Positions 1 to 64,000 of a stretch of 64,000 bases of DNA are shown piece by piece. The position numbers were made by a program, and so were the translations under genes. Positions within the stretch are counted from its first letter, which is position 1; each line of letters opens with the position of its first letter. Source of the DNA: Myxococcota bacterium (GTDB taxonomy: Bacteria; Myxococcota_A; UBA796); NCBI GenBank assembly GCA_029251165.1, contig JAQXDW010000054.1, positions 1-64,000 of the forward strand, written 5' to 3'. The notes beneath the pieces were generated by a model. That model did not search any database. It was not told where the DNA came from and worked only from the letters and a program-made list of their open reading frames with translations.

Positions 1-108
1 ATGTCTGAGAGACTGTCGATGTCTGAGAGACTGTCGACGTCTGAGAGGCTGTCGATGTCTGAGAGACTGTCGATGTCTGAGAGACTGTCGATGTCTGAGA
101 GGCTGTCA
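1..108. repeat. 18-bp tandem repeat, at least 6 copies, encoding (DSLSDI)n on the minus strand
   Basis: Unit atgtctgagagactgtcg repeated in register from base 1 to ~108 with few substitutions; in frame with the Hsp70 ORF. Confidence 0.95.
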
Positions 109-2030
109 AGCTCAGGCTCAACCATCGAGAGCAGCTCGGGCTCCGCGAGCGGAAGCAGCTCGGGCTCAACAAGCGGAAGCGGCTCGGGCTCAACAAGCGG
201 AAGCGGCTCGGGCTCAACGAGCGGAAGCGGCTCAGGCTCAACAGGCTGAACCTCCGGCGTCGCCTCAGCAGGTGGCGAAGAAGCCTCAGCGGGGTCGCTC
301 GAGACCGGCGCATCCGCCGAAGCCTCTGCTGGCGTGGCTGGCTTGGAGTCACGCCGAAACAGACCACGGAAGAAGCCAACCTTAGCGGGCTTCGTGTCTG
401 CCGTGGTGCTCTCTGGAGGAGCCTCAGAGACGCCTTCAGAATCGAGCTCGGTCGGCTGCGGTACAGCTCCGCTGCCACCTAGCGTGGTGCTGCCCTCTCC
501 CTCAAGCTCGAGCGTACCGCCCCCCTGCGAGGCAAACTGCGCGTAGTTGCGCACCGTGATCTTCTTGCGCTCTCCGGTGGTCGGCTCGACCGCAGAGATG
601 TGGAGCATGCCGTTGGAGTCAATGCGGAAGGTCACCTCGACCTGACAGCGGAGGTTCTCCCCAGGAGTCAGGCTGGTCATCAGGAATTCGCTCAGGAATT
701 CATTCTCGACCGCGACCTTGCTCTCCCCCTGCCGAATGACGATCCGCACTGCGTCCTGGTTTTCTCGTGCTGTGGAGAACTTCTGTGTGGCAGAGATGGG
801 GACGTGGGTGTTGCGGATGATGATCGGGCGGAACAACCCACCAGCCAGATCGAGGCCGAGGTTGAACGGGGTGACGTCGAGGAGAATGGTGGCGTTCTCG
901 GTGTCATCAACCAGAGAGCCCGCATGGACCGCTGCACCGATGGCGACCACCTCCTCGGGGTGTACACCGCGGCTGGGCTCCTTCTGAAACATGCCTGAGA
1001 TTGCTTCGCGAACCCGGGGCATTCGGGTCTGACCACCGACCAGGATGACATCATCGATGTCGGAGATCTGAAGGCCGGCGTCGGTCAAGGACTTGCGGGT
1101 GACGTCCAGGGTTCGCTCGACAAGATCGTCGACGAGTCCCTCAAGGGTCAGTCGGTCGATGGTCATCTCGAGGTTCCGGCTGGCGGTCACCCGGGGAATG
1201 AGCACGGTGGTCGAGTCGGTGAACGACAGCTCACACTTGGCACGCTCGGCGGCGTCTTTGAGACGCTGCAGCGCGACCACATCGTCTCGGAGGTCGACGC
1301 CGTAGCGGTTCTGGAAGTCATCCGCGAGGTGATCAACGAGCCGGAAGTCGAAGTCCTCACCGCCGAGGTAGGTGTCTCCACGGGTGGCGAGGGTCTCGTA
1401 CACTCCAGATGCAAGCTGCAGAATGGAAACATCAAAGGTTCCGCCACCGAGGTCGTAGACGACGATGGTGCGGTCGTAGTTGCGCCGGAATCCGTAGGCC
1501 AGAGCAGCTGCTGTCGGCTCGTTGAGCAGGCGCTCACAGCGCAGCCCAGCCATACCGGCAGCCTCGATGGTCGACTGGCGCTGGGCATGGTTGAAGTAAG
1601 CCGGGACCGTGATGACAGCCTGATCGACGGGCTCTCCCAGAGCATTCTCCGCGAGGCGCCTGGCCTCAGCGAGGATGCGGGCCGAGACCTCCACCGGGGT
1701 CATGCGCTGGCTGCCGATGACCACCTCGCACAGTCCGGCGTCCGACTCCGCGATCTCGTAGCCCATCCGACGCTGCGCCTGGAGAGACTGAGGGCTGTCG
1801 AAGCGACGCCCCATCAGTCGCTTGATCGCGCTCACGGTCCGATCTGGACGGGTCATGATGAGACTCTTGGCGGTGGCTCCGATGAGATAGCCACCCTCGT
1901 CGGTCAGGGAGATGCAGGACGAGAAGACGTTGTAGCCCTTGTCGTCCTCAAGCACCCTGGGTCGCCCGTCACGCATCACCGCGACTGCGGTGTTTGTCGT
2001 ACCAAGGTCGATCCCGATGGCTCGTCCCAT
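1..2030 (-). CDS. DnaK/Hsp70-family protein with repetitive C-terminal extension (3' end outside window)
   Basis: Minus-strand frame from ATG at 2030: MGRAIGIDLGTTNTAVAVMRDGRPRVLEDDKG..., with VYDLGGGTFDVSILQL, LNEPTAAALAYGFRR and ILVGGQTRMPRVREAI. Frame is open to the window edge and ends in VEPEPLPL and DSLSDI repeats. Confidence 0.93.
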   Translation of the reverse strand, partial: MGRAIGIDLGTTNTAVAVMRDGRPRVLEDDKGYNVFSSCISLTDEGGYLIGATAKSLIMTRPDRTVSAIKRLMGRRFDSPQSLQAQRRMGYEIAESDAGLCEVVIGSQRMTPVEVSARILAEARRLAENALGEPVDQAVITVPAYFNHAQRQSTIEAAGMAGLRCERLLNEPTAAALAYGFRRNYDRTIVVYDLGGGTFDVSILQLASGVYETLATRGDTYLGGEDFDFRLVDHLADDFQNRYGVDLRDDVVALQRLKDAAERAKCELSFTDSTTVLIPRVTASRNLEMTIDRLTLEGLVDDLVERTLDVTRKSLTDAGLQISDIDDVILVGGQTRMPRVREAISGMFQKEPSRGVHPEEVVAIGAAVHAGSLVDDTENATILLDVTPFNLGLDLAGGLFRPIIIRNTHVPISATQKFSTARENQDAVRIVIRQGESKVAVENEFLSEFLMTSLTPGENLRCQVEVTFRIDSNGMLHISAVEPTTGERKKITVRNYAQFASQGGGTLELEGEGSTTLGGSGAVPQPTELDSEGVSEAPPESTTADTKPAKVGFFRGLFRRDSKPATPAEASADAPVSSDPAEASSPPAEATPEVQPVEPEPLPLVEPEPLPLVEPEPLPLVEPELLPLAEPELLSMVEPELDSLSDIDSLSDIDSLSDIDSLSDVDSLSDIDSLSD
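109..250. repeat. 24-bp tandem repeat (~5 copies) encoding (VEPEPLPL)n on the minus strand
   Basis: Unit ggctcgggctcaacaagcggaagc and variants, directly adjoining the 18-bp array and in the same reading frame. Confidence 0.9.
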
Positions 2031-2141
2031 CCAGCGCTCCTGCCCGGCCTGGTCATTGCTCCGCGCCTGGAATGAGCGCGGCGCTCTTTTCGCCGTTCTG
2101 GCTTTGTACCAGAACTGCAGGAGCATCGCGGAAGTGAAGCG

Positions 2142-3560
2142 CTAATTCTCCTGGGAGTTCCCCTGAAACAACGGCAATTGCACCTCATCTTCGCCGACCT
2201 GGGGCGGGGCGATTGGGTAGTCGCCAGAGAAACAGGCCTCGCAATACCCCCCTCTTCCTGCGCCCTGAACGGTCCTCAGCCCCTCCAAGGAGAGGTAGCC
2301 GAGGCTGTCCGCACCGAGGTGCGCGCAGATCTGAGCGACATCCATGCGGTGCGCGATCAGCTCCTCGCGGTTGGGGGTGTCAACGCCGTAGTAGCAGCCA
2401 CCAGTGGTCGGCGGGGCAGTGATCCGGAGGTGAACCTCAGCAGCCCCCGCCTGCCGAAGCATGCGCACGATCTTGCGAGAGGTGGTGCCGCGCACAATGG
2501 AGTCATCGACCACCACCACACGCTTGCCACGGAGCACGCCATGGAGCGGCGATAGCTTGAGCTTCACTCCGAAGTCACGGATCTGCTGGCTGGGCTCGAT
2601 GAAGGTCCGGCCGACATAGCGAGAGCGAAGCAGTCCGACCTGGAACTGGATTCCGCTTCGCTGAGCAAATCCCAGCGCACCAGGGATCCCCGAGTCCGGC
2701 ACAGGCACGACAACATCCGCATCGACCGGATGCTCCTCAGCCAGGAGGCGTCCCAGGGCCACCCGCTGGCTGTAGACGCTCTCTCCGAACACCTCAGAGT
2801 CCGGACGCGCAAAGTAGATGTGCTCAAAGATGCACGCCCGACGCGGCTGCTCAGGAAACGGCCGAAGAGACTGGAGGCCGTCAGCGTCGATGATGACCAT
2901 CTCGCCGGGCTCGACCTCTCGCACCAGCTCACCGTCGATGAGCGACAGCGCGCAGGTCTCACTACAGACCACCCAGGCATCCCCACGCTTGCCAAGCACC
3001 AGCGGGCGGAAGCCCATCGGGTCCCGGACCGCGACGAGGGTGTCTCCGGTCATCACGACCAGGGAGTATGCCCCCGAGACCCGCGCCAGGGCATCAACCA
3101 GGCGGTTGACAAAGGTGCTCTGCGGTGAGCCCGCGATGAGGTGGAGGATGACCTCAGTGTCAGAGGTCGTGTTGAAGATGCTCCCGCGCGCCTCCAGCTC
3201 TGCCTTCAGCTCCACAGCATTGACCAGGTTGCCGTTGTGAGCGACCGAGACCTGACCGTCGCGATAGCGCACGGTGAACGGCTGGACGTTGAGCGGGCTG
3301 GAGCCCCCAGCGGTCGAGTAGCGAACGTGTCCGATGGCCATGGTGCCGGGCAGCTCGGCGAGGTGGTCGGCGCTGAAGACGTCTCCCACCAGGCCGAGAC
3401 CGCGCCGGGTACGGATCAGGCTCCCATCCGATGCAGCAATTCCTGCTCCCTCCTGCCCCCGATGCTGGAGCGCATGAAGGCCGAGGTAGGTGAGGTTTGC
3501 AGCCTCAGAGTCCCCGAAGACTCCGAAGACCCCGCACTCGTCGCGGAAGCTCGTGCTCAC
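2142..3560 (-). CDS. purF: Amidophosphoribosyltransferase (GTG start)
   Basis: DECGVFGVFGDSEAANLTYLGLHALQHRGQEGAGI; PRPP motif VVVVDDSIVRGTTS. Confidence 0.97.
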   Translation of the reverse strand: MSTSFRDECGVFGVFGDSEAANLTYLGLHALQHRGQEGAGIAASDGSLIRTRRGLGLVGDVFSADHLAELPGTMAIGHVRYSTAGGSSPLNVQPFTVRYRDGQVSVAHNGNLVNAVELKAELEARGSIFNTTSDTEVILHLIAGSPQSTFVNRLVDALARVSGAYSLVVMTGDTLVAVRDPMGFRPLVLGKRGDAWVVCSETCALSLIDGELVREVEPGEMVIIDADGLQSLRPFPEQPRRACIFEHIYFARPDSEVFGESVYSQRVALGRLLAEEHPVDADVVVPVPDSGIPGALGFAQRSGIQFQVGLLRSRYVGRTFIEPSQQIRDFGVKLKLSPLHGVLRGKRVVVVDDSIVRGTTSRKIVRMLRQAGAAEVHLRITAPPTTGGCYYGVDTPNREELIAHRMDVAQICAHLGADSLGYLSLEGLRTVQGAGRGGYCEACFSGDYPIAPPQVGEDEVQLPLFQGNSQEN

Positions 3561-4297
3561 TATCCCTCAGTCAGGCCGTGCCCGAAGACACGCTTGAACA
3601 GCTCGCGGTAGGTGTCGCCGAGATCGCCGAGGTCCTTTCGGAAGACGTCCTTGTCGAGACTCCGGTTGGAGCCCTTCTCCCACAGGCGGCTGCCGTCGGG
3701 CGTGATCTCATCGGCGAGGAGGATGTGGCCGTTCTTGTCACGACCGAACTCGATCTTAAAGTCGACCAGGGTGACACCAAGCTCGTCCCAGAACGCCTGG
3801 AGGACGGCGTTGACCTTCAGCGCAGCGTGGCGAAGGTAGGCCAGCTCCCACTCCACGGCCCAGCCGAACTGCAGTGCATGCACGTCGGACATCGGCGGGT
3901 CGTTGAGCTCATCAGACTTGTAGAAGAACTCGACCATCGGCTCCGCGAGGACCTTGCCCTGCTCCAGACCGAACCGGCGGCAGATGGAGCCCGCGCAGAC
4001 ATTTCGGACGACAACCTCGACGGGGATGATGTCGACCTTGGTGCAGACGTGATCGCGGACGCTGACCACGGTGTCCATGTGAGTCGGAATGCCTGCGCTG
4101 GACATCCGCTCCATCAGGTACGCGCTGATCCGGGCGTTGACCTCTCCCTTGTCGCGGATCGAAGCTTTTTTCACGCCGTTGAAGGCTGTGGCATCGTCCT
4201 TGTAGTGGATCCAGACATGGTCGGGAGAGCTGGAGTGGAAGACCTGCTTGGCCTTGCCCTCATGGAGAAGCTCGCCTCGCTCGATTGACTTGCTCAT
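3560..4297 (-). CDS. purC: Phosphoribosylaminoimidazole-succinocarboxamide synthase
   Basis: MSKSIERGELLHEGKAKQVFHSSSPDHVWIHYKDDATAFNG...; AGGAGAG upstream of the ATG at 4297; 1-nt overlap with the purF start. Confidence 0.95.
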   Translation of the reverse strand: MSKSIERGELLHEGKAKQVFHSSSPDHVWIHYKDDATAFNGVKKASIRDKGEVNARISAYLMERMSSAGIPTHMDTVVSVRDHVCTKVDIIPVEVVVRNVCAGSICRRFGLEQGKVLAEPMVEFFYKSDELNDPPMSDVHALQFGWAVEWELAYLRHAALKVNAVLQAFWDELGVTLVDFKIEFGRDKNGHILLADEITPDGSRLWEKGSNRSLDKDVFRKDLGDLGDTYRELFKRVFGHGLTEG

Positions 4298-4418
4298 GTT
4301 CTCTCCTGTTCTGTGTTCAGGGACCTCGAGTGTCGCCGCTGTATCCGACGGCCCATCCCTCGCCCACACGATTACGGAGCCGTCACAAACCCGTCGATTT
4401 CTGCTATCGGTAGAAGAC

Positions 4419-6131
4419 GTGACCACCTCCCCTTACCACCGCTGGTTTGCCCCCCTTTGCTGGATCGGCGGCGCCGTGGCTGCGCTGCTTGCACTGCCTG
4501 CCGCAGCCCTTTCGGTCGGCGACCGCATCAGCGCGCCGCTGCACACCGGTGAGAGCACCACCGTCGTAGAGGACTGGCGAGGTGCGCGGCTGGCGTATCG
4601 GGTCGGGCGGATTTCTCCGTTCTTCTGGGGAGCCGCTGCGGAGCGTGAGGACACCGTCGATCGCGCGCTGTCGGAGGTCTACCTGCGGCAGGTCGTCGAG
4701 GGGACCATCGCGGAGCACAGCGCGCACCTCGACTTCCTGGACAACCGCAGCCAAGAGGTCGGCTGGCGAGCACCGATGCTCGAGACCATGCTTCGCTACG
4801 GAGATGCTGCCGGGGTGCTGGAGGAGGCCTGGGGGGCACGCGAGGCCTGTGTCGCGACCGCCGCTGCGATCTCTACTGGGAGCCGCGCATCGCTCGTGGA
4901 GTGGCTGCCCCGCTGCGAGAATGCCCCGTCGGTGCTCTACCTGCTGGCCGATCTGCCTGATCAGATTCCTGCCGGCAGCAGCCCGCTGACCACCTTCATC
5001 GAGGCCGAGGGGCTCCGACGCTCGGGAGAAACAGAGTCCGCAGCGGCACTGCTCAGCGGCCTCCTCCGCGATCCAGAGGTCGGGCCGTGGGCGATCGAGG
5101 CGACCATCCTCACGCTGAGCGATCCCCAGGAGATCCCCGCAGCACTCGCCGAGTCCCCCGAGGACGATCCCCGCTGGATCGGTGCCTGGCTGGCCGCAGC
5201 TGCACTCCTCAAGCGAAGCGATCGCCCCGACGAGTCTGCAGCCGCCATCAGCCGTGCGCTCGCACTCTCAGCAGCCCTGCCAGACCTCGTCATTGCCTAC
5301 CGCTTCCTCTCCGCACCCTACCTCCCCCACCCGGCACGGTTCGAGCCGCTGCTGTCCGACCCCGATCCCGAGCGACAGGCACGGCTGCGCACCCTCCAAG
5401 CACGCGCCGCGCTCCAGGGGATGGACATCGCCGCAGCGCAGTCTGCTCTCAAGCCGATCCGCGAGCTGTCCGTCTCCGATGCCATGCAGGCCGAGCGGCT
5501 GATGCTTCGGGTGCTGGCCCGTGAACTGAGCGGAGATCTGGAGGGCGCTCAACGGTACGCTGTGGAGGGATTATCGTTTGACAAAGCTCGGTTCAAGCTG
5601 ATCCAGGCTCGCCTGATGCTGCTCGCAGGAGCCCGAGAGGAGCCGCTGGCCCTGCTGGACAACCTCGGGCACTACAACCTCTCCGAGGACATGGAAGCCC
5701 AGCGACAAGAAGCCATCCAGCTCGCCCGTCGGCTCAACGGTGCCCGAGAAGGCTTCACCCTCGCCGGGCGCGCGGCTGACGAGAGCATCTTTCAGCAGGA
5801 CACCGTCTTCCGCACCTGGTTCGCCGAGTACCTCGCCGAAGCCGTCGCCAGCCCGAACCCGACCCCGTCTCTGGCGCTTCCGATGATGCGGTACTGGCGA
5901 GGGGCGAACAAGCATGGAGACTTCCTGATCAGCATCCGACTCGACGCGTCTCTCTCCGTCGAGGGTGAAGTGGTTCGCGCCCACCTCGGGTTCCTTCGCG
6001 GACAGCTCACCGACGGCGACAGCTCGGGCTGGTCGGACTTTAGCGCGGCACGGGTGTGGGGAATGGAGGAGCCGTTCCGCTTTCTGCTCCCCCACGCACA
6101 GGTTCCCTACCGGGTGAGTGTGCCCCGGTAG
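4419..6131 (+). CDS. Membrane-anchored TPR-like helical-repeat protein, function unknown
   Basis: Open frame 4248-6131; probable GTG start followed by a TM segment (WIGGAVAALLALPAAALSVG) and repetitive Ala/Leu-rich helices. Confidence 0.7.
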   Translation: MTTSPYHRWFAPLCWIGGAVAALLALPAAALSVGDRISAPLHTGESTTVVEDWRGARLAYRVGRISPFFWGAAAEREDTVDRALSEVYLRQVVEGTIAEHSAHLDFLDNRSQEVGWRAPMLETMLRYGDAAGVLEEAWGAREACVATAAAISTGSRASLVEWLPRCENAPSVLYLLADLPDQIPAGSSPLTTFIEAEGLRRSGETESAAALLSGLLRDPEVGPWAIEATILTLSDPQEIPAALAESPEDDPRWIGAWLAAAALLKRSDRPDESAAAISRALALSAALPDLVIAYRFLSAPYLPHPARFEPLLSDPDPERQARLRTLQARAALQGMDIAAAQSALKPIRELSVSDAMQAERLMLRVLARELSGDLEGAQRYAVEGLSFDKARFKLIQARLMLLAGAREEPLALLDNLGHYNLSEDMEAQRQEAIQLARRLNGAREGFTLAGRAADESIFQQDTVFRTWFAEYLAEAVASPNPTPSLALPMMRYWRGANKHGDFLISIRLDASLSVEGEVVRAHLGFLRGQLTDGDSSGWSDFSAARVWGMEEPFRFLLPHAQVPYRVSVPR

Positions 6132-6375
6132 AGGCCCTCTCCAGCGCCGGTACTCCCGATGGTGCGGGCACTCTCTCGGCTCACCCGGCGGCCTCGGTGT
6201 CCCGATGTCTGCCAGCGCGAGTGCAACCGGTCTACAGCCCTGCTTGATGCGCGCGGTAATCGTCGTCACGGTCTACGGCGGACTGCGGCAGCAGTGCACG
6301 CTCAGGTGGAGAGAACCTGGAAGGGGAAGAACAACCGCTGAGCATACCGGATGAGGTCAGGCTACCTTTGCAATC

Positions 6376-8223
6376 ATGCACCTCACCGTTCTGCTCCTGT
6401 CTGGCTGCACCATCAACCTTCCCGCACCAGTCACAAGCGGCGACGGCTTCTTCGACAGGCCGTGGCCCTCAGACACCCGAACGGTCGACGGTCGGCCCGA
6501 TCTCTCCGACTTTCCTCACCTCGGCGAGTACAGCCTCCTCAGCGGCTTCATCGCGCTGGGTGAGAGCCTGGATGGCTTCGGCACCAACACCCCGATCTAC
6601 TTCCGCTTTGATGGGGTGCTGCCCACCGGAAAGCTCCCCTCTCCCGACCAGTCCATGCGAGAAGATGCCTCGGTCCTGCTCGTCAACATTGACCGTGACA
6701 GCCCCCGGCGTGGCGAGCTCATCCCGGTGGAGTGGTCGTTCCAGGAGAGCCAGACGAACTGGCAGCCGGAGAACCTCCTCGCGGTTCGTCCAGTGTGGGG
6801 CTACCCGCTGGAAGGCAGCACCACCTACGCAGCAATCGTCACCACTGAGGTTGCACTCCCGGCCGAGGGCTTCAGCGCGGTCTGGGCGGCCGATCACCCC
6901 GATCACGCCACCTACGAGCCCCTCCAAGAGACCCTCTTCCAGCTCAAGGTGCCCGTCGACAGCGTGGCCGTCGCCACCACCTTCACCACCCAGGACACCC
7001 TCGGAGACATGGTCGCGATCGCTGCAAGCATCCAGCAGCAGCTCCCGATCCCTGTCCTCGATCAAGAGCTGGAGGAGTGGTACTCGACGGGGAGCTTCTC
7101 GGCGTACTTCGGAGAGATCGTGGTGCCGATGTGGCAGCATGGAGAGAAGCCCTACGCAACGGAAGGCGGCGGATTTGTGATGGATGACGAGGGCGAGCCG
7201 GTCCTGTATGGCTGGGATCGCACCGCGTTCACCGTGACCATTCCCATCGGTACCCAGCCCGACGACGGCTGGCCGACGGTCATCTACAGCCACGGCACCG
7301 GCGGAGATCACACCACCTTCGCCTCCGGCAGCAACAACGTCCCCGCCACCCTGCTCGCGCAGGAAGGGATCGCGGTCATCGGAATCTCTCAGCCGCTACA
7401 CGGCGATCGCGGCAGCGGCGTGAACCCGGCACTCTACTCCTTCAACTACATCAACCCCGAGGCTGGCCGGACCATGTTCCGTCAGGGTGCCCTGGATCAG
7501 GTGTTCATGGCAGAGCTGATGACCCGCCGCAGTGCCGTCTTCTCCTTCGAGGGCCGAGAGCTCCGTCTGGATCCAGAGCGGGTCGCATACCTCGGGCACT
7601 CCCACGGCGGTGAGGTCGGAGCGAAGGCCGTTCCCTTCTTCGGAGACCGCATCAAGGGCGCCGTGCTCTCAGGAACCGGAGGCGGACTCGGCATCACCCT
7701 CATCGAGCGCAATGCGGACGACTTCGACATCCAGTCCCTCATCACCGACACCCTCGAGTTCGACAGCGACGAGGTGCTCGATACCTTCCACCCTGCCATC
7801 ATGCTCGTGCAGATGGACGCAGAGGCCACCGATCCGATCAACTATGCACGGTACTGGCACAGCCAGCAGCCCACCTGGGAGTCCGCCCCGATGTCGGTCC
7901 TCCAGACCGAGGGCCTCCTCGACGTAAACACCCCTCCCCACAGCACCGAGGTGCTCGCTGGGGCTGCCGGAAGTCCGATGCTCGACCCGACAGCTCAGAT
8001 CGCCACGGTCCAAGAGCTGACTGGCCTCGTCGACGAGCCCACTCCCGCCGTCTCCAACGTCACCGGCTGGGACGGCTCAGACGTCAGCGTAGGACTCGCG
8101 CAGTTTCCGGACGACGGGCACTTTGCGATCTTCCGAAACTACCAAGCAGTCCAGCTGTATCAGACCTTCCTCAGCACCGCGCTTCAAGGAGAGGCCCCAG
8201 AGATCCCGAGCTTCACGCCCTGA
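6376..8223 (+). CDS. Alpha/beta-hydrolase-like lipoprotein
   Basis: Lipobox MHLTVLLLSGC; YSHGTGGDHTTF and nucleophile elbow GHSHGG. Confidence 0.75.
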   Translation: MHLTVLLLSGCTINLPAPVTSGDGFFDRPWPSDTRTVDGRPDLSDFPHLGEYSLLSGFIALGESLDGFGTNTPIYFRFDGVLPTGKLPSPDQSMREDASVLLVNIDRDSPRRGELIPVEWSFQESQTNWQPENLLAVRPVWGYPLEGSTTYAAIVTTEVALPAEGFSAVWAADHPDHATYEPLQETLFQLKVPVDSVAVATTFTTQDTLGDMVAIAASIQQQLPIPVLDQELEEWYSTGSFSAYFGEIVVPMWQHGEKPYATEGGGFVMDDEGEPVLYGWDRTAFTVTIPIGTQPDDGWPTVIYSHGTGGDHTTFASGSNNVPATLLAQEGIAVIGISQPLHGDRGSGVNPALYSFNYINPEAGRTMFRQGALDQVFMAELMTRRSAVFSFEGRELRLDPERVAYLGHSHGGEVGAKAVPFFGDRIKGAVLSGTGGGLGITLIERNADDFDIQSLITDTLEFDSDEVLDTFHPAIMLVQMDAEATDPINYARYWHSQQPTWESAPMSVLQTEGLLDVNTPPHSTEVLAGAAGSPMLDPTAQIATVQELTGLVDEPTPAVSNVTGWDGSDVSVGLAQFPDDGHFAIFRNYQAVQLYQTFLSTALQGEAPEIPSFTP

Positions 8224-8230
8224 GAATGAC

Positions 8231-8254
8231 TGGAATCCGGTGACCCGGATTCCA
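8231..8254. terminator. Inverted repeat between convergent genes (hairpin without T-tract)
   Basis: TGGAATCCGG-TGAC-CCGGATTCCA: perfect 10-bp stem, 4-nt loop, just after the stop at 8223. Confidence 0.55.
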
Positions 8255-8270
8255 GAGAGTTCCAGAGAGC

Positions 8271-8350
8271 AGAGAGACTCCAGAGAGCAAGGAGACTCCA
8301 GAGAGCAAGGAGACTCCAGAGAGCAAGGAGACTCCAGAGAGCAAAGAGAC
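8271..8350. repeat. 18-bp tandem repeat (~4 copies) in a convergent intergenic region
   Basis: Unit agactccagagagcaagg repeated up to the stop codon of the minus-strand gene at 8350. Confidence 0.92.
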
Positions 8351-9165
8351 TACTGCGCGCCGGTGTCGTCGCCAGCAGCATCCGCGAGCGCCCGGCTGTC
8401 CGGGGCGGTGTAGGCCATGTCGACCGTCTCGACGACGAGGTGATCCCAGCGGTCGAGATCATAGCGCCGGACGAGGGTGGAGACGCGGGAGACATACAGC
8501 GGATCACTGGCGTACATCGGTGCGATGAGGCGAATGAATCGCTCCCAGTCCGTCCAGTTCTCGCGCGCCTTGTTGTAGCGAGGGTGCGTCAGCAGTTCGC
8601 CGTGCTGCGCGATGGCGTGCTCCCAGCTCTCGAACACGGCAAAGGCGGCCCGAGTGGGCACAAGGACACCGTCGAGAACTTCAGCGCTCTTCAGGGTGAT
8701 GGAGGGATGTCCGGTAAAGGCCTTCACGCCAAACAGGTTGTTGTAGCGGCTGGCGAGAGAGGACCGACCCCAGCCGCTCTCCTGCGCAGCCTGCGCGAGG
8801 GTGATGGAGGGTGGGATCTGGTGCTCGTGTGCCGCGATCAGGGCACCCGGAGCGAGCGCGAGGAAAAATTCACCGCGGTAGTCGTCCGGCCAGTCCGCAT
8901 CCTCAGCGATGATCTGAGCAGCAGCCCAGCGCCGGTCATCGGGCGCACCAAAGACGAAGGTGTCGAGCAGGTGTGCCCGGCGCATGGCCTGTCGCTGTCC
9001 CTCAGAGAGCGGCGGCAGCGGCACGACATCCGCAGCCATGGAAGCCTCAGGCATCAGCTGGCTGCTGGCGATGACCTCGTTGCCGCCCGCGATCACCAGA
9101 AGCGCTGAGAGACTCCCGAAAGAGAGGGCAAGAAATGAGCTCAGCTTTCGACCTTTTATCCCCAC
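8350..9165 (-). CDS. Glucosaminidase-family (GH73/Bax-like) protein
   Basis: N-terminal TM/signal; IPPSITLAQAAQESGWGRSSLASRYNNLFGVKAF...YNKARENWTDWERFIRLIAPMYASDPLYVSRV. Confidence 0.85.
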   Translation of the reverse strand: MGIKGRKLSSFLALSFGSLSALLVIAGGNEVIASSQLMPEASMAADVVPLPPLSEGQRQAMRRAHLLDTFVFGAPDDRRWAAAQIIAEDADWPDDYRGEFFLALAPGALIAAHEHQIPPSITLAQAAQESGWGRSSLASRYNNLFGVKAFTGHPSITLKSAEVLDGVLVPTRAAFAVFESWEHAIAQHGELLTHPRYNKARENWTDWERFIRLIAPMYASDPLYVSRVSTLVRRYDLDRWDHLVVETVDMAYTAPDSRALADAAGDDTGAQ

Positions 9166-9344
9166 GCTCTGACACCCTCTCGTCTCGGTTCACACCCCTA
9201 AAGCATCACCTTAACGTTGCTGTTGACCAGTCAATAGCTAAGTTAAAGGTCACTTTTGGGTCACGATTTACTTTGGCGCATCGGCAATCGCGACGCCAGT
9301 CAGAAAATGACGGACGATTTCGCTTCAGTGGTTAGATCAGCGCC

Positions 9345-9893
9345 ATGAACCTCCTCCTCGGCGTGACTGGTGGCATCGCAGCCTACAAGGCATGTGCGCT
9401 CTGCAGTGCGGCCATCAAGCGGGGCCACACGGTGCGCGTGGTGATGACTGCCAGCGCCACAAAGTTCGTCGGCCCGCTCACCTTCGAAGGTCTGACCGGG
9501 CAGCGCGTGATGGTCGACACCTTCGCCGACGCCATGGATCACATCCACTGGGCCAAGTGGGCAGATGTGGCGGTGGTCGCTCCGCTGACGGCCAACACCC
9601 TGGCGAAGCTGGCGATGGGCATGGCGGACGATGCCCTCACCACGGTCCTGATGGCCCTCCCGGCTGGCCGGCCCGTTGTGCTCGCTCCGGCCATGAACAC
9701 CCAGATGTGGCACAACCCGGTCGTCCAGCGAAACCTCCGCTGGCTCCATGAGCTGGGCCGATACCACCTCGTCGAGCCCGCCGTGAAGCGCCTTGCCTGT
9801 GGCGACTTTGGGCCAGGAGGGCTCGCGACCCCCGCTGAGATCCTTGCGGCCTGTGAAAGCGTCGCAGCGCTCCCGGTGGCACCGCCGGCTTGA
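9345..9893 (+). CDS. Stand-alone flavoprotein, phosphopantothenoylcysteine decarboxylase-like (CoaC domain only)
   Basis: LLLGVTGGIAAYKACAL; ADVAVVAPLTANTLAKLAMGMADD; APAMNTQMW motif; ORF stops without a CoaB domain. Confidence 0.85.
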   Translation: MNLLLGVTGGIAAYKACALCSAAIKRGHTVRVVMTASATKFVGPLTFEGLTGQRVMVDTFADAMDHIHWAKWADVAVVAPLTANTLAKLAMGMADDALTTVLMALPAGRPVVLAPAMNTQMWHNPVVQRNLRWLHELGRYHLVEPAVKRLACGDFGPGGLATPAEILAACESVAALPVAPPA

Positions 9894-9997
9894 TGGGCCG
9901 GTCACCGCATGGGTCTCGGTGTGGAGAAGCGCGCGCCAGGATGGACCTCAAGCCGCTCGCCATCGCCGAGCCTCAACCAATCAATCGAGAGTGAGAC

Positions 9998-10129
9998 ATG
10001 GCCGTCAGCATCGCCACTACCGCTGCCCTGCGCGTCACCATCATGGAGCATCTCGACGGAGTGGCAGCCTCCGAGCCGCCTCCCCGAGGAGCCCACACCA
10101 GCGCATCCTCCATTACCGGAGGGCGCTGA
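9998..10129 (+). CDS. Putative 43-aa small protein ending in GGR, directly upstream of the E1-like gene
   Basis: ATG at 9998 to TGA 10127-10129: MAVSIATTAALRVTIMEHLDGVAASEPPPRGAHTSASSITGGR; stop is 1 nt before the downstream ATG at 10131. Confidence 0.35.
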   Translation: MAVSIATTAALRVTIMEHLDGVAASEPPPRGAHTSASSITGGR

Positions 10130-10130
10130 G

Positions 10131-11297
10131 ATGAGGCCGCTCTCCGAGCTCCCAGAGCTCGATCACCAGGACATCGCCCGGTTCTCTCGTCACCTCATCC
10201 TCGACGAGGTCGGAGTCGAGGGTCAGCGGCGCCTGAAGGGTGCGTCGGTGCTGTGCGTTGGAACCGGCGGACTGGGCAGCCCCGTGCTGATGTACCTCGC
10301 CGCTGCGGGCGTTGGACGGATCGGCATCGTGGACTTTGACACCGTCGATGAGTCCAATCTCCAGCGTCAGATCATCCACGGCACCGACACCATCGGACAG
10401 GCCAAGGTGCGGTCCGCGAAGGCTCGAATCCGCGACATCAACCCCCGCTGTCAGGTCGACACCTACGAGACCGCGCTGCGGGTGGAGAATGCACTGGAGA
10501 TCCTGTCCCCCTATGACGTGGTCGTCGACGGGACCGACAATTTCCCGACCCGCTACCTCGTCAACGATGCCTGCGTTCTGCTGAGCAAGCCCAACGTCTA
10601 CGGCTCGATCTTCAAGTTCGAGGGGCAGGCAAGCGTGTTCAACTACCGCGACGGTCCCAACTACCGCGATCTGTACCCTGAGCCGCCGCCGCCGGGCCTG
10701 GTTCCCTCCTGTGCAGAGGGCGGCGTCCTCGGCGTGCTCCCCGGCATCATCGGCTGTATTCAGGCAAACGAGACCCTCAAGATCATCCTCGGAAAGGGCG
10801 ACACCCTCTCCGGTCGCCTCCTGCTGTTTGACGCAATGCAGATGACCTTTCGGACCCTCAGGCTTCGCCGAGATCCCGAGGCTGAGCCGATCACCCAGCT
10901 CATCGACTACAAGCAGTTCTGCGGAGTCGGCTCCATCGAAGAGGGCGCAGATGCCAACACCGCTGGTGCAGAGGGCTTCACGCGCCTGAGCGTCGGTGAG
11001 ATCAAGGCGCGCATGGATGATGGCTGGACCCCGTTCATTCTCGACGTACGAAAGCCTCCAGAGGCCGACATCGTCTCGATCAGCGCTGACCTGCTGCGGC
11101 CGCACGAGGCCGTGGTCGCCGGTGACATCTCCGGCATCCCCCGGGACCGCCCGGTGGTGGTCCACTGCAAGCTGGGGCGACGCTCTGCGAAGGCTGCTGC
11201 TGCGCTCATCGACTCCGGCTACACCGACGTGATCAATATGGAAGGCGGCATCACGGCCTGGGCCAGGGAGGTCGACACCAGCCTGCCGGTCTACTGA
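10131..11297 (+). CDS. MoeB/ThiF (E1-like) adenylyltransferase fused to rhodanese domain
   Basis: RFSRHLILDEVGVEGQRRLKGASVLCVGTGGLGSPVLMYLAAAGVGRIGIVD; PSCAEGGVLGVLPGIIG; C-terminal rhodanese with HCKLGRRSAKAA. Confidence 0.95.
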   Translation: MRPLSELPELDHQDIARFSRHLILDEVGVEGQRRLKGASVLCVGTGGLGSPVLMYLAAAGVGRIGIVDFDTVDESNLQRQIIHGTDTIGQAKVRSAKARIRDINPRCQVDTYETALRVENALEILSPYDVVVDGTDNFPTRYLVNDACVLLSKPNVYGSIFKFEGQASVFNYRDGPNYRDLYPEPPPPGLVPSCAEGGVLGVLPGIIGCIQANETLKIILGKGDTLSGRLLLFDAMQMTFRTLRLRRDPEAEPITQLIDYKQFCGVGSIEEGADANTAGAEGFTRLSVGEIKARMDDGWTPFILDVRKPPEADIVSISADLLRPHEAVVAGDISGIPRDRPVVVHCKLGRRSAKAAAALIDSGYTDVINMEGGITAWAREVDTSLPVY

Positions 11298-11383
11298 GGT
11301 CACCGCTGTAGAACAGCCTCAAGGCACCCGTGCTGCTATGTTGTGCCGGGAGGCGCAGTGTGCTTGAGACCGCTGTCCGGATC

Positions 11384-12556
11384 ATGAAGCCGGTTGTTCG
11401 CAATGTTCTTCTGGGTAGCCTGCTTCTCGGAGGGATTGCCCTCGCGGCAGGTCGCCGTGGCGGCACACCACCACCACCGGAAGACGCCATCGAGGCACCA
11501 GAAGTCGAGGCATCAGCGGTGCCCGCTCCGGTCCTCTTTGACGGAAACCTTCCGATCGCAGTCGAGGAGATCCCAGCAGGGCTCGCGAACCTCTCTGCAC
11601 AGTCCTGCAACGCCTGCCACTGGCAGTCCCATGACGACTGGTCAGACTCCAGCCACGCACAGGCCTGGCGCTCAGAGCGCTACCAAGAGGCCCTGCATCG
11701 GGTCGGCGACTCCACCGCCTGCACCACCTGCCACCTCCCGCTCACCAACCAGCACGACCGCCTGGCGACCAGCTACATCGAGGGCGATCTCACCCGCCCG
11801 ACCTTCGCTGACAATCCCTCCTGGGACCCAAGCCTGATGTCCGAGGGCGTCGGCTGCGTGGCCTGCCATGTGCGAGATGGTGTCGTGCTTGGTCTCCACG
11901 AGAGCACGTCCGCACCGCATCCGGTCGTCGTCTCTGAGGAGCTGACTCAGAGCACCTTCTGCGCGTCCTGCCATCAGCTGACCTGGCCGGACGCCGACAA
12001 GCCGTTCTACGACACCTACGGCGAGTGGGAGGCCAGCCCCTATGCGGCTGCTGGGATTCGGTGTCAGGACTGCCACATGCCTCCGGTCGCGGCACCGGTC
12101 ACTGCGACCCACTTCGCCGGGCAGGCCAGCCACCGGTTCTCCGCCGATCTCGCGCGCGCAGTCTCGGTGCTGATGAGCATGGAGGCCGCTCAGATCCAGC
12201 GCGGGATCGTGTTCCCGGTCTCGATGCGCATCCAGAACACCGGCTCCGGTCACCACTTCCCCACCGGCTCGCCGTTTAAGCGCTACCAGCTGCTCGCTGA
12301 GCTGATCGGCGCAGAGGGCCTCCCGCTGAGTGAGCCGTTCGCCTTCGACCTGGCTCGGGAGATCGAGGCGGCTCCGCCATGGAACACCCTGTCCGATACC
12401 CGCCTCCCCGCAGGAGAGGAGCGCGCGCTTTCCTGGGAGTTCCTTGTCGATCAGCGCACCAGTGCTCAGGATGCGATAATCCGAGTGTCCGTACAGCCCG
12501 TCGGTGCCGGTGAAGCCCCGACGGTCCTCCAGGAGATCCCGGTGCAGGTTCTCTGA
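11384..12556 (+). CDS. Multiheme c-type cytochrome (five CXXCH motifs)
   Basis: Signal/anchor MKPVVRNVLLGSLLLGGIALAAG; CNACH, CTTCH, CVACH, CASCH, CQDCH. Confidence 0.9.
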   Translation: MKPVVRNVLLGSLLLGGIALAAGRRGGTPPPPEDAIEAPEVEASAVPAPVLFDGNLPIAVEEIPAGLANLSAQSCNACHWQSHDDWSDSSHAQAWRSERYQEALHRVGDSTACTTCHLPLTNQHDRLATSYIEGDLTRPTFADNPSWDPSLMSEGVGCVACHVRDGVVLGLHESTSAPHPVVVSEELTQSTFCASCHQLTWPDADKPFYDTYGEWEASPYAAAGIRCQDCHMPPVAAPVTATHFAGQASHRFSADLARAVSVLMSMEAAQIQRGIVFPVSMRIQNTGSGHHFPTGSPFKRYQLLAELIGAEGLPLSEPFAFDLAREIEAAPPWNTLSDTRLPAGEERALSWEFLVDQRTSAQDAIIRVSVQPVGAGEAPTVLQEIPVQVL

Positions 12557-12571
12557 GCTTGTGAGGCCAGC

Positions 12572-13843
12572 ATGATCCAGTATGCCGCGCAGACCGACGT
12601 CGGACGACGTCGAAACCAGAACGAAGACGCCCTTTTCGCCAGCGTGGAGAACGGGGTGTTTGTGGTCGCTGATGGCGTGGGGGGCCGAGCTGCCGGAGAG
12701 CTCGCGAGCGCACTGACCGTCGAGACCTTCGAGGCTGCCTGCAGTGAGCTGAATGCGGCGGTCGATCGGTACACCGCGCGTCCAGAGTGGCAGACCCGCA
12801 ACGAGGTCCTCGAGCTGCTCGACGGCATCTGCCAGCGGGCCAGTCGCTCCGTCTACGATGAGTCTGAGCGCCGAAACAAGCGCGGCATGACCACCACACT
12901 GGTCACCGCAGTGGTCGGCGGCGGCGCCGTCTTCCTCGCACACGTCGGGGACTCCCGGGCCTACCTCATCCGCGACGGACTCATTCGCCAGCTCACCGAG
13001 GATCACTCGATGGTCAACGAGCTGGTCCGGTCGGGTCAGATGACCTACGAGGAGGCCATCCGGTCTCGCTACCGCAGCGTCATCACCCGCGCAGTCGGCC
13101 TGTACCCCACCGTCCAGGCCGACGTCATGTGCATCGAGGTCCTTCCCGGTGACCGGCTGGTGCTCTGCTCCGATGGTCTCTCCGATCCGGTCTCAGAAGA
13201 AGACATCGAGTCCATCGCCAGCCAGGACGATGTCGAGACCGCCACCAGCCAGCTCATCCTCCGCGCCCTCGAGAACGGCGGCCCAGACAACGTCACCGTC
13301 GTGCTCATTGAGCCAGAGGCCTCTGAGGAAGCGGAGGCAGCACGCGCCCGGGCGCAGGTCATGGAGGAGCTGTTCCTGTTCACCGACCTGCCGTTCCATG
13401 CCCGCCTCCGGGTCTCTCGGATCTGCGAGGAGCTGTTCTTCACGCCCGGTCAAGTCCTCGTCTCAGAGGAGGCTCCGGGAGACGCGATGTTCGTCATCGT
13501 TCAGGGACATGTCGTTGTCTCTCGCAACGACATTCCCCTCGCCCGCTTAGAGGCCGGACAGCACTTCGGCGAGCTGGGCTTGCTCGATGACACCCCGCGC
13601 TCCGCGACGGTCAGCGGCGGCTCCTATGGCTCGGCGGTTGTGGTGCGACGGGCGCAGCTGCTGGAGTTCACCCAGCGAGATCCAGAGCTCGGCAACCACA
13701 TCCTCTTGCGGCTCCTTGCTGCGCTCGGTGAGCGCCTGCGAGACATGAACGCCCGCTTGACCAACAACGTCATCCAGGACATCCCGGCGAGCGCGCTGGA
13801 GACGGTAGAGCTGACGGCAGAAGAGCCGAACAGCAACGCCTGA
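12572..13843 (+). CDS. PP2C-family protein phosphatase fused to a cyclic-nucleotide-binding domain
   Basis: TDVGRRRNQNEDAL, VVADGVGGRAAGE, LAHVGDSRAYLI, LCSDGLSD, GGPDNVTVVL, then VLVSEEAPGDAMFVIVQGHVVVSR...LEAGQHFGELGLLDDTPRSATV. Confidence 0.93.
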   Translation: MIQYAAQTDVGRRRNQNEDALFASVENGVFVVADGVGGRAAGELASALTVETFEAACSELNAAVDRYTARPEWQTRNEVLELLDGICQRASRSVYDESERRNKRGMTTTLVTAVVGGGAVFLAHVGDSRAYLIRDGLIRQLTEDHSMVNELVRSGQMTYEEAIRSRYRSVITRAVGLYPTVQADVMCIEVLPGDRLVLCSDGLSDPVSEEDIESIASQDDVETATSQLILRALENGGPDNVTVVLIEPEASEEAEAARARAQVMEELFLFTDLPFHARLRVSRICEELFFTPGQVLVSEEAPGDAMFVIVQGHVVVSRNDIPLARLEAGQHFGELGLLDDTPRSATVSGGSYGSAVVVRRAQLLEFTQRDPELGNHILLRLLAALGERLRDMNARLTNNVIQDIPASALETVELTAEEPNSNA

Positions 13844-13848
13844 ATTCG

Positions 13849-14730
13849 ATGCTCCGCTGGACCCCCTCAGGCGCTGTCTCCCTTCCCCTCACCGTTCAGA
13901 TCCGGGTACAGCAGCGGTATCCAGGACGGGTACAGGCAGGCGCACCGCTGCCGACTCGTAGCCTCTCCCCCAAAGAGCTGGCGGACAACATCCGCTACTT
14001 CACCGTGGGACTTCGCACCCCACGGACCGCGCCCTGTACTGCGCTGGTGCTCTCAGGAGTCGGGGTCGCACACCGCCCAGACGTGCCCGAGGCCATGGCA
14101 CTGGCCCGGGCAGAGGGCATCCAGCGCATCATCCTTCATGCCGGCACTGGTGATCTGACGGGACTGCCGCTGGTGGACTTCTCCGAGACCGTAAGCCTGC
14201 TGGTGGTGCCCATCCACGGTGAGCCTGCGGCTGCACTCGCCGCCATTCAGGCAGCCCATGCCGCTGGTCTCGCGGTCTGCGCCAACGTCGTCCTCTCCGC
14301 AGCCACCCTTCCCCACCTCCCGCAGATCGCCGCCGCGCTTGCACAGCTCGGTCCGCAGCAGACCAACCTCACCTACCCCCTCCCGACCTCTGAGCGTCTC
14401 CGCACCGTCCCAGAGCCGGCGGAGGCTTCTGCAGCGGTCGCCGCTGCGGTCGTGATCCTGGAGGAAGCGAGCAGGGCGGTGAACATCAAGGGGCTGCCGG
14501 TCTGCTACCTCGCCGGGCTCGCTCGCCTGATCCGCCGCACCAACAATCGCTGGTACGTCGACGCCGATCACCAGCAGGATCAGGCGCTGCTGTTTTTTCC
14601 GGGCGTGGTCTCCTTCCACAAAGAAGACACCTGCCGGTTCTGCACCGCAGATGCCCACTGCGACGGCTTCTTCACCGAGTACCTCAGCCGGGATGGCTTC
14701 CCTCCGCTCTCGCCGCTCGCGCGCGGCTGA
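13849..14730 (+). CDS. Radical-SAM-like protein lacking an N-terminal CX3CX2C motif
   Basis: TIM-barrel-like pattern (SGVGVAHRPDVPEAMALARAEGIQRIILHAG...) and SPASM-like C-terminus FHKEDTCRFCTADAHCDGFFTEYLSRDGFPPLSP; no CX3CX2C near the N-terminus. Confidence 0.65.
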   Translation: MLRWTPSGAVSLPLTVQIRVQQRYPGRVQAGAPLPTRSLSPKELADNIRYFTVGLRTPRTAPCTALVLSGVGVAHRPDVPEAMALARAEGIQRIILHAGTGDLTGLPLVDFSETVSLLVVPIHGEPAAALAAIQAAHAAGLAVCANVVLSAATLPHLPQIAAALAQLGPQQTNLTYPLPTSERLRTVPEPAEASAAVAAAVVILEEASRAVNIKGLPVCYLAGLARLIRRTNNRWYVDADHQQDQALLFFPGVVSFHKEDTCRFCTADAHCDGFFTEYLSRDGFPPLSPLARG

Positions 14731-14731
14731 C

Positions 14732-15325
14732 TCACTGAGTACTGAGCAGAATCTGAAGCTGACGGTGCTGCTTCTGAGCACGCTCCCGATAGCGTATAGA
14801 GCCTCCTTCGGCGCGCTTCAGGGAATCCAGCGCACACTCGACGTCGCCCTCCAGCAGACACGCTTGAGCGAGATACCACCACAGCTGTCCAGAGGGTTCA
14901 GGGGCATCCGCGAGCGGCAGGAGCACCTCACGGGCCTCTCGCGAGTCTCCTGCACAGAGAAACGATGCTCCCTCCATCACCCGAATCTTCGCGTGGTCGG
15001 GATTCCGACGCCCGGCGGTACGAAAGTGCGCAGCAGCGGTCTGACAGTCACCGCGCGCAAGATCCATCATCCCGATCTCGGCAGACTCTGGAAGCGAGTC
15101 GGAGAACTCCACCCGCGGGGCAGCGGTGATGGCGATGTCTGCGTAGGGAGATGGAGTGCTGGCGGCATGCCGCCCCTGCAGACTCCATACCGCTCCGACG
15201 ATGATCACAACCAGCGGGATCGCAGCACGGAGAAGCGGCCACGGACCTGAAGGCGGATCGGGTGGTTGCTGCTGCCACTGGGGGCGCAGGATGTTGTCAT
15301 CTTCCGGTCGCTGAGTCCCGTCCAT
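14732..15325 (-). CDS. Single-pass membrane TPR-like protein
   Basis: TM LLRAAIPLVVIIVGAVWSL followed by a TPR-like C-terminal half. Confidence 0.75.
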   Translation of the reverse strand: MDGTQRPEDDNILRPQWQQQPPDPPSGPWPLLRAAIPLVVIIVGAVWSLQGRHAASTPSPYADIAITAAPRVEFSDSLPESAEIGMMDLARGDCQTAAAHFRTAGRRNPDHAKIRVMEGASFLCAGDSREAREVLLPLADAPEPSGQLWWYLAQACLLEGDVECALDSLKRAEGGSIRYRERAQKQHRQLQILLSTQ

Positions 15326-15480
15326 CGAGCACGACCATACCCCCCGACAGGAAACTGTGCGTAGACTGCACTGCTGCCGCAGGAGAGATATGTGATCTCA
15401 ATTGAGCACCTACGGCCAGCACGATGTGGGCACTTCGATTTCACTATTAGACAGATCGTTCCAACACAATCGGGAGTATC

Positions 15481-16551
15481 ATGAGCATCTTTACTGAACT
15501 CGCAGAGCTTGGTCACGAGCAGCTCCTCTTTTGCCGAAACGACGAGGTCGGCCTCCGTGCAATCATCGGCATCCACAGCACCGCGCTGGGGCCTGCGCTG
15601 GGTGGCACTCGGCTGTATCCCTACGCCAACGAAGAAGATGCGGTCCGCGATGTCCTCCGGCTTTCCCGCGGCATGACCTACAAGGCTGCGGTCGCAGGAC
15701 TCGATCTTGGCGGCGGCAAGGCCGTCATCATCGGTGATCGTTCCATCAAGAACGAAGCCCTTTTCCGAGCATTTGGTCGTCACATTCAGAGCCTGTCGGG
15801 GCGCTACATCACCGCCGAAGACATGAACACCACCGTGCAGGACATGTCCTGGATCCGCCGAGAGACCCAGTGGGTCACAGGCCAAGAGAAGCTCACGGGG
15901 GGCTCTGGAGACCCCTCTCCGGTCACCGCCTGGGGCACCTACCAGGGCATCCGTGCTTGCCTGGAGGTTGTCTATGGAAGCCCAGATGTCGGCGGCCGCA
16001 CCGTCGCCATTCAGGGCATCGGCTCGGTGGGCTTCCACCTCGCACGCTTCCTTCATGAAGCGGGCGCAAAGCTCCTCTACACAGACGTCAATGAGCGCCG
16101 TCTCCGCTCAGCCACCGAGCAGTTTGGCGGCAAGATCGTGAGCCAGGATGCCTTCTACAGCGCCGAGTGCGACGTCCTCGCCCCCTGTGCCATCGGCGGC
16201 ATCATCAATTCCCGAACCATCCCGATGCTCCGTGCCCCGATCATCGCCGGTGCCGCCAACAACCAGCTCGACGATGAGACTCGCGACGGCGAGGCTCTCG
16301 AGCAGGCCGGCATCACCTACGCGCCGGACTACGTGATCAACGCCGGCGGCCTCATCAACGTCTATGCGGAGCTGAAGAACCTGCCCGCTGAGATGGCCAT
16401 GAACGACGCGGGAAACATCTTCAACACCGTCAAGCAGGTCATCAACAAGGCGCGCGCAAACGGCATCACGACCACAGCAGCCTCCAACCAGGTTGCTGAG
16501 GAGCGGATCGAGTCGGTCAGCAAGCTCAAGCGACTGCACCTGATCCGCTGA
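15481..16551 (+). CDS. Leucine/Glu/Phe/Val dehydrogenase family amino-acid dehydrogenase
   Basis: HSTALGPALGGTRLYPYANEEDAVRDVLRLSRGMTYKAAVAGLDLGGGKAVIIGD; PVTAWGTYQGI; Rossmann VAIQGIGSVG. Confidence 0.93.
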   Translation: MSIFTELAELGHEQLLFCRNDEVGLRAIIGIHSTALGPALGGTRLYPYANEEDAVRDVLRLSRGMTYKAAVAGLDLGGGKAVIIGDRSIKNEALFRAFGRHIQSLSGRYITAEDMNTTVQDMSWIRRETQWVTGQEKLTGGSGDPSPVTAWGTYQGIRACLEVVYGSPDVGGRTVAIQGIGSVGFHLARFLHEAGAKLLYTDVNERRLRSATEQFGGKIVSQDAFYSAECDVLAPCAIGGIINSRTIPMLRAPIIAGAANNQLDDETRDGEALEQAGITYAPDYVINAGGLINVYAELKNLPAEMAMNDAGNIFNTVKQVINKARANGITTTAASNQVAEERIESVSKLKRLHLIR

Positions 16552-16590
16552 GGGGCAGGCTCGACGTGCTGAGGGCTCCAGGCTCCGCCC

Positions 16591-17340
16591 TCACAGCTGC
16601 CGAGCGCCCTGCTCTTCATCCCAGGACAGCGTTCCCCCTCCCGCCCTCACCTCAATGAGCGGGGCGGCAAGCTCTCGAGACACCCGCGCCCGGATCTGGG
16701 CGGCCCGAGCCACCAGGCCGCGCTCCTCGAATTGAAAGCGCCGCCAGACGCTCAGCCATGCGGCTTGCTCCAGAAGATCCGAAGCGCCAGCATGCTCTGG
16801 CTCCTCCTCAGCAAGCCGCGCGGCGATCCAGTCGGTGCGCGGTGGGCTGGGACGGTAGTAGCGAACACGAACCTTGAACTCACCGATCACTCCCCCTCGG
16901 CCCTTCACGCTCACCACGTGGTTGACCGCTCGCTGGCGCTGCAGTCCATCGAGGAAGATGGGCAGGTTGAACGGGTCGCCCGTCAGCGAGAGGGTGGCAT
17001 CGACCGGAAAGAGTCCCTCCTCTGCGGGCGCGGTGAGGCTGGGGTTGAGGGTGAGGCTGAGCAGCCTCAGCTCAGCGGCTTGGCTGAGGAGCTGAAGGAA
17101 CAGGGTCGCACGTTGCTCATCGTCCGGCTGCAGGGCGCGACCGCTGTCGGCCGCTGCAATCGCGTCTGTGACGCCAGCGCCTGCCTGGCGCAGGTCTAAG
17201 CCATCCAGGCGCTCGGACATCGGCGGCGGCCGTGGCGGGAGCGTGCGAAGCCCCGCCACTATCAGCATGCTGAGGATCAGGATCTGGAGCCCGCCGAGGA
17301 GCGGCCATGCCGATATCTTCGAGCGCCTTCGGATGTCCAT
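16591..17340 (-). CDS. Single-pass membrane protein, weakly PilO-like
   Basis: ATG at 17340: MDIRRRSKISAWPLLGGLQILILSMLIVAGL...; segment SLTGDPFNLPIFLDGLQRQRAVNHVVSV. Confidence 0.6.
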   Translation of the reverse strand: MDIRRRSKISAWPLLGGLQILILSMLIVAGLRTLPPRPPPMSERLDGLDLRQAGAGVTDAIAAADSGRALQPDDEQRATLFLQLLSQAAELRLLSLTLNPSLTAPAEEGLFPVDATLSLTGDPFNLPIFLDGLQRQRAVNHVVSVKGRGGVIGEFKVRVRYYRPSPPRTDWIAARLAEEEPEHAGASDLLEQAAWLSVWRRFQFEERGLVARAAQIRARVSRELAAPLIEVRAGGGTLSWDEEQGARQL

Positions 17341-17466
17341 GGAGCGGATTGTAATCGACTGCTTGCCCCGATCGGGTCGAGGTGTAATTATTCGTCTCGG
17401 CCTCTCCCGATCAGAGCCTGACGCCTCCTGTGTCAGCACCGTCAGCAATCCAACCCGGCTGTCCAC

Positions 17467-18243
17467 TTGCTCGCATACGACGCGCCATCCAATTCCGTCC
17501 ACACTGAGACCTTTGATGGGCCGCTTGAGCTGCTGCTCTACCTCGTCCGCAAAGAGGGCGTCGACATCACCGAGCTGCGGATCGCACCGATCACAGATGC
17601 CTACCTCCAGCACCTGGAGATGCTGGAGATCCTCGATCTCGACATCGCGGGTGACTTCCTGGTGCTCGCAGCGACCCTCTGCTTCCTCAAGAGCCGAGAG
17701 CTGCTTCCCCGAGCCGCTGCCCTCGACGACGACGGCGACGATCAGGATCCCGATGCCCTCCGAGAGGCCCTCGCTCGACGCCTCATCGAGTACCAGCGCT
17801 ACCAGGAAGCCAGCATCAACTTAGGCAACCGCGCTTGGCTGGGGCGAGATGTCTTCGCTGCACCGTTCCGGCCAATCGCTCCCGAAGAGCGCCCGATCGA
17901 TCCCCGCGTTGGCCCGCTGGGGCTGCTGGAGATCTTCCAGACGGTCCTCACCCGTCATGCCGCACCGGAGCCCGTTCACGAGGTCCACAGGGAGCACTAC
18001 TCCCTCAAGGAGATGGCCGGCTGGGTGCTCGCTCAGATCCGCACTGGTCCCCGAGAGCTCACGGATCTCCTCAGCGCGCTGGACTACCGGATGGACCGGG
18101 TGGTGGCCTTCCTGTCCACCCTGGAGCTGGCCCGCCTTCAGTACCTCCATCTCGAGCAGCGATACCACCTCGGTCCCGTCGTCCTCCGCTCGCTGAACAC
18201 CGAAATCAACCCCGACCTCCGGGCACTCGCCGGAGAGGACTGA
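17467..18243 (+). CDS. scpA: Segregation and condensation protein A
   Basis: HTETFDGPLELLLYLVRKEGVDITELRIAPITDAYLQHLEMLEILDLDIAGDFLVLAATLCFLKSRELLP. Confidence 0.94.
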   Translation: MLAYDAPSNSVHTETFDGPLELLLYLVRKEGVDITELRIAPITDAYLQHLEMLEILDLDIAGDFLVLAATLCFLKSRELLPRAAALDDDGDDQDPDALREALARRLIEYQRYQEASINLGNRAWLGRDVFAAPFRPIAPEERPIDPRVGPLGLLEIFQTVLTRHAAPEPVHEVHREHYSLKEMAGWVLAQIRTGPRELTDLLSALDYRMDRVVAFLSTLELARLQYLHLEQRYHLGPVVLRSLNTEINPDLRALAGED

Positions 18244-19070
18244 TGGGCGGCAACGACGACGGAGATGGCCGCAGCGATCTCGGCAGCAATCTCGGCAGCG
18301 ATCTCGGCAGCGATCTCGGCAACGTCATCCTCTTGCCAGGCTTCGGACGCCCCAAGCAGCGCTCCGGACCCAACCGCCCGCCGCCCCGCACCGTTGCGCT
18401 GCCGCCTTCTGAGGGCCTGGAGCACATCGAGAAGAGCGGGCCGCCTGCCGATCACCTCATCGAGGCGGCGCTTGAGGCGCTCCTGCTGGCTTCAGACGGT
18501 CCCGCGACCATCGAGCAGCTCAACACCTGGCTGGAGGATCCCGGAAAGCGCCGAGTGCGGAGCGCGCTGTACAACCTCCAGACCCGCTGGAAGCGCGAGA
18601 ACCGAGGCATCATTCTCGTGCAGGTCGCCCGAGGCTGGCAGCTCCGCACCGATGTGCGCTTCTCCCGCTGGGTCGCCACCATGCGGGGTGGAAAGCCCCT
18701 GCGGTTGTCCAAGGCTGCCCTGGAAACCCTCGCGGTGGTTGCCTACCGGCAGCCCGTCACTCGGGCAGAGATTGAGGAGCTGCGGGGCGTGGACTCCGGC
18801 GGCGTCCTCCGGATGCTCTGCGAGCGGCAGCTTACCCATGTGACCGGCCGTGCCGAGGTTCCTGGACGCCCACTCATCTATGGGACAACGCCAGGCTTCC
18901 TGTCCATGTTTGGCCTCCGCGACCTCTCCGATCTGCCCACCCTCCGAGATCTCCGTGCGCTCCAGCGCGACACTCGAGAAGGCCCCGCCGCAGGGAGCGC
19001 GCCGACCCCCAAGCCAGAGCGGCGCCCGCCGGGGCTGACCCGAGCAGACATCGAGGGCGCTGAGGAGTAG
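18243..19070 (+). CDS. scpB: Segregation and condensation protein B with repetitive N-terminus
   Basis: EAALEALLLASDGPATIEQLNTWL...SKAALETLAVVAYRQPVTRAEIEELRGVDSGGVLRMLCERQLTHVTGRAEVPGRPLIYGTTPGFLSMFGL; overlaps the scpA stop. Confidence 0.93.
   Translation: MGGNDDGDGRSDLGSNLGSDLGSDLGNVILLPGFGRPKQRSGPNRPPPRTVALPPSEGLEHIEKSGPPADHLIEAALEALLLASDGPATIEQLNTWLEDPGKRRVRSALYNLQTRWKRENRGIILVQVARGWQLRTDVRFSRWVATMRGGKPLRLSKAALETLAVVAYRQPVTRAEIEELRGVDSGGVLRMLCERQLTHVTGRAEVPGRPLIYGTTPGFLSMFGLRDLSDLPTLRDLRALQRDTREGPAAGSAPTPKPERRPPGLTRADIEGAEE
18271..18320. repeat. 12-bp in-frame tandem repeat (~4 copies) encoding (SDLG)n at the ScpB N-terminus
   Basis: agcgatctcggc agcaatctcggc agcgatctcggc agcgatctcggc. 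Confidence 0.88.
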
Positions 19071-19178
19071 TGCTGGCCGGGACCAGAGATTCGGAATAGA
19101 CCGCGTTTCCTGGTCGCGCCCCATGCCCGGTGATGAATCCCGGATGGCAGCCTGCAGCGACCCGAGCGTGAGAGACCG

Positions 19179-20042
19179 ATGAGCACAGATCGCATCCAGA
19201 AGATCATCGCCCGCAGCGGGCTGGCAAGCCGACGTGAAGCCGAGCAGCTCGTCTTAGACGGGCGCGTCAAGGTCAACGGCGAGACCATCTACCAGCCCGG
19301 ATACCCGGTGGACTCCGAGAAGGACCTCATCAAGGTCGATGACGAGCCGCTGCCGGGTGCCCCAGAGCCCGTCTACTTGCTGCTGTTCAAGCCGCGTGGA
19401 TACATCACCTCTCGGCGGGATCCAGAAGGGCGCAAAGAGGTCCTCTCTCTGGTCGCCCACCTCAAGGTCCGGGTGGAGACCGTCGGCCGGCTCGACATCA
19501 ACACCACCGGCGCGATCCTGCTGACCAACGACGGCGATCTCGCCAACAAGCTCACCCATCCCAAGAGCCGTGTCCCCAAGCGGTACATGGCGAAGGTCTG
19601 GAAGACCCCCTCAGAGCGGACCCTCAACCGCATCCGTCGAGGTGTCCACCTCGAAGATGGCCGCACCTCTCCCTGCAAGGTTCGGCTGGCAGACCAGACC
19701 GAGGGCGAGAATGCCTGGGTCGAGATCACGGTCACCGAGGGGCGCAACCGCCTCATCCGCCGTCTCTTCGAGACCGTAAATCACCCCGTCAGCAAGCTCC
19801 GCCGCGAGAGCTTCGCGACCATCTCGGTCCGCGGGATGGAGCCCGGACAGGTCCGTCGGCTGTCCGGCGAGGAACTTCAGCGCCTGAGAGACATCGCGGA
19901 TGGCAAGCAGCCCTCCACTGCGGGACACGGCTCTCGCTACGGCAAGGGCCATGCCCGTCCCAAGGCCAAGCGCTCCGGCACACCGCTGTCTCGCAAGAAG
20001 GGACGCCGCCGGTCCGGCACACCAGGCAAGGGACGACGCTAA
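19179..20042 (+). CDS. rluB: RluB/RsuA-family pseudouridine synthase with basic C-terminal tail
   Basis: MSTDRIQKIIARSGLASRREAEQLVLDGRVKVNG; VGRLDINTTGAILLTNDGDLANKLTHPKS; C-terminal RSGTPLSRKKGRRRSGTPGKGRR. Confidence 0.93.
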   Translation: MSTDRIQKIIARSGLASRREAEQLVLDGRVKVNGETIYQPGYPVDSEKDLIKVDDEPLPGAPEPVYLLLFKPRGYITSRRDPEGRKEVLSLVAHLKVRVETVGRLDINTTGAILLTNDGDLANKLTHPKSRVPKRYMAKVWKTPSERTLNRIRRGVHLEDGRTSPCKVRLADQTEGENAWVEITVTEGRNRLIRRLFETVNHPVSKLRRESFATISVRGMEPGQVRRLSGEELQRLRDIADGKQPSTAGHGSRYGKGHARPKAKRSGTPLSRKKGRRRSGTPGKGRR

Positions 20043-20073
20043 CCAACACGTCGGCTCTGGCATAAATGGAGTC

Positions 20074-22356
20074 ATGCAAAAACCTGCGCTCCTCAATGTC
20101 TCCCTTGAGTTCTCCCCCAAGATCGGGGTTCGGGAGCTTCCCGACATCGACGGCAAGCATGAGTCCAACGTCAGCGGGCTCTATGTTGTCGGGGATCTTG
20201 CCGACGCGCCGATCATCAAGGTCGCGCTGCGCCAGGGGCATGAGGTCGCCCAGGAGGTCGCCGGCTCTCTGAAGGGCTCCGCTGAGGGAGTAATCGACGT
20301 CCTCATCATCGGGGCGGGGCCCGCCGGGATCGGCGCGGCGCTGGCGCTGAAGGACACGGACTGCTCGTTTGCCATCCTGGAGCGGGAGCAGCCATTCGCG
20401 ACCATCCAGAATTTCCCGAAGGGAAAGCTCATCTTCAGTGAGCCTCGCGAGATGTCCAACCCGGCGAACCTCTGGTTTGAGGACGCCGCCAAGGAAGATC
20501 TCGTGCAGCGCTGGGAAGAGGCGCTCGCCGCGCATGCCCTGCCCATCCAGCAGCCCGAGGAAGTGTTCAGCATCGACAAGAAGGGCGGCGTCTTTGTCGT
20601 CAAGACCGTGGTGGGCGACGGCGGCCTCCTGGCGACCCACCTCCCCGGCGGCGCCACCGAAGCCGGGGCTGAGAACATCTGGCGCGCACAGCGCATCATC
20701 CTGGCGACCGGCAAGCGTGGACAGGTCCGACGCCTCGGCATCCCTGGCGAAGAGCTCGACCATGTCCGGTATGCCATGAAGGACGCCGCGCGCTCTGCCG
20801 GCAAGCGGGTCCTGGTGGTTGGCGGCGGGGACAGCGCCGTCGAGACCGCCGTGGCGCTCGCAGAGGCCGGTGCCTCGGTTGACATCAGCTACCGCAAGGA
20901 TGCCTTCCACCGCGCCAAGAAGAAGAACCAGGGGCGCATCTCTGCCCTGATCGCTTCCGACAAGATCACCCCACACTTCGGAACCACTCCGACCCAGATC
21001 ACCGCCGAGTCCACGACGCTCAGCGATGGCACCGTCCTGCCGAGCGAGGTGGTGTTCATCGCCATCGGCACGAAGCTTCCCACCGGCTTCCTCAAGCGCA
21101 TCGGGGTGCGCATGAAGGGGGAGATGACGAAGCTCCGGGTCGCCTGGATCGGTACCTTCGCGCTGATCACCTACCTGTTCTACATTCTCAAGTCTGGTGT
21201 GAATTGTGTGGGCGGTGCAGCCAACGGAGCGCTCTGTGAGGGCGGACAGTGGGTCGCGAAGAAGGCGCTGTTTCCGTTCGGAGCGGAGGATCCGCTGTCA
21301 ATGGTCCCGGGCCTGCTGAAGGTCGACCTCGGCTTCCGTGTCGTCGACGGGGCGTTCTGGGGAACCAGCCTGTATGCCGTTATCATCCTCGTCTTCGGGC
21401 TCCGCGCGATCGCGAAGTACCCAGCCCTCGTGCAGAAGAAGCGCTACGCCTCGCTGATCGCGTTTCAGTGGATCTTCCTGTTTGGGATCCCGGAGGTCAT
21501 CGCCCCGCTTGTCATCTCCATCGGCGGCGAGGGCGGGCTGTTCTGGAACCTCTTCGGCGGCGACCGGGCCTGGAAGCTCTACGGCCTGTCGGTGCCCTGG
21601 CCGCTGAACATCTGGGCGCTCATCGATGCCCCTTCTTGGACCGCCACCGGAGCCACCACCACTGTCGTGCTCTGGCTGATGCTGGCAGCGACCGTCTCCT
21701 TCGTCGCAGTGCCGCTGTATGTCCGCCGCAACGGACAGCAGTTCTGCTCCTATCTCTGCGGCTGCGGAGGCCTGGCAGAGACGCTGGGAGACTTCTGGCG
21801 TCACCTGGCTCCCCGGGGCATCACCGCCAAGAAGTCCGAGACCTTCGGGCGCATCATCCTGCTGCTCGCCGCTCCCGTCACCCTCCTCATCCTCAATGAC
21901 GCCTGGGGGTTCTTCGCGACTGACGCCCTCTACAACGTCAAGACCTTCGGCGAGCAGTGGTACACGCTCATGGTCGACTTCTGGCTGGCGAGCGTGCTCG
22001 GTGTGGCGCTGTACCCCTACCTGGGCAACCGGATGTGGTGCCGGTTCTTCTGCCCGCTGCGGGCGTACATGGAAGAGCTGGCGCGCCGCTTCTCGACGAT
22101 CGCCATCAAGGCAGATGACCGCTGCATCGGCTGCGGAGAGTGCACCCGGTACTGCCAGATGGGCATCGACGTGCAGCAGTTCGCCCAGACCCAGACGCTG
22201 ATGGACAACCAGAACTCCGCCTGCATCCAGTGCGGCATCTGCGTACAGGTCTGCCCGATGGAGGTGCTGGAGGTGAGACGGGGTGAGGTCGTCCGCCTCA
22301 GCCTCGATGCCCCGATGCGTCCGCCGCACGCCGAGTGGGAGAAGCGCTCCTGGTAG
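20074..22356 (+). CDS. Fusion: FAD/NAD(P)-binding oxidoreductase + multi-TM NapH-like Fe-S protein with 2x[4Fe-4S] ferredoxin
   Basis: VIDVLIIGAGPAGIGAALALK; VLVVGGGDSAVETAVALAEAG; multiple TM helices; CRFFCPLR; CIGCGECTRYC and CIQCGICVQVCP. Confidence 0.88.
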   Translation: MQKPALLNVSLEFSPKIGVRELPDIDGKHESNVSGLYVVGDLADAPIIKVALRQGHEVAQEVAGSLKGSAEGVIDVLIIGAGPAGIGAALALKDTDCSFAILEREQPFATIQNFPKGKLIFSEPREMSNPANLWFEDAAKEDLVQRWEEALAAHALPIQQPEEVFSIDKKGGVFVVKTVVGDGGLLATHLPGGATEAGAENIWRAQRIILATGKRGQVRRLGIPGEELDHVRYAMKDAARSAGKRVLVVGGGDSAVETAVALAEAGASVDISYRKDAFHRAKKKNQGRISALIASDKITPHFGTTPTQITAESTTLSDGTVLPSEVVFIAIGTKLPTGFLKRIGVRMKGEMTKLRVAWIGTFALITYLFYILKSGVNCVGGAANGALCEGGQWVAKKALFPFGAEDPLSMVPGLLKVDLGFRVVDGAFWGTSLYAVIILVFGLRAIAKYPALVQKKRYASLIAFQWIFLFGIPEVIAPLVISIGGEGGLFWNLFGGDRAWKLYGLSVPWPLNIWALIDAPSWTATGATTTVVLWLMLAATVSFVAVPLYVRRNGQQFCSYLCGCGGLAETLGDFWRHLAPRGITAKKSETFGRIILLLAAPVTLLILNDAWGFFATDALYNVKTFGEQWYTLMVDFWLASVLGVALYPYLGNRMWCRFFCPLRAYMEELARRFSTIAIKADDRCIGCGECTRYCQMGIDVQQFAQTQTLMDNQNSACIQCGICVQVCPMEVLEVRRGEVVRLSLDAPMRPPHAEWEKRSW

Positions 22357-22421
22357 TGATTCCTTGCATTGACGGGTCTCACCGGATATCGCGGCGCTTT
22401 CCAGCACTCCAGAGATTACCA

Positions 22422-23495
22422 ATGTCCATGCTTTTCGACGCCTCGCTGGCCGAGCTGTCTCGCCTTAAGGGAGCGGAGTACAGCTTCCTCAAGCAGCTGT
22501 CAGCTCCGGAGGGTCAGCCTACCCGTGCGTGGCTCGAGGGTATCGGTGCTGCGGTCGGTTCTCCCGTCGCTCAGCGGGCGACTGATCTGCTGAACTCTCT
22601 GGACAACCGACGCTTCTTTCAGGGCTTCGCAGAGCTCTCCGTCAGCGAGACCCTGCTGCGCTCGGGCTGGGGCGTCTCTGATCTGTCCTGGCCAGGTCCG
22701 ACCCTCGCGGTGACCTCCCCCGATGGCACTCCGTACAATGTCATCGTGCTCGCCTTCATCCGACAGGTCCGCCTCAAGCCGGATCGTCAGACCATCGAGC
22801 GCCTCATCCGGTCGCTCAACCGAGTCAGCTCCCGCACCCGAATCGCAGTTCACATTCAGCGCTGGCTTCCCCACGATCTGGATCCAGAGCCGATCCGTCG
22901 GGCCGTCGAGCTGTGGCTTCGCGATGTCGACCGCCACGGAAGCCAGGATCGCTACGCGGTCTACTCTGACGCCAACGTCTCTCTTGAATTCGCCCTGACC
23001 GCAGAGCGTGCCCGAGCCGGCCAGAGCGTGGTCGCCTTTACCGTCGCTCCCTGCACTGGACAGGCCACAATGGAGCTGGTTGAGTCGCGCATCCTCAGCG
23101 CGCTGGATGCCTACCGACTCGGTCCGCTCGGTCGCCAGCCGGTCCTGCTGGCCTGCGTCACCGAGCAGCCCTGGCAGCTGTCGCGGGGCTGGATTCGGCA
23201 GCTCCTGTACGGAAAGCCGGGCTGGGCAGGCACCATGGGAACCCCACCAGCCTTCGAGGTTGCGTTCGACGAGAAGAGCGACCCAGGCATCTTCCGAGAC
23301 CCACTGTATCGGGTGCTTGGAGGGGCACTGCTCATCGACCGTGCCCTCGATGGTGCCGCTCTGGCTGCCCGCGCCTACCTCAACCCCTGGAGCAACACAC
23401 CGCTGCCGACAGCGTCCCTGAGCGTCCAACGGCTGGCACCTGACCGTAGCGAGCACAACCACACCGTGCTCCGCTGGCTCGACGCCGTCGCCTGA
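22422..23495 (+). CDS. Hypothetical protein
   Basis: Long open frame between flanking + strand genes: MSMLFDASLAELSRLKGAEYSFLKQLS...; no domain recognised. Confidence 0.7.
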   Translation: MSMLFDASLAELSRLKGAEYSFLKQLSAPEGQPTRAWLEGIGAAVGSPVAQRATDLLNSLDNRRFFQGFAELSVSETLLRSGWGVSDLSWPGPTLAVTSPDGTPYNVIVLAFIRQVRLKPDRQTIERLIRSLNRVSSRTRIAVHIQRWLPHDLDPEPIRRAVELWLRDVDRHGSQDRYAVYSDANVSLEFALTAERARAGQSVVAFTVAPCTGQATMELVESRILSALDAYRLGPLGRQPVLLACVTEQPWQLSRGWIRQLLYGKPGWAGTMGTPPAFEVAFDEKSDPGIFRDPLYRVLGGALLIDRALDGAALAARAYLNPWSNTPLPTASLSVQRLAPDRSEHNHTVLRWLDAVA

Positions 23496-23631
23496 TCCAG
23501 GTCATCGATTCGCAACTTCAAACAGGACCTTGACCCCTCTGGGATGGCGACCGGCGGCAGCATCAAGTAAAACCGGAGTCTTAGACAAGACACCGGGGTT
23601 ATCTGCCTGTGTCCTGTGATCGGAGGTTTTC

Positions 23632-25413
23632 ATGACACCGCTCCTTCTAATGGCGGCCAGCATTGCCGCGACTCCCCGGGGCTCCAGCACGCTCCGCGAC
23701 ACCGACGGCGTCCGCCACACACCGGACCTCGCCTTCGACGGCCTGATGAAGACCGGCTGGGCTGAGGGAGACGGCGGCTACGGCGAGGGCTCGTGGCTGG
23801 AGCTGAGCCTGGACCGCAAGACCCCCCTGAACGTCCTCAGCATCTGGCCCGGCGATCTGTCGCAGGGGGCACGGAGCCACAGAGAGCACTCCCGTCCCAA
23901 GCTCGTGCGCGTCTTGGTCGACGGTGAGCAGGTCGGTGAGGCCCACCGCCTCCAGGATGAGCTCAAGCGAATCGACTTGCCGCTCGGCGGGATCGAGGGC
24001 CGCACGATCCGCCTGGTGATCGACGAGGTCTTCGAGGGCTTCGTCTACAGCGACCTCTACATCGCAGAGATGGCGGTCAACTTTCCCGACGCCGCCCCCC
24101 TGACTCGGATGGAGAAGTGGCTGGGCAGCGCAGATGCCGCGAAGCAGCTTGAGCGGCACATCGCTGAGGTCGAGGCCGACTACTTCGCTCACAAGGAGGC
24201 CGAGTTTGGAGACGAAGAGGCCTTTGCGCGCCTCTGCGACGCCGCCTCGGATGGCCCCGCCTACCTCGCAAGCAAGGCAAAGTCTTACGTCCCGATGGGG
24301 TACCGGGTCCAGGCAATTCAGTCCTCCGAGAAGGCGCGCGAGGCCCTGCGCAAGCTCGGCGATGCCAACGCCATCCCCGCCCTGGAGATGGCCGCCCTGC
24401 GCTCGCACGGCACGGAGCAGGCCGCCCGCGAGGAGCAGGTCGAGATCTTCTACGCGTACCAGGAGCTGACCGGCGGTCCCAACCTCAACGTTCCCTACTG
24501 GGGGGTAGAAGGCTGGGCGCCAGGTGCACTCCAGAGCTTCGGCGAGCCGCTGGCCATCGTCGCGGACAGCGACACCAACCTCTACGTCGCCGACACCGGC
24601 AACAACCGCATCCAGCGGTTCACCGACCAGGGGCAGGCTGACCGACAGTGGGGCCCCGGCCCAGACATCACCAACGACTGGTTTGAGAACGGTCGTCCCT
24701 GGTATGTCAGCGGTGCGGCTTCCGGAAGCGAAGCCGGTCGGTTCGTCAACCCGCTCGACATCGAGATCCTTCCGGAGAAAGAAGGGAACGGCTTCGCGGT
24801 CTTGGATGCGGAAGGTCGCATCCAGATCTACGACACCGAGGGGCGGCTGACCATCGGCTGGACCATGGATGTGCGCTGGCCGGCAGAGCCGAAGCTCGGC
24901 GGCCAGGGCTACCTCACCTGGCTGCCCAAGCAAGAGCTCCTCATCGGCATCATCGGTGACGAGGCCATTGCCTACACGCTCGACTCTGAGGAGGTCAGCC
25001 GGTTCGAGCTCGAGGACGGCACTCCAGGTGCCCTGGTGCTCGACAAGAAGGGCAAGCAGCTGATGATGGCCTACGGCGATGAGATCATCCTGTACAACAC
25101 CGACGGCTTCCGATTTGGCAGCATCATCGACCTCGGCGAGTACACCAGCGGCTTCGAGAGCGTGGACATGACGCTCGACGAGGACCGACGGCTGTGGGTC
25201 ATCACCGACACCGGCTGGGTCTACAAGTTCAAGAAGCCCGGCAAGCTGGAATTCTCGATCCGCGTCACCGAGCGCCCCCTCATCCATCCCCGGATCGCGG
25301 TGTACGATGGCATCATGTACATGACCAGCAACAACGTCATTGAGCGGGTTGACGTGCTCCAGATGCTCCTGGATCGGGCGGAGGCAGAGGAGGCTGCGGA
25401 GCGTAAAGAGTGA
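23632..25413 (+). CDS. Secreted protein: discoidin-like (NADase-type glycan-binding-like) domain + NHL-repeat propeller
   Basis: N-terminal signal; DLAFDGLMKTGWAEGDGGYGEGSWLELSL; NHL motif NLYVADTGNNRIQRFTDQGQ. Confidence 0.8.
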   Translation: MTPLLLMAASIAATPRGSSTLRDTDGVRHTPDLAFDGLMKTGWAEGDGGYGEGSWLELSLDRKTPLNVLSIWPGDLSQGARSHREHSRPKLVRVLVDGEQVGEAHRLQDELKRIDLPLGGIEGRTIRLVIDEVFEGFVYSDLYIAEMAVNFPDAAPLTRMEKWLGSADAAKQLERHIAEVEADYFAHKEAEFGDEEAFARLCDAASDGPAYLASKAKSYVPMGYRVQAIQSSEKAREALRKLGDANAIPALEMAALRSHGTEQAAREEQVEIFYAYQELTGGPNLNVPYWGVEGWAPGALQSFGEPLAIVADSDTNLYVADTGNNRIQRFTDQGQADRQWGPGPDITNDWFENGRPWYVSGAASGSEAGRFVNPLDIEILPEKEGNGFAVLDAEGRIQIYDTEGRLTIGWTMDVRWPAEPKLGGQGYLTWLPKQELLIGIIGDEAIAYTLDSEEVSRFELEDGTPGALVLDKKGKQLMMAYGDEIILYNTDGFRFGSIIDLGEYTSGFESVDMTLDEDRRLWVITDTGWVYKFKKPGKLEFSIRVTERPLIHPRIAVYDGIMYMTSNNVIERVDVLQMLLDRAEAEEAAERKE

Positions 25414-26690
25414 TGCTCTCCCTGCTGCTGCTGATCGCTTGTGGAGACTCTGAGCCCCCTCAGCCGACTGAGGAGACTCCAGAACCGGCGGCACCGGCTG
25501 CGCAGACAGCCCCCGCATCGGCAGCCAAGACCGCCCAGGTCTGGTCCGCACAGAACATCGCACAGCTCATGCCACAGCCCGCATCGCGCGCGGCAAAGAC
25601 CCCAGTCCCCCTGGAGTCTTCAGAGATATACACTTCCACTCTCGCCATTCTCGGCGGCATCGTCGATGCCGAAGCCACCGATCCCGAGAACCCCTGGGCG
25701 ATTGGCCACGGCATGCTGGCACGCGGTGCAGACATGAAGCTGCGCGGCGGACAGGACGCCGTCGACTGGCTGTTCTCGGAGTACGCTGAGGAGTTTGACG
25801 CTGGGGGAGCCACCCTGGTGCGCTTCCCACGCGCGCGCGGTGACATTCGCATCGAGCCCCATACAGACCTCATCCTCAAGGCGCTCACCGAGGCCCGGGT
25901 CGACCCGGAGCGCATCGTCACCGTGGGCGGCAACCCCCACCCAGTGGCAGACCTCTACCGGGGCAGCCTGCTGCGCACCCACCTTGATCCCTACAAGAAC
26001 CACTCCTCGTTCGACAACCCCAACGATGTACCGTGGGCGGTCCAGGGGCTCGCGGCCTGGGCTCCCGGTGATCTCACCTGGCTGGCGCTGGACGGCACCG
26101 CCATGAAGCTGACCGGTCTGATCGGATTCAACATCGCGGTGCTCGACTCCGAGACAAAATTCATCGCCGATGCGATGCGCTCCGGAGCAGACTTTGAGCG
26201 CAAGGGGCAGGCGATCTTCCAGTACACCTGCGGCGGTGCCCACCTCCTCCAGGGTGCGGCGCTGGCGGCAGCCCGGTTCGACAGTCCCCCCGCCCTCAAG
26301 CAGACGGTCGCAAAGCAGGTCGATCAGATGTTCTACCGGCTGCCCCGCGAGCTGGCGATCTACGACGCAGCAGCCAAGCGGCTCGGTCCCCGCTACGCCA
26401 CGACCATGATGGTGCAGCGCCTCAAGTTCACCGGACACTTCCTGGAGAGCATGCACAAGCTCGCGGCGATGGGGTACTACACCCCCACTCCAGAGCAGCA
26501 GGTGCTGCTTGAGGGAGCCGCGAAGCAGGTTGCCCTGGTCGCACAAGGGCTCGAGAAGTCAGGTGCCCTCAGCGAGCTTGCCAGCATCCGCGAAGAGGAC
26601 GAGCAGCTGTACCTCGACATCGTCGGGGATGCCGCCCATGCCATCCGGGGACTTGAGCTGGCCCTGGGACAGCGGGGCGTCTTCTACTGA
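25410..26690 (+). CDS. Lipoprotein, function unknown
   Basis: Lipobox MMLSLLLLIACGDSEPPQP; starts 4 nt inside the upstream gene. Confidence 0.8.
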   Translation: MMLSLLLLIACGDSEPPQPTEETPEPAAPAAQTAPASAAKTAQVWSAQNIAQLMPQPASRAAKTPVPLESSEIYTSTLAILGGIVDAEATDPENPWAIGHGMLARGADMKLRGGQDAVDWLFSEYAEEFDAGGATLVRFPRARGDIRIEPHTDLILKALTEARVDPERIVTVGGNPHPVADLYRGSLLRTHLDPYKNHSSFDNPNDVPWAVQGLAAWAPGDLTWLALDGTAMKLTGLIGFNIAVLDSETKFIADAMRSGADFERKGQAIFQYTCGGAHLLQGAALAAARFDSPPALKQTVAKQVDQMFYRLPRELAIYDAAAKRLGPRYATTMMVQRLKFTGHFLESMHKLAAMGYYTPTPEQQVLLEGAAKQVALVAQGLEKSGALSELASIREEDEQLYLDIVGDAAHAIRGLELALGQRGVFY

Positions 26691-26709
26691 AGGCGACCGC
26701 CCCTGGTGG

Positions 26710-27855
26710 CTACTGACCAGGCAGGATGATCGGGCTCTTCTTTCCGACCTCACTGTCAGCCTCTCCCCCTTCAGAGAGGGCCCCCATCTGGGCCATGTTC
26801 TCTGCAGCATGGTGCAGCTGGGTGTCGACCCACTCTCGGATGAAGGGAATGTCCCGCCCCGCCATCTCCGCCCGAAGCGCGAGGGCAGTGTGACGGGCAC
26901 ACTTGGCCACCGCGTCGTCTTCACGGCGCGTCGCGAGGTAGGTCACCACGTCCATCGCCAGCGCCCAGGAGCGCCGGGTCACGTCGTTGAGGAGGGCATC
27001 GGCCACATCGTCGATGACCACGCTGATCCGCTGCTTGCGGCTCTCGTCGTCAAACTCCAGCTTGCTGGTCAGGGCATCCATGACGCCGACAAAGCCGGCC
27101 TCCATGTCGGTCTCGCCCAGCGCCAGATAGACCCCACCGCGGGGATCCATCAAGGCATCGATCTCGAACAGCGCATCGCGATCAAGCGCTGTGGGCTGCC
27201 CCTCCAGCGGGTCGAGCAGGCGCGCGGAGTTCTGGACGCCATCGGGCACGGAGGCGAGCATGTGGTCAAAGCCTTTGGGCTTGCCAGAGCTGGCCTCGTC
27301 GAAGGCCTTTAAGACAAAGTGCAGCGCGACGTGGAAGGGAACCTCCTGGAGGCCCTGCTGGGTGCGGCCGTGCTGGAGGATCTCTCGTGCCGACTTGCGA
27401 CCGACGTGGGCATGATCGGTGTCGGTGAAGCCCTGACCGCCGCCGGCGAGACCTGCGCTGGCGCAGCCCTCCTCTTTGCCAAACGCGATCATGATGAACG
27501 GAAAGTAGCCGTGGGGATCGGGCATACCGAGCTGGGCCACTGGAGCCGGGATTTCATCCAGGCCCGCACGCGGAGTCCACTGCTGGGTAGCCACAGCGTC
27601 AACCGAGATCCCGCTGGCCTTGAGACGATGGATGGCGGTACCAGCAGCCTTGCGGACCAGCTTGTGTGCCGCGCCCTTTCGCGCTTCCTGCAGCCGGGTG
27701 CTGTTCTCCGCTCGGCGGGCAGCCTCGATCGCAGAGATCGCATCTCGGAGATCGAGGCTGTCGAGGCCTTCACCAGTAGAGAGCCACGCAGAGGCGGGAT
27801 GCTCCTCCGCGAGGATGGCCTCTACTGTCGCTGCATCAAACTTCATCTTCGCCAT
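26710..27855 (-). CDS. Hypothetical protein, function unknown
   Basis: MAKMKFDAATVEAILAEEHPASAWLSTGEGLDSLDLRDAISAIEAARRAENS...; long open frame downstream of the malic enzyme gene. Confidence 0.75.
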   Translation of the reverse strand: MAKMKFDAATVEAILAEEHPASAWLSTGEGLDSLDLRDAISAIEAARRAENSTRLQEARKGAAHKLVRKAAGTAIHRLKASGISVDAVATQQWTPRAGLDEIPAPVAQLGMPDPHGYFPFIMIAFGKEEGCASAGLAGGGQGFTDTDHAHVGRKSAREILQHGRTQQGLQEVPFHVALHFVLKAFDEASSGKPKGFDHMLASVPDGVQNSARLLDPLEGQPTALDRDALFEIDALMDPRGGVYLALGETDMEAGFVGVMDALTSKLEFDDESRKQRISVVIDDVADALLNDVTRRSWALAMDVVTYLATRREDDAVAKCARHTALALRAEMAGRDIPFIREWVDTQLHHAAENMAQMGALSEGGEADSEVGKKSPIILPGQ

Positions 27856-27883
27856 CGAGGGTGCTCCTGTTTGGAGCGTTATA

Positions 27884-30169
<2,286 letters not shown>

Positions 30170-30234
30170 CTTCACTCCGATCCGTATTCGACCCGCAGAG
30201 CGTAACCCGGCTGGATCCCGCGCCCAGAAGTGCG

Positions 30235-30256
30235 CCACCCCGGCATGCCGGGGTGG
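30235..30256 (-). terminator. Perfect 22-nt palindrome at the rnpB 3' end (no U-tract)
   Basis: CCACCCCGGCA/TGCCGGGGTGG. Confidence 0.5.
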
Positions 30257-30695
30257 GTTGGAGGGGTCCGTAAGCCGAGTCTTGTTTCGCAGGTTTGTCT
30301 CCTCTCCTGCGACGATGATCATTCATCTAGGCCTGCCGTTACCGACAGGCTCGAGCGACCAACCCGGGAGTCTCGGGCGGACAGCCCTCAAACACCCCCA
30401 ATTAGGTCTTGCTCCAAGTGGGGTTTACCTGGCCGACCCTGTCACCAGGGCCGCCGATGTGCTCTTACCACACCGTTTCAGCCTTACCGACACCTTGCGG
30501 TGCCCCGACCCTCACCGCCACCATGCCCGAAGGTTTGTGACGGTGCGGAATCGGATGCGTACATGGCGGTCTGCTCTCTGTTGCGCTTTCCTCCGGGTCA
30601 CCCCGACCGGGAATTACCCGGCACCCTGTCCTGTGGAGCTCGGACTTTCCTCTCGTGAGCCGCTACAGCCCACCAGCGATCACCCTGACTCCTCC
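30256..30695 (-). ncRNA. rnpB: RNase P RNA (bacterial type A)
   Basis: Minus-strand signatures GAGAGGAAAGTCCGAGCTCCACAGGACAGGGTGCCGGGTAATTCCCGG, GGGTAAGAGC region, and 3' AAGACTCGGCTTACGGACCCC. Confidence 0.93.
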
Positions 30696-31402
30696 AACCC
30701 TGGACGGTTAACCGAAAAGAAGAAGCGGTCACAGCCTCGGCAACGCCGAATCCGCTTTCCCTGCTCGACCTCGATGATGACCTGGGCGGGAGCCTCGAGG
30801 TGGCAGGCTGCGCAGACCGGGTAATTGATGTGGGTCAGCGCTCGCCGGCCGGCCTTGTGGTGGTCCCCATAGACGCGGCGATAGTCGGGGTTGAGCCGGT
30901 CCAGCAGCGCGGGCCTGCGCTCCGTCAGCGCAGCGATCTCAGCCTTGAGCCCAGGAGACTTCTCAGTGTAGGTCCCCCTGCCCCGGCTGTCCTGATCTCG
31001 AAGCGCGGCAACCTGAGCCTCAGTCGTTGCGATCTGCGCCTCCAGCGCCTCCCGCTGCTCCATCTGCTCCAGGACCTCGACCTCAAGGTCATCGACAATG
31101 GCAGCACACTGTTCCAGCTGCCGCTGGGCGGAGAGAAAGTCTGGCGCCTGTCCGGCATCAATAAGCTTCTTCGTTCGATCTCTCCGCAGGATGTACTCCT
31201 CCATCCTGCGGTTGAGCTTTCGCTCTTCCTCCTTCACCGTGTCGAGACTCGCGGTGGTCTCCACGATGGCCTTCTTTGCGGCATTGATGGCGTCAGTGGT
31301 GGCGCGAACGTCCGCGATCATTCTCGCGAGGGCGCCGCGCGCGGTCTCGATCTCACCGTCGATGTGGTTGAGATCCCGGATGACAAACAGCTCTTCGTGC
31401 AT
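30680..31402 (-). CDS. Coiled-coil protein with C-terminal C4 zinc ribbon
   Basis: MHEELFVIRDLNHIDGEIETARGALARM...PVCAACHLEAPAQVIIEVEQGKRIRRCRGCDRFFF. Confidence 0.88.
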   Translation of the reverse strand: MHEELFVIRDLNHIDGEIETARGALARMIADVRATTDAINAAKKAIVETTASLDTVKEEERKLNRRMEEYILRRDRTKKLIDAGQAPDFLSAQRQLEQCAAIVDDLEVEVLEQMEQREALEAQIATTEAQVAALRDQDSRGRGTYTEKSPGLKAEIAALTERRPALLDRLNPDYRRVYGDHHKAGRRALTHINYPVCAACHLEAPAQVIIEVEQGKRIRRCRGCDRFFFSVNRPGLEESG

Positions 31403-31592
31403 ACACCGTCACAATGCAGGGTACCAGTCATCGACTCAGACAGAATCCGGCCCGACTGGTTTGGTTTTTACTGAGGGCAATCCGATTCTACCCCAGCGAC
31501 AAGATGAAGCCGGCGCCACGGTCTCAGCGACAGGAAAACTGTGGCGGCGCACGGACAACACACAGACCGAGCGGCTGCAGCGTCCCATACAG

Positions 31593-31624
31593 GCATCGCC
31601 CTTCCCGGCTGGGAAGGGCGATGC
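31593..31624. terminator. Strong inverted repeat downstream of the tRNA gene (no U-tract)
   Basis: GCATCGCCCTTCCC-GGCT-GGGAAGGGCGATGC: perfect 14-bp stem. Confidence 0.5.
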
Positions 31625-31635
31625 GGAGAGGAAAG

Positions 31636-31709
31636 TAGGCCCACCAGGGCTCGAACCTGGGACCCTCCGGTTATGAGCCGGGTGCTCTAACCAACTGAGC
31701 TATGGGCCC
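31636..31709 (-). tRNA. tRNA with CAT anticodon (Met or lysidine-type Ile2)
   Basis: Reverse complement GGGCCCATAGCTCAGTTGGTTAGAGCACCCGGCTCATAACCGGAGGGTCCCAGGTTCGAGCCCTGGTGGGCCTA folds as a cloverleaf; anticodon CAT. Confidence 0.95.
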
Positions 31710-31715
31710 TTTCTC

Positions 31716-33482
<1,767 letters not shown>

Positions 33483-33796
33483 GCATCGTCCTCAGCGGGG
33501 TGCGGGCAAGAATCTACGAAAGCGGACACCGTTGGGACCGCGCAGAGTAGACTCTGTGGAGAAGAGAAGTCCAGAGCCACCGAACTACAGAGCCTGTCAG
33601 CCATGTTGCGCTTTCTCTTTCGAATCGGGAAGATGACGCATTGGGATTTGCTGAGGCTCCGTACATGAAAAACGGCTCAGAATATCGAGTCTTACGAAGA
33701 AGACTGTGTGTAATCTGATCATTGTGGCAGACTTGTCACACGCTGGAACACATAGCCATTATTGTCCGGTTGTTGCAAAAGAAATTCGCACTCGAC

Positions 33797-35635
33797 TCAA
33801 GACGGCGGCTCAACTTCGCCCTCTTCTGGAGCTGAATCTGCCAGTTTAGACTGACCCATATCCCGGCTCATAAGTGCTTTCTTCAACAGCCCTCTCCGCT
33901 TTTGGTGGCGCCCACGCTCTCTCAGAAGAGTTCGCAGCTCAGAAATCTGGTCTGCGCGGATCTGACCGAGTTGAACATTAATCTCGGACAGACGCATGGA
34001 GAGATGTCGGTCCTCCAGCTCGATGATGTAGCGACGGATCTGGCGAGCGACCTTCTCCTCCTTAAATTCTCGGTCATTGGCCGCCTCCATCCGAAGCACT
34101 CGCGCGACATCCTGGTCACCGACCTGCTGGAGAATCTCTGTGAGCTCGACCCCCTGAAGCAGCAGACCGATGGCACGAAGTGCCTCAGGATTGTCGGTTA
34201 GCCACTCAGGATGAGAGAAATCAAGCAGCTCTTCAATTACAGCATCGGGGTGGTGGAGGAGCAACCAGAACATGGTCCTCAAGCGACCGCCGGGCTGCCA
34301 CCGGAGCGGTGGAGCAGGTACCTGCTGCTGGGGAGTGGAGCGTCCGATGCGCTCCTGAATCGAGCGCTCATTGATCGCGAGGACTCCAGCGACTCGGGCC
34401 ACCCACACTGAGCGAGAGGCTGTGGGAAAGCGGCGGAGCAGCGGTGCCACCTCCTCGACCGCGCGCTGACGACCGCCGGGAGTGGTCCCACACCGCTCGG
34501 CGACCCGGTGCAGGACCAGCTCAAACAGCGGCTCGCTCCGCGCGAGCTGGGTCTCGAACGCCTCTGCACCGAATTCCTGGATAAATTCGTCGGGGTCTTT
34601 TGCTCCCTCCAGAGAGAGGTGCATCGGCTCGACACCGCTGTTGAGGAACAGCGGCATGCTGCGCTCTGCAGCGCGCAGTCCAGCCTCGTCGGAGTCAAAC
34701 AGCGCGATCACTCTGGGGGTGAGCGTGCGGAGGGCCTGGAGATGGTCGGTGGTCAGCGCAGTGCCACAGGTCGCGACAGCCTCCAGGAAGCCCGCCTGAC
34801 TCAGCGCGATGACATCGAAGTACCCCTCGACGATGAGCGCGCGCTCCTTGCGCTGGATCGCAGAGAGGGCTTGGGAGAGCCCATAGAGGGTGCGGGACTT
34901 CCGATAGATGTCCGTCTCCGGAGAGTTGACGTACTTCGGGGCATCATCTGGCCCCTCGAACAGCCGCCCACCGAACGCAATCACCCTCCCCCGGCGATCC
35001 ATGATCGGGACAATGATGCGCCCTCGAAACAGGTCATAGCCACCGCGTCGGGAATTGGAGGCATCCCGAAACCGAGCCAGCCCAGCCGCGACCGCCTGCT
35101 CTAGCGTGATGCCGAGGGTGTGGAGATTGTTGAGGAGGTCATCCCATTTATCAGGGGCATAGCCAATCTTAAAGGTCTTGATGCTCTCATCGCTGACCCC
35201 GCGCTTGTGCAGGTAGTCCAGCGCGGGCTGCCCCTCGGCAGAGGTCAGCAAGCGGCTCTGGAAGTGCTCAAGAGCATGCTGACAGATCTCATGGAGGCCA
35301 GCACGGGCTTTGATTCGACGAAGCTCATCGATGGACAGCTCGCGCTCCGGCAAGGCCACGCCGGCCTGGTCCGCCAGTTCCTTTGCTGCCTCGTAGAAGC
35401 CCAGTCCGCGAGTCTTTTGGACAAAGGTGAAGATGTCTCCACCCTCGCCGCAGCCAAAGCAGTGGAAAATCCCCTTGCTCGGGACCACGCTGAAGCTCGG
35501 ACTCTTCTCCTGATGGAACGGACACAGCCCCATCATGCTGCCGCCCTTCCGCTTGAGGGTGACAACCGGGGAGATCACCTCAGTGATGCTGATCCGCTCC
35601 CGAAGCTCTTCGATGACCTCACGGGGTATGCGCAC
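33797..35635 (-). CDS. dnaG: DNA primase
   Basis: MRIPREVIEELRERISITEVISPVVTLKRKGGSMMGLCPFHQEKSPSFSVVPSKGIFHCFGCGEGGDIFTFV; EGYFDVIALSQAGF. Confidence 0.97.
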   Translation of the reverse strand: MRIPREVIEELRERISITEVISPVVTLKRKGGSMMGLCPFHQEKSPSFSVVPSKGIFHCFGCGEGGDIFTFVQKTRGLGFYEAAKELADQAGVALPERELSIDELRRIKARAGLHEICQHALEHFQSRLLTSAEGQPALDYLHKRGVSDESIKTFKIGYAPDKWDDLLNNLHTLGITLEQAVAAGLARFRDASNSRRGGYDLFRGRIIVPIMDRRGRVIAFGGRLFEGPDDAPKYVNSPETDIYRKSRTLYGLSQALSAIQRKERALIVEGYFDVIALSQAGFLEAVATCGTALTTDHLQALRTLTPRVIALFDSDEAGLRAAERSMPLFLNSGVEPMHLSLEGAKDPDEFIQEFGAEAFETQLARSEPLFELVLHRVAERCGTTPGGRQRAVEEVAPLLRRFPTASRSVWVARVAGVLAINERSIQERIGRSTPQQQVPAPPLRWQPGGRLRTMFWLLLHHPDAVIEELLDFSHPEWLTDNPEALRAIGLLLQGVELTEILQQVGDQDVARVLRMEAANDREFKEEKVARQIRRYIIELEDRHLSMRLSEINVQLGQIRADQISELRTLLRERGRHQKRRGLLKKALMSRDMGQSKLADSAPEEGEVEPPS

Positions 35636-35657
35636 AGGATCCCTCCCCGGGCAGCCT

Positions 35658-36965
35658 TTAACTCACCGCGCGCTGCTCGCTGAGGGTACCGACAGGAACC
35701 CGAGCATCGTCCGGGACTCGGGTCAGACACGCCCCGACAGCACGGAGCTTCTCGACGAGACGCTCATAGCCACGGTCGAGGTGATAGAGCCGCAGGATCT
35801 CAGTCTGCCCTCCCGCTGCAAGCCCAGCGAGGACGAGGCATGCACTGGCCCGGAGGTCGGTCGCCATGACCGTCGCACCGTTGAGCGCTGTGACGCCGGA
35901 GATCCGGGCGACGTTGTTGTTCGTGGCGATGTCTGCCCCGAGCCGACACAGCTCCGGAACGTGCATGAAGCGGTTCTCGAAGATGTTCTCTGCAACGTCA
36001 CACTCCCCCTCAGCCAGCGACATCAGGGACATCCACTGCGCCTGCATGTCGGTGGGGAAGCCGGGGTGAGGCTCAGTGGAGACCGAGACCGGCTTGAGCG
36101 GACCGGAGCGGGTAATCGTGACGCTGTCGCCGTCGATCTCCAGGTCACAGCCCGCATCGGTGAGCGCGGAGAGAACCGCCCCAAGCTCCGGCACCGGGGC
36201 GCCAGAGATGGTCAGCCGCCCCCCCGTGAGCGCGCCAGCGACGAGGTAGGTACCCGCCTCGATGCGGTCCGGGAGGATGCGGTGCGGGATTCGCGCCGGA
36301 CGGAGCGCCGGGACACCGTCGATCTCCAAGACGCTGGTTCCAGCCCCCTTGATGCGGGCGCCCATGGAAGACAGGAACCGGGCCAGATCGACAATCTCGG
36401 GCTCACAAGCGGCGTTGTGAATGCGGGTGATGCCTTCCGCCAGCACCGCAGCCATCAGGATGTTCTCCGTACCAGTGACGGTCGGCACGTCGAGGTGGAT
36501 CTCTGCACCGATGAGGCGATCGACCCGACCGTTGATGTAGCCATTCTCCAGCTTGAACTCACAGCCGAGGGCCTCGAGTCCCTTGAGGTGCTGGTCGACC
36601 GGACGGACACCGATGGCACAGCCGCCGGGGAGACTGACCCGCGCTTCACCGCAGCGGGCAAGCAGCGGACCGAGCACCAGGACGCTGGCGCGCATCTTCC
36701 GGACGACGTCATAGGGAGCCTCACAGAACGCGATCCGACTGGTGTCAAGCTTGACGCGCCCGCCAGCAACCAGAGATGGACAGCCGATTCGACCAAGCAG
36801 CGACAAGGTGAAGCTGATGTCGACGAGCGCCGGGACGTTCTCAATGATGTGCTCGCCAGGTGCGAGGAGGGTGGCGATGAGAATGGGCAGCGCCGCGTTC
36901 TTGGCGCCGCTGATCGGGACGATTCCGTTTAGGGGCTGGCCGCCCTCGATGACGAGCTTGTCCAT
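35658..36965 (-). CDS. murA: UDP-N-acetylglucosamine 1-carboxyvinyltransferase
   Basis: [50 protein letters not shown]...; [27 protein letters not shown]. Confidence 0.97.
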
Positions 36966-37171
36966 GGCTGGATCCTGTCTGGTGGGAGTGTCGCGGTCGC
37001 TGGTGGTGACGGGGGAGTGTCGCCAGCAAGTCGCGGGAGAGGCCCGACAGTATATCGAGTTTCCGGCACCTGCGGCGCACCGTCCCCGCTCGACTGGTGA
37101 CGGAGCGGGCGTTCGGTTGTGTCCCTTGTTTCGTATGCATGGCCTGTGCCACCCCCCCAGGATGCTCCCCC

Positions 37172-40100
37172 GTGCGTTACGATGGGTCTGTGGCAAGCGG
37201 CTCAGATGGACACCCCCAGCCCCCTCCCAAGCCTCAGGAGGGCTATCGGGGGCGTGATCTCACCGGCACGGACCTCTCAGGTGCGGAGCTGCAGGGCCAG
37301 AATTTCATCCAGGCCAACCTGACCGCAGCCAACCTCTCCGGCGCCAACCTCACCACCGCGCGCCTCCATGGTGCCCGGCTCCGAAGCGCAGACCTGTCCA
37401 ATGTTCAAGGTGAAGGCCTCGGTGCGAGAGAGGTCGACCTGGAGAGCGCCGACCTCACCGGTGCAGCCCTCCGCGCGGCACGCCTGACGGACGCGGTCCT
37501 CCTTGAGGCCAACCTGACCCGCGCCGATCTCCAGCAGGCGGACCTGTCTGGAGCCGATCTTCGCGCCTCGAAGCTGGTGGGTGCGAATTTATCTGGAGCA
37601 GACCTGTCCGGAGCCGATCTATCCGGAGCAGATCTCACCGATGCTGTGTTGGATGGCGTCCGGGCTCGTGGCGCGCGCATCGCCAACATCCAGGGTCTCT
37701 CCGAGGAAGCGCTCCAGGTGCTCCTTGATGCAGGAGCCACCAGCGGTGCACTCCAGCAGGCCACCGCAGCATTTCAGCGCGCCACCACGCGTCTGACAGC
37801 GGCGATCAGTGATCTTCGCTCGTCGGCAGACCGCCCCGCAGACGACCTCTCGACGGCGGACATCCCTGAATCGGACATCCCCGACTGGCGAGAGCGAACC
37901 TCGCGGCTGCAGCAGAACTGGCGCGAGAGCCGTCAGCGCGCCGCAGCGGCCCGGCAGCGTCAAGAAGAAGAGTGGATGGCACGGCGTGCAGCCGAAGCCG
38001 AGCAGCGTCAGTATCGCCGCGAAAACCGTGAAGAGTACCGCGAGGAGCGGGAGTCGCTTCAGCGCAAGGCCGCAGAGGTCCTCCAGCGCGAGCGCCAGCG
38101 GCTCCAGCAGCGGCGTCGTGCCGAAGAGGCCATCGAGGAGCAGACCAGCCGCCTCCTCCGGCAAGCACGCTTGGAAGCTCGCCAACGTTTCGAAGAGCAG
38201 GCGCGTGTCCAGGCCGCAGAGCAGGCAATGCAGCAGGCGGCTCAGGATGCCGTCGAGGCCGAGCGCCAGCGCATCGAAGCCGAGCGCCAGCGCATCGAGG
38301 CGAAGACGCAAGCCGAGCGCCTCACCATGCTCGCCCAGCAGCACTCCGCGGCAGCCACCCGGCTCAACGAGACCATTCGACACCTCTCAGAGGATGATCG
38401 TCGTCGCACTTCGGTTATTGAAGACCGTGCTGCAGAGCTCGACGACCAGCAGCGTCAGGTCGATGCCCTCCGCAGACGCCTCCTTCTCCTGGAGCGGACA
38501 CGGCACACGGAGGAGCAGAGCCCCACCAGCGATCGACTCGACGCCATCAACGCCCAGCTCACAGCGCTGAGCAGCGAAGAGCAGGCCCACAGTGCAGCAC
38601 TCGCAGAAAGCACGGCAGCCCTTGAGGATGCTCGCTCTGAGCGGAGGCGTCTCCAGGAGCGTCTGACCCTGACCCGCGACAAGGCTGGTGCTGCTGAGCA
38701 GCTCGCGGTGCAGACCGCAGCGCAGGCCGACCTCGCTCGGAACGCTGCCGGTACCGCTGAGCTCCCCGCGCTGCCCGCAGGCATGCTCCGGCGCCTGACC
38801 GATCGAAACTGGTTCGCCCTGACCGACCGCATCGGCCAGCAGAGCCCTCGGCTGGCCAATGCCCTCGACCACAGGCGAGAGCAGCTGCTTACCCTCCCGA
38901 GTCGACTCCGCAGCCAGTGGAGAGCTCAGGAAGCCGACGCAGACAAGAATGCCCAGAGTCGCATCGAGCGACGTCTCCGTCGACTCAGCCCCGACACCGC
39001 TCCCCCCCTCCCCCAGCGGCGAGCTGCGGCTGAGGAGCGGGTCCGCGCTGCGCTGAGTCGCGCTGAGGACAGCGGACTGCCACCGGACAGCAGCGCACTC
39101 GAGCGGCCGGCCGGCCCTGCCAAGCGCCTGTTCGACGCGATCTGGTACCAGGGAACAGACCTGCTCGCGGCGCTCAGCCGCCCGCTGGCGTCCCGCCTTG
39201 ACCGCCTCAAGGAGCGCCTGGAGTGGGAATTCATCTCTCGTCGCAGCGAAGCCGCCCGCCTGCTTGACCAGCAGCAGCGGGATGCCGAGCAAGCGCGGAG
39301 CAAGAACCGGATCGCCGAGCACAGCGTTCGGATCGGTCGCCTCCAGCGCCTCCGAGAGCGAGAAGAGACCCGAGCACAGCAGCGCGCCGCCGAGTCGGCT
39401 CGACGTGCCGAGGAAGCCGCCGAGAACCAGCGCCTCACCATGCTTCGTGCGCTCTCTGCTCCAGAGCGTCACGAGCGCCGTCGAGAGCAGTACAGCACCC
39501 GCACCGCACACACCACCATCGACCACCGTGGCGCGGACATGCGGGGGCGGAAGCTGACGGAGGTGGAGTGGGCCGATGCGGACCTCCAGGACGCTCGACT
39601 CGACAATGCCCGTCTCGACAACGCCGATCTCACCGCAGCCAACCTCCAGGACGCCTCCCTCGCCGGTGCTCGTCTGGATGGGGCAACCCTCGACGGCGCC
39701 ACGCTCGACCATGCCACCTTCGACGGTGCCCGACTTCGTCGCGCGTCCCTCCTCGGTGCCCAGCTCAGCAACGCTCGAATGGTCGATGTCGATCTTCGGA
39801 ACGCAGACCTCACCGGCGCAGACCTCACCGGCGCAGACCTTCGGGGGGCCAGCCTGTTTGGTGCAGCCCTCGCCGGTGCCAACCTCACCGCTGCGCGCAT
39901 GCCGAACCTGGAGCTGGAAGGCGTAATCCTCGACGGCGCGATGCTGGATCAAGCCGATCTCGCCGGTGTTCAGTGGAGCGGTGCGAGCGTGTCCGGCGCA
40001 GACCTGTCGGGCGCGCTGGGGCTGTCCGGGGCCACCCGCGAGGCGCTCGCGCGGCAGGGAGCACTGGCCGGTGATGTGGCGCTGGATGATCTGTTCAGCC

Positions 40101-43100
40101 GGCTCGGCTCTCGGCAGGTTCGAGTGGCTGCCGCAGTGCTCATCCTCGGCCTCACAGCCTTCCTGGCCACCAGCTACCTCACCGATGACACCCTCGACAC
40201 TGCTGCAGTCGAGGGACAAGCCGAGGAGCTGCGCAGCACCGACCCCCTCGCCGCCAGCGCGCTGTATCTGGAGCTCGCAGAGGCCGGCACCCGAATCGAG
40301 GAGCGCATCGCCTACCTCATCGAGGCCGCGGTGCTCGCAGATCAGGGCGGAGACTCCCCCCTCGCCAGCACGCTGTTCGCACGCGCCCTGGAGGAAGCCG
40401 GCGACGACGCCACCCTCGCTGCACGGGTTCGCCTTCGGCGGGCCAGCTTCTACGCCGACCATGACCGCTGGGAAGATGCCCTGGAGGCAGTGGACCCGGT
40501 CCTGTTCATCACCGGTCAGCCCACCGAGCAGCGTGCACGAGCGGTCCTCCTCTATGAGCGCATCAGCGCGAAGCTGGAGCAGCCTGCGGATCGCCTGGAG
40601 GCTGTGTTTGAGGAGCTAGACGGTCTACCGGATGCCGCTGCTGAGCTTCGGATGTCGCTGGCTGAGGTCCGCTCCGCTCAGGGGGAGATCGATGACGCGA
40701 TTGCCGAGCTCGCTCACATCGACAGCGCAACCATCTCCAGTGACCTCGCGCTGAGGGTCCTGGAGACCCGTGCGCGGGTGCAGGATCGTGGCGGAGACCT
40801 CGCTGGCTCAGCGGAGACCCTCGACGCGCTCACCGACGCCGCCGAGGAAGGGTCGCTGATGTGGCAGGCCGCTAGCCTCCAGCTCGCCGATCTCAAGCAG
40901 CGCGCTGGTGAGACCGAGGGAGCGCTGGCGTTGGTAGAGCGCATCCTCAACGACGAGCCCGATCCCCGCATCCAGGGCCGGGCACTTCTCGTTATCGCTC
41001 GCCTCCACGAGGGAGACGACGACGCCACCCAAGCTGCCGAGGCCTATCAGACACTGCTGGCAGCAGAGGGGCTTGATCAAGAGGTCATCGAAGAAGCCCG
41101 TGTCGGACTCGCCCGCATCCTGCTGAGCGACGGCGGCTCGGAGGCGGTCCAGGCTGCGCTCGCCGAGCTTCCTCCAGAGTACGCCGACCAGATCCTGGGC
41201 CAGGCGCGCCTCGGTGATGCACGCCGGATGCTCGACGATGGCGATCCGGCTGCGGCCCGCGTCCTCTATGAAGAGATCCTTGAGGCCAGTCAGCTCTCCG
41301 ACGCTCTCAGCCGCGCTGCGCGCTCTGGCCTCGGCGAGGCGCTCTCTGCGCTCGGGAATGCGGACGAGGCCGCACAGGTCTGGTCCGATCTACTCGCCGA
41401 GAGCCCTCCGCCGTCGGAGCGGGTCTACATCGAATTGCTGCTCGCCAGCGGACTGCTCCAGTCAGGCAAGCGCGAACAAGCGGAGACCGCGTTCACCTCT
41501 CTGGCGTCCTCAACGGAGCCGGAGATCAAGATCCAGGGCATCCTTGGTCTCGCAGAGGTTGCCCGGGCAAACAACGAGCGAGAGCGCTCCCGGGGGCTCT
41601 ACCAGAGCGTCGTCGATGACTCTGATGACCCTGCGTGGCAGGTCCAGGCCCTCCAAGAGCTCGCAGATCTCGCCCTGGAAGAAGATCGACTCCCAGACGC
41701 CATGGCAGCCTGGCGCACCGTCATCGGCCTCGTATCAGCCGGAGATCCAGCTGGAATCAGCGCTCGGCTCGCCCTGGTCGGTGCCATGGCAGAGCGCGGT
41801 CAGGCCGACCGAATCACTCAGTATTGCCAAGAGGCCACCGCAGCTGCTGCCACACAGCCGAGCATCTGGCAGACCTGTGCCGAGGCGCTGGAGCAGGCCG
41901 GAGAAAACGAAGCCGCGCTCTCCTCGTGGGAGTCCCTCACCGCTCTCGACTCTGACGAAGCCCTGGATGATGACATCTTCGCTGAGGCTGCCCTGGGCAC
42001 CGCTCGAGCGCTGACCAGCCTCGGCCGACACAGCGACGCGCTCGTCCGCTGCGATGAAGGCTTGAGCCGCAGCACTGACCCCACCGTCACCATGCTGCTG
42101 CTCTCCACCCAGATCGCCGCGGCGACCATCCTGGGGAACGATGCTGCGCTGTCCGAGGCCCTTGCCGCACGAGACGAGATGGCCAGCAACACCCCCCGAC
42201 TCGCTGCCGCGATCCTCCTGGAGTCGGCACAGCTCGCACGGGGTGCTGACGATCCCGACCAAGCGCTGGTTCTCCTGAGGCAAGCCATCGCGCTGCCACT
42301 GAGCGATGAGATGCGTGCAGGAGTGGCCTTGGAGCTCGGCGAGTCCCTCATCGACAGCGGGGCGCTCTCTGAGGCTGCCGCTCCACTCACCCAGGCTGCG
42401 GCCTCAGAAGATCCGCACACTGCCTTCGCTGCCAGCATGGCCCTCTCCGAGTTGTCACGCCGCAGCGGAGACATCACGGGTGCAATCACCCGGCTCAGCA
42501 AGCTCACTCCACCCGATGACGAGACCCGTCAGTGGTGGCTTGAGGCACAGGCCAGCGCGCTCACGGAGGCCGGCGACCCCGCCTCTGTGGAAGCGTGGGA
42601 GGCGCTGGCATCCTCCAGCAGCACAGACCCAGGACTCCAGAGCGCCGCGCTCCGCGGTCGAGCCGAGGCCCTCCTCTCTCAAGACCGGTTCGAGGATGCC
42701 CTGCCGCTGTTCCGTGAAGCCGCAGAAGCTGCCGCAGAGCCGTCGATGGTCGGCTGGGCACAGCTGGGTGAGGCCGAGGCCCTGCGATACCTGACCCGAC
42801 TCGACGAAGCGCGCACCCTCCTCTCGGAGCTCTCTGCGCACTCCGACCCCGAGGTCTCCCTTCAAGCGGCGATCCTGGTCGCTCGCCTGGAGCTCGATGC
42901 CGAGCAGCCCGATGAAGCCATTGCAGCGCTGCTGGATCGAGAAGCGACCACGATGGGCCCAGCCTGGGATGCCAGCCTCTGCGAGATTCGGGTCGCCGCG
43001 CTCCAAGAGGTCGACCGCGCAGCAGAGGCCCGCGCTGAGCTTGAGGCGCTTGCGGAGCGCTGGCCCGATGAGGAAGAAGCACAGCTTCCGGCCTGGCTTG

Positions 43101-43237
43101 GTCTCGCAGATCTCGCCCGAGATGACAACAACCCTGAAGATGCCCGTCGCTGGGCGGCCCTCGCTCTGAATTCCGCCCAGGATCCAGCCTATCGGGATCG
43201 GGCCCAAGAGATGGTGGATCAGCTCGGCGGAGAGTGA
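37172..43237 (+). CDS. ~2,000-aa modular protein: pentapeptide block, coiled coil, pentapeptide block, TM helix, TPR-like tail
   Basis: Single uninterrupted frame (37097-43237). Blocks such as ANLSGANLTTARLHGARLRSADLS and ADLTGADLTGADLRGASLFG; central Glu/Arg/Gln/Ala-rich coil; TM VRVAAAVLILGLTAFLATSYL; C-terminal helical repeats. Start codon uncertain. Confidence 0.85.
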   Translation: MRYDGSVASGSDGHPQPPPKPQEGYRGRDLTGTDLSGAELQGQNFIQANLTAANLSGANLTTARLHGARLRSADLSNVQGEGLGAREVDLESADLTGAALRAARLTDAVLLEANLTRADLQQADLSGADLRASKLVGANLSGADLSGADLSGADLTDAVLDGVRARGARIANIQGLSEEALQVLLDAGATSGALQQATAAFQRATTRLTAAISDLRSSADRPADDLSTADIPESDIPDWRERTSRLQQNWRESRQRAAAARQRQEEEWMARRAAEAEQRQYRRENREEYREERESLQRKAAEVLQRERQRLQQRRRAEEAIEEQTSRLLRQARLEARQRFEEQARVQAAEQAMQQAAQDAVEAERQRIEAERQRIEAKTQAERLTMLAQQHSAAATRLNETIRHLSEDDRRRTSVIEDRAAELDDQQRQVDALRRRLLLLERTRHTEEQSPTSDRLDAINAQLTALSSEEQAHSAALAESTAALEDARSERRRLQERLTLTRDKAGAAEQLAVQTAAQADLARNAAGTAELPALPAGMLRRLTDRNWFALTDRIGQQSPRLANALDHRREQLLTLPSRLRSQWRAQEADADKNAQSRIERRLRRLSPDTAPPLPQRRAAAEERVRAALSRAEDSGLPPDSSALERPAGPAKRLFDAIWYQGTDLLAALSRPLASRLDRLKERLEWEFISRRSEAARLLDQQQRDAEQARSKNRIAEHSVRIGRLQRLREREETRAQQRAAESARRAEEAAENQRLTMLRALSAPERHERRREQYSTRTAHTTIDHRGADMRGRKLTEVEWADADLQDARLDNARLDNADLTAANLQDASLAGARLDGATLDGATLDHATFDGARLRRASLLGAQLSNARMVDVDLRNADLTGADLTGADLRGASLFGAALAGANLTAARMPNLELEGVILDGAMLDQADLAGVQWSGASVSGADLSGALGLSGATREALARQGALAGDVALDDLFSRLGSRQVRVAAAVLILGLTAFLATSYLTDDTLDTAAVEGQAEELRSTDPLAASALYLELAEAGTRIEERIAYLIEAAVLADQGGDSPLASTLFARALEEAGDDATLAARVRLRRASFYADHDRWEDALEAVDPVLFITGQPTEQRARAVLLYERISAKLEQPADRLEAVFEELDGLPDAAAELRMSLAEVRSAQGEIDDAIAELAHIDSATISSDLALRVLETRARVQDRGGDLAGSAETLDALTDAAEEGSLMWQAASLQLADLKQRAGETEGALALVERILNDEPDPRIQGRALLVIARLHEGDDDATQAAEAYQTLLAAEGLDQEVIEEARVGLARILLSDGGSEAVQAALAELPPEYADQILGQARLGDARRMLDDGDPAAARVLYEEILEASQLSDALSRAARSGLGEALSALGNADEAAQVWSDLLAESPPPSERVYIELLLASGLLQSGKREQAETAFTSLASSTEPEIKIQGILGLAEVARANNERERSRGLYQSVVDDSDDPAWQVQALQELADLALEEDRLPDAMAAWRTVIGLVSAGDPAGISARLALVGAMAERGQADRITQYCQEATAAAATQPSIWQTCAEALEQAGENEAALSSWESLTALDSDEALDDDIFAEAALGTARALTSLGRHSDALVRCDEGLSRSTDPTVTMLLLSTQIAAATILGNDAALSEALAARDEMASNTPRLAAAILLESAQLARGADDPDQALVLLRQAIALPLSDEMRAGVALELGESLIDSGALSEAAAPLTQAAASEDPHTAFAASMALSELSRRSGDITGAITRLSKLTPPDDETRQWWLEAQASALTEAGDPASVEAWEALASSSSTDPGLQSAALRGRAEALLSQDRFEDALPLFREAAEAAAEPSMVGWAQLGEAEALRYLTRLDEARTLLSELSAHSDPEVSLQAAILVARLELDAEQPDEAIAALLDREATTMGPAWDASLCEIRVAALQEVDRAAEARAELEALAERWPDEEEAQLPAWLGLADLARDDNNPEDARRWAALALNSAQDPAYRDRAQEMVDQLGGE

Positions 43238-43243
43238 GGTTCG

Positions 43244-44737
43244 CTACAGGACCTGGTTGAGCAGCGCCTGCTCGGACTGCCGCCATCGGCGCGTGGTCAC
43301 CTGGGCCCGGTCTGCCGCAAACCAGGCCTCGACCGCATCATCCAGCCGCCCTCCTCGCATCGCAATCGAGAGCGCCTGTCCGATGAGCCGGGGACGCTTG
43401 AGGGCGACGGAGGTCAACCGCGCGGCGTAGCCGATGTTGCGTGGATGGAGATAATTCCGTCGAAACGCTTCATTCTGCGCAAGCTTTCGAAACACTGCCA
43501 GCTGATCGGGGGTGAGGTTGGTCATCGCAAACGGAGTCTGCCGCTGGCGGTTGTTCCATGCCTCACCGTAGTCGGGGAACAGCTCGAAGAAGCTCGTCTC
43601 ACGCACCTGTCCCCACAGCTCAGTTCCCGGGTAGGGCGTCGAGAAGAAGAAGACCGTCCAGTCTGACTTCAGCTGACGGGCCAGCTCAATGGTCTGCTGT
43701 GCGTCATCTTCTTCTTCACCAGGGGTGCCAAAGATGAACGATGCGCCGGTCCGAAGTCCGACATCATGGACCAGCTCAAAGGCCTTGCGGATCGTGTCGG
43801 GACGAGTGCCCTTCCGCATCCGGTTGAGGATCTTCTGCGAGCCACTCTCTACACCAAAGTCAATCTGGACACAGCCCGCATCGCGCATCGCCTCCAGGGT
43901 TACCCGATCGATCCCGGTAACCCGACTCTGGCAGCCCCACTCCAGCTTGTACGGGCGCTGACGAAGGGCAGCACACAGCTCACGGACCCAGGCCCGATCG
44001 CCAGTGAAGATGTCATCGACCCAGTACACTCCCTTGATGGCATACCGATCGACAAGGTGGTCCAGCTCAGCGAGCACATTCTCGACGCTGCGGAGTCGAA
44101 ACCGCCTCCCGAGCTGGAGATGACTGGCGCAGAACGTACAGCGAAACGGACAGCCACGGCTGGCAAGCATCGAGGCATGTCGAGATGATGCCCAGCCCCG
44201 GATCAGACCGGGCGGGCTGAGGTAGCGCTCAAATTCCAGGAGATCACGTGCGGGAAAGGGCACCGAGTCCAGATCATCAATCGCAAGACGCGGTGGCCCC
44301 TTGCCAGCAGCCGTCAGGGTCCCCGGAATGCCGTCCAGGTGGTCTCCGTTCTCCAGACGCTCAGCAATCTCGACCGCGCTGCGCTCTCCCTCTCCGATGA
44401 CCACAATGTCTGCGGCAAAGTCGACATGGCTGCGAGCGGGCTCCGCCGTGACATGAGGACCACCGAGCATCAGCGGGATGTCAGGAAGGGTCTGGCGGAG
44501 CTGTTGGCTGAGCTGGCTGGCACGAGCGATCGTCATGGTCAGGAATGACATACCGATCAGCTCGGGCTCAAACGCCACGATTCGATCAACCATGTCGACC
44601 TCAAGGAGCGGATCACCATCCAGAACCTGAACCCGATGTCCAGCCTCACGCAGCGCAGCGGCCACATACATCAAGCCAAGCGGTGGAAACATGTTGTTTC
44701 CTTCGTGGAACTGAACGTTGACCAACGAAATTCGCAC
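43244..44737 (-). CDS. B12-binding-domain radical SAM protein
   Basis: MRISLVNVQFHEGNNMFPPLGLMYVAAALREAGHRVQVLDGD; LMLGGPHVTAEP; RGCPFRCTFCASHLQLGRRFRLRSVENV. Confidence 0.92.
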   Translation of the reverse strand: MRISLVNVQFHEGNNMFPPLGLMYVAAALREAGHRVQVLDGDPLLEVDMVDRIVAFEPELIGMSFLTMTIARASQLSQQLRQTLPDIPLMLGGPHVTAEPARSHVDFAADIVVIGEGERSAVEIAERLENGDHLDGIPGTLTAAGKGPPRLAIDDLDSVPFPARDLLEFERYLSPPGLIRGWASSRHASMLASRGCPFRCTFCASHLQLGRRFRLRSVENVLAELDHLVDRYAIKGVYWVDDIFTGDRAWVRELCAALRQRPYKLEWGCQSRVTGIDRVTLEAMRDAGCVQIDFGVESGSQKILNRMRKGTRPDTIRKAFELVHDVGLRTGASFIFGTPGEEEDDAQQTIELARQLKSDWTVFFFSTPYPGTELWGQVRETSFFELFPDYGEAWNNRQRQTPFAMTNLTPDQLAVFRKLAQNEAFRRNYLHPRNIGYAARLTSVALKRPRLIGQALSIAMRGGRLDDAVEAWFAADRAQVTTRRWRQSEQALLNQVL

Positions 44738-44898
44738 CGTTTTCCTCCGTCTTCAAACACAGATTACCCCACCCGCATCTCCTTACAAAAGCGGACCTCA
44801 ATCAACCAACCTGATTTTGATCCCCATTATTCTCAAAGAACGTGCTCGTTCATCCGTTGAGTATTGTGTGCGTGTACTCGCTGAGACTTGGAGCAGAG

Positions 44899-45888
44899 AT
44901 GGACTACGGGACCCTGCTAGATGAACCAGGAATCAGCATCACGGGCGAGGCCACCTCACACCCAACCTTGATCGTTCTGTCTGGGTCACGATCAGGGCAG
45001 TGCTTCCGACTCGAGCCCGGTGAGCACGTCCTCGGACGAGGCTGGGATGCCGACCTGTTCCTTGATGATGAGAGCGTCTCTCGTAAGCATGCAGAGTTCA
45101 CCGTTACCCAAGATGGGCAGTACTTCGTCAGAGACCTCAACAGCACCAACGGCACCAAGGTCAACGGCGAGCCCATCGCGACCGAGCGTCGGCGAATCAC
45201 AATCGGAGACCGCATCCGCCTCAGCGCAACCGCCAGCGTGAAGCTTCGGGTCCAGGACACCACCGAAGAGAAGCTTCAGCAGAACCTGTACAACATGGCG
45301 ATTCACGATCCGCTGACGGGTGCCTTCAACAAGCGCTATCTCGCCGAGCGAATCGACCAGGAGGTCGCATTTGCCTGGAGGCGCGGTCGCCCCCTCTCAC
45401 TCATCATCCTCGACATCGATCGCTTCAAGCAAGTCAACGACAACTATGGTCACCATGTCGGCGACGAAGTCCTCCGAGAGGTCGCGCGCTTCGTCCAGAG
45501 TTCTCTGCGACTTGAAGACATCTTCTCCCGCTTCGGTGGAGAAGAGTTCGTCGTGCTAATGCGCGACACCGACACCGAGATGGCCCGTCAGGTCGCTGAG
45601 CGGCTCCGGTGCGGGATCGAAGATCTCTCTATCCAATCTGGTGAGCAGAGCCTGTCCGTGACCATCTCGGCAGGCATCGCCGTGACCACCGACTCCACCT
45701 GCACCTCTTCGATGGATCTGTTCTCTCAGGCTGACCGCCGGCTGTATACCGCAAAGAACACTGGACGAAATCGAGTCGTCATCACCGACACACCCGAGAC
45801 CGCAGAGCTCACCAAGGCCGAGGCCGAGGCCGCAGAGCACACCGAGGCCGAGGCCGCAGAGCACAGCGGACTAAACACAGCGGACTAA
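44899..45888 (+). CDS. FHA-GGDEF diguanylate cyclase
   Basis: FHA: LGRGWDADLFLDDESVSRKHAEFTV...DLNSTNGTKVNG; GGDEF: DPLTGAFNKRYL...ILDIDRFKQVNDNYGHHVGDEVL...FSRFGGEEFVVL. Confidence 0.94.
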   Translation: MDYGTLLDEPGISITGEATSHPTLIVLSGSRSGQCFRLEPGEHVLGRGWDADLFLDDESVSRKHAEFTVTQDGQYFVRDLNSTNGTKVNGEPIATERRRITIGDRIRLSATASVKLRVQDTTEEKLQQNLYNMAIHDPLTGAFNKRYLAERIDQEVAFAWRRGRPLSLIILDIDRFKQVNDNYGHHVGDEVLREVARFVQSSLRLEDIFSRFGGEEFVVLMRDTDTEMARQVAERLRCGIEDLSIQSGEQSLSVTISAGIAVTTDSTCTSSMDLFSQADRRLYTAKNTGRNRVVITDTPETAELTKAEAEAAEHTEAEAAEHSGLNTAD

Positions 45889-45925
45889 ACACAGCGGACT
45901 AAACACAGCGGACTAAACACAGCGG
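45862..45925. repeat. 14-bp tandem repeat (~4.5 copies) spanning the stop codon of the GGDEF gene
   Basis: cacagcggactaaa x4 plus partial copy; TAA stop at 45886-45888 lies inside the array. Confidence 0.95.
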
Positions 45926-45926
45926 G

Positions 45927-46691
45927 TCAGTAGCGAAACGCCGCCCAGAAGTGTGCCCCCTGTGACAGCCCCAGTGAGCCCTCTGCGCCGACTGAGATCC
46001 GCCAATCAGGCGTCCAGCCAGGTCCCAGAGGCTCGGAGATGAGCTCAATCCCAAGCACGCCAGAGAACGGAAATCCAGAGCGAAGAGCAATCTGGTAGCG
46101 CGGCTCGCTCGCGGGAGAGCTCTCGCGCTGCTCGACAGTGTGATCCCACAGCAAGACTCCCTGCACCCCACCCCAAGTCGAGATGTTGGAGTCTCGCCAG
46201 GCGAGAGCACCGGTCAGGGTTCCGAGTCGGTAGGAATTCTCTCCATAGGAATCGGAGGTGTTGCTCTTTCCGACGCCGGACTCATAGCGGCCAATCCCAG
46301 AGAGCCACCAGCCGGTCGCTCCCATAGGAATACCGCCGCGAACTCCGACGGCAGAGCTGAGCCCTGCGCCGCTGAATTGGGCCTGACGAAGCTCATCGTT
46401 CATCCAGCCCAGCTCTCCGTCGATGGAGAGTCCATCCACGATCACGATGCGTCCCGTCGCAATGTATCCACCATGGCTCCAAGAGCCGCCACAGCTTGAA
46501 GAGTCCCTGGGAACCCCCTGGCAGCTGGTGTCTTTTTCCCAGAGACTCTCCGCGCCGATTCGAGCGCCGACGATGAAGCGGCCTTCGTCAAGGAGCGGAA
46601 CAGGATCACCGGTCGGAGCGGCGGCAGCAGAAGCCATGAGAACGGAGAGGAGCATCGGCGGAAGTGTATACCGCAGGCCCCTCACTCGCAC
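45927..46691 (-). CDS. Putative outer-membrane beta-barrel protein
   Basis: Signal peptide MLLSVLMASAAAAPTG; alternating Gly/aromatic strands; C-terminal aromatic FRY. Confidence 0.65.
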   Translation of the reverse strand: MRVRGLRYTLPPMLLSVLMASAAAAPTGDPVPLLDEGRFIVGARIGAESLWEKDTSCQGVPRDSSSCGGSWSHGGYIATGRIVIVDGLSIDGELGWMNDELRQAQFSGAGLSSAVGVRGGIPMGATGWWLSGIGRYESGVGKSNTSDSYGENSYRLGTLTGALAWRDSNISTWGGVQGVLLWDHTVEQRESSPASEPRYQIALRSGFPFSGVLGIELISEPLGPGWTPDWRISVGAEGSLGLSQGAHFWAAFRY

Positions 46692-46760
46692 CCGGTGAAC
46701 CGGGAATGCCCCGCCCTATGCTCCGGGTTACCCACTTCCGAATACCCTGAGGTACCGGTC

Positions 46761-49106
46761 ATGCGCCCAATCACTCTCCTCGCGCTGCTCATCGGCTGCG
46801 ACGACTCTCCGCCAGCCTCCGAGACACCGGCTTCCGAGACACCGGCTTCCGATACGCCCGTTCCCGTGGCAACCGGTCCCTCCATTGTGCTCATCACCCT
46901 CGATACCACCCGAGTCGATCACATCGGCGCGTATGGACATGAGCCTGCCCGCACACCGGTCATCGATGGCCTGGCAGCTGAAGGCATCCGGTTCGAGCGC
47001 GCCTACTCGACGGTGCCCCTGACCACTCCAGCCCATGCCTCGATCCTCTCCGGTCTCTACCCCCCTCGGCACGGCATCCGGAACAACGGCGACGCCATCC
47101 TCAGCGACACAATCACCACCTTCCCCGAGCTGCTCTCAGGGGCCGGTTACCGAACCGCAGCATCGGTCTCTGCGTTCGTGACGACGAAGCTCTGGAACCT
47201 CGATCAGGGCTTCGACAGCTACTTCGACGAGGTCCAGGCTGCCCAGCCAGGCAACCGATGGGGGCAGGAGAGACCGGCCAATGAGGTGGTCGACGATCTC
47301 CTCGGCTGGATGGACGAGTCAGACAACGCCAGCAGCCCGTTCCTTCTGTGGGCGCACTTCTACGACCCCCATCACCCCTACGCCTCTCCGGAGCCCTACG
47401 CCTCGGAGTTCGAGGATCCCTACGACGCAGAGATCGCCTTCGTCGACGCGCAGATCGCGCGGCTCAAGGAGCGGGTCGATGCTGCGGCCAATCCCGAGGG
47501 CACCATCTGGATCGTGGTCTCCGACCACGGAGAGGCGTTTGACCGCGAGCACGGTGAGCACACCCACGGCCTGTTCGTGTTCGATCCCACCATGCGGGTG
47601 CCGTTCATCGTGCGCCCGGCAACGCCGCTGAGCGAGCCGGTGGTGGTCTCCGATGCGACGGTCAGTATTGTCGATGTCGCACCGACGGCGCTGAGCATGC
47701 TCGGCCAGGCCGTCCCCGATGGACTCGACGGTGTCGATCTCTCTCCAATGCTCACGGCACCAGACACCGCCCGCAAGGGGGTCTACATGGAGGCCCTCTC
47801 TCCACAGCAGCGCTTCGGCTACCACCCGGAGATCGCGGTTGCAGAGGGGCCCCTCAAGCTCATCGACACCCCCTCTCCTCGCCTGTTCGATGTCGTCGCG
47901 GATCCCGGTGAGCTGACCAACCTCATCGGCCAGCACACCGACGCCGAAGCCCGAATGCGTACGATCGCCCAGGAGACCTGGATCTCAGCCAGCACCGATG
48001 GCGAGGCCATGGCACCAGAAGTGCTCGAGCAGCTCGCGGCCCTCGGCTATGTCAGCAATGACTTCACCCACGACGAGTCCGCAAGCACGGTCGATGCCAA
48101 GGACAAGATCGATGTCATCAGCGCCATTGAGGACATCCGAGCAAAGATGATAGAGGATCAGAACTTTGCGAAAGCAGAGGCCGCCTACCGCGTCCTCCTG
48201 GAGAAAGAGCCTTCTCTCGCAGAGGCTCGGATGGGCTTGGCTCGGGCGCTGGGTGCTCAGGGCAAGGATGCGGAGTCTGAGGCGATCTACCGCGAGGCCC
48301 TTGAGCTGCAGCCCACGTCCTCAATCCTTCGCGTCAACCTCGCCAATGTCTTGGCGGCCCAGGATCGTCACGAAGAAGGACTCGCTGAGATAATGCAGGT
48401 CCTCGAGCAGGTCCCTGGCGACAACAACGCCCAGACTGGCACGCTGCGGATGATGACCGATCTGGGCAGAGAAGATGAGGCCCTCGCCCTGGCGAGAACA
48501 TGGCTCTCCGAGAAGCCCGGTGACCATGGACTACAGGCTCATATCGGCGTGCTCCTGTCCCGTAAAAAGGAGTACGAAGAGGCGTACACGCTGCTCAAGA
48601 AGAGCACGGAGGATGACGTCCCCCGGCAGCTTGTCCATCGCTCCCTGGCGCTGCTTGAGATGCAGAAGAACCATCCCCGCCTTGCGCTGCTGCACTACCG
48701 CAAGGAGCTGCAGTACTTCCCACGGGATGCAGAGATGCACCTCAGCTGCGCCCGGATTCTGATGAGCCTCAAGAACTGGGAGGAGAGCATCAAAGAGTTT
48801 ACGCAGTACAACAAGCGGGTCCCGAACAACGTCATTATCCGACGTCCCTGGGCGCAGGCAGTCTTCAACACCAAGGACTATCCTGCGGCGGCTGCGGTTC
48901 TTGCCCCGGCGCTCGCAGCCTTTCCCGATGATCCAGACGTCCTGCTCCTGCACGCCAACATCTTGTCGAAGCGTGGCAAGAAAGCGGAGGCAACGGAGGT
49001 TGCAGCACGGGCCAACAAGCTGAACACCGAGCGGGTCGAGACCATGAAGAAACGCCTCCCCGCGGGGACTCCGGACCCCCAGGCTCCTCCTACTGATGCT
49101 CCTTGA
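46761..49106 (+). CDS. Sulfatase-family lipoprotein with C-terminal TPR domain
   Basis: Lipobox MRPITLLALLIGC; SIVLITLDTTRVDHIGAYGHEPARTPVIDGLAAEGIRFERAYSTVPLTTPAHASILSGLYPPRHGIRNNG; TPR-like C-terminal third. Confidence 0.93.
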   Translation: MRPITLLALLIGCDDSPPASETPASETPASDTPVPVATGPSIVLITLDTTRVDHIGAYGHEPARTPVIDGLAAEGIRFERAYSTVPLTTPAHASILSGLYPPRHGIRNNGDAILSDTITTFPELLSGAGYRTAASVSAFVTTKLWNLDQGFDSYFDEVQAAQPGNRWGQERPANEVVDDLLGWMDESDNASSPFLLWAHFYDPHHPYASPEPYASEFEDPYDAEIAFVDAQIARLKERVDAAANPEGTIWIVVSDHGEAFDREHGEHTHGLFVFDPTMRVPFIVRPATPLSEPVVVSDATVSIVDVAPTALSMLGQAVPDGLDGVDLSPMLTAPDTARKGVYMEALSPQQRFGYHPEIAVAEGPLKLIDTPSPRLFDVVADPGELTNLIGQHTDAEARMRTIAQETWISASTDGEAMAPEVLEQLAALGYVSNDFTHDESASTVDAKDKIDVISAIEDIRAKMIEDQNFAKAEAAYRVLLEKEPSLAEARMGLARALGAQGKDAESEAIYREALELQPTSSILRVNLANVLAAQDRHEEGLAEIMQVLEQVPGDNNAQTGTLRMMTDLGREDEALALARTWLSEKPGDHGLQAHIGVLLSRKKEYEEAYTLLKKSTEDDVPRQLVHRSLALLEMQKNHPRLALLHYRKELQYFPRDAEMHLSCARILMSLKNWEESIKEFTQYNKRVPNNVIIRRPWAQAVFNTKDYPAAAAVLAPALAAFPDDPDVLLLHANILSKRGKKAEATEVAARANKLNTERVETMKKRLPAGTPDPQAPPTDAP

Positions 49107-50010
49107 AGTACATCAGCGCGGCGGTGACCTCCAGGTTGGCACCATAGTGCTGCTCAGCGAGCGCCACCCAGTCCTTCGCTGAGGCTGCATCTTCCAGATC
49201 GGCATAGACCCGAAGCCGTGTCGCGATCAGCTCTGGGGTCTCCATCGTCCGCCACCGGTTGCGCTCCAGAACGTCGGCAGCAGCGTGGGGATCTCCCTGG
49301 AGGCGCAGGACCTCTGCGCGCAGGCTGGCGAGACGAGGGGTGGGGTTGCGGAACATGCGGGCTGCCTCCAAGATCTCGGAAGCCTCCGCGAAGTCTTCAT
49401 CCAGCATCGCACGCCGGGCACGCGCGGACGCTCCACGGCTGGTTTGTCCATGGAGGGTGTTCGCCCAGAGGGCCGCGTCCGCTTGGTCGAGATCACCTGC
49501 ATCCATCCAGATGTCCGCCAGGACTGCAGAGACCATCGGAGAGCGTGGGAAGAGAGCCTCGGCGCGATAGGCCTGCTCCAGGGCACCGCGATAGTCTCCA
49601 GCCGCTCGAAGATCATCAGCGGCCCACAGCAAGATCCGAAGCTGCTGTCCCTCGCTCAGATCGGACGTCAGGAGGCGCTGAATTCGAAGCGAAGCAGCCG
49701 CCTCTCCGCTGCCGAGGGCACGCAGCGCATCTGCGTGAGCATCAAGACCGTGCGCTTCGTAGTAGCTCGCTCCAGGGCAGAGCTGGAACATCACCAGTGC
49801 GTCGACGGAGAACCCCATCTTCGACCATGCCACCCCGAGCATTGCAGACAGCTCAGTGTTGTCTGGATTCTGTTCAAGCTGGCGGGTGATGTTCTGAACC
49901 GCGAGGCGATACTGGCCACGCCGAAGGAACAGCTCTACAGCTCCAGCGCCCTGGGCCTGAGCGATTCCTGCCAGTCCCATCAGACCAGCAGCCAACAACC
50001 AACGCGTCAT
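49090..50010 (-). CDS. Periplasmic TPR protein
   Basis: Signal peptide MTRWLLAAGLMGLAGIAQAQG; TPR-like repeats. Confidence 0.8.
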   Translation of the reverse strand: MTRWLLAAGLMGLAGIAQAQGAGAVELFLRRGQYRLAVQNITRQLEQNPDNTELSAMLGVAWSKMGFSVDALVMFQLCPGASYYEAHGLDAHADALRALGSGEAAASLRIQRLLTSDLSEGQQLRILLWAADDLRAAGDYRGALEQAYRAEALFPRSPMVSAVLADIWMDAGDLDQADAALWANTLHGQTSRGASARARRAMLDEDFAEASEILEAARMFRNPTPRLASLRAEVLRLQGDPHAAADVLERNRWRTMETPELIATRLRVYADLEDAASAKDWVALAEQHYGANLEVTAALMYFKEHQ

Positions 50011-50023
50011 CCAATCCTCACCG

Positions 50024-50050
50024 CAAAAACCCCCGCCATATGGCGGGGGC
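50024..50050 (-). terminator. Rho-independent terminator
   Basis: Minus strand GCCCCCGCCATATGGCGGGGGTTTTTGCGG: 10-bp perfect stem then T5. Confidence 0.85.
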
Positions 50051-50089
50051 TAATTGACTATGCTGTCATTTCTAACAGCTTAGCTCACA

Positions 50090-50659
50090 CTACTCGACGG
50101 TGATCTGACCGTACTGGTAGTAGGAGTAGTAGGCACCGTTATAGGGGTAGTCGGTGTAGCCGTAGTAGTACACGAACTCGGTACCAGCGAACTCACCGTA
50201 GCCCCACCAGTAGTAGGTGCCGTAGGAGCTGTAGACCCAGGACGCGCCGTAGCCGTCAAAGCTGCTGCTGTAACCGTAGGCGCCAACGGAGTCCGCGATG
50301 CCACAGGTACCGTCATCGTAGACGTAGGACTCGTCACGAAGGGTGTAGGTGACGTCGAAGAGGAACTCACAGTCTTCGCAGTCAGCATCCATCGGGGTGA
50401 TGGGGGTACCCGTGAGGTCCCAGACACCCTGACAGTTGAACTCACCAGCGCCCAGCTCACCGTCGTTGCGGTCGAGGGACTCCCAGCCGTTGTAGCTGGT
50501 GAAGCTGTGCTCGATGTCCGCATCGGTATCGGAGTCGGTGTCGGCATCAGAGTCGGTGTCGGCATCAGCGTCAGCCTCAACCTCGCCAGAATCAGTCTTG
50601 CCATCACATGCTGCAGTAAACAGACCAGCGGTCAGGATCAGCCAGATGTAGTTCTTCAT
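50090..50659 (-). CDS. Lipoprotein with Asp-rich linker and Tyr-rich C-terminus
   Basis: MKNYIWLILTAGLFTAACDGKTDSGEVEADADADTDSDADTDSDTDAD...; C-terminal SSYGTYYWWGYGEFAGTEFVYYYGYTDYPYNGAYYSYYQYGQITVE. Confidence 0.8.
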   Translation of the reverse strand: MKNYIWLILTAGLFTAACDGKTDSGEVEADADADTDSDADTDSDTDADIEHSFTSYNGWESLDRNDGELGAGEFNCQGVWDLTGTPITPMDADCEDCEFLFDVTYTLRDESYVYDDGTCGIADSVGAYGYSSSFDGYGASWVYSSYGTYYWWGYGEFAGTEFVYYYGYTDYPYNGAYYSYYQYGQITVE

Positions 50660-50806
50660 TGCGCCTCCTAAGGTCGTTGAAGTAACGAAATGCACCTTAC
50701 TCAGTAGGCCTATTGACTGCAAGAGTTTTCACAGTCCATGTGCTCCTTTTCAAGCAGCACAGACCAATTCTATAGGCCAAGGCTCCGAGCGTCTAAGCAG
50801 CACGGC

Positions 50807-50995
50807 TCAGTCTCCGTATACCCACGACTCCATCTCAGCAGCGATGGTGTGGGCTCCGCGCTGAAAGTCAGGCATGTAGACATATGACGCGACAATCACC
50901 GCGACAGCAACGACGGTGACGGTGAGCAGGTCTTCGATAAACGTCCCGCCCCGGCGAGCGGGGCGGGCGCGAGCACGGTTCACCCCTCGGCTCAC
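50807..50995 (-). CDS. Putative 62-aa Flp-type pilin-like small protein
   Basis: MSRGVNRARARPARRGGTFIEDLLTVTVVAVAVIVASYVYMPDFQRGAHTIAAEMESWVYGD; basic leader, Gly-Gly, Glu at mature +5, hydrophobic helix; GTGA overlap with the upstream stop. Confidence 0.5.
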   Translation of the reverse strand: MSRGVNRARARPARRGGTFIEDLLTVTVVAVAVIVASYVYMPDFQRGAHTIAAEMESWVYGD

Positions 50996-52506
50996 AGGTC
51001 GAAGACCACGCCCTGAGCCAGCGGAAGGTCCGGGCTCCAGTTGAGGGTGCAGGTCTGCCGTCGCATATACGCCTTCCAGGAATCCGAGCCGGCCTCGCGG
51101 CCACCTCCGGTCTCCTTCTCACCACCAAACGCCCCACCGATCTCAGCACCCGAGGTGCCGATGTTGACGTTGGCGATGCCGCAGTCGCTGCCCTCGTGAG
51201 ACAGGAAGCGCTCGGAGGAGCGGAAGCTGTCCGTGAAGATCGAGCTGGAGAGCCCCTGAGGCACATCGTTCTGCATCGCGATGGCCTCGCTGAGGTCTTC
51301 GTACTCAAAGACATACAGGATCGGCGCGAAGGTCTCGTGGCGGCAGATCGCCATGTCGGGGGTGGCTCGGACGAGAGCGGGAGTGACGAAGTGCCCCGGA
51401 CCGTCGACGACCTCTCCACCAGCAAGGATCTCGCCGCCCTGCGCCTTGATCTGCTCAATGGCATCGAGGTACATCTGCACCGCCTGCGCATCGATGAGCG
51501 GCCCCATCAGGGTCCCCTCTGCAAGCGGATCGCCGATGCGAACCTGCTTGTAGGCAGATGCCAGGCTCGCAGTAAGGTCCGCGGCGATGTTCTTGTGGAG
51601 GAACAGGCGACGCGTCGAGGTGCAGCGCTGACCGGCCGTGCCGACAGCACCAAACAGGATGCCACGCAGCGCGAGGTCAAGATCCGCGCTCTCCTCGACG
51701 ATGATGGCGTTGTTTCCGCCAAGCTCCAGCAGGCAGCGCCCGAGGCGGCCAGCGACAGTCTTGTTGACGTGACGCCCCATGCGGGTCGAGCCGGTTGCAG
51801 AGATGAGGGGCAGGCGCTGATCGTTGATCATGGTCTCGCCGATCTCAGCATCTGAGCCAATGATGAGGCCGATGGCGCCACCGTAGCCGTGCTTCTCCAA
51901 GACCGTGTTGAGCAGGCGGTGGGTGGCGATGGCGGTCAGAGGCGCCTTCAGCGAAGGCTTCCAGATCACCGTGTCGCCCGCAACGAGTGCGACCAGCGCG
52001 TTCCAGGCCCACACGGCGTTGGGGAAGTTGAACGCGGTGATGACGCCGATGGGGCCGAGGGGGTGCCACTGCTCGTACATCCGGTGGCGATCCCGCTCAG
52101 AGTGCATGGAGAGGCCGAACAGCTGGCGGGACATGCCCACGCAGAGATCCGCCATGTCGATGCTCTCCTGGACCTCACCGAGCCCCTCTGAGAGGATCTT
52201 GCCGACCTCAAGAGTAACGAGGCGACCGAGGTCGTCCTTGTGCTCGCGCATCGCGTCGCCCATCTCACGGACGATCTCGCCACGCTTGGGGGCCGGCAGC
52301 ATGCGCCAGCGAAGGTAGGCATCCTGAGCGGCGGTGACCACCTGCTCGTAGTGCTCAAGAGAAGCGAGCGCGACCGAGGCGATGGTCTCGCCAGTGGTCG
52401 GATTCTCGGAGGCGACCAGCTCACCACCAGTGGTGTCCAGTGCGCCGCCAGCCCAGGCTCCGCTGTTGATGTCAGAGAGGCCGAGTCGGCTCAACAGATC
52501 GGTCAT
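50992..52506 (-). CDS. Aldehyde dehydrogenase, ALDH7/antiquitin-like (possible aminoadipate-semialdehyde dehydrogenase)
   Basis: PLGPIGVITAFNFPNAVWAWNALVALVAGDTVIWKPS; LELGGNNAIIV; GTAGQRCTSTRRLFLH. Confidence 0.93.
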   Translation of the reverse strand: MTDLLSRLGLSDINSGAWAGGALDTTGGELVASENPTTGETIASVALASLEHYEQVVTAAQDAYLRWRMLPAPKRGEIVREMGDAMREHKDDLGRLVTLEVGKILSEGLGEVQESIDMADLCVGMSRQLFGLSMHSERDRHRMYEQWHPLGPIGVITAFNFPNAVWAWNALVALVAGDTVIWKPSLKAPLTAIATHRLLNTVLEKHGYGGAIGLIIGSDAEIGETMINDQRLPLISATGSTRMGRHVNKTVAGRLGRCLLELGGNNAIIVEESADLDLALRGILFGAVGTAGQRCTSTRRLFLHKNIAADLTASLASAYKQVRIGDPLAEGTLMGPLIDAQAVQMYLDAIEQIKAQGGEILAGGEVVDGPGHFVTPALVRATPDMAICRHETFAPILYVFEYEDLSEAIAMQNDVPQGLSSSIFTDSFRSSERFLSHEGSDCGIANVNIGTSGAEIGGAFGGEKETGGGREAGSDSWKAYMRRQTCTLNWSPDLPLAQGVVFDL

Positions 52507-52603
52507 GACGAGACTCCGTGGTTGTCAGTACAGGGGGCCGGAGGTAACCCGTTGGCCGCTTGGATACCTGCCCGCAACCGCAACCCCTGCGTGACAAGCT
52601 GCC

Positions 52604-53209
52604 TCAGTACCCGACGGTGGGAACCTGTCGACCGTCGATCTCAACCACGTTGCCCTCGACGGCATACGCAAGCCCAGACAGTGCGGGATCGACCAGTCGA
52701 GGCTCTCCAGCCACACTGACCAGTCCCTCGGGGCTGATGAAGCCCGGCAGTCGGCCCGCACTCCAGTCGCTGGCATGCTTCGCACAGAAACCATCTTTAG
52801 AGGCTTCTTCGTTGCAGTTCAGGACCTTGCACATCCCCTTCTTGACGGAGCGCTCAGCCCAGGTCTGCCGCTCCCCAAGCGGCTCCGTGGGGGGCTCTGG
52901 AACCTGGGGAATGAGCGAAGGCCGAGGCCCTGTAGCCGGCTCTGCTGGCCGGTTTGCAAGCTCCGCACGCAGCGCATCTACGCTCTCCTGAAGCGCCACG
53001 GCAGCGGACTCCAGCTCAGCAAGCCGCGCATCCACGCTGCCCAGTCGACCTCGGAGTCCATCGGCATCCGCCTTGAGCGCAGCAAGCTCAGCAGGACTGG
53101 CGTAGCCGTGATCGGCGAGGATCTCGTTGACGATGTCACGAACAGGGCCATCGACGACCCGACCAGCAGGGCGGGACAGGGCAGCGGCGAGGATGTCTCG
53201 GATGGGCAT
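52604..53209 (-). CDS. Hypothetical protein with Cys/His motif
   Basis: N-terminal coiled coil; GMCKVLNCNEEASKDGFCAKHASDW (C-x4-C-x8-C-x2-H). Confidence 0.75.
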   Translation of the reverse strand: MPIRDILAAALSRPAGRVVDGPVRDIVNEILADHGYASPAELAALKADADGLRGRLGSVDARLAELESAAVALQESVDALRAELANRPAEPATGPRPSLIPQVPEPPTEPLGERQTWAERSVKKGMCKVLNCNEEASKDGFCAKHASDWSAGRLPGFISPEGLVSVAGEPRLVDPALSGLAYAVEGNVVEIDGRQVPTVGY

Positions 53210-53221
53210 TGGGCCTCAGAG

Positions 53222-54439
53222 TCAGTGGGAACGAGGGGGAAAAGTACCAAAGGAGCCACGAACCAGCTCGACAGGCCTCGGGATCTCTGCGCCGAGATCC
53301 ACAGCCCACAGCCTGGGGCTTGGGTTCGGGTCGGTCCCTGGCGGAGAGTGACCCGCATAGATCAGGGTCTCGCCGTCTGCTGAGATTAGCGGATGGCTGT
53401 GGATGTACTGCTCGAAGAAGTGGAGATAGAAGAGTTGATCACGGCTCGGCCAGAACGAGCAGATGTTTGACACTTCACGGCTCTCCAGATCGAGCTTCTT
53501 CCACCAGAAGCAGCGGTTGTCGTTGTCGAGCTGTGCGAACACCAGGGCCATGCTTCCCGGGATCCAGAAGAACGCCTGACACTCCTCGGCGAGAACCTGC
53601 TGGCGCTCACCACCAGCCGTCGGCACCACCCACAGCCCCTCATAGGGCGAGCCCTCTCCACCTGGCGCTGCTGCGACCGCGACCAGCTCACCATCTGGCG
53701 ATGGAATCACGGCCAGCAGCCCGTCCATCGACGTAAGGACGCGCCTGCTGCTGCCGTCTGGCTCACAGATACAGACACTGGACCGACGCTCGCCCTTGTT
53801 GATGGCCAGGATGAGCTTCCCCTTGGAGAACTGGGGCGTGCAGAACGAGCCTGGAGATTCCATAAAGACGCAGTCCTCACCAGTCGCTTGCAGCGAGCGG
53901 AGAACCAGGCGTCCGGCCTTTCGGCGAGCACTGCCGGTGTGGAGCATCACCTGCCCCCCACCCGGTGCCCATGAGAAAAACAGCGGGATGCCGTTGTCGA
54001 CCATCCGCGCATGCCCGACCGTATCCAGCGCGCACAGCCACAGCTGCAGCTCCTCTTCTTCCTGGACGAGGACGGCGATCTGCTGGCTCTGCTCGTTCCA
54101 CTGAGCGTAGATGGGAAGCTGCCCGGACAGCTCGGCGAGGCCACGCTCCTCCACACCGTCGACCTCGACCGCACAGATCCGGGACGTGATCAGGCCATCT
54201 CCGCCCTCCGACTGGAAGCAGATGATCCAGCGGCCATCGGGCGAGAAGCCCGGCCATGCGCAGGTGTCCTGACCGCTGCTGCCCCCCCAGCGGGTCAGGG
54301 CAGATGGAACCTTGGACCACGTGACCTGCTGCAGCGCGCTCCCGTCCGCCTCAATGACATAGACCTGACGATCGTCTCCGATGAACGCGATCCGACTGGC
54401 CGGTGACGCCGCTGACGTCGGGGGAGAAGATGAAATCAC
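53222..54439 (-). CDS. TolB-like beta-propeller protein (GTG start)
   Basis: SRIAFIGDDRQVYVIEADGSALQQVTW; WPGFSPDGRWIICFQS; repeated propeller-like blades. Confidence 0.75.
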   Translation of the reverse strand: MISSSPPTSAASPASRIAFIGDDRQVYVIEADGSALQQVTWSKVPSALTRWGGSSGQDTCAWPGFSPDGRWIICFQSEGGDGLITSRICAVEVDGVEERGLAELSGQLPIYAQWNEQSQQIAVLVQEEEELQLWLCALDTVGHARMVDNGIPLFFSWAPGGGQVMLHTGSARRKAGRLVLRSLQATGEDCVFMESPGSFCTPQFSKGKLILAINKGERRSSVCICEPDGSSRRVLTSMDGLLAVIPSPDGELVAVAAAPGGEGSPYEGLWVVPTAGGERQQVLAEECQAFFWIPGSMALVFAQLDNDNRCFWWKKLDLESREVSNICSFWPSRDQLFYLHFFEQYIHSHPLISADGETLIYAGHSPPGTDPNPSPRLWAVDLGAEIPRPVELVRGSFGTFPPRSH

Positions 54440-54452
54440 TGAGGGAGGCCTA

Positions 54453-54860
54453 TCAGGCTCCGGTAAACAGACGCCAGAAAACGAAAGACTGCACCAGAAG
54501 CGCCACGAGCGGGAGAGCCATCGCGACTCGGGGAGAGGCACGAAGCGCCATCGTTCCAGAGCGGTCAACCTCCAGCTCCTCAGCGACTTCCCGCGCGAGC
54601 TTCTGCGACAGCTGGCCGCCGTCGCTTCCTGAGCGAGATCGAATGGCGAGGGCGAGCGCAGTGTCGTGGTTCGCACCGAAGCTGGCGAGAGACATTCCGC
54701 AGCCAAACACTCCAAGCATCACCGTCAACATCGAGCCACCACGCACAGCGAGGCTCAGCGCCCACATCAGCATCACGAAGCCCGACAGCAGCAAGGGTGC
54801 CCCAACCCAGCGCAGCCGGGCATGAAATGAGGCGTTGTCAGCATCCGCATTGACCATCAC
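54453..54860 (-). CDS. Small membrane protein, unknown function
   Basis: Two N-terminal hydrophobic segments (PLLLSGFVMLMWALSLAV, MLTVMLGVFGCGMSLASFGA) and a C-terminal one (VALPLVALLVQSFVFWRLF). Confidence 0.65.
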   Translation of the reverse strand: MMVNADADNASFHARLRWVGAPLLLSGFVMLMWALSLAVRGGSMLTVMLGVFGCGMSLASFGANHDTALALAIRSRSGSDGGQLSQKLAREVAEELEVDRSGTMALRASPRVAMALPLVALLVQSFVFWRLFTGA

Positions 54861-55003
54861 GTCCCTCCAGAAGCGAATGTGTCACATCATGCCGTCACGG
54901 TGCAACAGCACGAGAAGCAGAAGCCGGCAACCCCAGCTCGAGATCTGGTGGTTGCCGGTGGGTAGGTGACCGACGAAGGCTTCGTCGGAGAAGGAGCGCT
55001 GCG

Positions 55004-56584
55004 CTACTTCATCTGGTTCGCGACCCGCTTCAGCTCACGCCAGGAAGTGATCTCCAGGAGCTTGCCCTTCACAGCAAAGGTGGAGAGCTTCTGGGCCCGG
55101 CGGACGTACTCCCCTCCCCGGTATGCAAGCCCCCAGAAGCGGTCATACTTCTTCTGATTGAGGGTCCGCACGAAGGAATCGCGAGCCATAAACTGCACGA
55201 TCTCCTTGGGGAGGTTGTTGAACAGGGTGAGGAAGAACAAGAAGTTCAGGTAGCTGCCCGCCGGGGAGTGAAACTCCTTCCGGTAGATCTGGTTGTACTC
55301 ATCCGTCACGAAGCCATCCTCGAGGGCCTTGTGATAGAACTCAGTTCCCGGATACGGCACGAGCGAGCTGGGAAGAAGGTTGTATGGCGGCGGGAGCGTC
55401 CACAGCAGCCGCAGCCCCTTCATGGTGTCCTCAGTCGACTCCCAGGGGTTGTCGAGGATCATGTGGTAGTCGGGGATCTGTGTGTACTCGCTGTACTTGG
55501 AGATGATGTTGACCGCCTTGAGCAGCTGCTCGTTGGTCATTCCCCGGCGGTACATGCGCATGGTCTCCGAGCTTCCGGTCTGGATGCCAAGCTCGGTGAA
55601 GCAGAGGCCGGCATCGATGAGCGCAGCGTACTTGGTCTCGTTGATCGTGGTCGGGCTGCACTGAGCCCGGAACGGAAGACCAACCTCGCGCTTCCAGAGC
55701 TTCGAGAACTTGACGATCTCTTCGTTGGAGGTCGAGAAGAAGACATCGTCCTGGAAGTGAACGAGGCCAAGCTCCGGGAACTTCCGAACGACCTCCTTCA
55801 TCTCTGCGACCATGTGCTCCACGCTCCGCCGGCGCAGGTAGCGCTGGCCCTTGTAGAGGTCGTGGTTGAACGCGACACCACAGTAGCTGCACTTGTGCGG
55901 GCAGCCGCGAGTGATCATGGTCTTGTAGGTGTACCGCATGTCGCCGTTACGGTCGACGTAGCGTGACATCCGAGGAAGAAAGGTCTCCCAGTCCAGCTTG
56001 ATCAGGTTCTTGCTGTCGTCGCTCCAGCTCCAGTCATCCTCGAAGCTGTAGTCCTGGAATGGAAGCGTATCGAGGTCCTGAACGAGCGGACGGTGTGGAT
56101 TTCCAACAACCTTTCCGTTGGGCTTACGGAACCAGAAGTTGCGGACATCGTAGTAGTCCTCTCCCTTCTCCATCCGCTCGATGAGCTCCAGCAGCGCGTG
56201 CTCGCCCTCACCGACACAGACCATGTCGACGAACTCGAGCGCCTGCTGCGGCATGGTGGTCGGGTGGAAGCCGCCCCACATGATCGGCAGATCGGGGTAG
56301 GCCATCTGGAGAGCACGGGTGGCCTGGACGGTGATGTCGAACATCGTCGTAAGGAAGGAGATACCGACGAGATCGGCGTCCTTGCACAGCTCGACCAGGT
56401 CCTCGACCATGGTCTGCTCCATCTGCATGATGTAGCCCTCACGCACGTGGAGGTGCGCGTAGGTATCTGCAGGCAGGAAGACCTGACGGACCGTATGTCC
56501 GTGCATCTTGAGGAACGCTGTGAGCGTTCGAATGCACGGCGAGTAGTGGTCTGCTGGTGTGGGATTGATCAGGACGACGTTCAT
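55004..56584 (-). CDS. B12-binding-domain radical SAM protein
   Basis: MNVVLINPTPADHYSPCIRTLTAFLKMHGHTVRQVFLPADTY; GFHPTTMPQQALEFVDMVCVGEGE; RGCPHKCSYCGVAFNHDLYKGQRYLRRRSVEHMV. Confidence 0.93.
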   Translation of the reverse strand: MNVVLINPTPADHYSPCIRTLTAFLKMHGHTVRQVFLPADTYAHLHVREGYIMQMEQTMVEDLVELCKDADLVGISFLTTMFDITVQATRALQMAYPDLPIMWGGFHPTTMPQQALEFVDMVCVGEGEHALLELIERMEKGEDYYDVRNFWFRKPNGKVVGNPHRPLVQDLDTLPFQDYSFEDDWSWSDDSKNLIKLDWETFLPRMSRYVDRNGDMRYTYKTMITRGCPHKCSYCGVAFNHDLYKGQRYLRRRSVEHMVAEMKEVVRKFPELGLVHFQDDVFFSTSNEEIVKFSKLWKREVGLPFRAQCSPTTINETKYAALIDAGLCFTELGIQTGSSETMRMYRRGMTNEQLLKAVNIISKYSEYTQIPDYHMILDNPWESTEDTMKGLRLLWTLPPPYNLLPSSLVPYPGTEFYHKALEDGFVTDEYNQIYRKEFHSPAGSYLNFLFFLTLFNNLPKEIVQFMARDSFVRTLNQKKYDRFWGLAYRGGEYVRRAQKLSTFAVKGKLLEITSWRELKRVANQMK

Positions 56585-57184
56585 TGACTCTCCTGGAGAG
56601 TTGGTCTGCTGATCAATAGACCAGTCAGATGTATAGGCCCGGAGGGTACGATACCCGAGTGAATCCACCCATGCCACCCTTACCCGGCGTACATCTTTTC
56701 ATCGCCCATGACAGTTCCTTCAAAGTAAAGATGCTCTCGTGCATGCAGACGGCTGATGCTTCCGCTCATACCTGATCTTAGTTGAGCAGAGAGGGGGGAT
56801 GAAGCACCTCCGAGCGCTCTCGCTGGTCAGGAACGGGGCCGACAATTCTCTCCACAGTTCACCTGCGAGTGACCTGTGCTGGTTTGGCAAGTTGTGCGAC
56901 AGGATGCGCGGTGATGCGGCTGAGGCCGAGCTCTGGCGAGCCAGGCCACTAAAAGAATCGACTCAGCCAACGCCAGCCTTTCCCATAAGGTGATGGCACT
57001 CCAGGCTCCGCTTGCTCTTGAGAGATACGGTCACAATCTGCGCAATGCTCTCGAAAACGTGCGCCCAAAGAGGCGACATTGCGCCTCGGAAGCAGCACGC
57101 TCATTCGTTCCTGCGCTCGGACGCAGAGGCACAGGACATCGACAACGCTCTGGAGCCCCCAGACGCCCAGGATGCCGCTAGACT

Positions 57185-57257
57185 CTGAGAGATCAGTTCG
57201 CAAATGAACTTTCTCAGGACTTGAGCGGCTCCTCCGCATTGAAGCCGGCCAGTCCTG
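57185..57257 (+). promoter_or_regulatory. Candidate structured 5' leader upstream of metK
   Basis: Hairpin CTGAGA-GATC-AGTTC-GCAAAT-GAACT-T-TCTCAG (57185-57217) sharing CAG with a second hairpin CAGGACT...CGGCT...AGCCG...AGTCCTG (57215-57257). Confidence 0.4.
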
Positions 57258-57394
57258 CGTCCTCAGTGCTCCGCTCGAAAAGGCATGCACGGGCTCACTC
57301 TTGCCGACGAATCGCTTGACATGCCATCTTCCGTCTCCTAAAACATCCCGTCCGTTCCGATTGCTCATCTCCTCATCATGATATGGAGAAACCC

Positions 57395-58555
57395 ATGGAT
57401 CTTCGCAACTATCTGTTCACTTCTGAGTCCGTGTCTGAGGGACACCCCGACAAGATGTGCGACCAGATCTCTGACGCCGTCCTCGATGCTCACCTCGCCC
57501 AGGACCCCAAGGCACGCGTGGCCTGTGAGACACTCGTCAAGACCGGTCTTGTTGTTATTGCCGGTGAAATCACCAGCCAGGCGACGGTTCAGTACCCCCA
57601 GCTCATCCGCAAGGTCGTCAACGAAATCGGCTACGATCACAGCGACAAGGGCTTCGATGGCGGTACCTGCGCAATCATGGTCGCAGTCGAACAGCAGAGC
57701 CCCGATATCAGTCAGGGTGTCAACGAGGGTGAGGGTCTCCACAGCGAGCAGGGCGCTGGCGACCAGGGCATGATGTTCGGCTACGCGTGTGACGAGACCG
57801 ACAACCTGATGCCGATGAGCATCGACTACAGCCACAAGCTGCTCGCTCACTTCGCTCACGAGCGCAAGCACGGCGACCTCGGCTGGGCCCGTCCGGACTC
57901 CAAGAGCCAGGTCACCGTCGAGTACCGCGACGGCAAGCCGGTTCGCGTGCACACTGTGGTCATCTCCACCCAGCACAGCCCCGACATCTCCCTGGCCGAC
58001 ATCCGCAGCCAGGTCATCGAGCGCGTCATCAAGCCGGTCATTCCCGGTCACCTGCTCGACAGCGACACCATCTACCACGTCAACCCGACCGGTCGGTTCG
58101 TGGTCGGTGGTCCGATGGGTGACTGCGGCCTGACCGGTCGCAAGATCATCGTCGACACCTACGGCGGCCACGGCGCCCATGGTGGCGGCGCGTTCTCCGG
58201 AAAGGACCCCTCCAAGGTCGACCGCTCCGCAGCCTACCTCGGCCGCTACATCGCCAAGAACCTCGTCGCTGCCGGCTACGCCAGCAAGTGCCTTGTTCAG
58301 CTCGCCTACGCCATCGGCGTCGCCGAGCCGGTCAGTGTCATGGTCGACACCTACGGCACCGGCAAGGTCTCTGACGAGCGCCTCTCGGCCTGCGTCAAGG
58401 AGATCTTCCCCTGCAAGCCCGCTGGCCTCATCGGCAAGCTGGATCTGCTCCGTCCGATCTACCAGAACACTGCCGCATACGGCCACTTCGGCCGCGACGA
58501 GTTCTCCTGGGAGCGCACCGACATGGTCGATGCCGTCAAGAGCTTCCTCAGCTAA
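57395..58555 (+). CDS. metK: S-adenosylmethionine synthetase
   Basis: [86 protein letters not shown]. Confidence 0.98.
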
Positions 58556-58579
58556 GCTGAGTCGTCCACTCGGACTGAA

Positions 58580-58609
58580 GGCCGCCAGTACTGGCGGCCT
58601 TCTTTTTTT
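58580..58609 (+). terminator. Rho-independent terminator after metK
   Basis: GGCCGCCAGT/ACTGGCGGCC followed by TTCTTTTTTT. Confidence 0.93.
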
Positions 58610-58788
58610 GTGCTGCGACTCCGCGCCCCGCAGGAGCAGCCGCTTCAGCGGGGCGACCTTGAGACACACCAGTGCTGGGTACCCTCGGCGCGCGCTTCGC
58701 TGCGGTCAGACCAGCCGGGGGCTGACACCGCTCTCTGCTCAGGGCGACCGGACACTGGCAGCCTTCTGCACACGCGTCCTGCTGCCAC

Positions 58789-59589
58789 CTACCCCAGCCC
58801 GAACGCCGTGACGTAGATCCAGGCCACCGGTGCAGAGAAGAGGATGCTGTCGATTCGATCCAGCACACCGCCATGTCCAGGCATGATCCAGCCGGAGTCC
58901 TTGACCCCAAACGAGCGCTTGAGGAGAGACTCGGTGAGGTCACCGACCACGCCGCTGACATCGAGGATGAGGCCGAGCATGATCGCATGGATCCAGGACA
59001 GCTCAGGCAAGCCGACGGTCTTGATGATGCAGGCACCAATGACCGCTGCCACAGCACCACCGATGGCCCCCTCCCAGGTCTTCTTGGGGCTGACCCGCTC
59101 GAACAGCTTCGTCTTCCCAAGCGCTCGCCCAGCGAAGTAGGCGCCGGTGTCCCCCAGCCAGGTCACGACCAGGATCAGAAAGATCCAGGTGAGTCCGTCG
59201 TCAAACCGGCGGACCTGCGGGATGAACGAGATGAGCACCGGCACATACAGCAGCCCTGCGGCCATGCGGGTGGCGACCTTCTCTCCCTCGGCGGTCTGAT
59301 CCACCAGCAGCAGGCCAAATAGAAACACAAACAATGCAGAGGCTGCCAGGGCCGCAACGCCCCACGCCGGTGCCCAGATGACCGCAGCGTAGACCGCGCC
59401 CATCGCAGCCATCAGCGCCGGAATCGCCACGGTACGGCCCGGGACCGCCATCCGTGCATACTCATCCGCCGCGATCAGAACCGCCACGGCACAGAGAATC
59501 TCCACGCCGATGGTGCCGCCGTAGAGGAGAGTCGGTATGACGATTGCGAGGCCGATGATCGCGGTAACAATACGACTAAGCACGCCCAC
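58789..59589 (-). CDS. cdsA: Phosphatidate cytidylyltransferase
   Basis: Multi-TM; LGDTGAYFAGRALGKTKLFERVSPKKTWEGAIGG; GDLTESLLKRSFGVKDSGWIMPGHGGVLDRIDSILFSAP. GTG start, overlaps uppS. Confidence 0.95.
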   Translation of the reverse strand: MGVLSRIVTAIIGLAIVIPTLLYGGTIGVEILCAVAVLIAADEYARMAVPGRTVAIPALMAAMGAVYAAVIWAPAWGVAALAASALFVFLFGLLLVDQTAEGEKVATRMAAGLLYVPVLISFIPQVRRFDDGLTWIFLILVVTWLGDTGAYFAGRALGKTKLFERVSPKKTWEGAIGGAVAAVIGACIIKTVGLPELSWIHAIMLGLILDVSGVVGDLTESLLKRSFGVKDSGWIMPGHGGVLDRIDSILFSAPVAWIYVTAFGLG

Positions 59590-60307
59590 CTCCAGACTGG
59601 ATCTGATCGCCAGTCTTGCCAAATCGACGCTCGCGGTTGCCGAATGAAGCAAACGCTTGCTCCAGCTGCGGCCGACGGAACTCTGGCCAGGCGACGTCAG
59701 TGATGTAGATCTCGGCGTATGCCACCTGCCAGAGCAGGAAGTTGGACAGGCGGAATTCACCAGAGGTGCGGATGACAAGATCTGGATCGGGGAGCCCGCC
59801 AGTGAACAGGCTGGCTGAGAACCTGGCCTCGTCGATCTGGCTCGGCTTCAGCCGACCCGCCGCGACTTCTTCAGCGAGGTGCCTCACCGCAGAGAGCATC
59901 TCCGCGCGGCTGCCGTAGGACAGCGCGAGGTTGAGGACCATGCCGGTGTTGCGGCGACTGTCGCGAATGAGACGCTTGAGCGGGACGCGCACGAAGGCCG
60001 GAAGACGCTCGATCTGTCCGATCGCGCGGAGCTGAATCCCGTTGTCGAGGATCTCCGCACGCTCCTGGAAGACATACCGCTTGAGCAGGCCCATCAGGGC
60101 GGTGACTTCATCTGCGGGACGGCGCCAGTTCTCGGTTGAGAAGCTGTAGAGCGTGAGCACTTCAACACCGAGCGCGCGGCTGGCACGCACGATCTCTCGC
60201 ACGCTCTTGGCGCCAGCCTCGTGCCCTCGGACCCGGGGCAGGCCTTGGGAACGCGCCCAGCGCCCGTTTCCGTCCATGATGATGGCGACGTGCCTGGGGA
60301 TCTTCAT
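59576..60307 (-). CDS. uppS: Undecaprenyl diphosphate synthase (isoprenyl transferase)
   Basis: PRHVAIIMDGNGRWARSQGLPRVRGHEAGAKSVREIV; LPDPDLVIRTSGEFRLSNFLLWQVAYAEIYITDVAWPEF. Confidence 0.97.
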   Translation of the reverse strand: MKIPRHVAIIMDGNGRWARSQGLPRVRGHEAGAKSVREIVRASRALGVEVLTLYSFSTENWRRPADEVTALMGLLKRYVFQERAEILDNGIQLRAIGQIERLPAFVRVPLKRLIRDSRRNTGMVLNLALSYGSRAEMLSAVRHLAEEVAAGRLKPSQIDEARFSASLFTGGLPDPDLVIRTSGEFRLSNFLLWQVAYAEIYITDVAWPEFRRPQLEQAFASFGNRERRFGKTGDQIQSGGGRA

Positions 60308-60356
60308 CGGGGCTCGCTGGTTCAGGTGGCCGGGACACTGGGAAGCACAGGAGGGC

Positions 60357-60920
60357 TCAGACCTCGAGGACTTCCTGCTCCTTCACCGCAGCGATGCCAT
60401 CGAGCTTCTTGACAGCACCGTTGGTTCCGCTCTGGACAACCTCGAGGAGTCGCTTCATCTCATCCTGAGAGATGTCCTTGTCAGACTCCATCTCCTTGAA
60501 GATGTCGTTGTACTCTCGGCGGATCTGACGGATGCGCACACGGCTGTTCTCCGCCATCTTCCGGACAAGGCGCACCAGCTGCTGGCGACGCTCACCGGTC
60601 AGCGGAGGAATGGGAAGTCGAATGAGCTGCCCGTCGGAGCTGGGGTTGAGGCCCAGACCGCTGGAGAGGATCGCCTTCTCGATGTCCTTGATGGTGCCCT
60701 TGTCCCACGGGTTGACCGTGAGCATCCGGGCATCCGGAGCGGAGATCTTGGCGAGCTGCTTCAGGGGCATGCTCGAGCCATAGGAGGCCACGTGGACCTG
60801 CACACTGTCGAGGATCTGCGGGCTGGCCTGCCCGGTTCGAACGCTTCCGAGATCCTTCTCAAAGGCAGCAAGCGCCTTCTTGAAGTCCTCAGCCATTGCA
60901 TCCAGATATTCATCGGTCAT
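60357..60920 (-). CDS. frr: Ribosome recycling factor
   Basis: FKKALAAFEKDLGSVRTGQASPQILDSVQVHVASYGSSMPLKQLAKISAPDARMLTVNPWDKG. Confidence 0.97.
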   Translation of the reverse strand: MTDEYLDAMAEDFKKALAAFEKDLGSVRTGQASPQILDSVQVHVASYGSSMPLKQLAKISAPDARMLTVNPWDKGTIKDIEKAILSSGLGLNPSSDGQLIRLPIPPLTGERRQQLVRLVRKMAENSRVRIRQIRREYNDIFKEMESDKDISQDEMKRLLEVVQSGTNGAVKKLDGIAAVKEQEVLEV

Positions 60921-60977
60921 GTCACTGCTCCTACAAACCGGCAGGTCAGCATAGGGCTCTGACCGCGGCCGGTCAAT

Positions 60978-61733
60978 TCAGGCCGACGTGTCAGCCTCAA
61001 CACCCTGCGTAATCACCGTGCCGATGTCCTCACCACACACCACCCGGCGGATGTTTCCAGGGACGTTGAGGTTGAAGACAACGATCGGGATGTTGTTGTC
61101 CATGCACAGGCTGGTGGCAGTGGCGTCCATCACCTTGAGTCCGTCCTGAAGCACCTTTTGGTAGGTGAGGCGCTTGTAGCGGACGGCGTCCGAGAAGCGC
61201 ATCGGATCGCGGTTATAGACGCCGTCGACCTTGGTGCCCTTGAGGATGATGTCGGCGTGAAGCTCAGCGGCGCGGAGTGCGGCCCCGGTGTCCGTGGAGA
61301 AGTACGGGTTGCCAGTTCCCGCACCAAAGATGACCAAGCGGCCCTTCTCCATGTGGCGGATCGCGCGCCGGCGGATGTACGGCTCGGCAACCTGGTGCAT
61401 CTGGATGGCGGTCATCACACGTGTAAAGCAGCCGCGGCGCTCCAGGGCATCCTGAAGGGCCAGGGCGTTGATCATGGTGGCGAGCATACCCATGTAGTCG
61501 GCATGAGAGCGGTCCATGCCCCGTGAGGCCCCCGCGAGCCCTCGGAAGATGTTTCCACCGCCGATGACCACCGCGATCTCACAGCCAAGATCACGGACTT
61601 CCTTGATCTCCTCCGCGAAGCGACCGATGGCATCCGCGTGAATGCCGAACTCCTGGGTACCGGCCAGCATCTCACCAGAGATCTTGAGGAGGACCCGGCG
61701 ATAGGCCGGAGCGGAAGTCTCGCTTGATGGCAT
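60978..61733 (-). CDS. pyrH: UMP kinase
   Basis: [36 protein letters not shown]...[41 protein letters not shown]. Confidence 0.97.
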
Positions 61734-61748
61734 GTCTTCTCCAGAAGG

Positions 61749-61779
61749 AAAAAGGCCCCGATGCGTGAGCATCAGGGCC
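61749..61779 (-). terminator. Rho-independent-like terminator between tsf and pyrH
   Basis: Minus strand GGCCCTGATGC-TCAC-GCATCGGGGCC-TTTTTCC: 11-bp stem then T5. Confidence 0.8.
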
Positions 61780-61787
61780 AGATGAAT

Positions 61788-62432
61788 CTATCGGCCAGTG
61801 ACCTTGGCAACTTCTTCGGCGAAGTTCTCTTCCTTCTTCGCCAGCCCCTCGCCCAACTTGTAGAGGGTGAAGCGACGAATCTGGATGTTCTCACCGATGG
61901 TGGAGACCGCTTCCTGGAGGACTTCCTTGATGGTCTTGCTGTCGTCCTTGACGAACTGCTGCTCCATCAGAGCGACGTCCTTGTACCACTTGCCGATGCG
62001 ACCATCGACGATGCGTGCGGCGATGTGCTCGGGCTTGCCCTCTTCGACCACGCGTGCGATCTGGACCTGCTTCTCCTTGGCGATGTCTTCCGCGGGGATG
62101 TCATCGACGGAGACGTACTCCGGAGAGGCGGCAGCGATGTGCATCGCGATGTCGTGCACGAGGCCCTTGAACTTATCGTTCATTGCGGCGAAGTCCGTCT
62201 CGCAATTGATCTCGAGCATGACTCCGATCCGACCGTTTCCGTGGATGTAGGAGTGAACGAGTCCCTCGGTCGCAGCCCGGGAGGACTTCTTGGCGGCCTT
62301 CGAGATGCCCTTGGCGCGAAGCCAGTCGATGGCCTCGTCGACGGTGGAGGTGGCCACGAGGGCCTTCTTGCAGTCCAGGATGCCTGCGCCGGTCCGCTGC
62401 CGGAGGTCCTTGATATCAGCCATGCTAGCCAT
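61788..62432 (-). CDS. tsf: Elongation factor Ts
   Basis: IKDLRQRTGAGILDCKKALVATSTVDEAIDWLRAKGISKAAKKSSRAATEGLVHSYIHGNGRIGVMLEINCETDFAA. Confidence 0.97.
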   Translation of the reverse strand: MASMADIKDLRQRTGAGILDCKKALVATSTVDEAIDWLRAKGISKAAKKSSRAATEGLVHSYIHGNGRIGVMLEINCETDFAAMNDKFKGLVHDIAMHIAAASPEYVSVDDIPAEDIAKEKQVQIARVVEEGKPEHIAARIVDGRIGKWYKDVALMEQQFVKDDSKTIKEVLQEAVSTIGENIQIRRFTLYKLGEGLAKKEENFAEEVAKVTGR

Positions 62433-62517
62433 GGTTAAGCTCCTGATAAGCTTGAGAAAAGTTCGCTATAGTTCGGAGCCCTGAGGCACACAGCCCAGGA
62501 CCCCGTGGGATTCAATT

Positions 62518-63297
62518 TCAGGCTTCGTCTTCAGCTGCATCCGCACCGCGACGGACGACCTCGACGCTGGAGGCCTCCTCCTCGGAGATGACCGGGCGGC
62601 CATGGGAGCTGCGGCTGAGGTTGCGGCCCTCGATGGCGGCGTCAGCGATGGCCTCGGTGAACAGACGGATGCTCTTCAGGGCATCATCGTTGCCGGGGAT
62701 CACGTAGCTGATGCCGGTGGGATCGCAGTTGCTGTCACAGAGCGCGACGACCGGGATCTTGAGCTTGTTCGCCTCACGGACCGCGATGTGCTCGCGGCGG
62801 GGATCGATGACGAAGAGCATGCTGGGCAGGCCCTGAGTGGTCTTGATTCCACCGAGGGAGCGGTCCATCTTCTCGATCTTGCGGTTGAGCTCCAGGGCCT
62901 CCTTCTTGGTGAGGAGGTCGAAGCGGCCCTCGTCGCGGGCACGCTCCAGCTCGATGAGGCGCTTGATTGACTCCTTGACCGTCTTGTAGTTGGTCAGGGT
63001 GCCGCCGAGCCAGCGGTTGTTGACGAAGAACATGCCGGAGCTAGCAGCCTGCTCCTTGACGATCTCCTGGGCGGCGCGCTTGGTGCCGACAAACAGGATG
63101 GTGCCGCCACGAGAGACCTCGGTCTCGACGAAGCGAATGGCCTCAACGAGGGCCTGAGCAGTCTTCTGAAGGTCGATGATGTGGACGCCGTTCTTCTCGC
63201 CGTAGATGTAACGGCGCATCTTGGGGTTCCACAGACGAGTCTGGTGGCCGAAGTGGACACCAGCTTCGAGAAGATCGCGGAGTGAGACGTTTGACAT
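62518..63297 (-). CDS. rpsB: 30S ribosomal protein S2
   Basis: MSNVSLRDLLEAGVHFGHQTRLWNPKMRRYIYGEKNGVHIIDLQKT...NNRWLGGTLTNYKTV. Confidence 0.98.
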   Translation of the reverse strand: MSNVSLRDLLEAGVHFGHQTRLWNPKMRRYIYGEKNGVHIIDLQKTAQALVEAIRFVETEVSRGGTILFVGTKRAAQEIVKEQAASSGMFFVNNRWLGGTLTNYKTVKESIKRLIELERARDEGRFDLLTKKEALELNRKIEKMDRSLGGIKTTQGLPSMLFVIDPRREHIAVREANKLKIPVVALCDSNCDPTGISYVIPGNDDALKSIRLFTEAIADAAIEGRNLSRSSHGRPVISEEEASSVEVVRRGADAAEDEA

Positions 63298-63430
63298 GGT
63301 TTGGTTCTCCAGGACGCAGCTGCGTCCGTTCGGGTTTTTCGACCGCCGGCGCTCTCCCCCACCCAGCTTCTCTGGGCACCACCGGGGATGAACATCAGTC
63401 CGACGTGAGAGTGTCCCTGCAGACACAGGG

Positions 63431-63455
63431 CGGGCCGCATGTAGCATGCGGCCCG
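63431..63455. terminator. Perfect hairpin between secA and rpsB (terminator-like or rpsB leader element)
   Basis: CGGGCCGCATG-TAG-CATGCGGCCCG: 11-bp perfect stem, no T-tract. Confidence 0.45.
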
Positions 63456-63490
63456 TCAGTCAGCAACTTCGGTATCGTGGGACAGAGCGG

Positions 63491-64000
63491 CTACGCACCG
63501 GGCTGTGATGCCTCAGCCGCTGCACCAACTTTGTAGCAGCACTTCTTGAACTTCTGGCCGCTGCCGCAGGGGCAGGGAGCGTTGCGCTTGAGGCCATTCT
63601 CCTTGGCGAAGCGGTATGCCTCGAGCCCCTTCTTTGGACGGGCGGGCGGAGGTGGCTTCTGCGCAAAGCCCGGCGGGGGAGCCATCGGAGTCGGCGGTGT
63701 GGCCCCTCCCGGACTGCGGGCGGCGAGCTGCTCCGGAGTGGGCGGAGCAAACGGGACCTGTCCCAGCTGCGGACGCTGGGGAGCGGCGCCGTTGCCGAGG
63801 AGGTTGCCGGCGGCCAGGCGCCGTGCGTTGCCCTTGGAGACTGAGGGAACCTGCTGGTCCGGTGAGAATTCCAGACGCAGAAGCTTGGAGAGCACCTGCT
63901 CGTCTCGCAGCGAGTTCATCAGCATGAACATGTCCGTGCCCTCGCGCTTGTACTCCAGCAGCGGGTTGCGCTGGCCATAGCCACGGAGGCCGATGCCGTC
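63491..64000 (-). CDS. secA: SecA C-terminal part (5' end outside window)
   Basis: YKREGTDMFMLMNSLRDEQVLSKLLRLEF... and C-terminal zinc motif KRNAPCPCGSGQKFKKCCYKVGA. Confidence 0.93.
   Translation of the reverse strand, partial: DGIGLRGYGQRNPLLEYKREGTDMFMLMNSLRDEQVLSKLLRLEFSPDQQVPSVSKGNARRLAAGNLLGNGAAPQRPQLGQVPFAPPTPEQLAARSPGGATPPTPMAPPPGFAQKPPPPARPKKGLEAYRFAKENGLKRNAPCPCGSGQKFKKCCYKVGAAAEASQPGA

Follow-up and report, generated by a model that had tools for sequence, protein, structure and literature searches.

The window, the whole stretch of 64,000 nucleotides that was analysed, contains one uninterrupted frame for a protein that carries, in this order, a pentapeptide-repeat (PRR) block, a charged helical linker, a second PRR block, a transmembrane (TM) helix and a tetratricopeptide-repeat (TPR) tail (Table 1), and that we regard, with moderate confidence, as an inner-membrane scaffold or tether particular to its lineage. 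An AGGA lies 9 nt upstream of the GTG start of the frame, which is already open from position 37097, and a Pfam scan of the protein returned pentapeptide and TPR domains only, with no catalytic domain. AlphaFold2, run on two overlapping parts (residues 1-1001 and 945-2021), agreed with Pfam on the modular build. Both the frame of about 6 kb and the PRR-rod-PRR-TM-TPR layout proposed in the first-pass annotation hold, the coordinates matching within a few residues. An assembly artefact joining separate genes, which that annotation had named as the outcome that would overturn it, was rejected, since many other genomes encode orthologues in which a single frame carries the parts in this order. 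The PRR and TPR components are already known, yet no description of the PRR-TM-TPR combination was found in the literature searched.

Table 1. Features of the PRR-TPR gene, its product and its neighbours in the window
Feature	Position in window	Strand	Basis
Whole gene, 2,021 aa, GTG start	37172..43237	+	Single open frame
PRR solenoid I, residues 28-174, about 29 pentapeptides	37253..37693	+	Pfam, AlphaFold2, Foldseek to solved PRR proteins
C-cap helix I, GLSEEALQVLLDAGA region, residues 178-186	37703..37729	+	AlphaFold2, cap comparison
Charged helical linker, residues 192-761; longest helices 239-403 and 649-761	37745..39454	+	AlphaFold2, periodicity analysis
PRR solenoid II, residues 783-944, about 32 pentapeptides	39518..40003	+	Pfam, AlphaFold2, Foldseek
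C-cap helix II, GLSGATREALARQGA region, residues 953-961, family-conserved	40028..40054	+	AlphaFold2, orthologue comparison
TM helix, residues 981-1003	40112..40180	+	AlphaFold2, hydrophobicity, charge bias
TPR superhelix, 28 helical hairpins, residues 1010-2021	40199..43234	+	Pfam, AlphaFold2, Foldseek
Cys1552-Cys1569 pair on two helices of one hairpin	41825..41878	+	Conserved in 10/10 f1/f5 orthologues
murA, divergently transcribed neighbour	35658..36965	-	Adjoins the gene in 16 genomes of f1, f2, f5 and f6
FHA-GGDEF protein gene, downstream	44842..45888	+	Often the same-strand downstream gene at f1/f5 orthologue loci

The TM-TPR part recovered orthologues in families f1 and f5 (36-43% identity) and, at greater distance, full-length ones in families f2, f3, f6 and f7. 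The PRR-TM-TPR order is conserved across f1, f2, f5, f6 and f7, and orthologues sharing it thus occur in further families of the order and the class. When 284 genomes of the phylum were searched with a profile of the tail, matches were confined to the class (E down to 0), and no full-length match was found outside it among the genomes sampled. In this search, none of the 14 genomes of family f4, which belongs to the same order, carries the gene, which is therefore not essential to the order, while family f9 gave partial weak matches only. The tree of the tail largely follows the families, with 5 label changes, the least possible, against a mean of 13.5 after shuffling, which points to vertical inheritance. 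Overall, the sequences argue for a vertically inherited family that, among the 284 genomes of the phylum sampled, is confined to one class. One member (L035, from G014) consists of the TM-TPR part preceded by a short N-terminus without PRR. Separately, in G036 the orthologue beside murA (L033) is disrupted by stops and shifts of frame, and another contig carries a further, fragmentary copy (L016).

The linker, measured between the first and last PRR blocks, varies in length: about 190 residues in L029 and L030, 642 in the window protein by the repeat pattern used for this comparison, 1,827 in L031 and 2,374 in L043. This is a more than tenfold range, over which the second PRR block, the TM helix and the TPR tail are kept. 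The linkers of L031 and L043 contain internal repeats of 120 and 145 residues, and these rods therefore grew by tandem duplication. The description of the window linker as a charged coiled coil is partly supported: it is a strongly charged helix (E+R 31%), but its hydrophobic periodicity is weak and near 3.70 rather than the heptad 3.5 (1 of 300 shuffles as strong). A period of 3.52 was obtained for the L031 linker (0 of 300 shuffles as strong), and no hydrophobic periodicity signal was seen for those of L043 and L073 in the same shuffle analysis. "Rod" is therefore a safer term than "coiled coil" for what these sequences suggest.

The gene lies directly divergent from murA in 16 genomes (Table 1), often within a block rpoD-dnaG-murA; in six f4 and two f9 genomes no homologue is found at the murA locus. 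The murA linkage alone prompts the guess that the protein acts near wall synthesis or peptidoglycan growth, and the linkage may simply reflect conserved gene order. Two RNA genes, the only hits of an Rfam search of the window, lie among the housekeeping genes of its rpoD block: an RNase P RNA (30256-30695, - strand) and a tRNA (31636-31709, - strand). On the other side, a gene for an FHA-GGDEF protein follows directly on the same strand in L029, L031 and L037, and is found nearby in L033 and in the window, where a radical-SAM gene on the other strand separates the two. Further downstream (46695-49106, + strand), the window encodes a sulfatase domain fused to TPR repeats (803 aa), a gene also seen near f5 orthologues.

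The FHA-GGDEF neighbour, together with the bitopic layout, would suit a signalling receptor, in which the periplasmic TPR part senses a partner or wall fragment and the rod relays its state to the PRR blocks and to the FHA-GGDEF cyclase. We consider this unlikely: no such neighbour was seen at those f2 loci that were examined, Pfam detects no known signalling output domain in the protein, and a rod as variable in length as that described above would be unusual for a signal-transmitting helix.

The TPR-like tail of about 1,000 residues anticipated by the first-pass annotation is borne out by both Pfam and structure prediction. The window protein scores 61.3 bits on TPR_19 (cut-off 25), and in the AlphaFold2 model of residues 945-2021 (mean pLDDT 89.8) the TM helix is followed by 56 helices, that is 28 hairpins, so that the tail shows both marks of the TPR superfamily, a tandem array of helical hairpins each some 34-36 residues long and a score on TPR profiles. 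Foldseek matched it to large scaffold proteins of the TPR kind, IFT-A and SKI subunits among them, and also, with an E value of 2.5e-9, to 9hmf_K, a periplasmic scaffold of the Campylobacter flagellar motor. This last match could suggest a motility scaffold, like PflA/PflB of that motor or part of a gliding machine; it is, however, one among hundreds of TPR matches. In addition, genomes including G008, G011, G017, G024, G027, G033 and G058 carry the gene without a FliG match, while many f4 genomes have FliG but not the gene. A flagellar role is disfavoured because FliG does not co-occur with the gene, and we hold the motility reading as a whole to be quite improbable. MreB is present universally, hence it gives no information on the gene's role.

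With regard to topology, the TM helix lies at residues 980-1000 in one AlphaFold2 model and at 981-1003 in the other, and the flanking charges favour an N-in/C-out orientation in 22 of 25 members, against a single contrary case and 2 ties (L072 was omitted from this count); family f2 shows a weak bias. All four cysteines of the window protein lie in the tail, the first 1,003 residues having none. Two of the four, Cys1552 and Cys1569, each 8-9 residues from the turn, face each other across one predicted hairpin, which is where one would look for a disulfide formed in an oxidising compartment. Family f2 conserves a different set of cysteines. The earlier proposal that the PRR and rod parts are cytoplasmic and the TPR tail extracytoplasmic is thus well supported by the charge bias and the conserved cysteine pair, both read from sequence. 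Moderate TM hydrophobicity in several members would allow instead that the protein does not cross the membrane at all, the hydrophobic helix being packed between the PRR and TPR parts with everything in the cytoplasm. Against this stand, besides the cysteine pair, (i) the hydrophobic 19-mer with an outward charge gradient found at the same place in nearly all members, and (ii) the low model confidence just before the TM helix, which suggests that it does not pack on its neighbours; we give this alternative little credence. The claim of one TM helix holds for the window protein, but possibly not for all members, since L029, L030, L068 and L070 have an extra hydrophobic stretch in the linker and their topology may differ from the one-TM layout.

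In the PRR blocks, PF00805 matched in 8 stretches (E 3.1e-61), and the AlphaFold2 model of residues 1-1001 (mean pLDDT 71, with values mostly >90 for the PRR solenoids and lower ones for the linker) has beta-bridges every 5 residues throughout both solenoids. Foldseek superposed the PRR part on the solved structure 4yc5 with 0.7 A rmsd over 161 columns, and the blocks are thus predicted to form the right-handed quadrilateral beta-helix. That they act on gyrase as DNA mimics like Qnr, MfpA or AlbG, with the remainder serving as an anchor, is highly improbable: MfpA and QnrB1 structures were indeed matched, but the top-ranking hits were PRR proteins of designed or cyanobacterial origin, and the blocks are embedded in a giant membrane protein. 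The short motif after each block, previously taken as the tail of a duplicated module, corresponds to the C-terminal cap helix of that solenoid. The number of blocks ranges from one up to four among orthologues; in L034, which has four, each ends in a GLS...GA type cap, and a similar cap helix also follows an unrelated PRR protein (L004) of the same genome as the window. The duplicated PRR-plus-cap module is therefore real, although the cap type is not unique to the window protein. When plasmids were searched with a PRR query, 205 records matched the repeats; among the matches listed, all stop before the cap helix and none is an orthologue.

The genome of the window (G000) is rich in PRR proteins, with 56 query matches, most to other pentapeptide-repeat frames. 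A 998-aa frame (L083:956-3949, - strand; contig C101) encodes an N-terminal PRR domain followed by an entire RecQ helicase (with DEAD, Helicase_C, zinc-binding, RQC and HRDC domains), a curious fusion because PRR proteins can mimic DNA. Another (L084:2712-6146, - strand; contig C125) encodes a Ser/Thr kinase, an nSTAND1 NTPase and pentapeptide repeats in one frame of 1,145 aa, and a third (L094:962-2449, - strand; contig C75) an FGE-sulfatase domain fused to pentapeptide repeats.

To return to the reading of the protein as an inner-membrane scaffold or tether, its anatomy, conservation and gene order are computational results, while a protein-binding scaffold is what we infer from the predicted fold, since each half is built of repeats and has no catalytic domain; it counts against this that partner binding by TPR and PRR folds is known from many settings other than scaffolds. 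The N-terminal half would lie in the cytoplasm, with two stiff PRR beta-helices capping the ends of a long charged helical rod; one signal-anchor helix would span the inner membrane, and the TPR superhelix, about 1,010 residues long, would form a protein-binding platform in the periplasm. The rod would set the cytoplasmic reach, the PRR blocks would bind partners or self-associate via their caps, and the TPR spiral would collect periplasmic partners, so that an envelope process would be placed with respect to something cytoplasmic. More tentatively, the family may represent an undescribed cytoskeleton-like, membrane-crossing scaffold of one class, with PRR end-blocks, an extendable rod and a 28-hairpin periplasmic TPR platform. 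In such a scaffold, tandem duplication can lengthen the rod to more than 2,300 residues, some 350 nm as one straight helix. Most pentapeptide repeat proteins have no known function (PMC8145042). As the PRR blocks are the conserved end-pieces of a murA-linked and vertically inherited membrane protein whose rod length evolves freely, a structural role of PRR solenoids becomes testable here. A trans-envelope scaffold would, in turn, point to a lineage-specific organisation of the envelope in a poorly studied class, represented here mostly by metagenome-assembled genomes.

Compared with known systems, the protein has genuine PRR and TPR domains, yet by the features tested it does not fit Qnr/MfpA, FimV/HubP or PflA/PflB. 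With the PRR superfamily (PF00805; 4yc5, 2j8k, HetL 3du1, MfpA) it shares the A(D/N)LxG repeats, the four-sided beta-helix and the C-terminal cap helix (PMC8145042); it differs in being a 2,021-aa membrane protein with two solenoids, or more within the family, spaced by a long rod, and the words "tetratricopeptide" and "coiled" are absent from the text of that review. The gyrase-protecting Qnr and MfpA proteins are free-standing and about 200 aa long, unlike the PRR blocks of the window protein, which are embedded in a chain of 2,021 aa. PflA/PflB resemble its tail, predicted to be periplasmic and membrane-anchored, in their long TPR superhelix, but no close sequence relationship is shown and the presence of the family does not track flagellar FliG; we know of no PRR half in PflA/PflB. 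The polar hubs FimV, HubP and TspA, presumed to act as such, are very long proteins with one TM helix, TPR units and a length-variable acidic or helical region. The window protein is like them in its single TM helix, great length, TPR units and length-variable region, but its TPR and rod parts lie on the opposite sides of the membrane from theirs, the TPR side being predicted outside and not cytoplasmic, and Pfam detects in it no LysM domain, which FimV/HubP have on the periplasmic side. YfgM, a small bitopic inner-membrane protein, has the N-in/C-out orientation and the periplasmic TPR-like helical repeats proposed for the window protein, which differs from it in its far greater size and in carrying PRR blocks and a rod.
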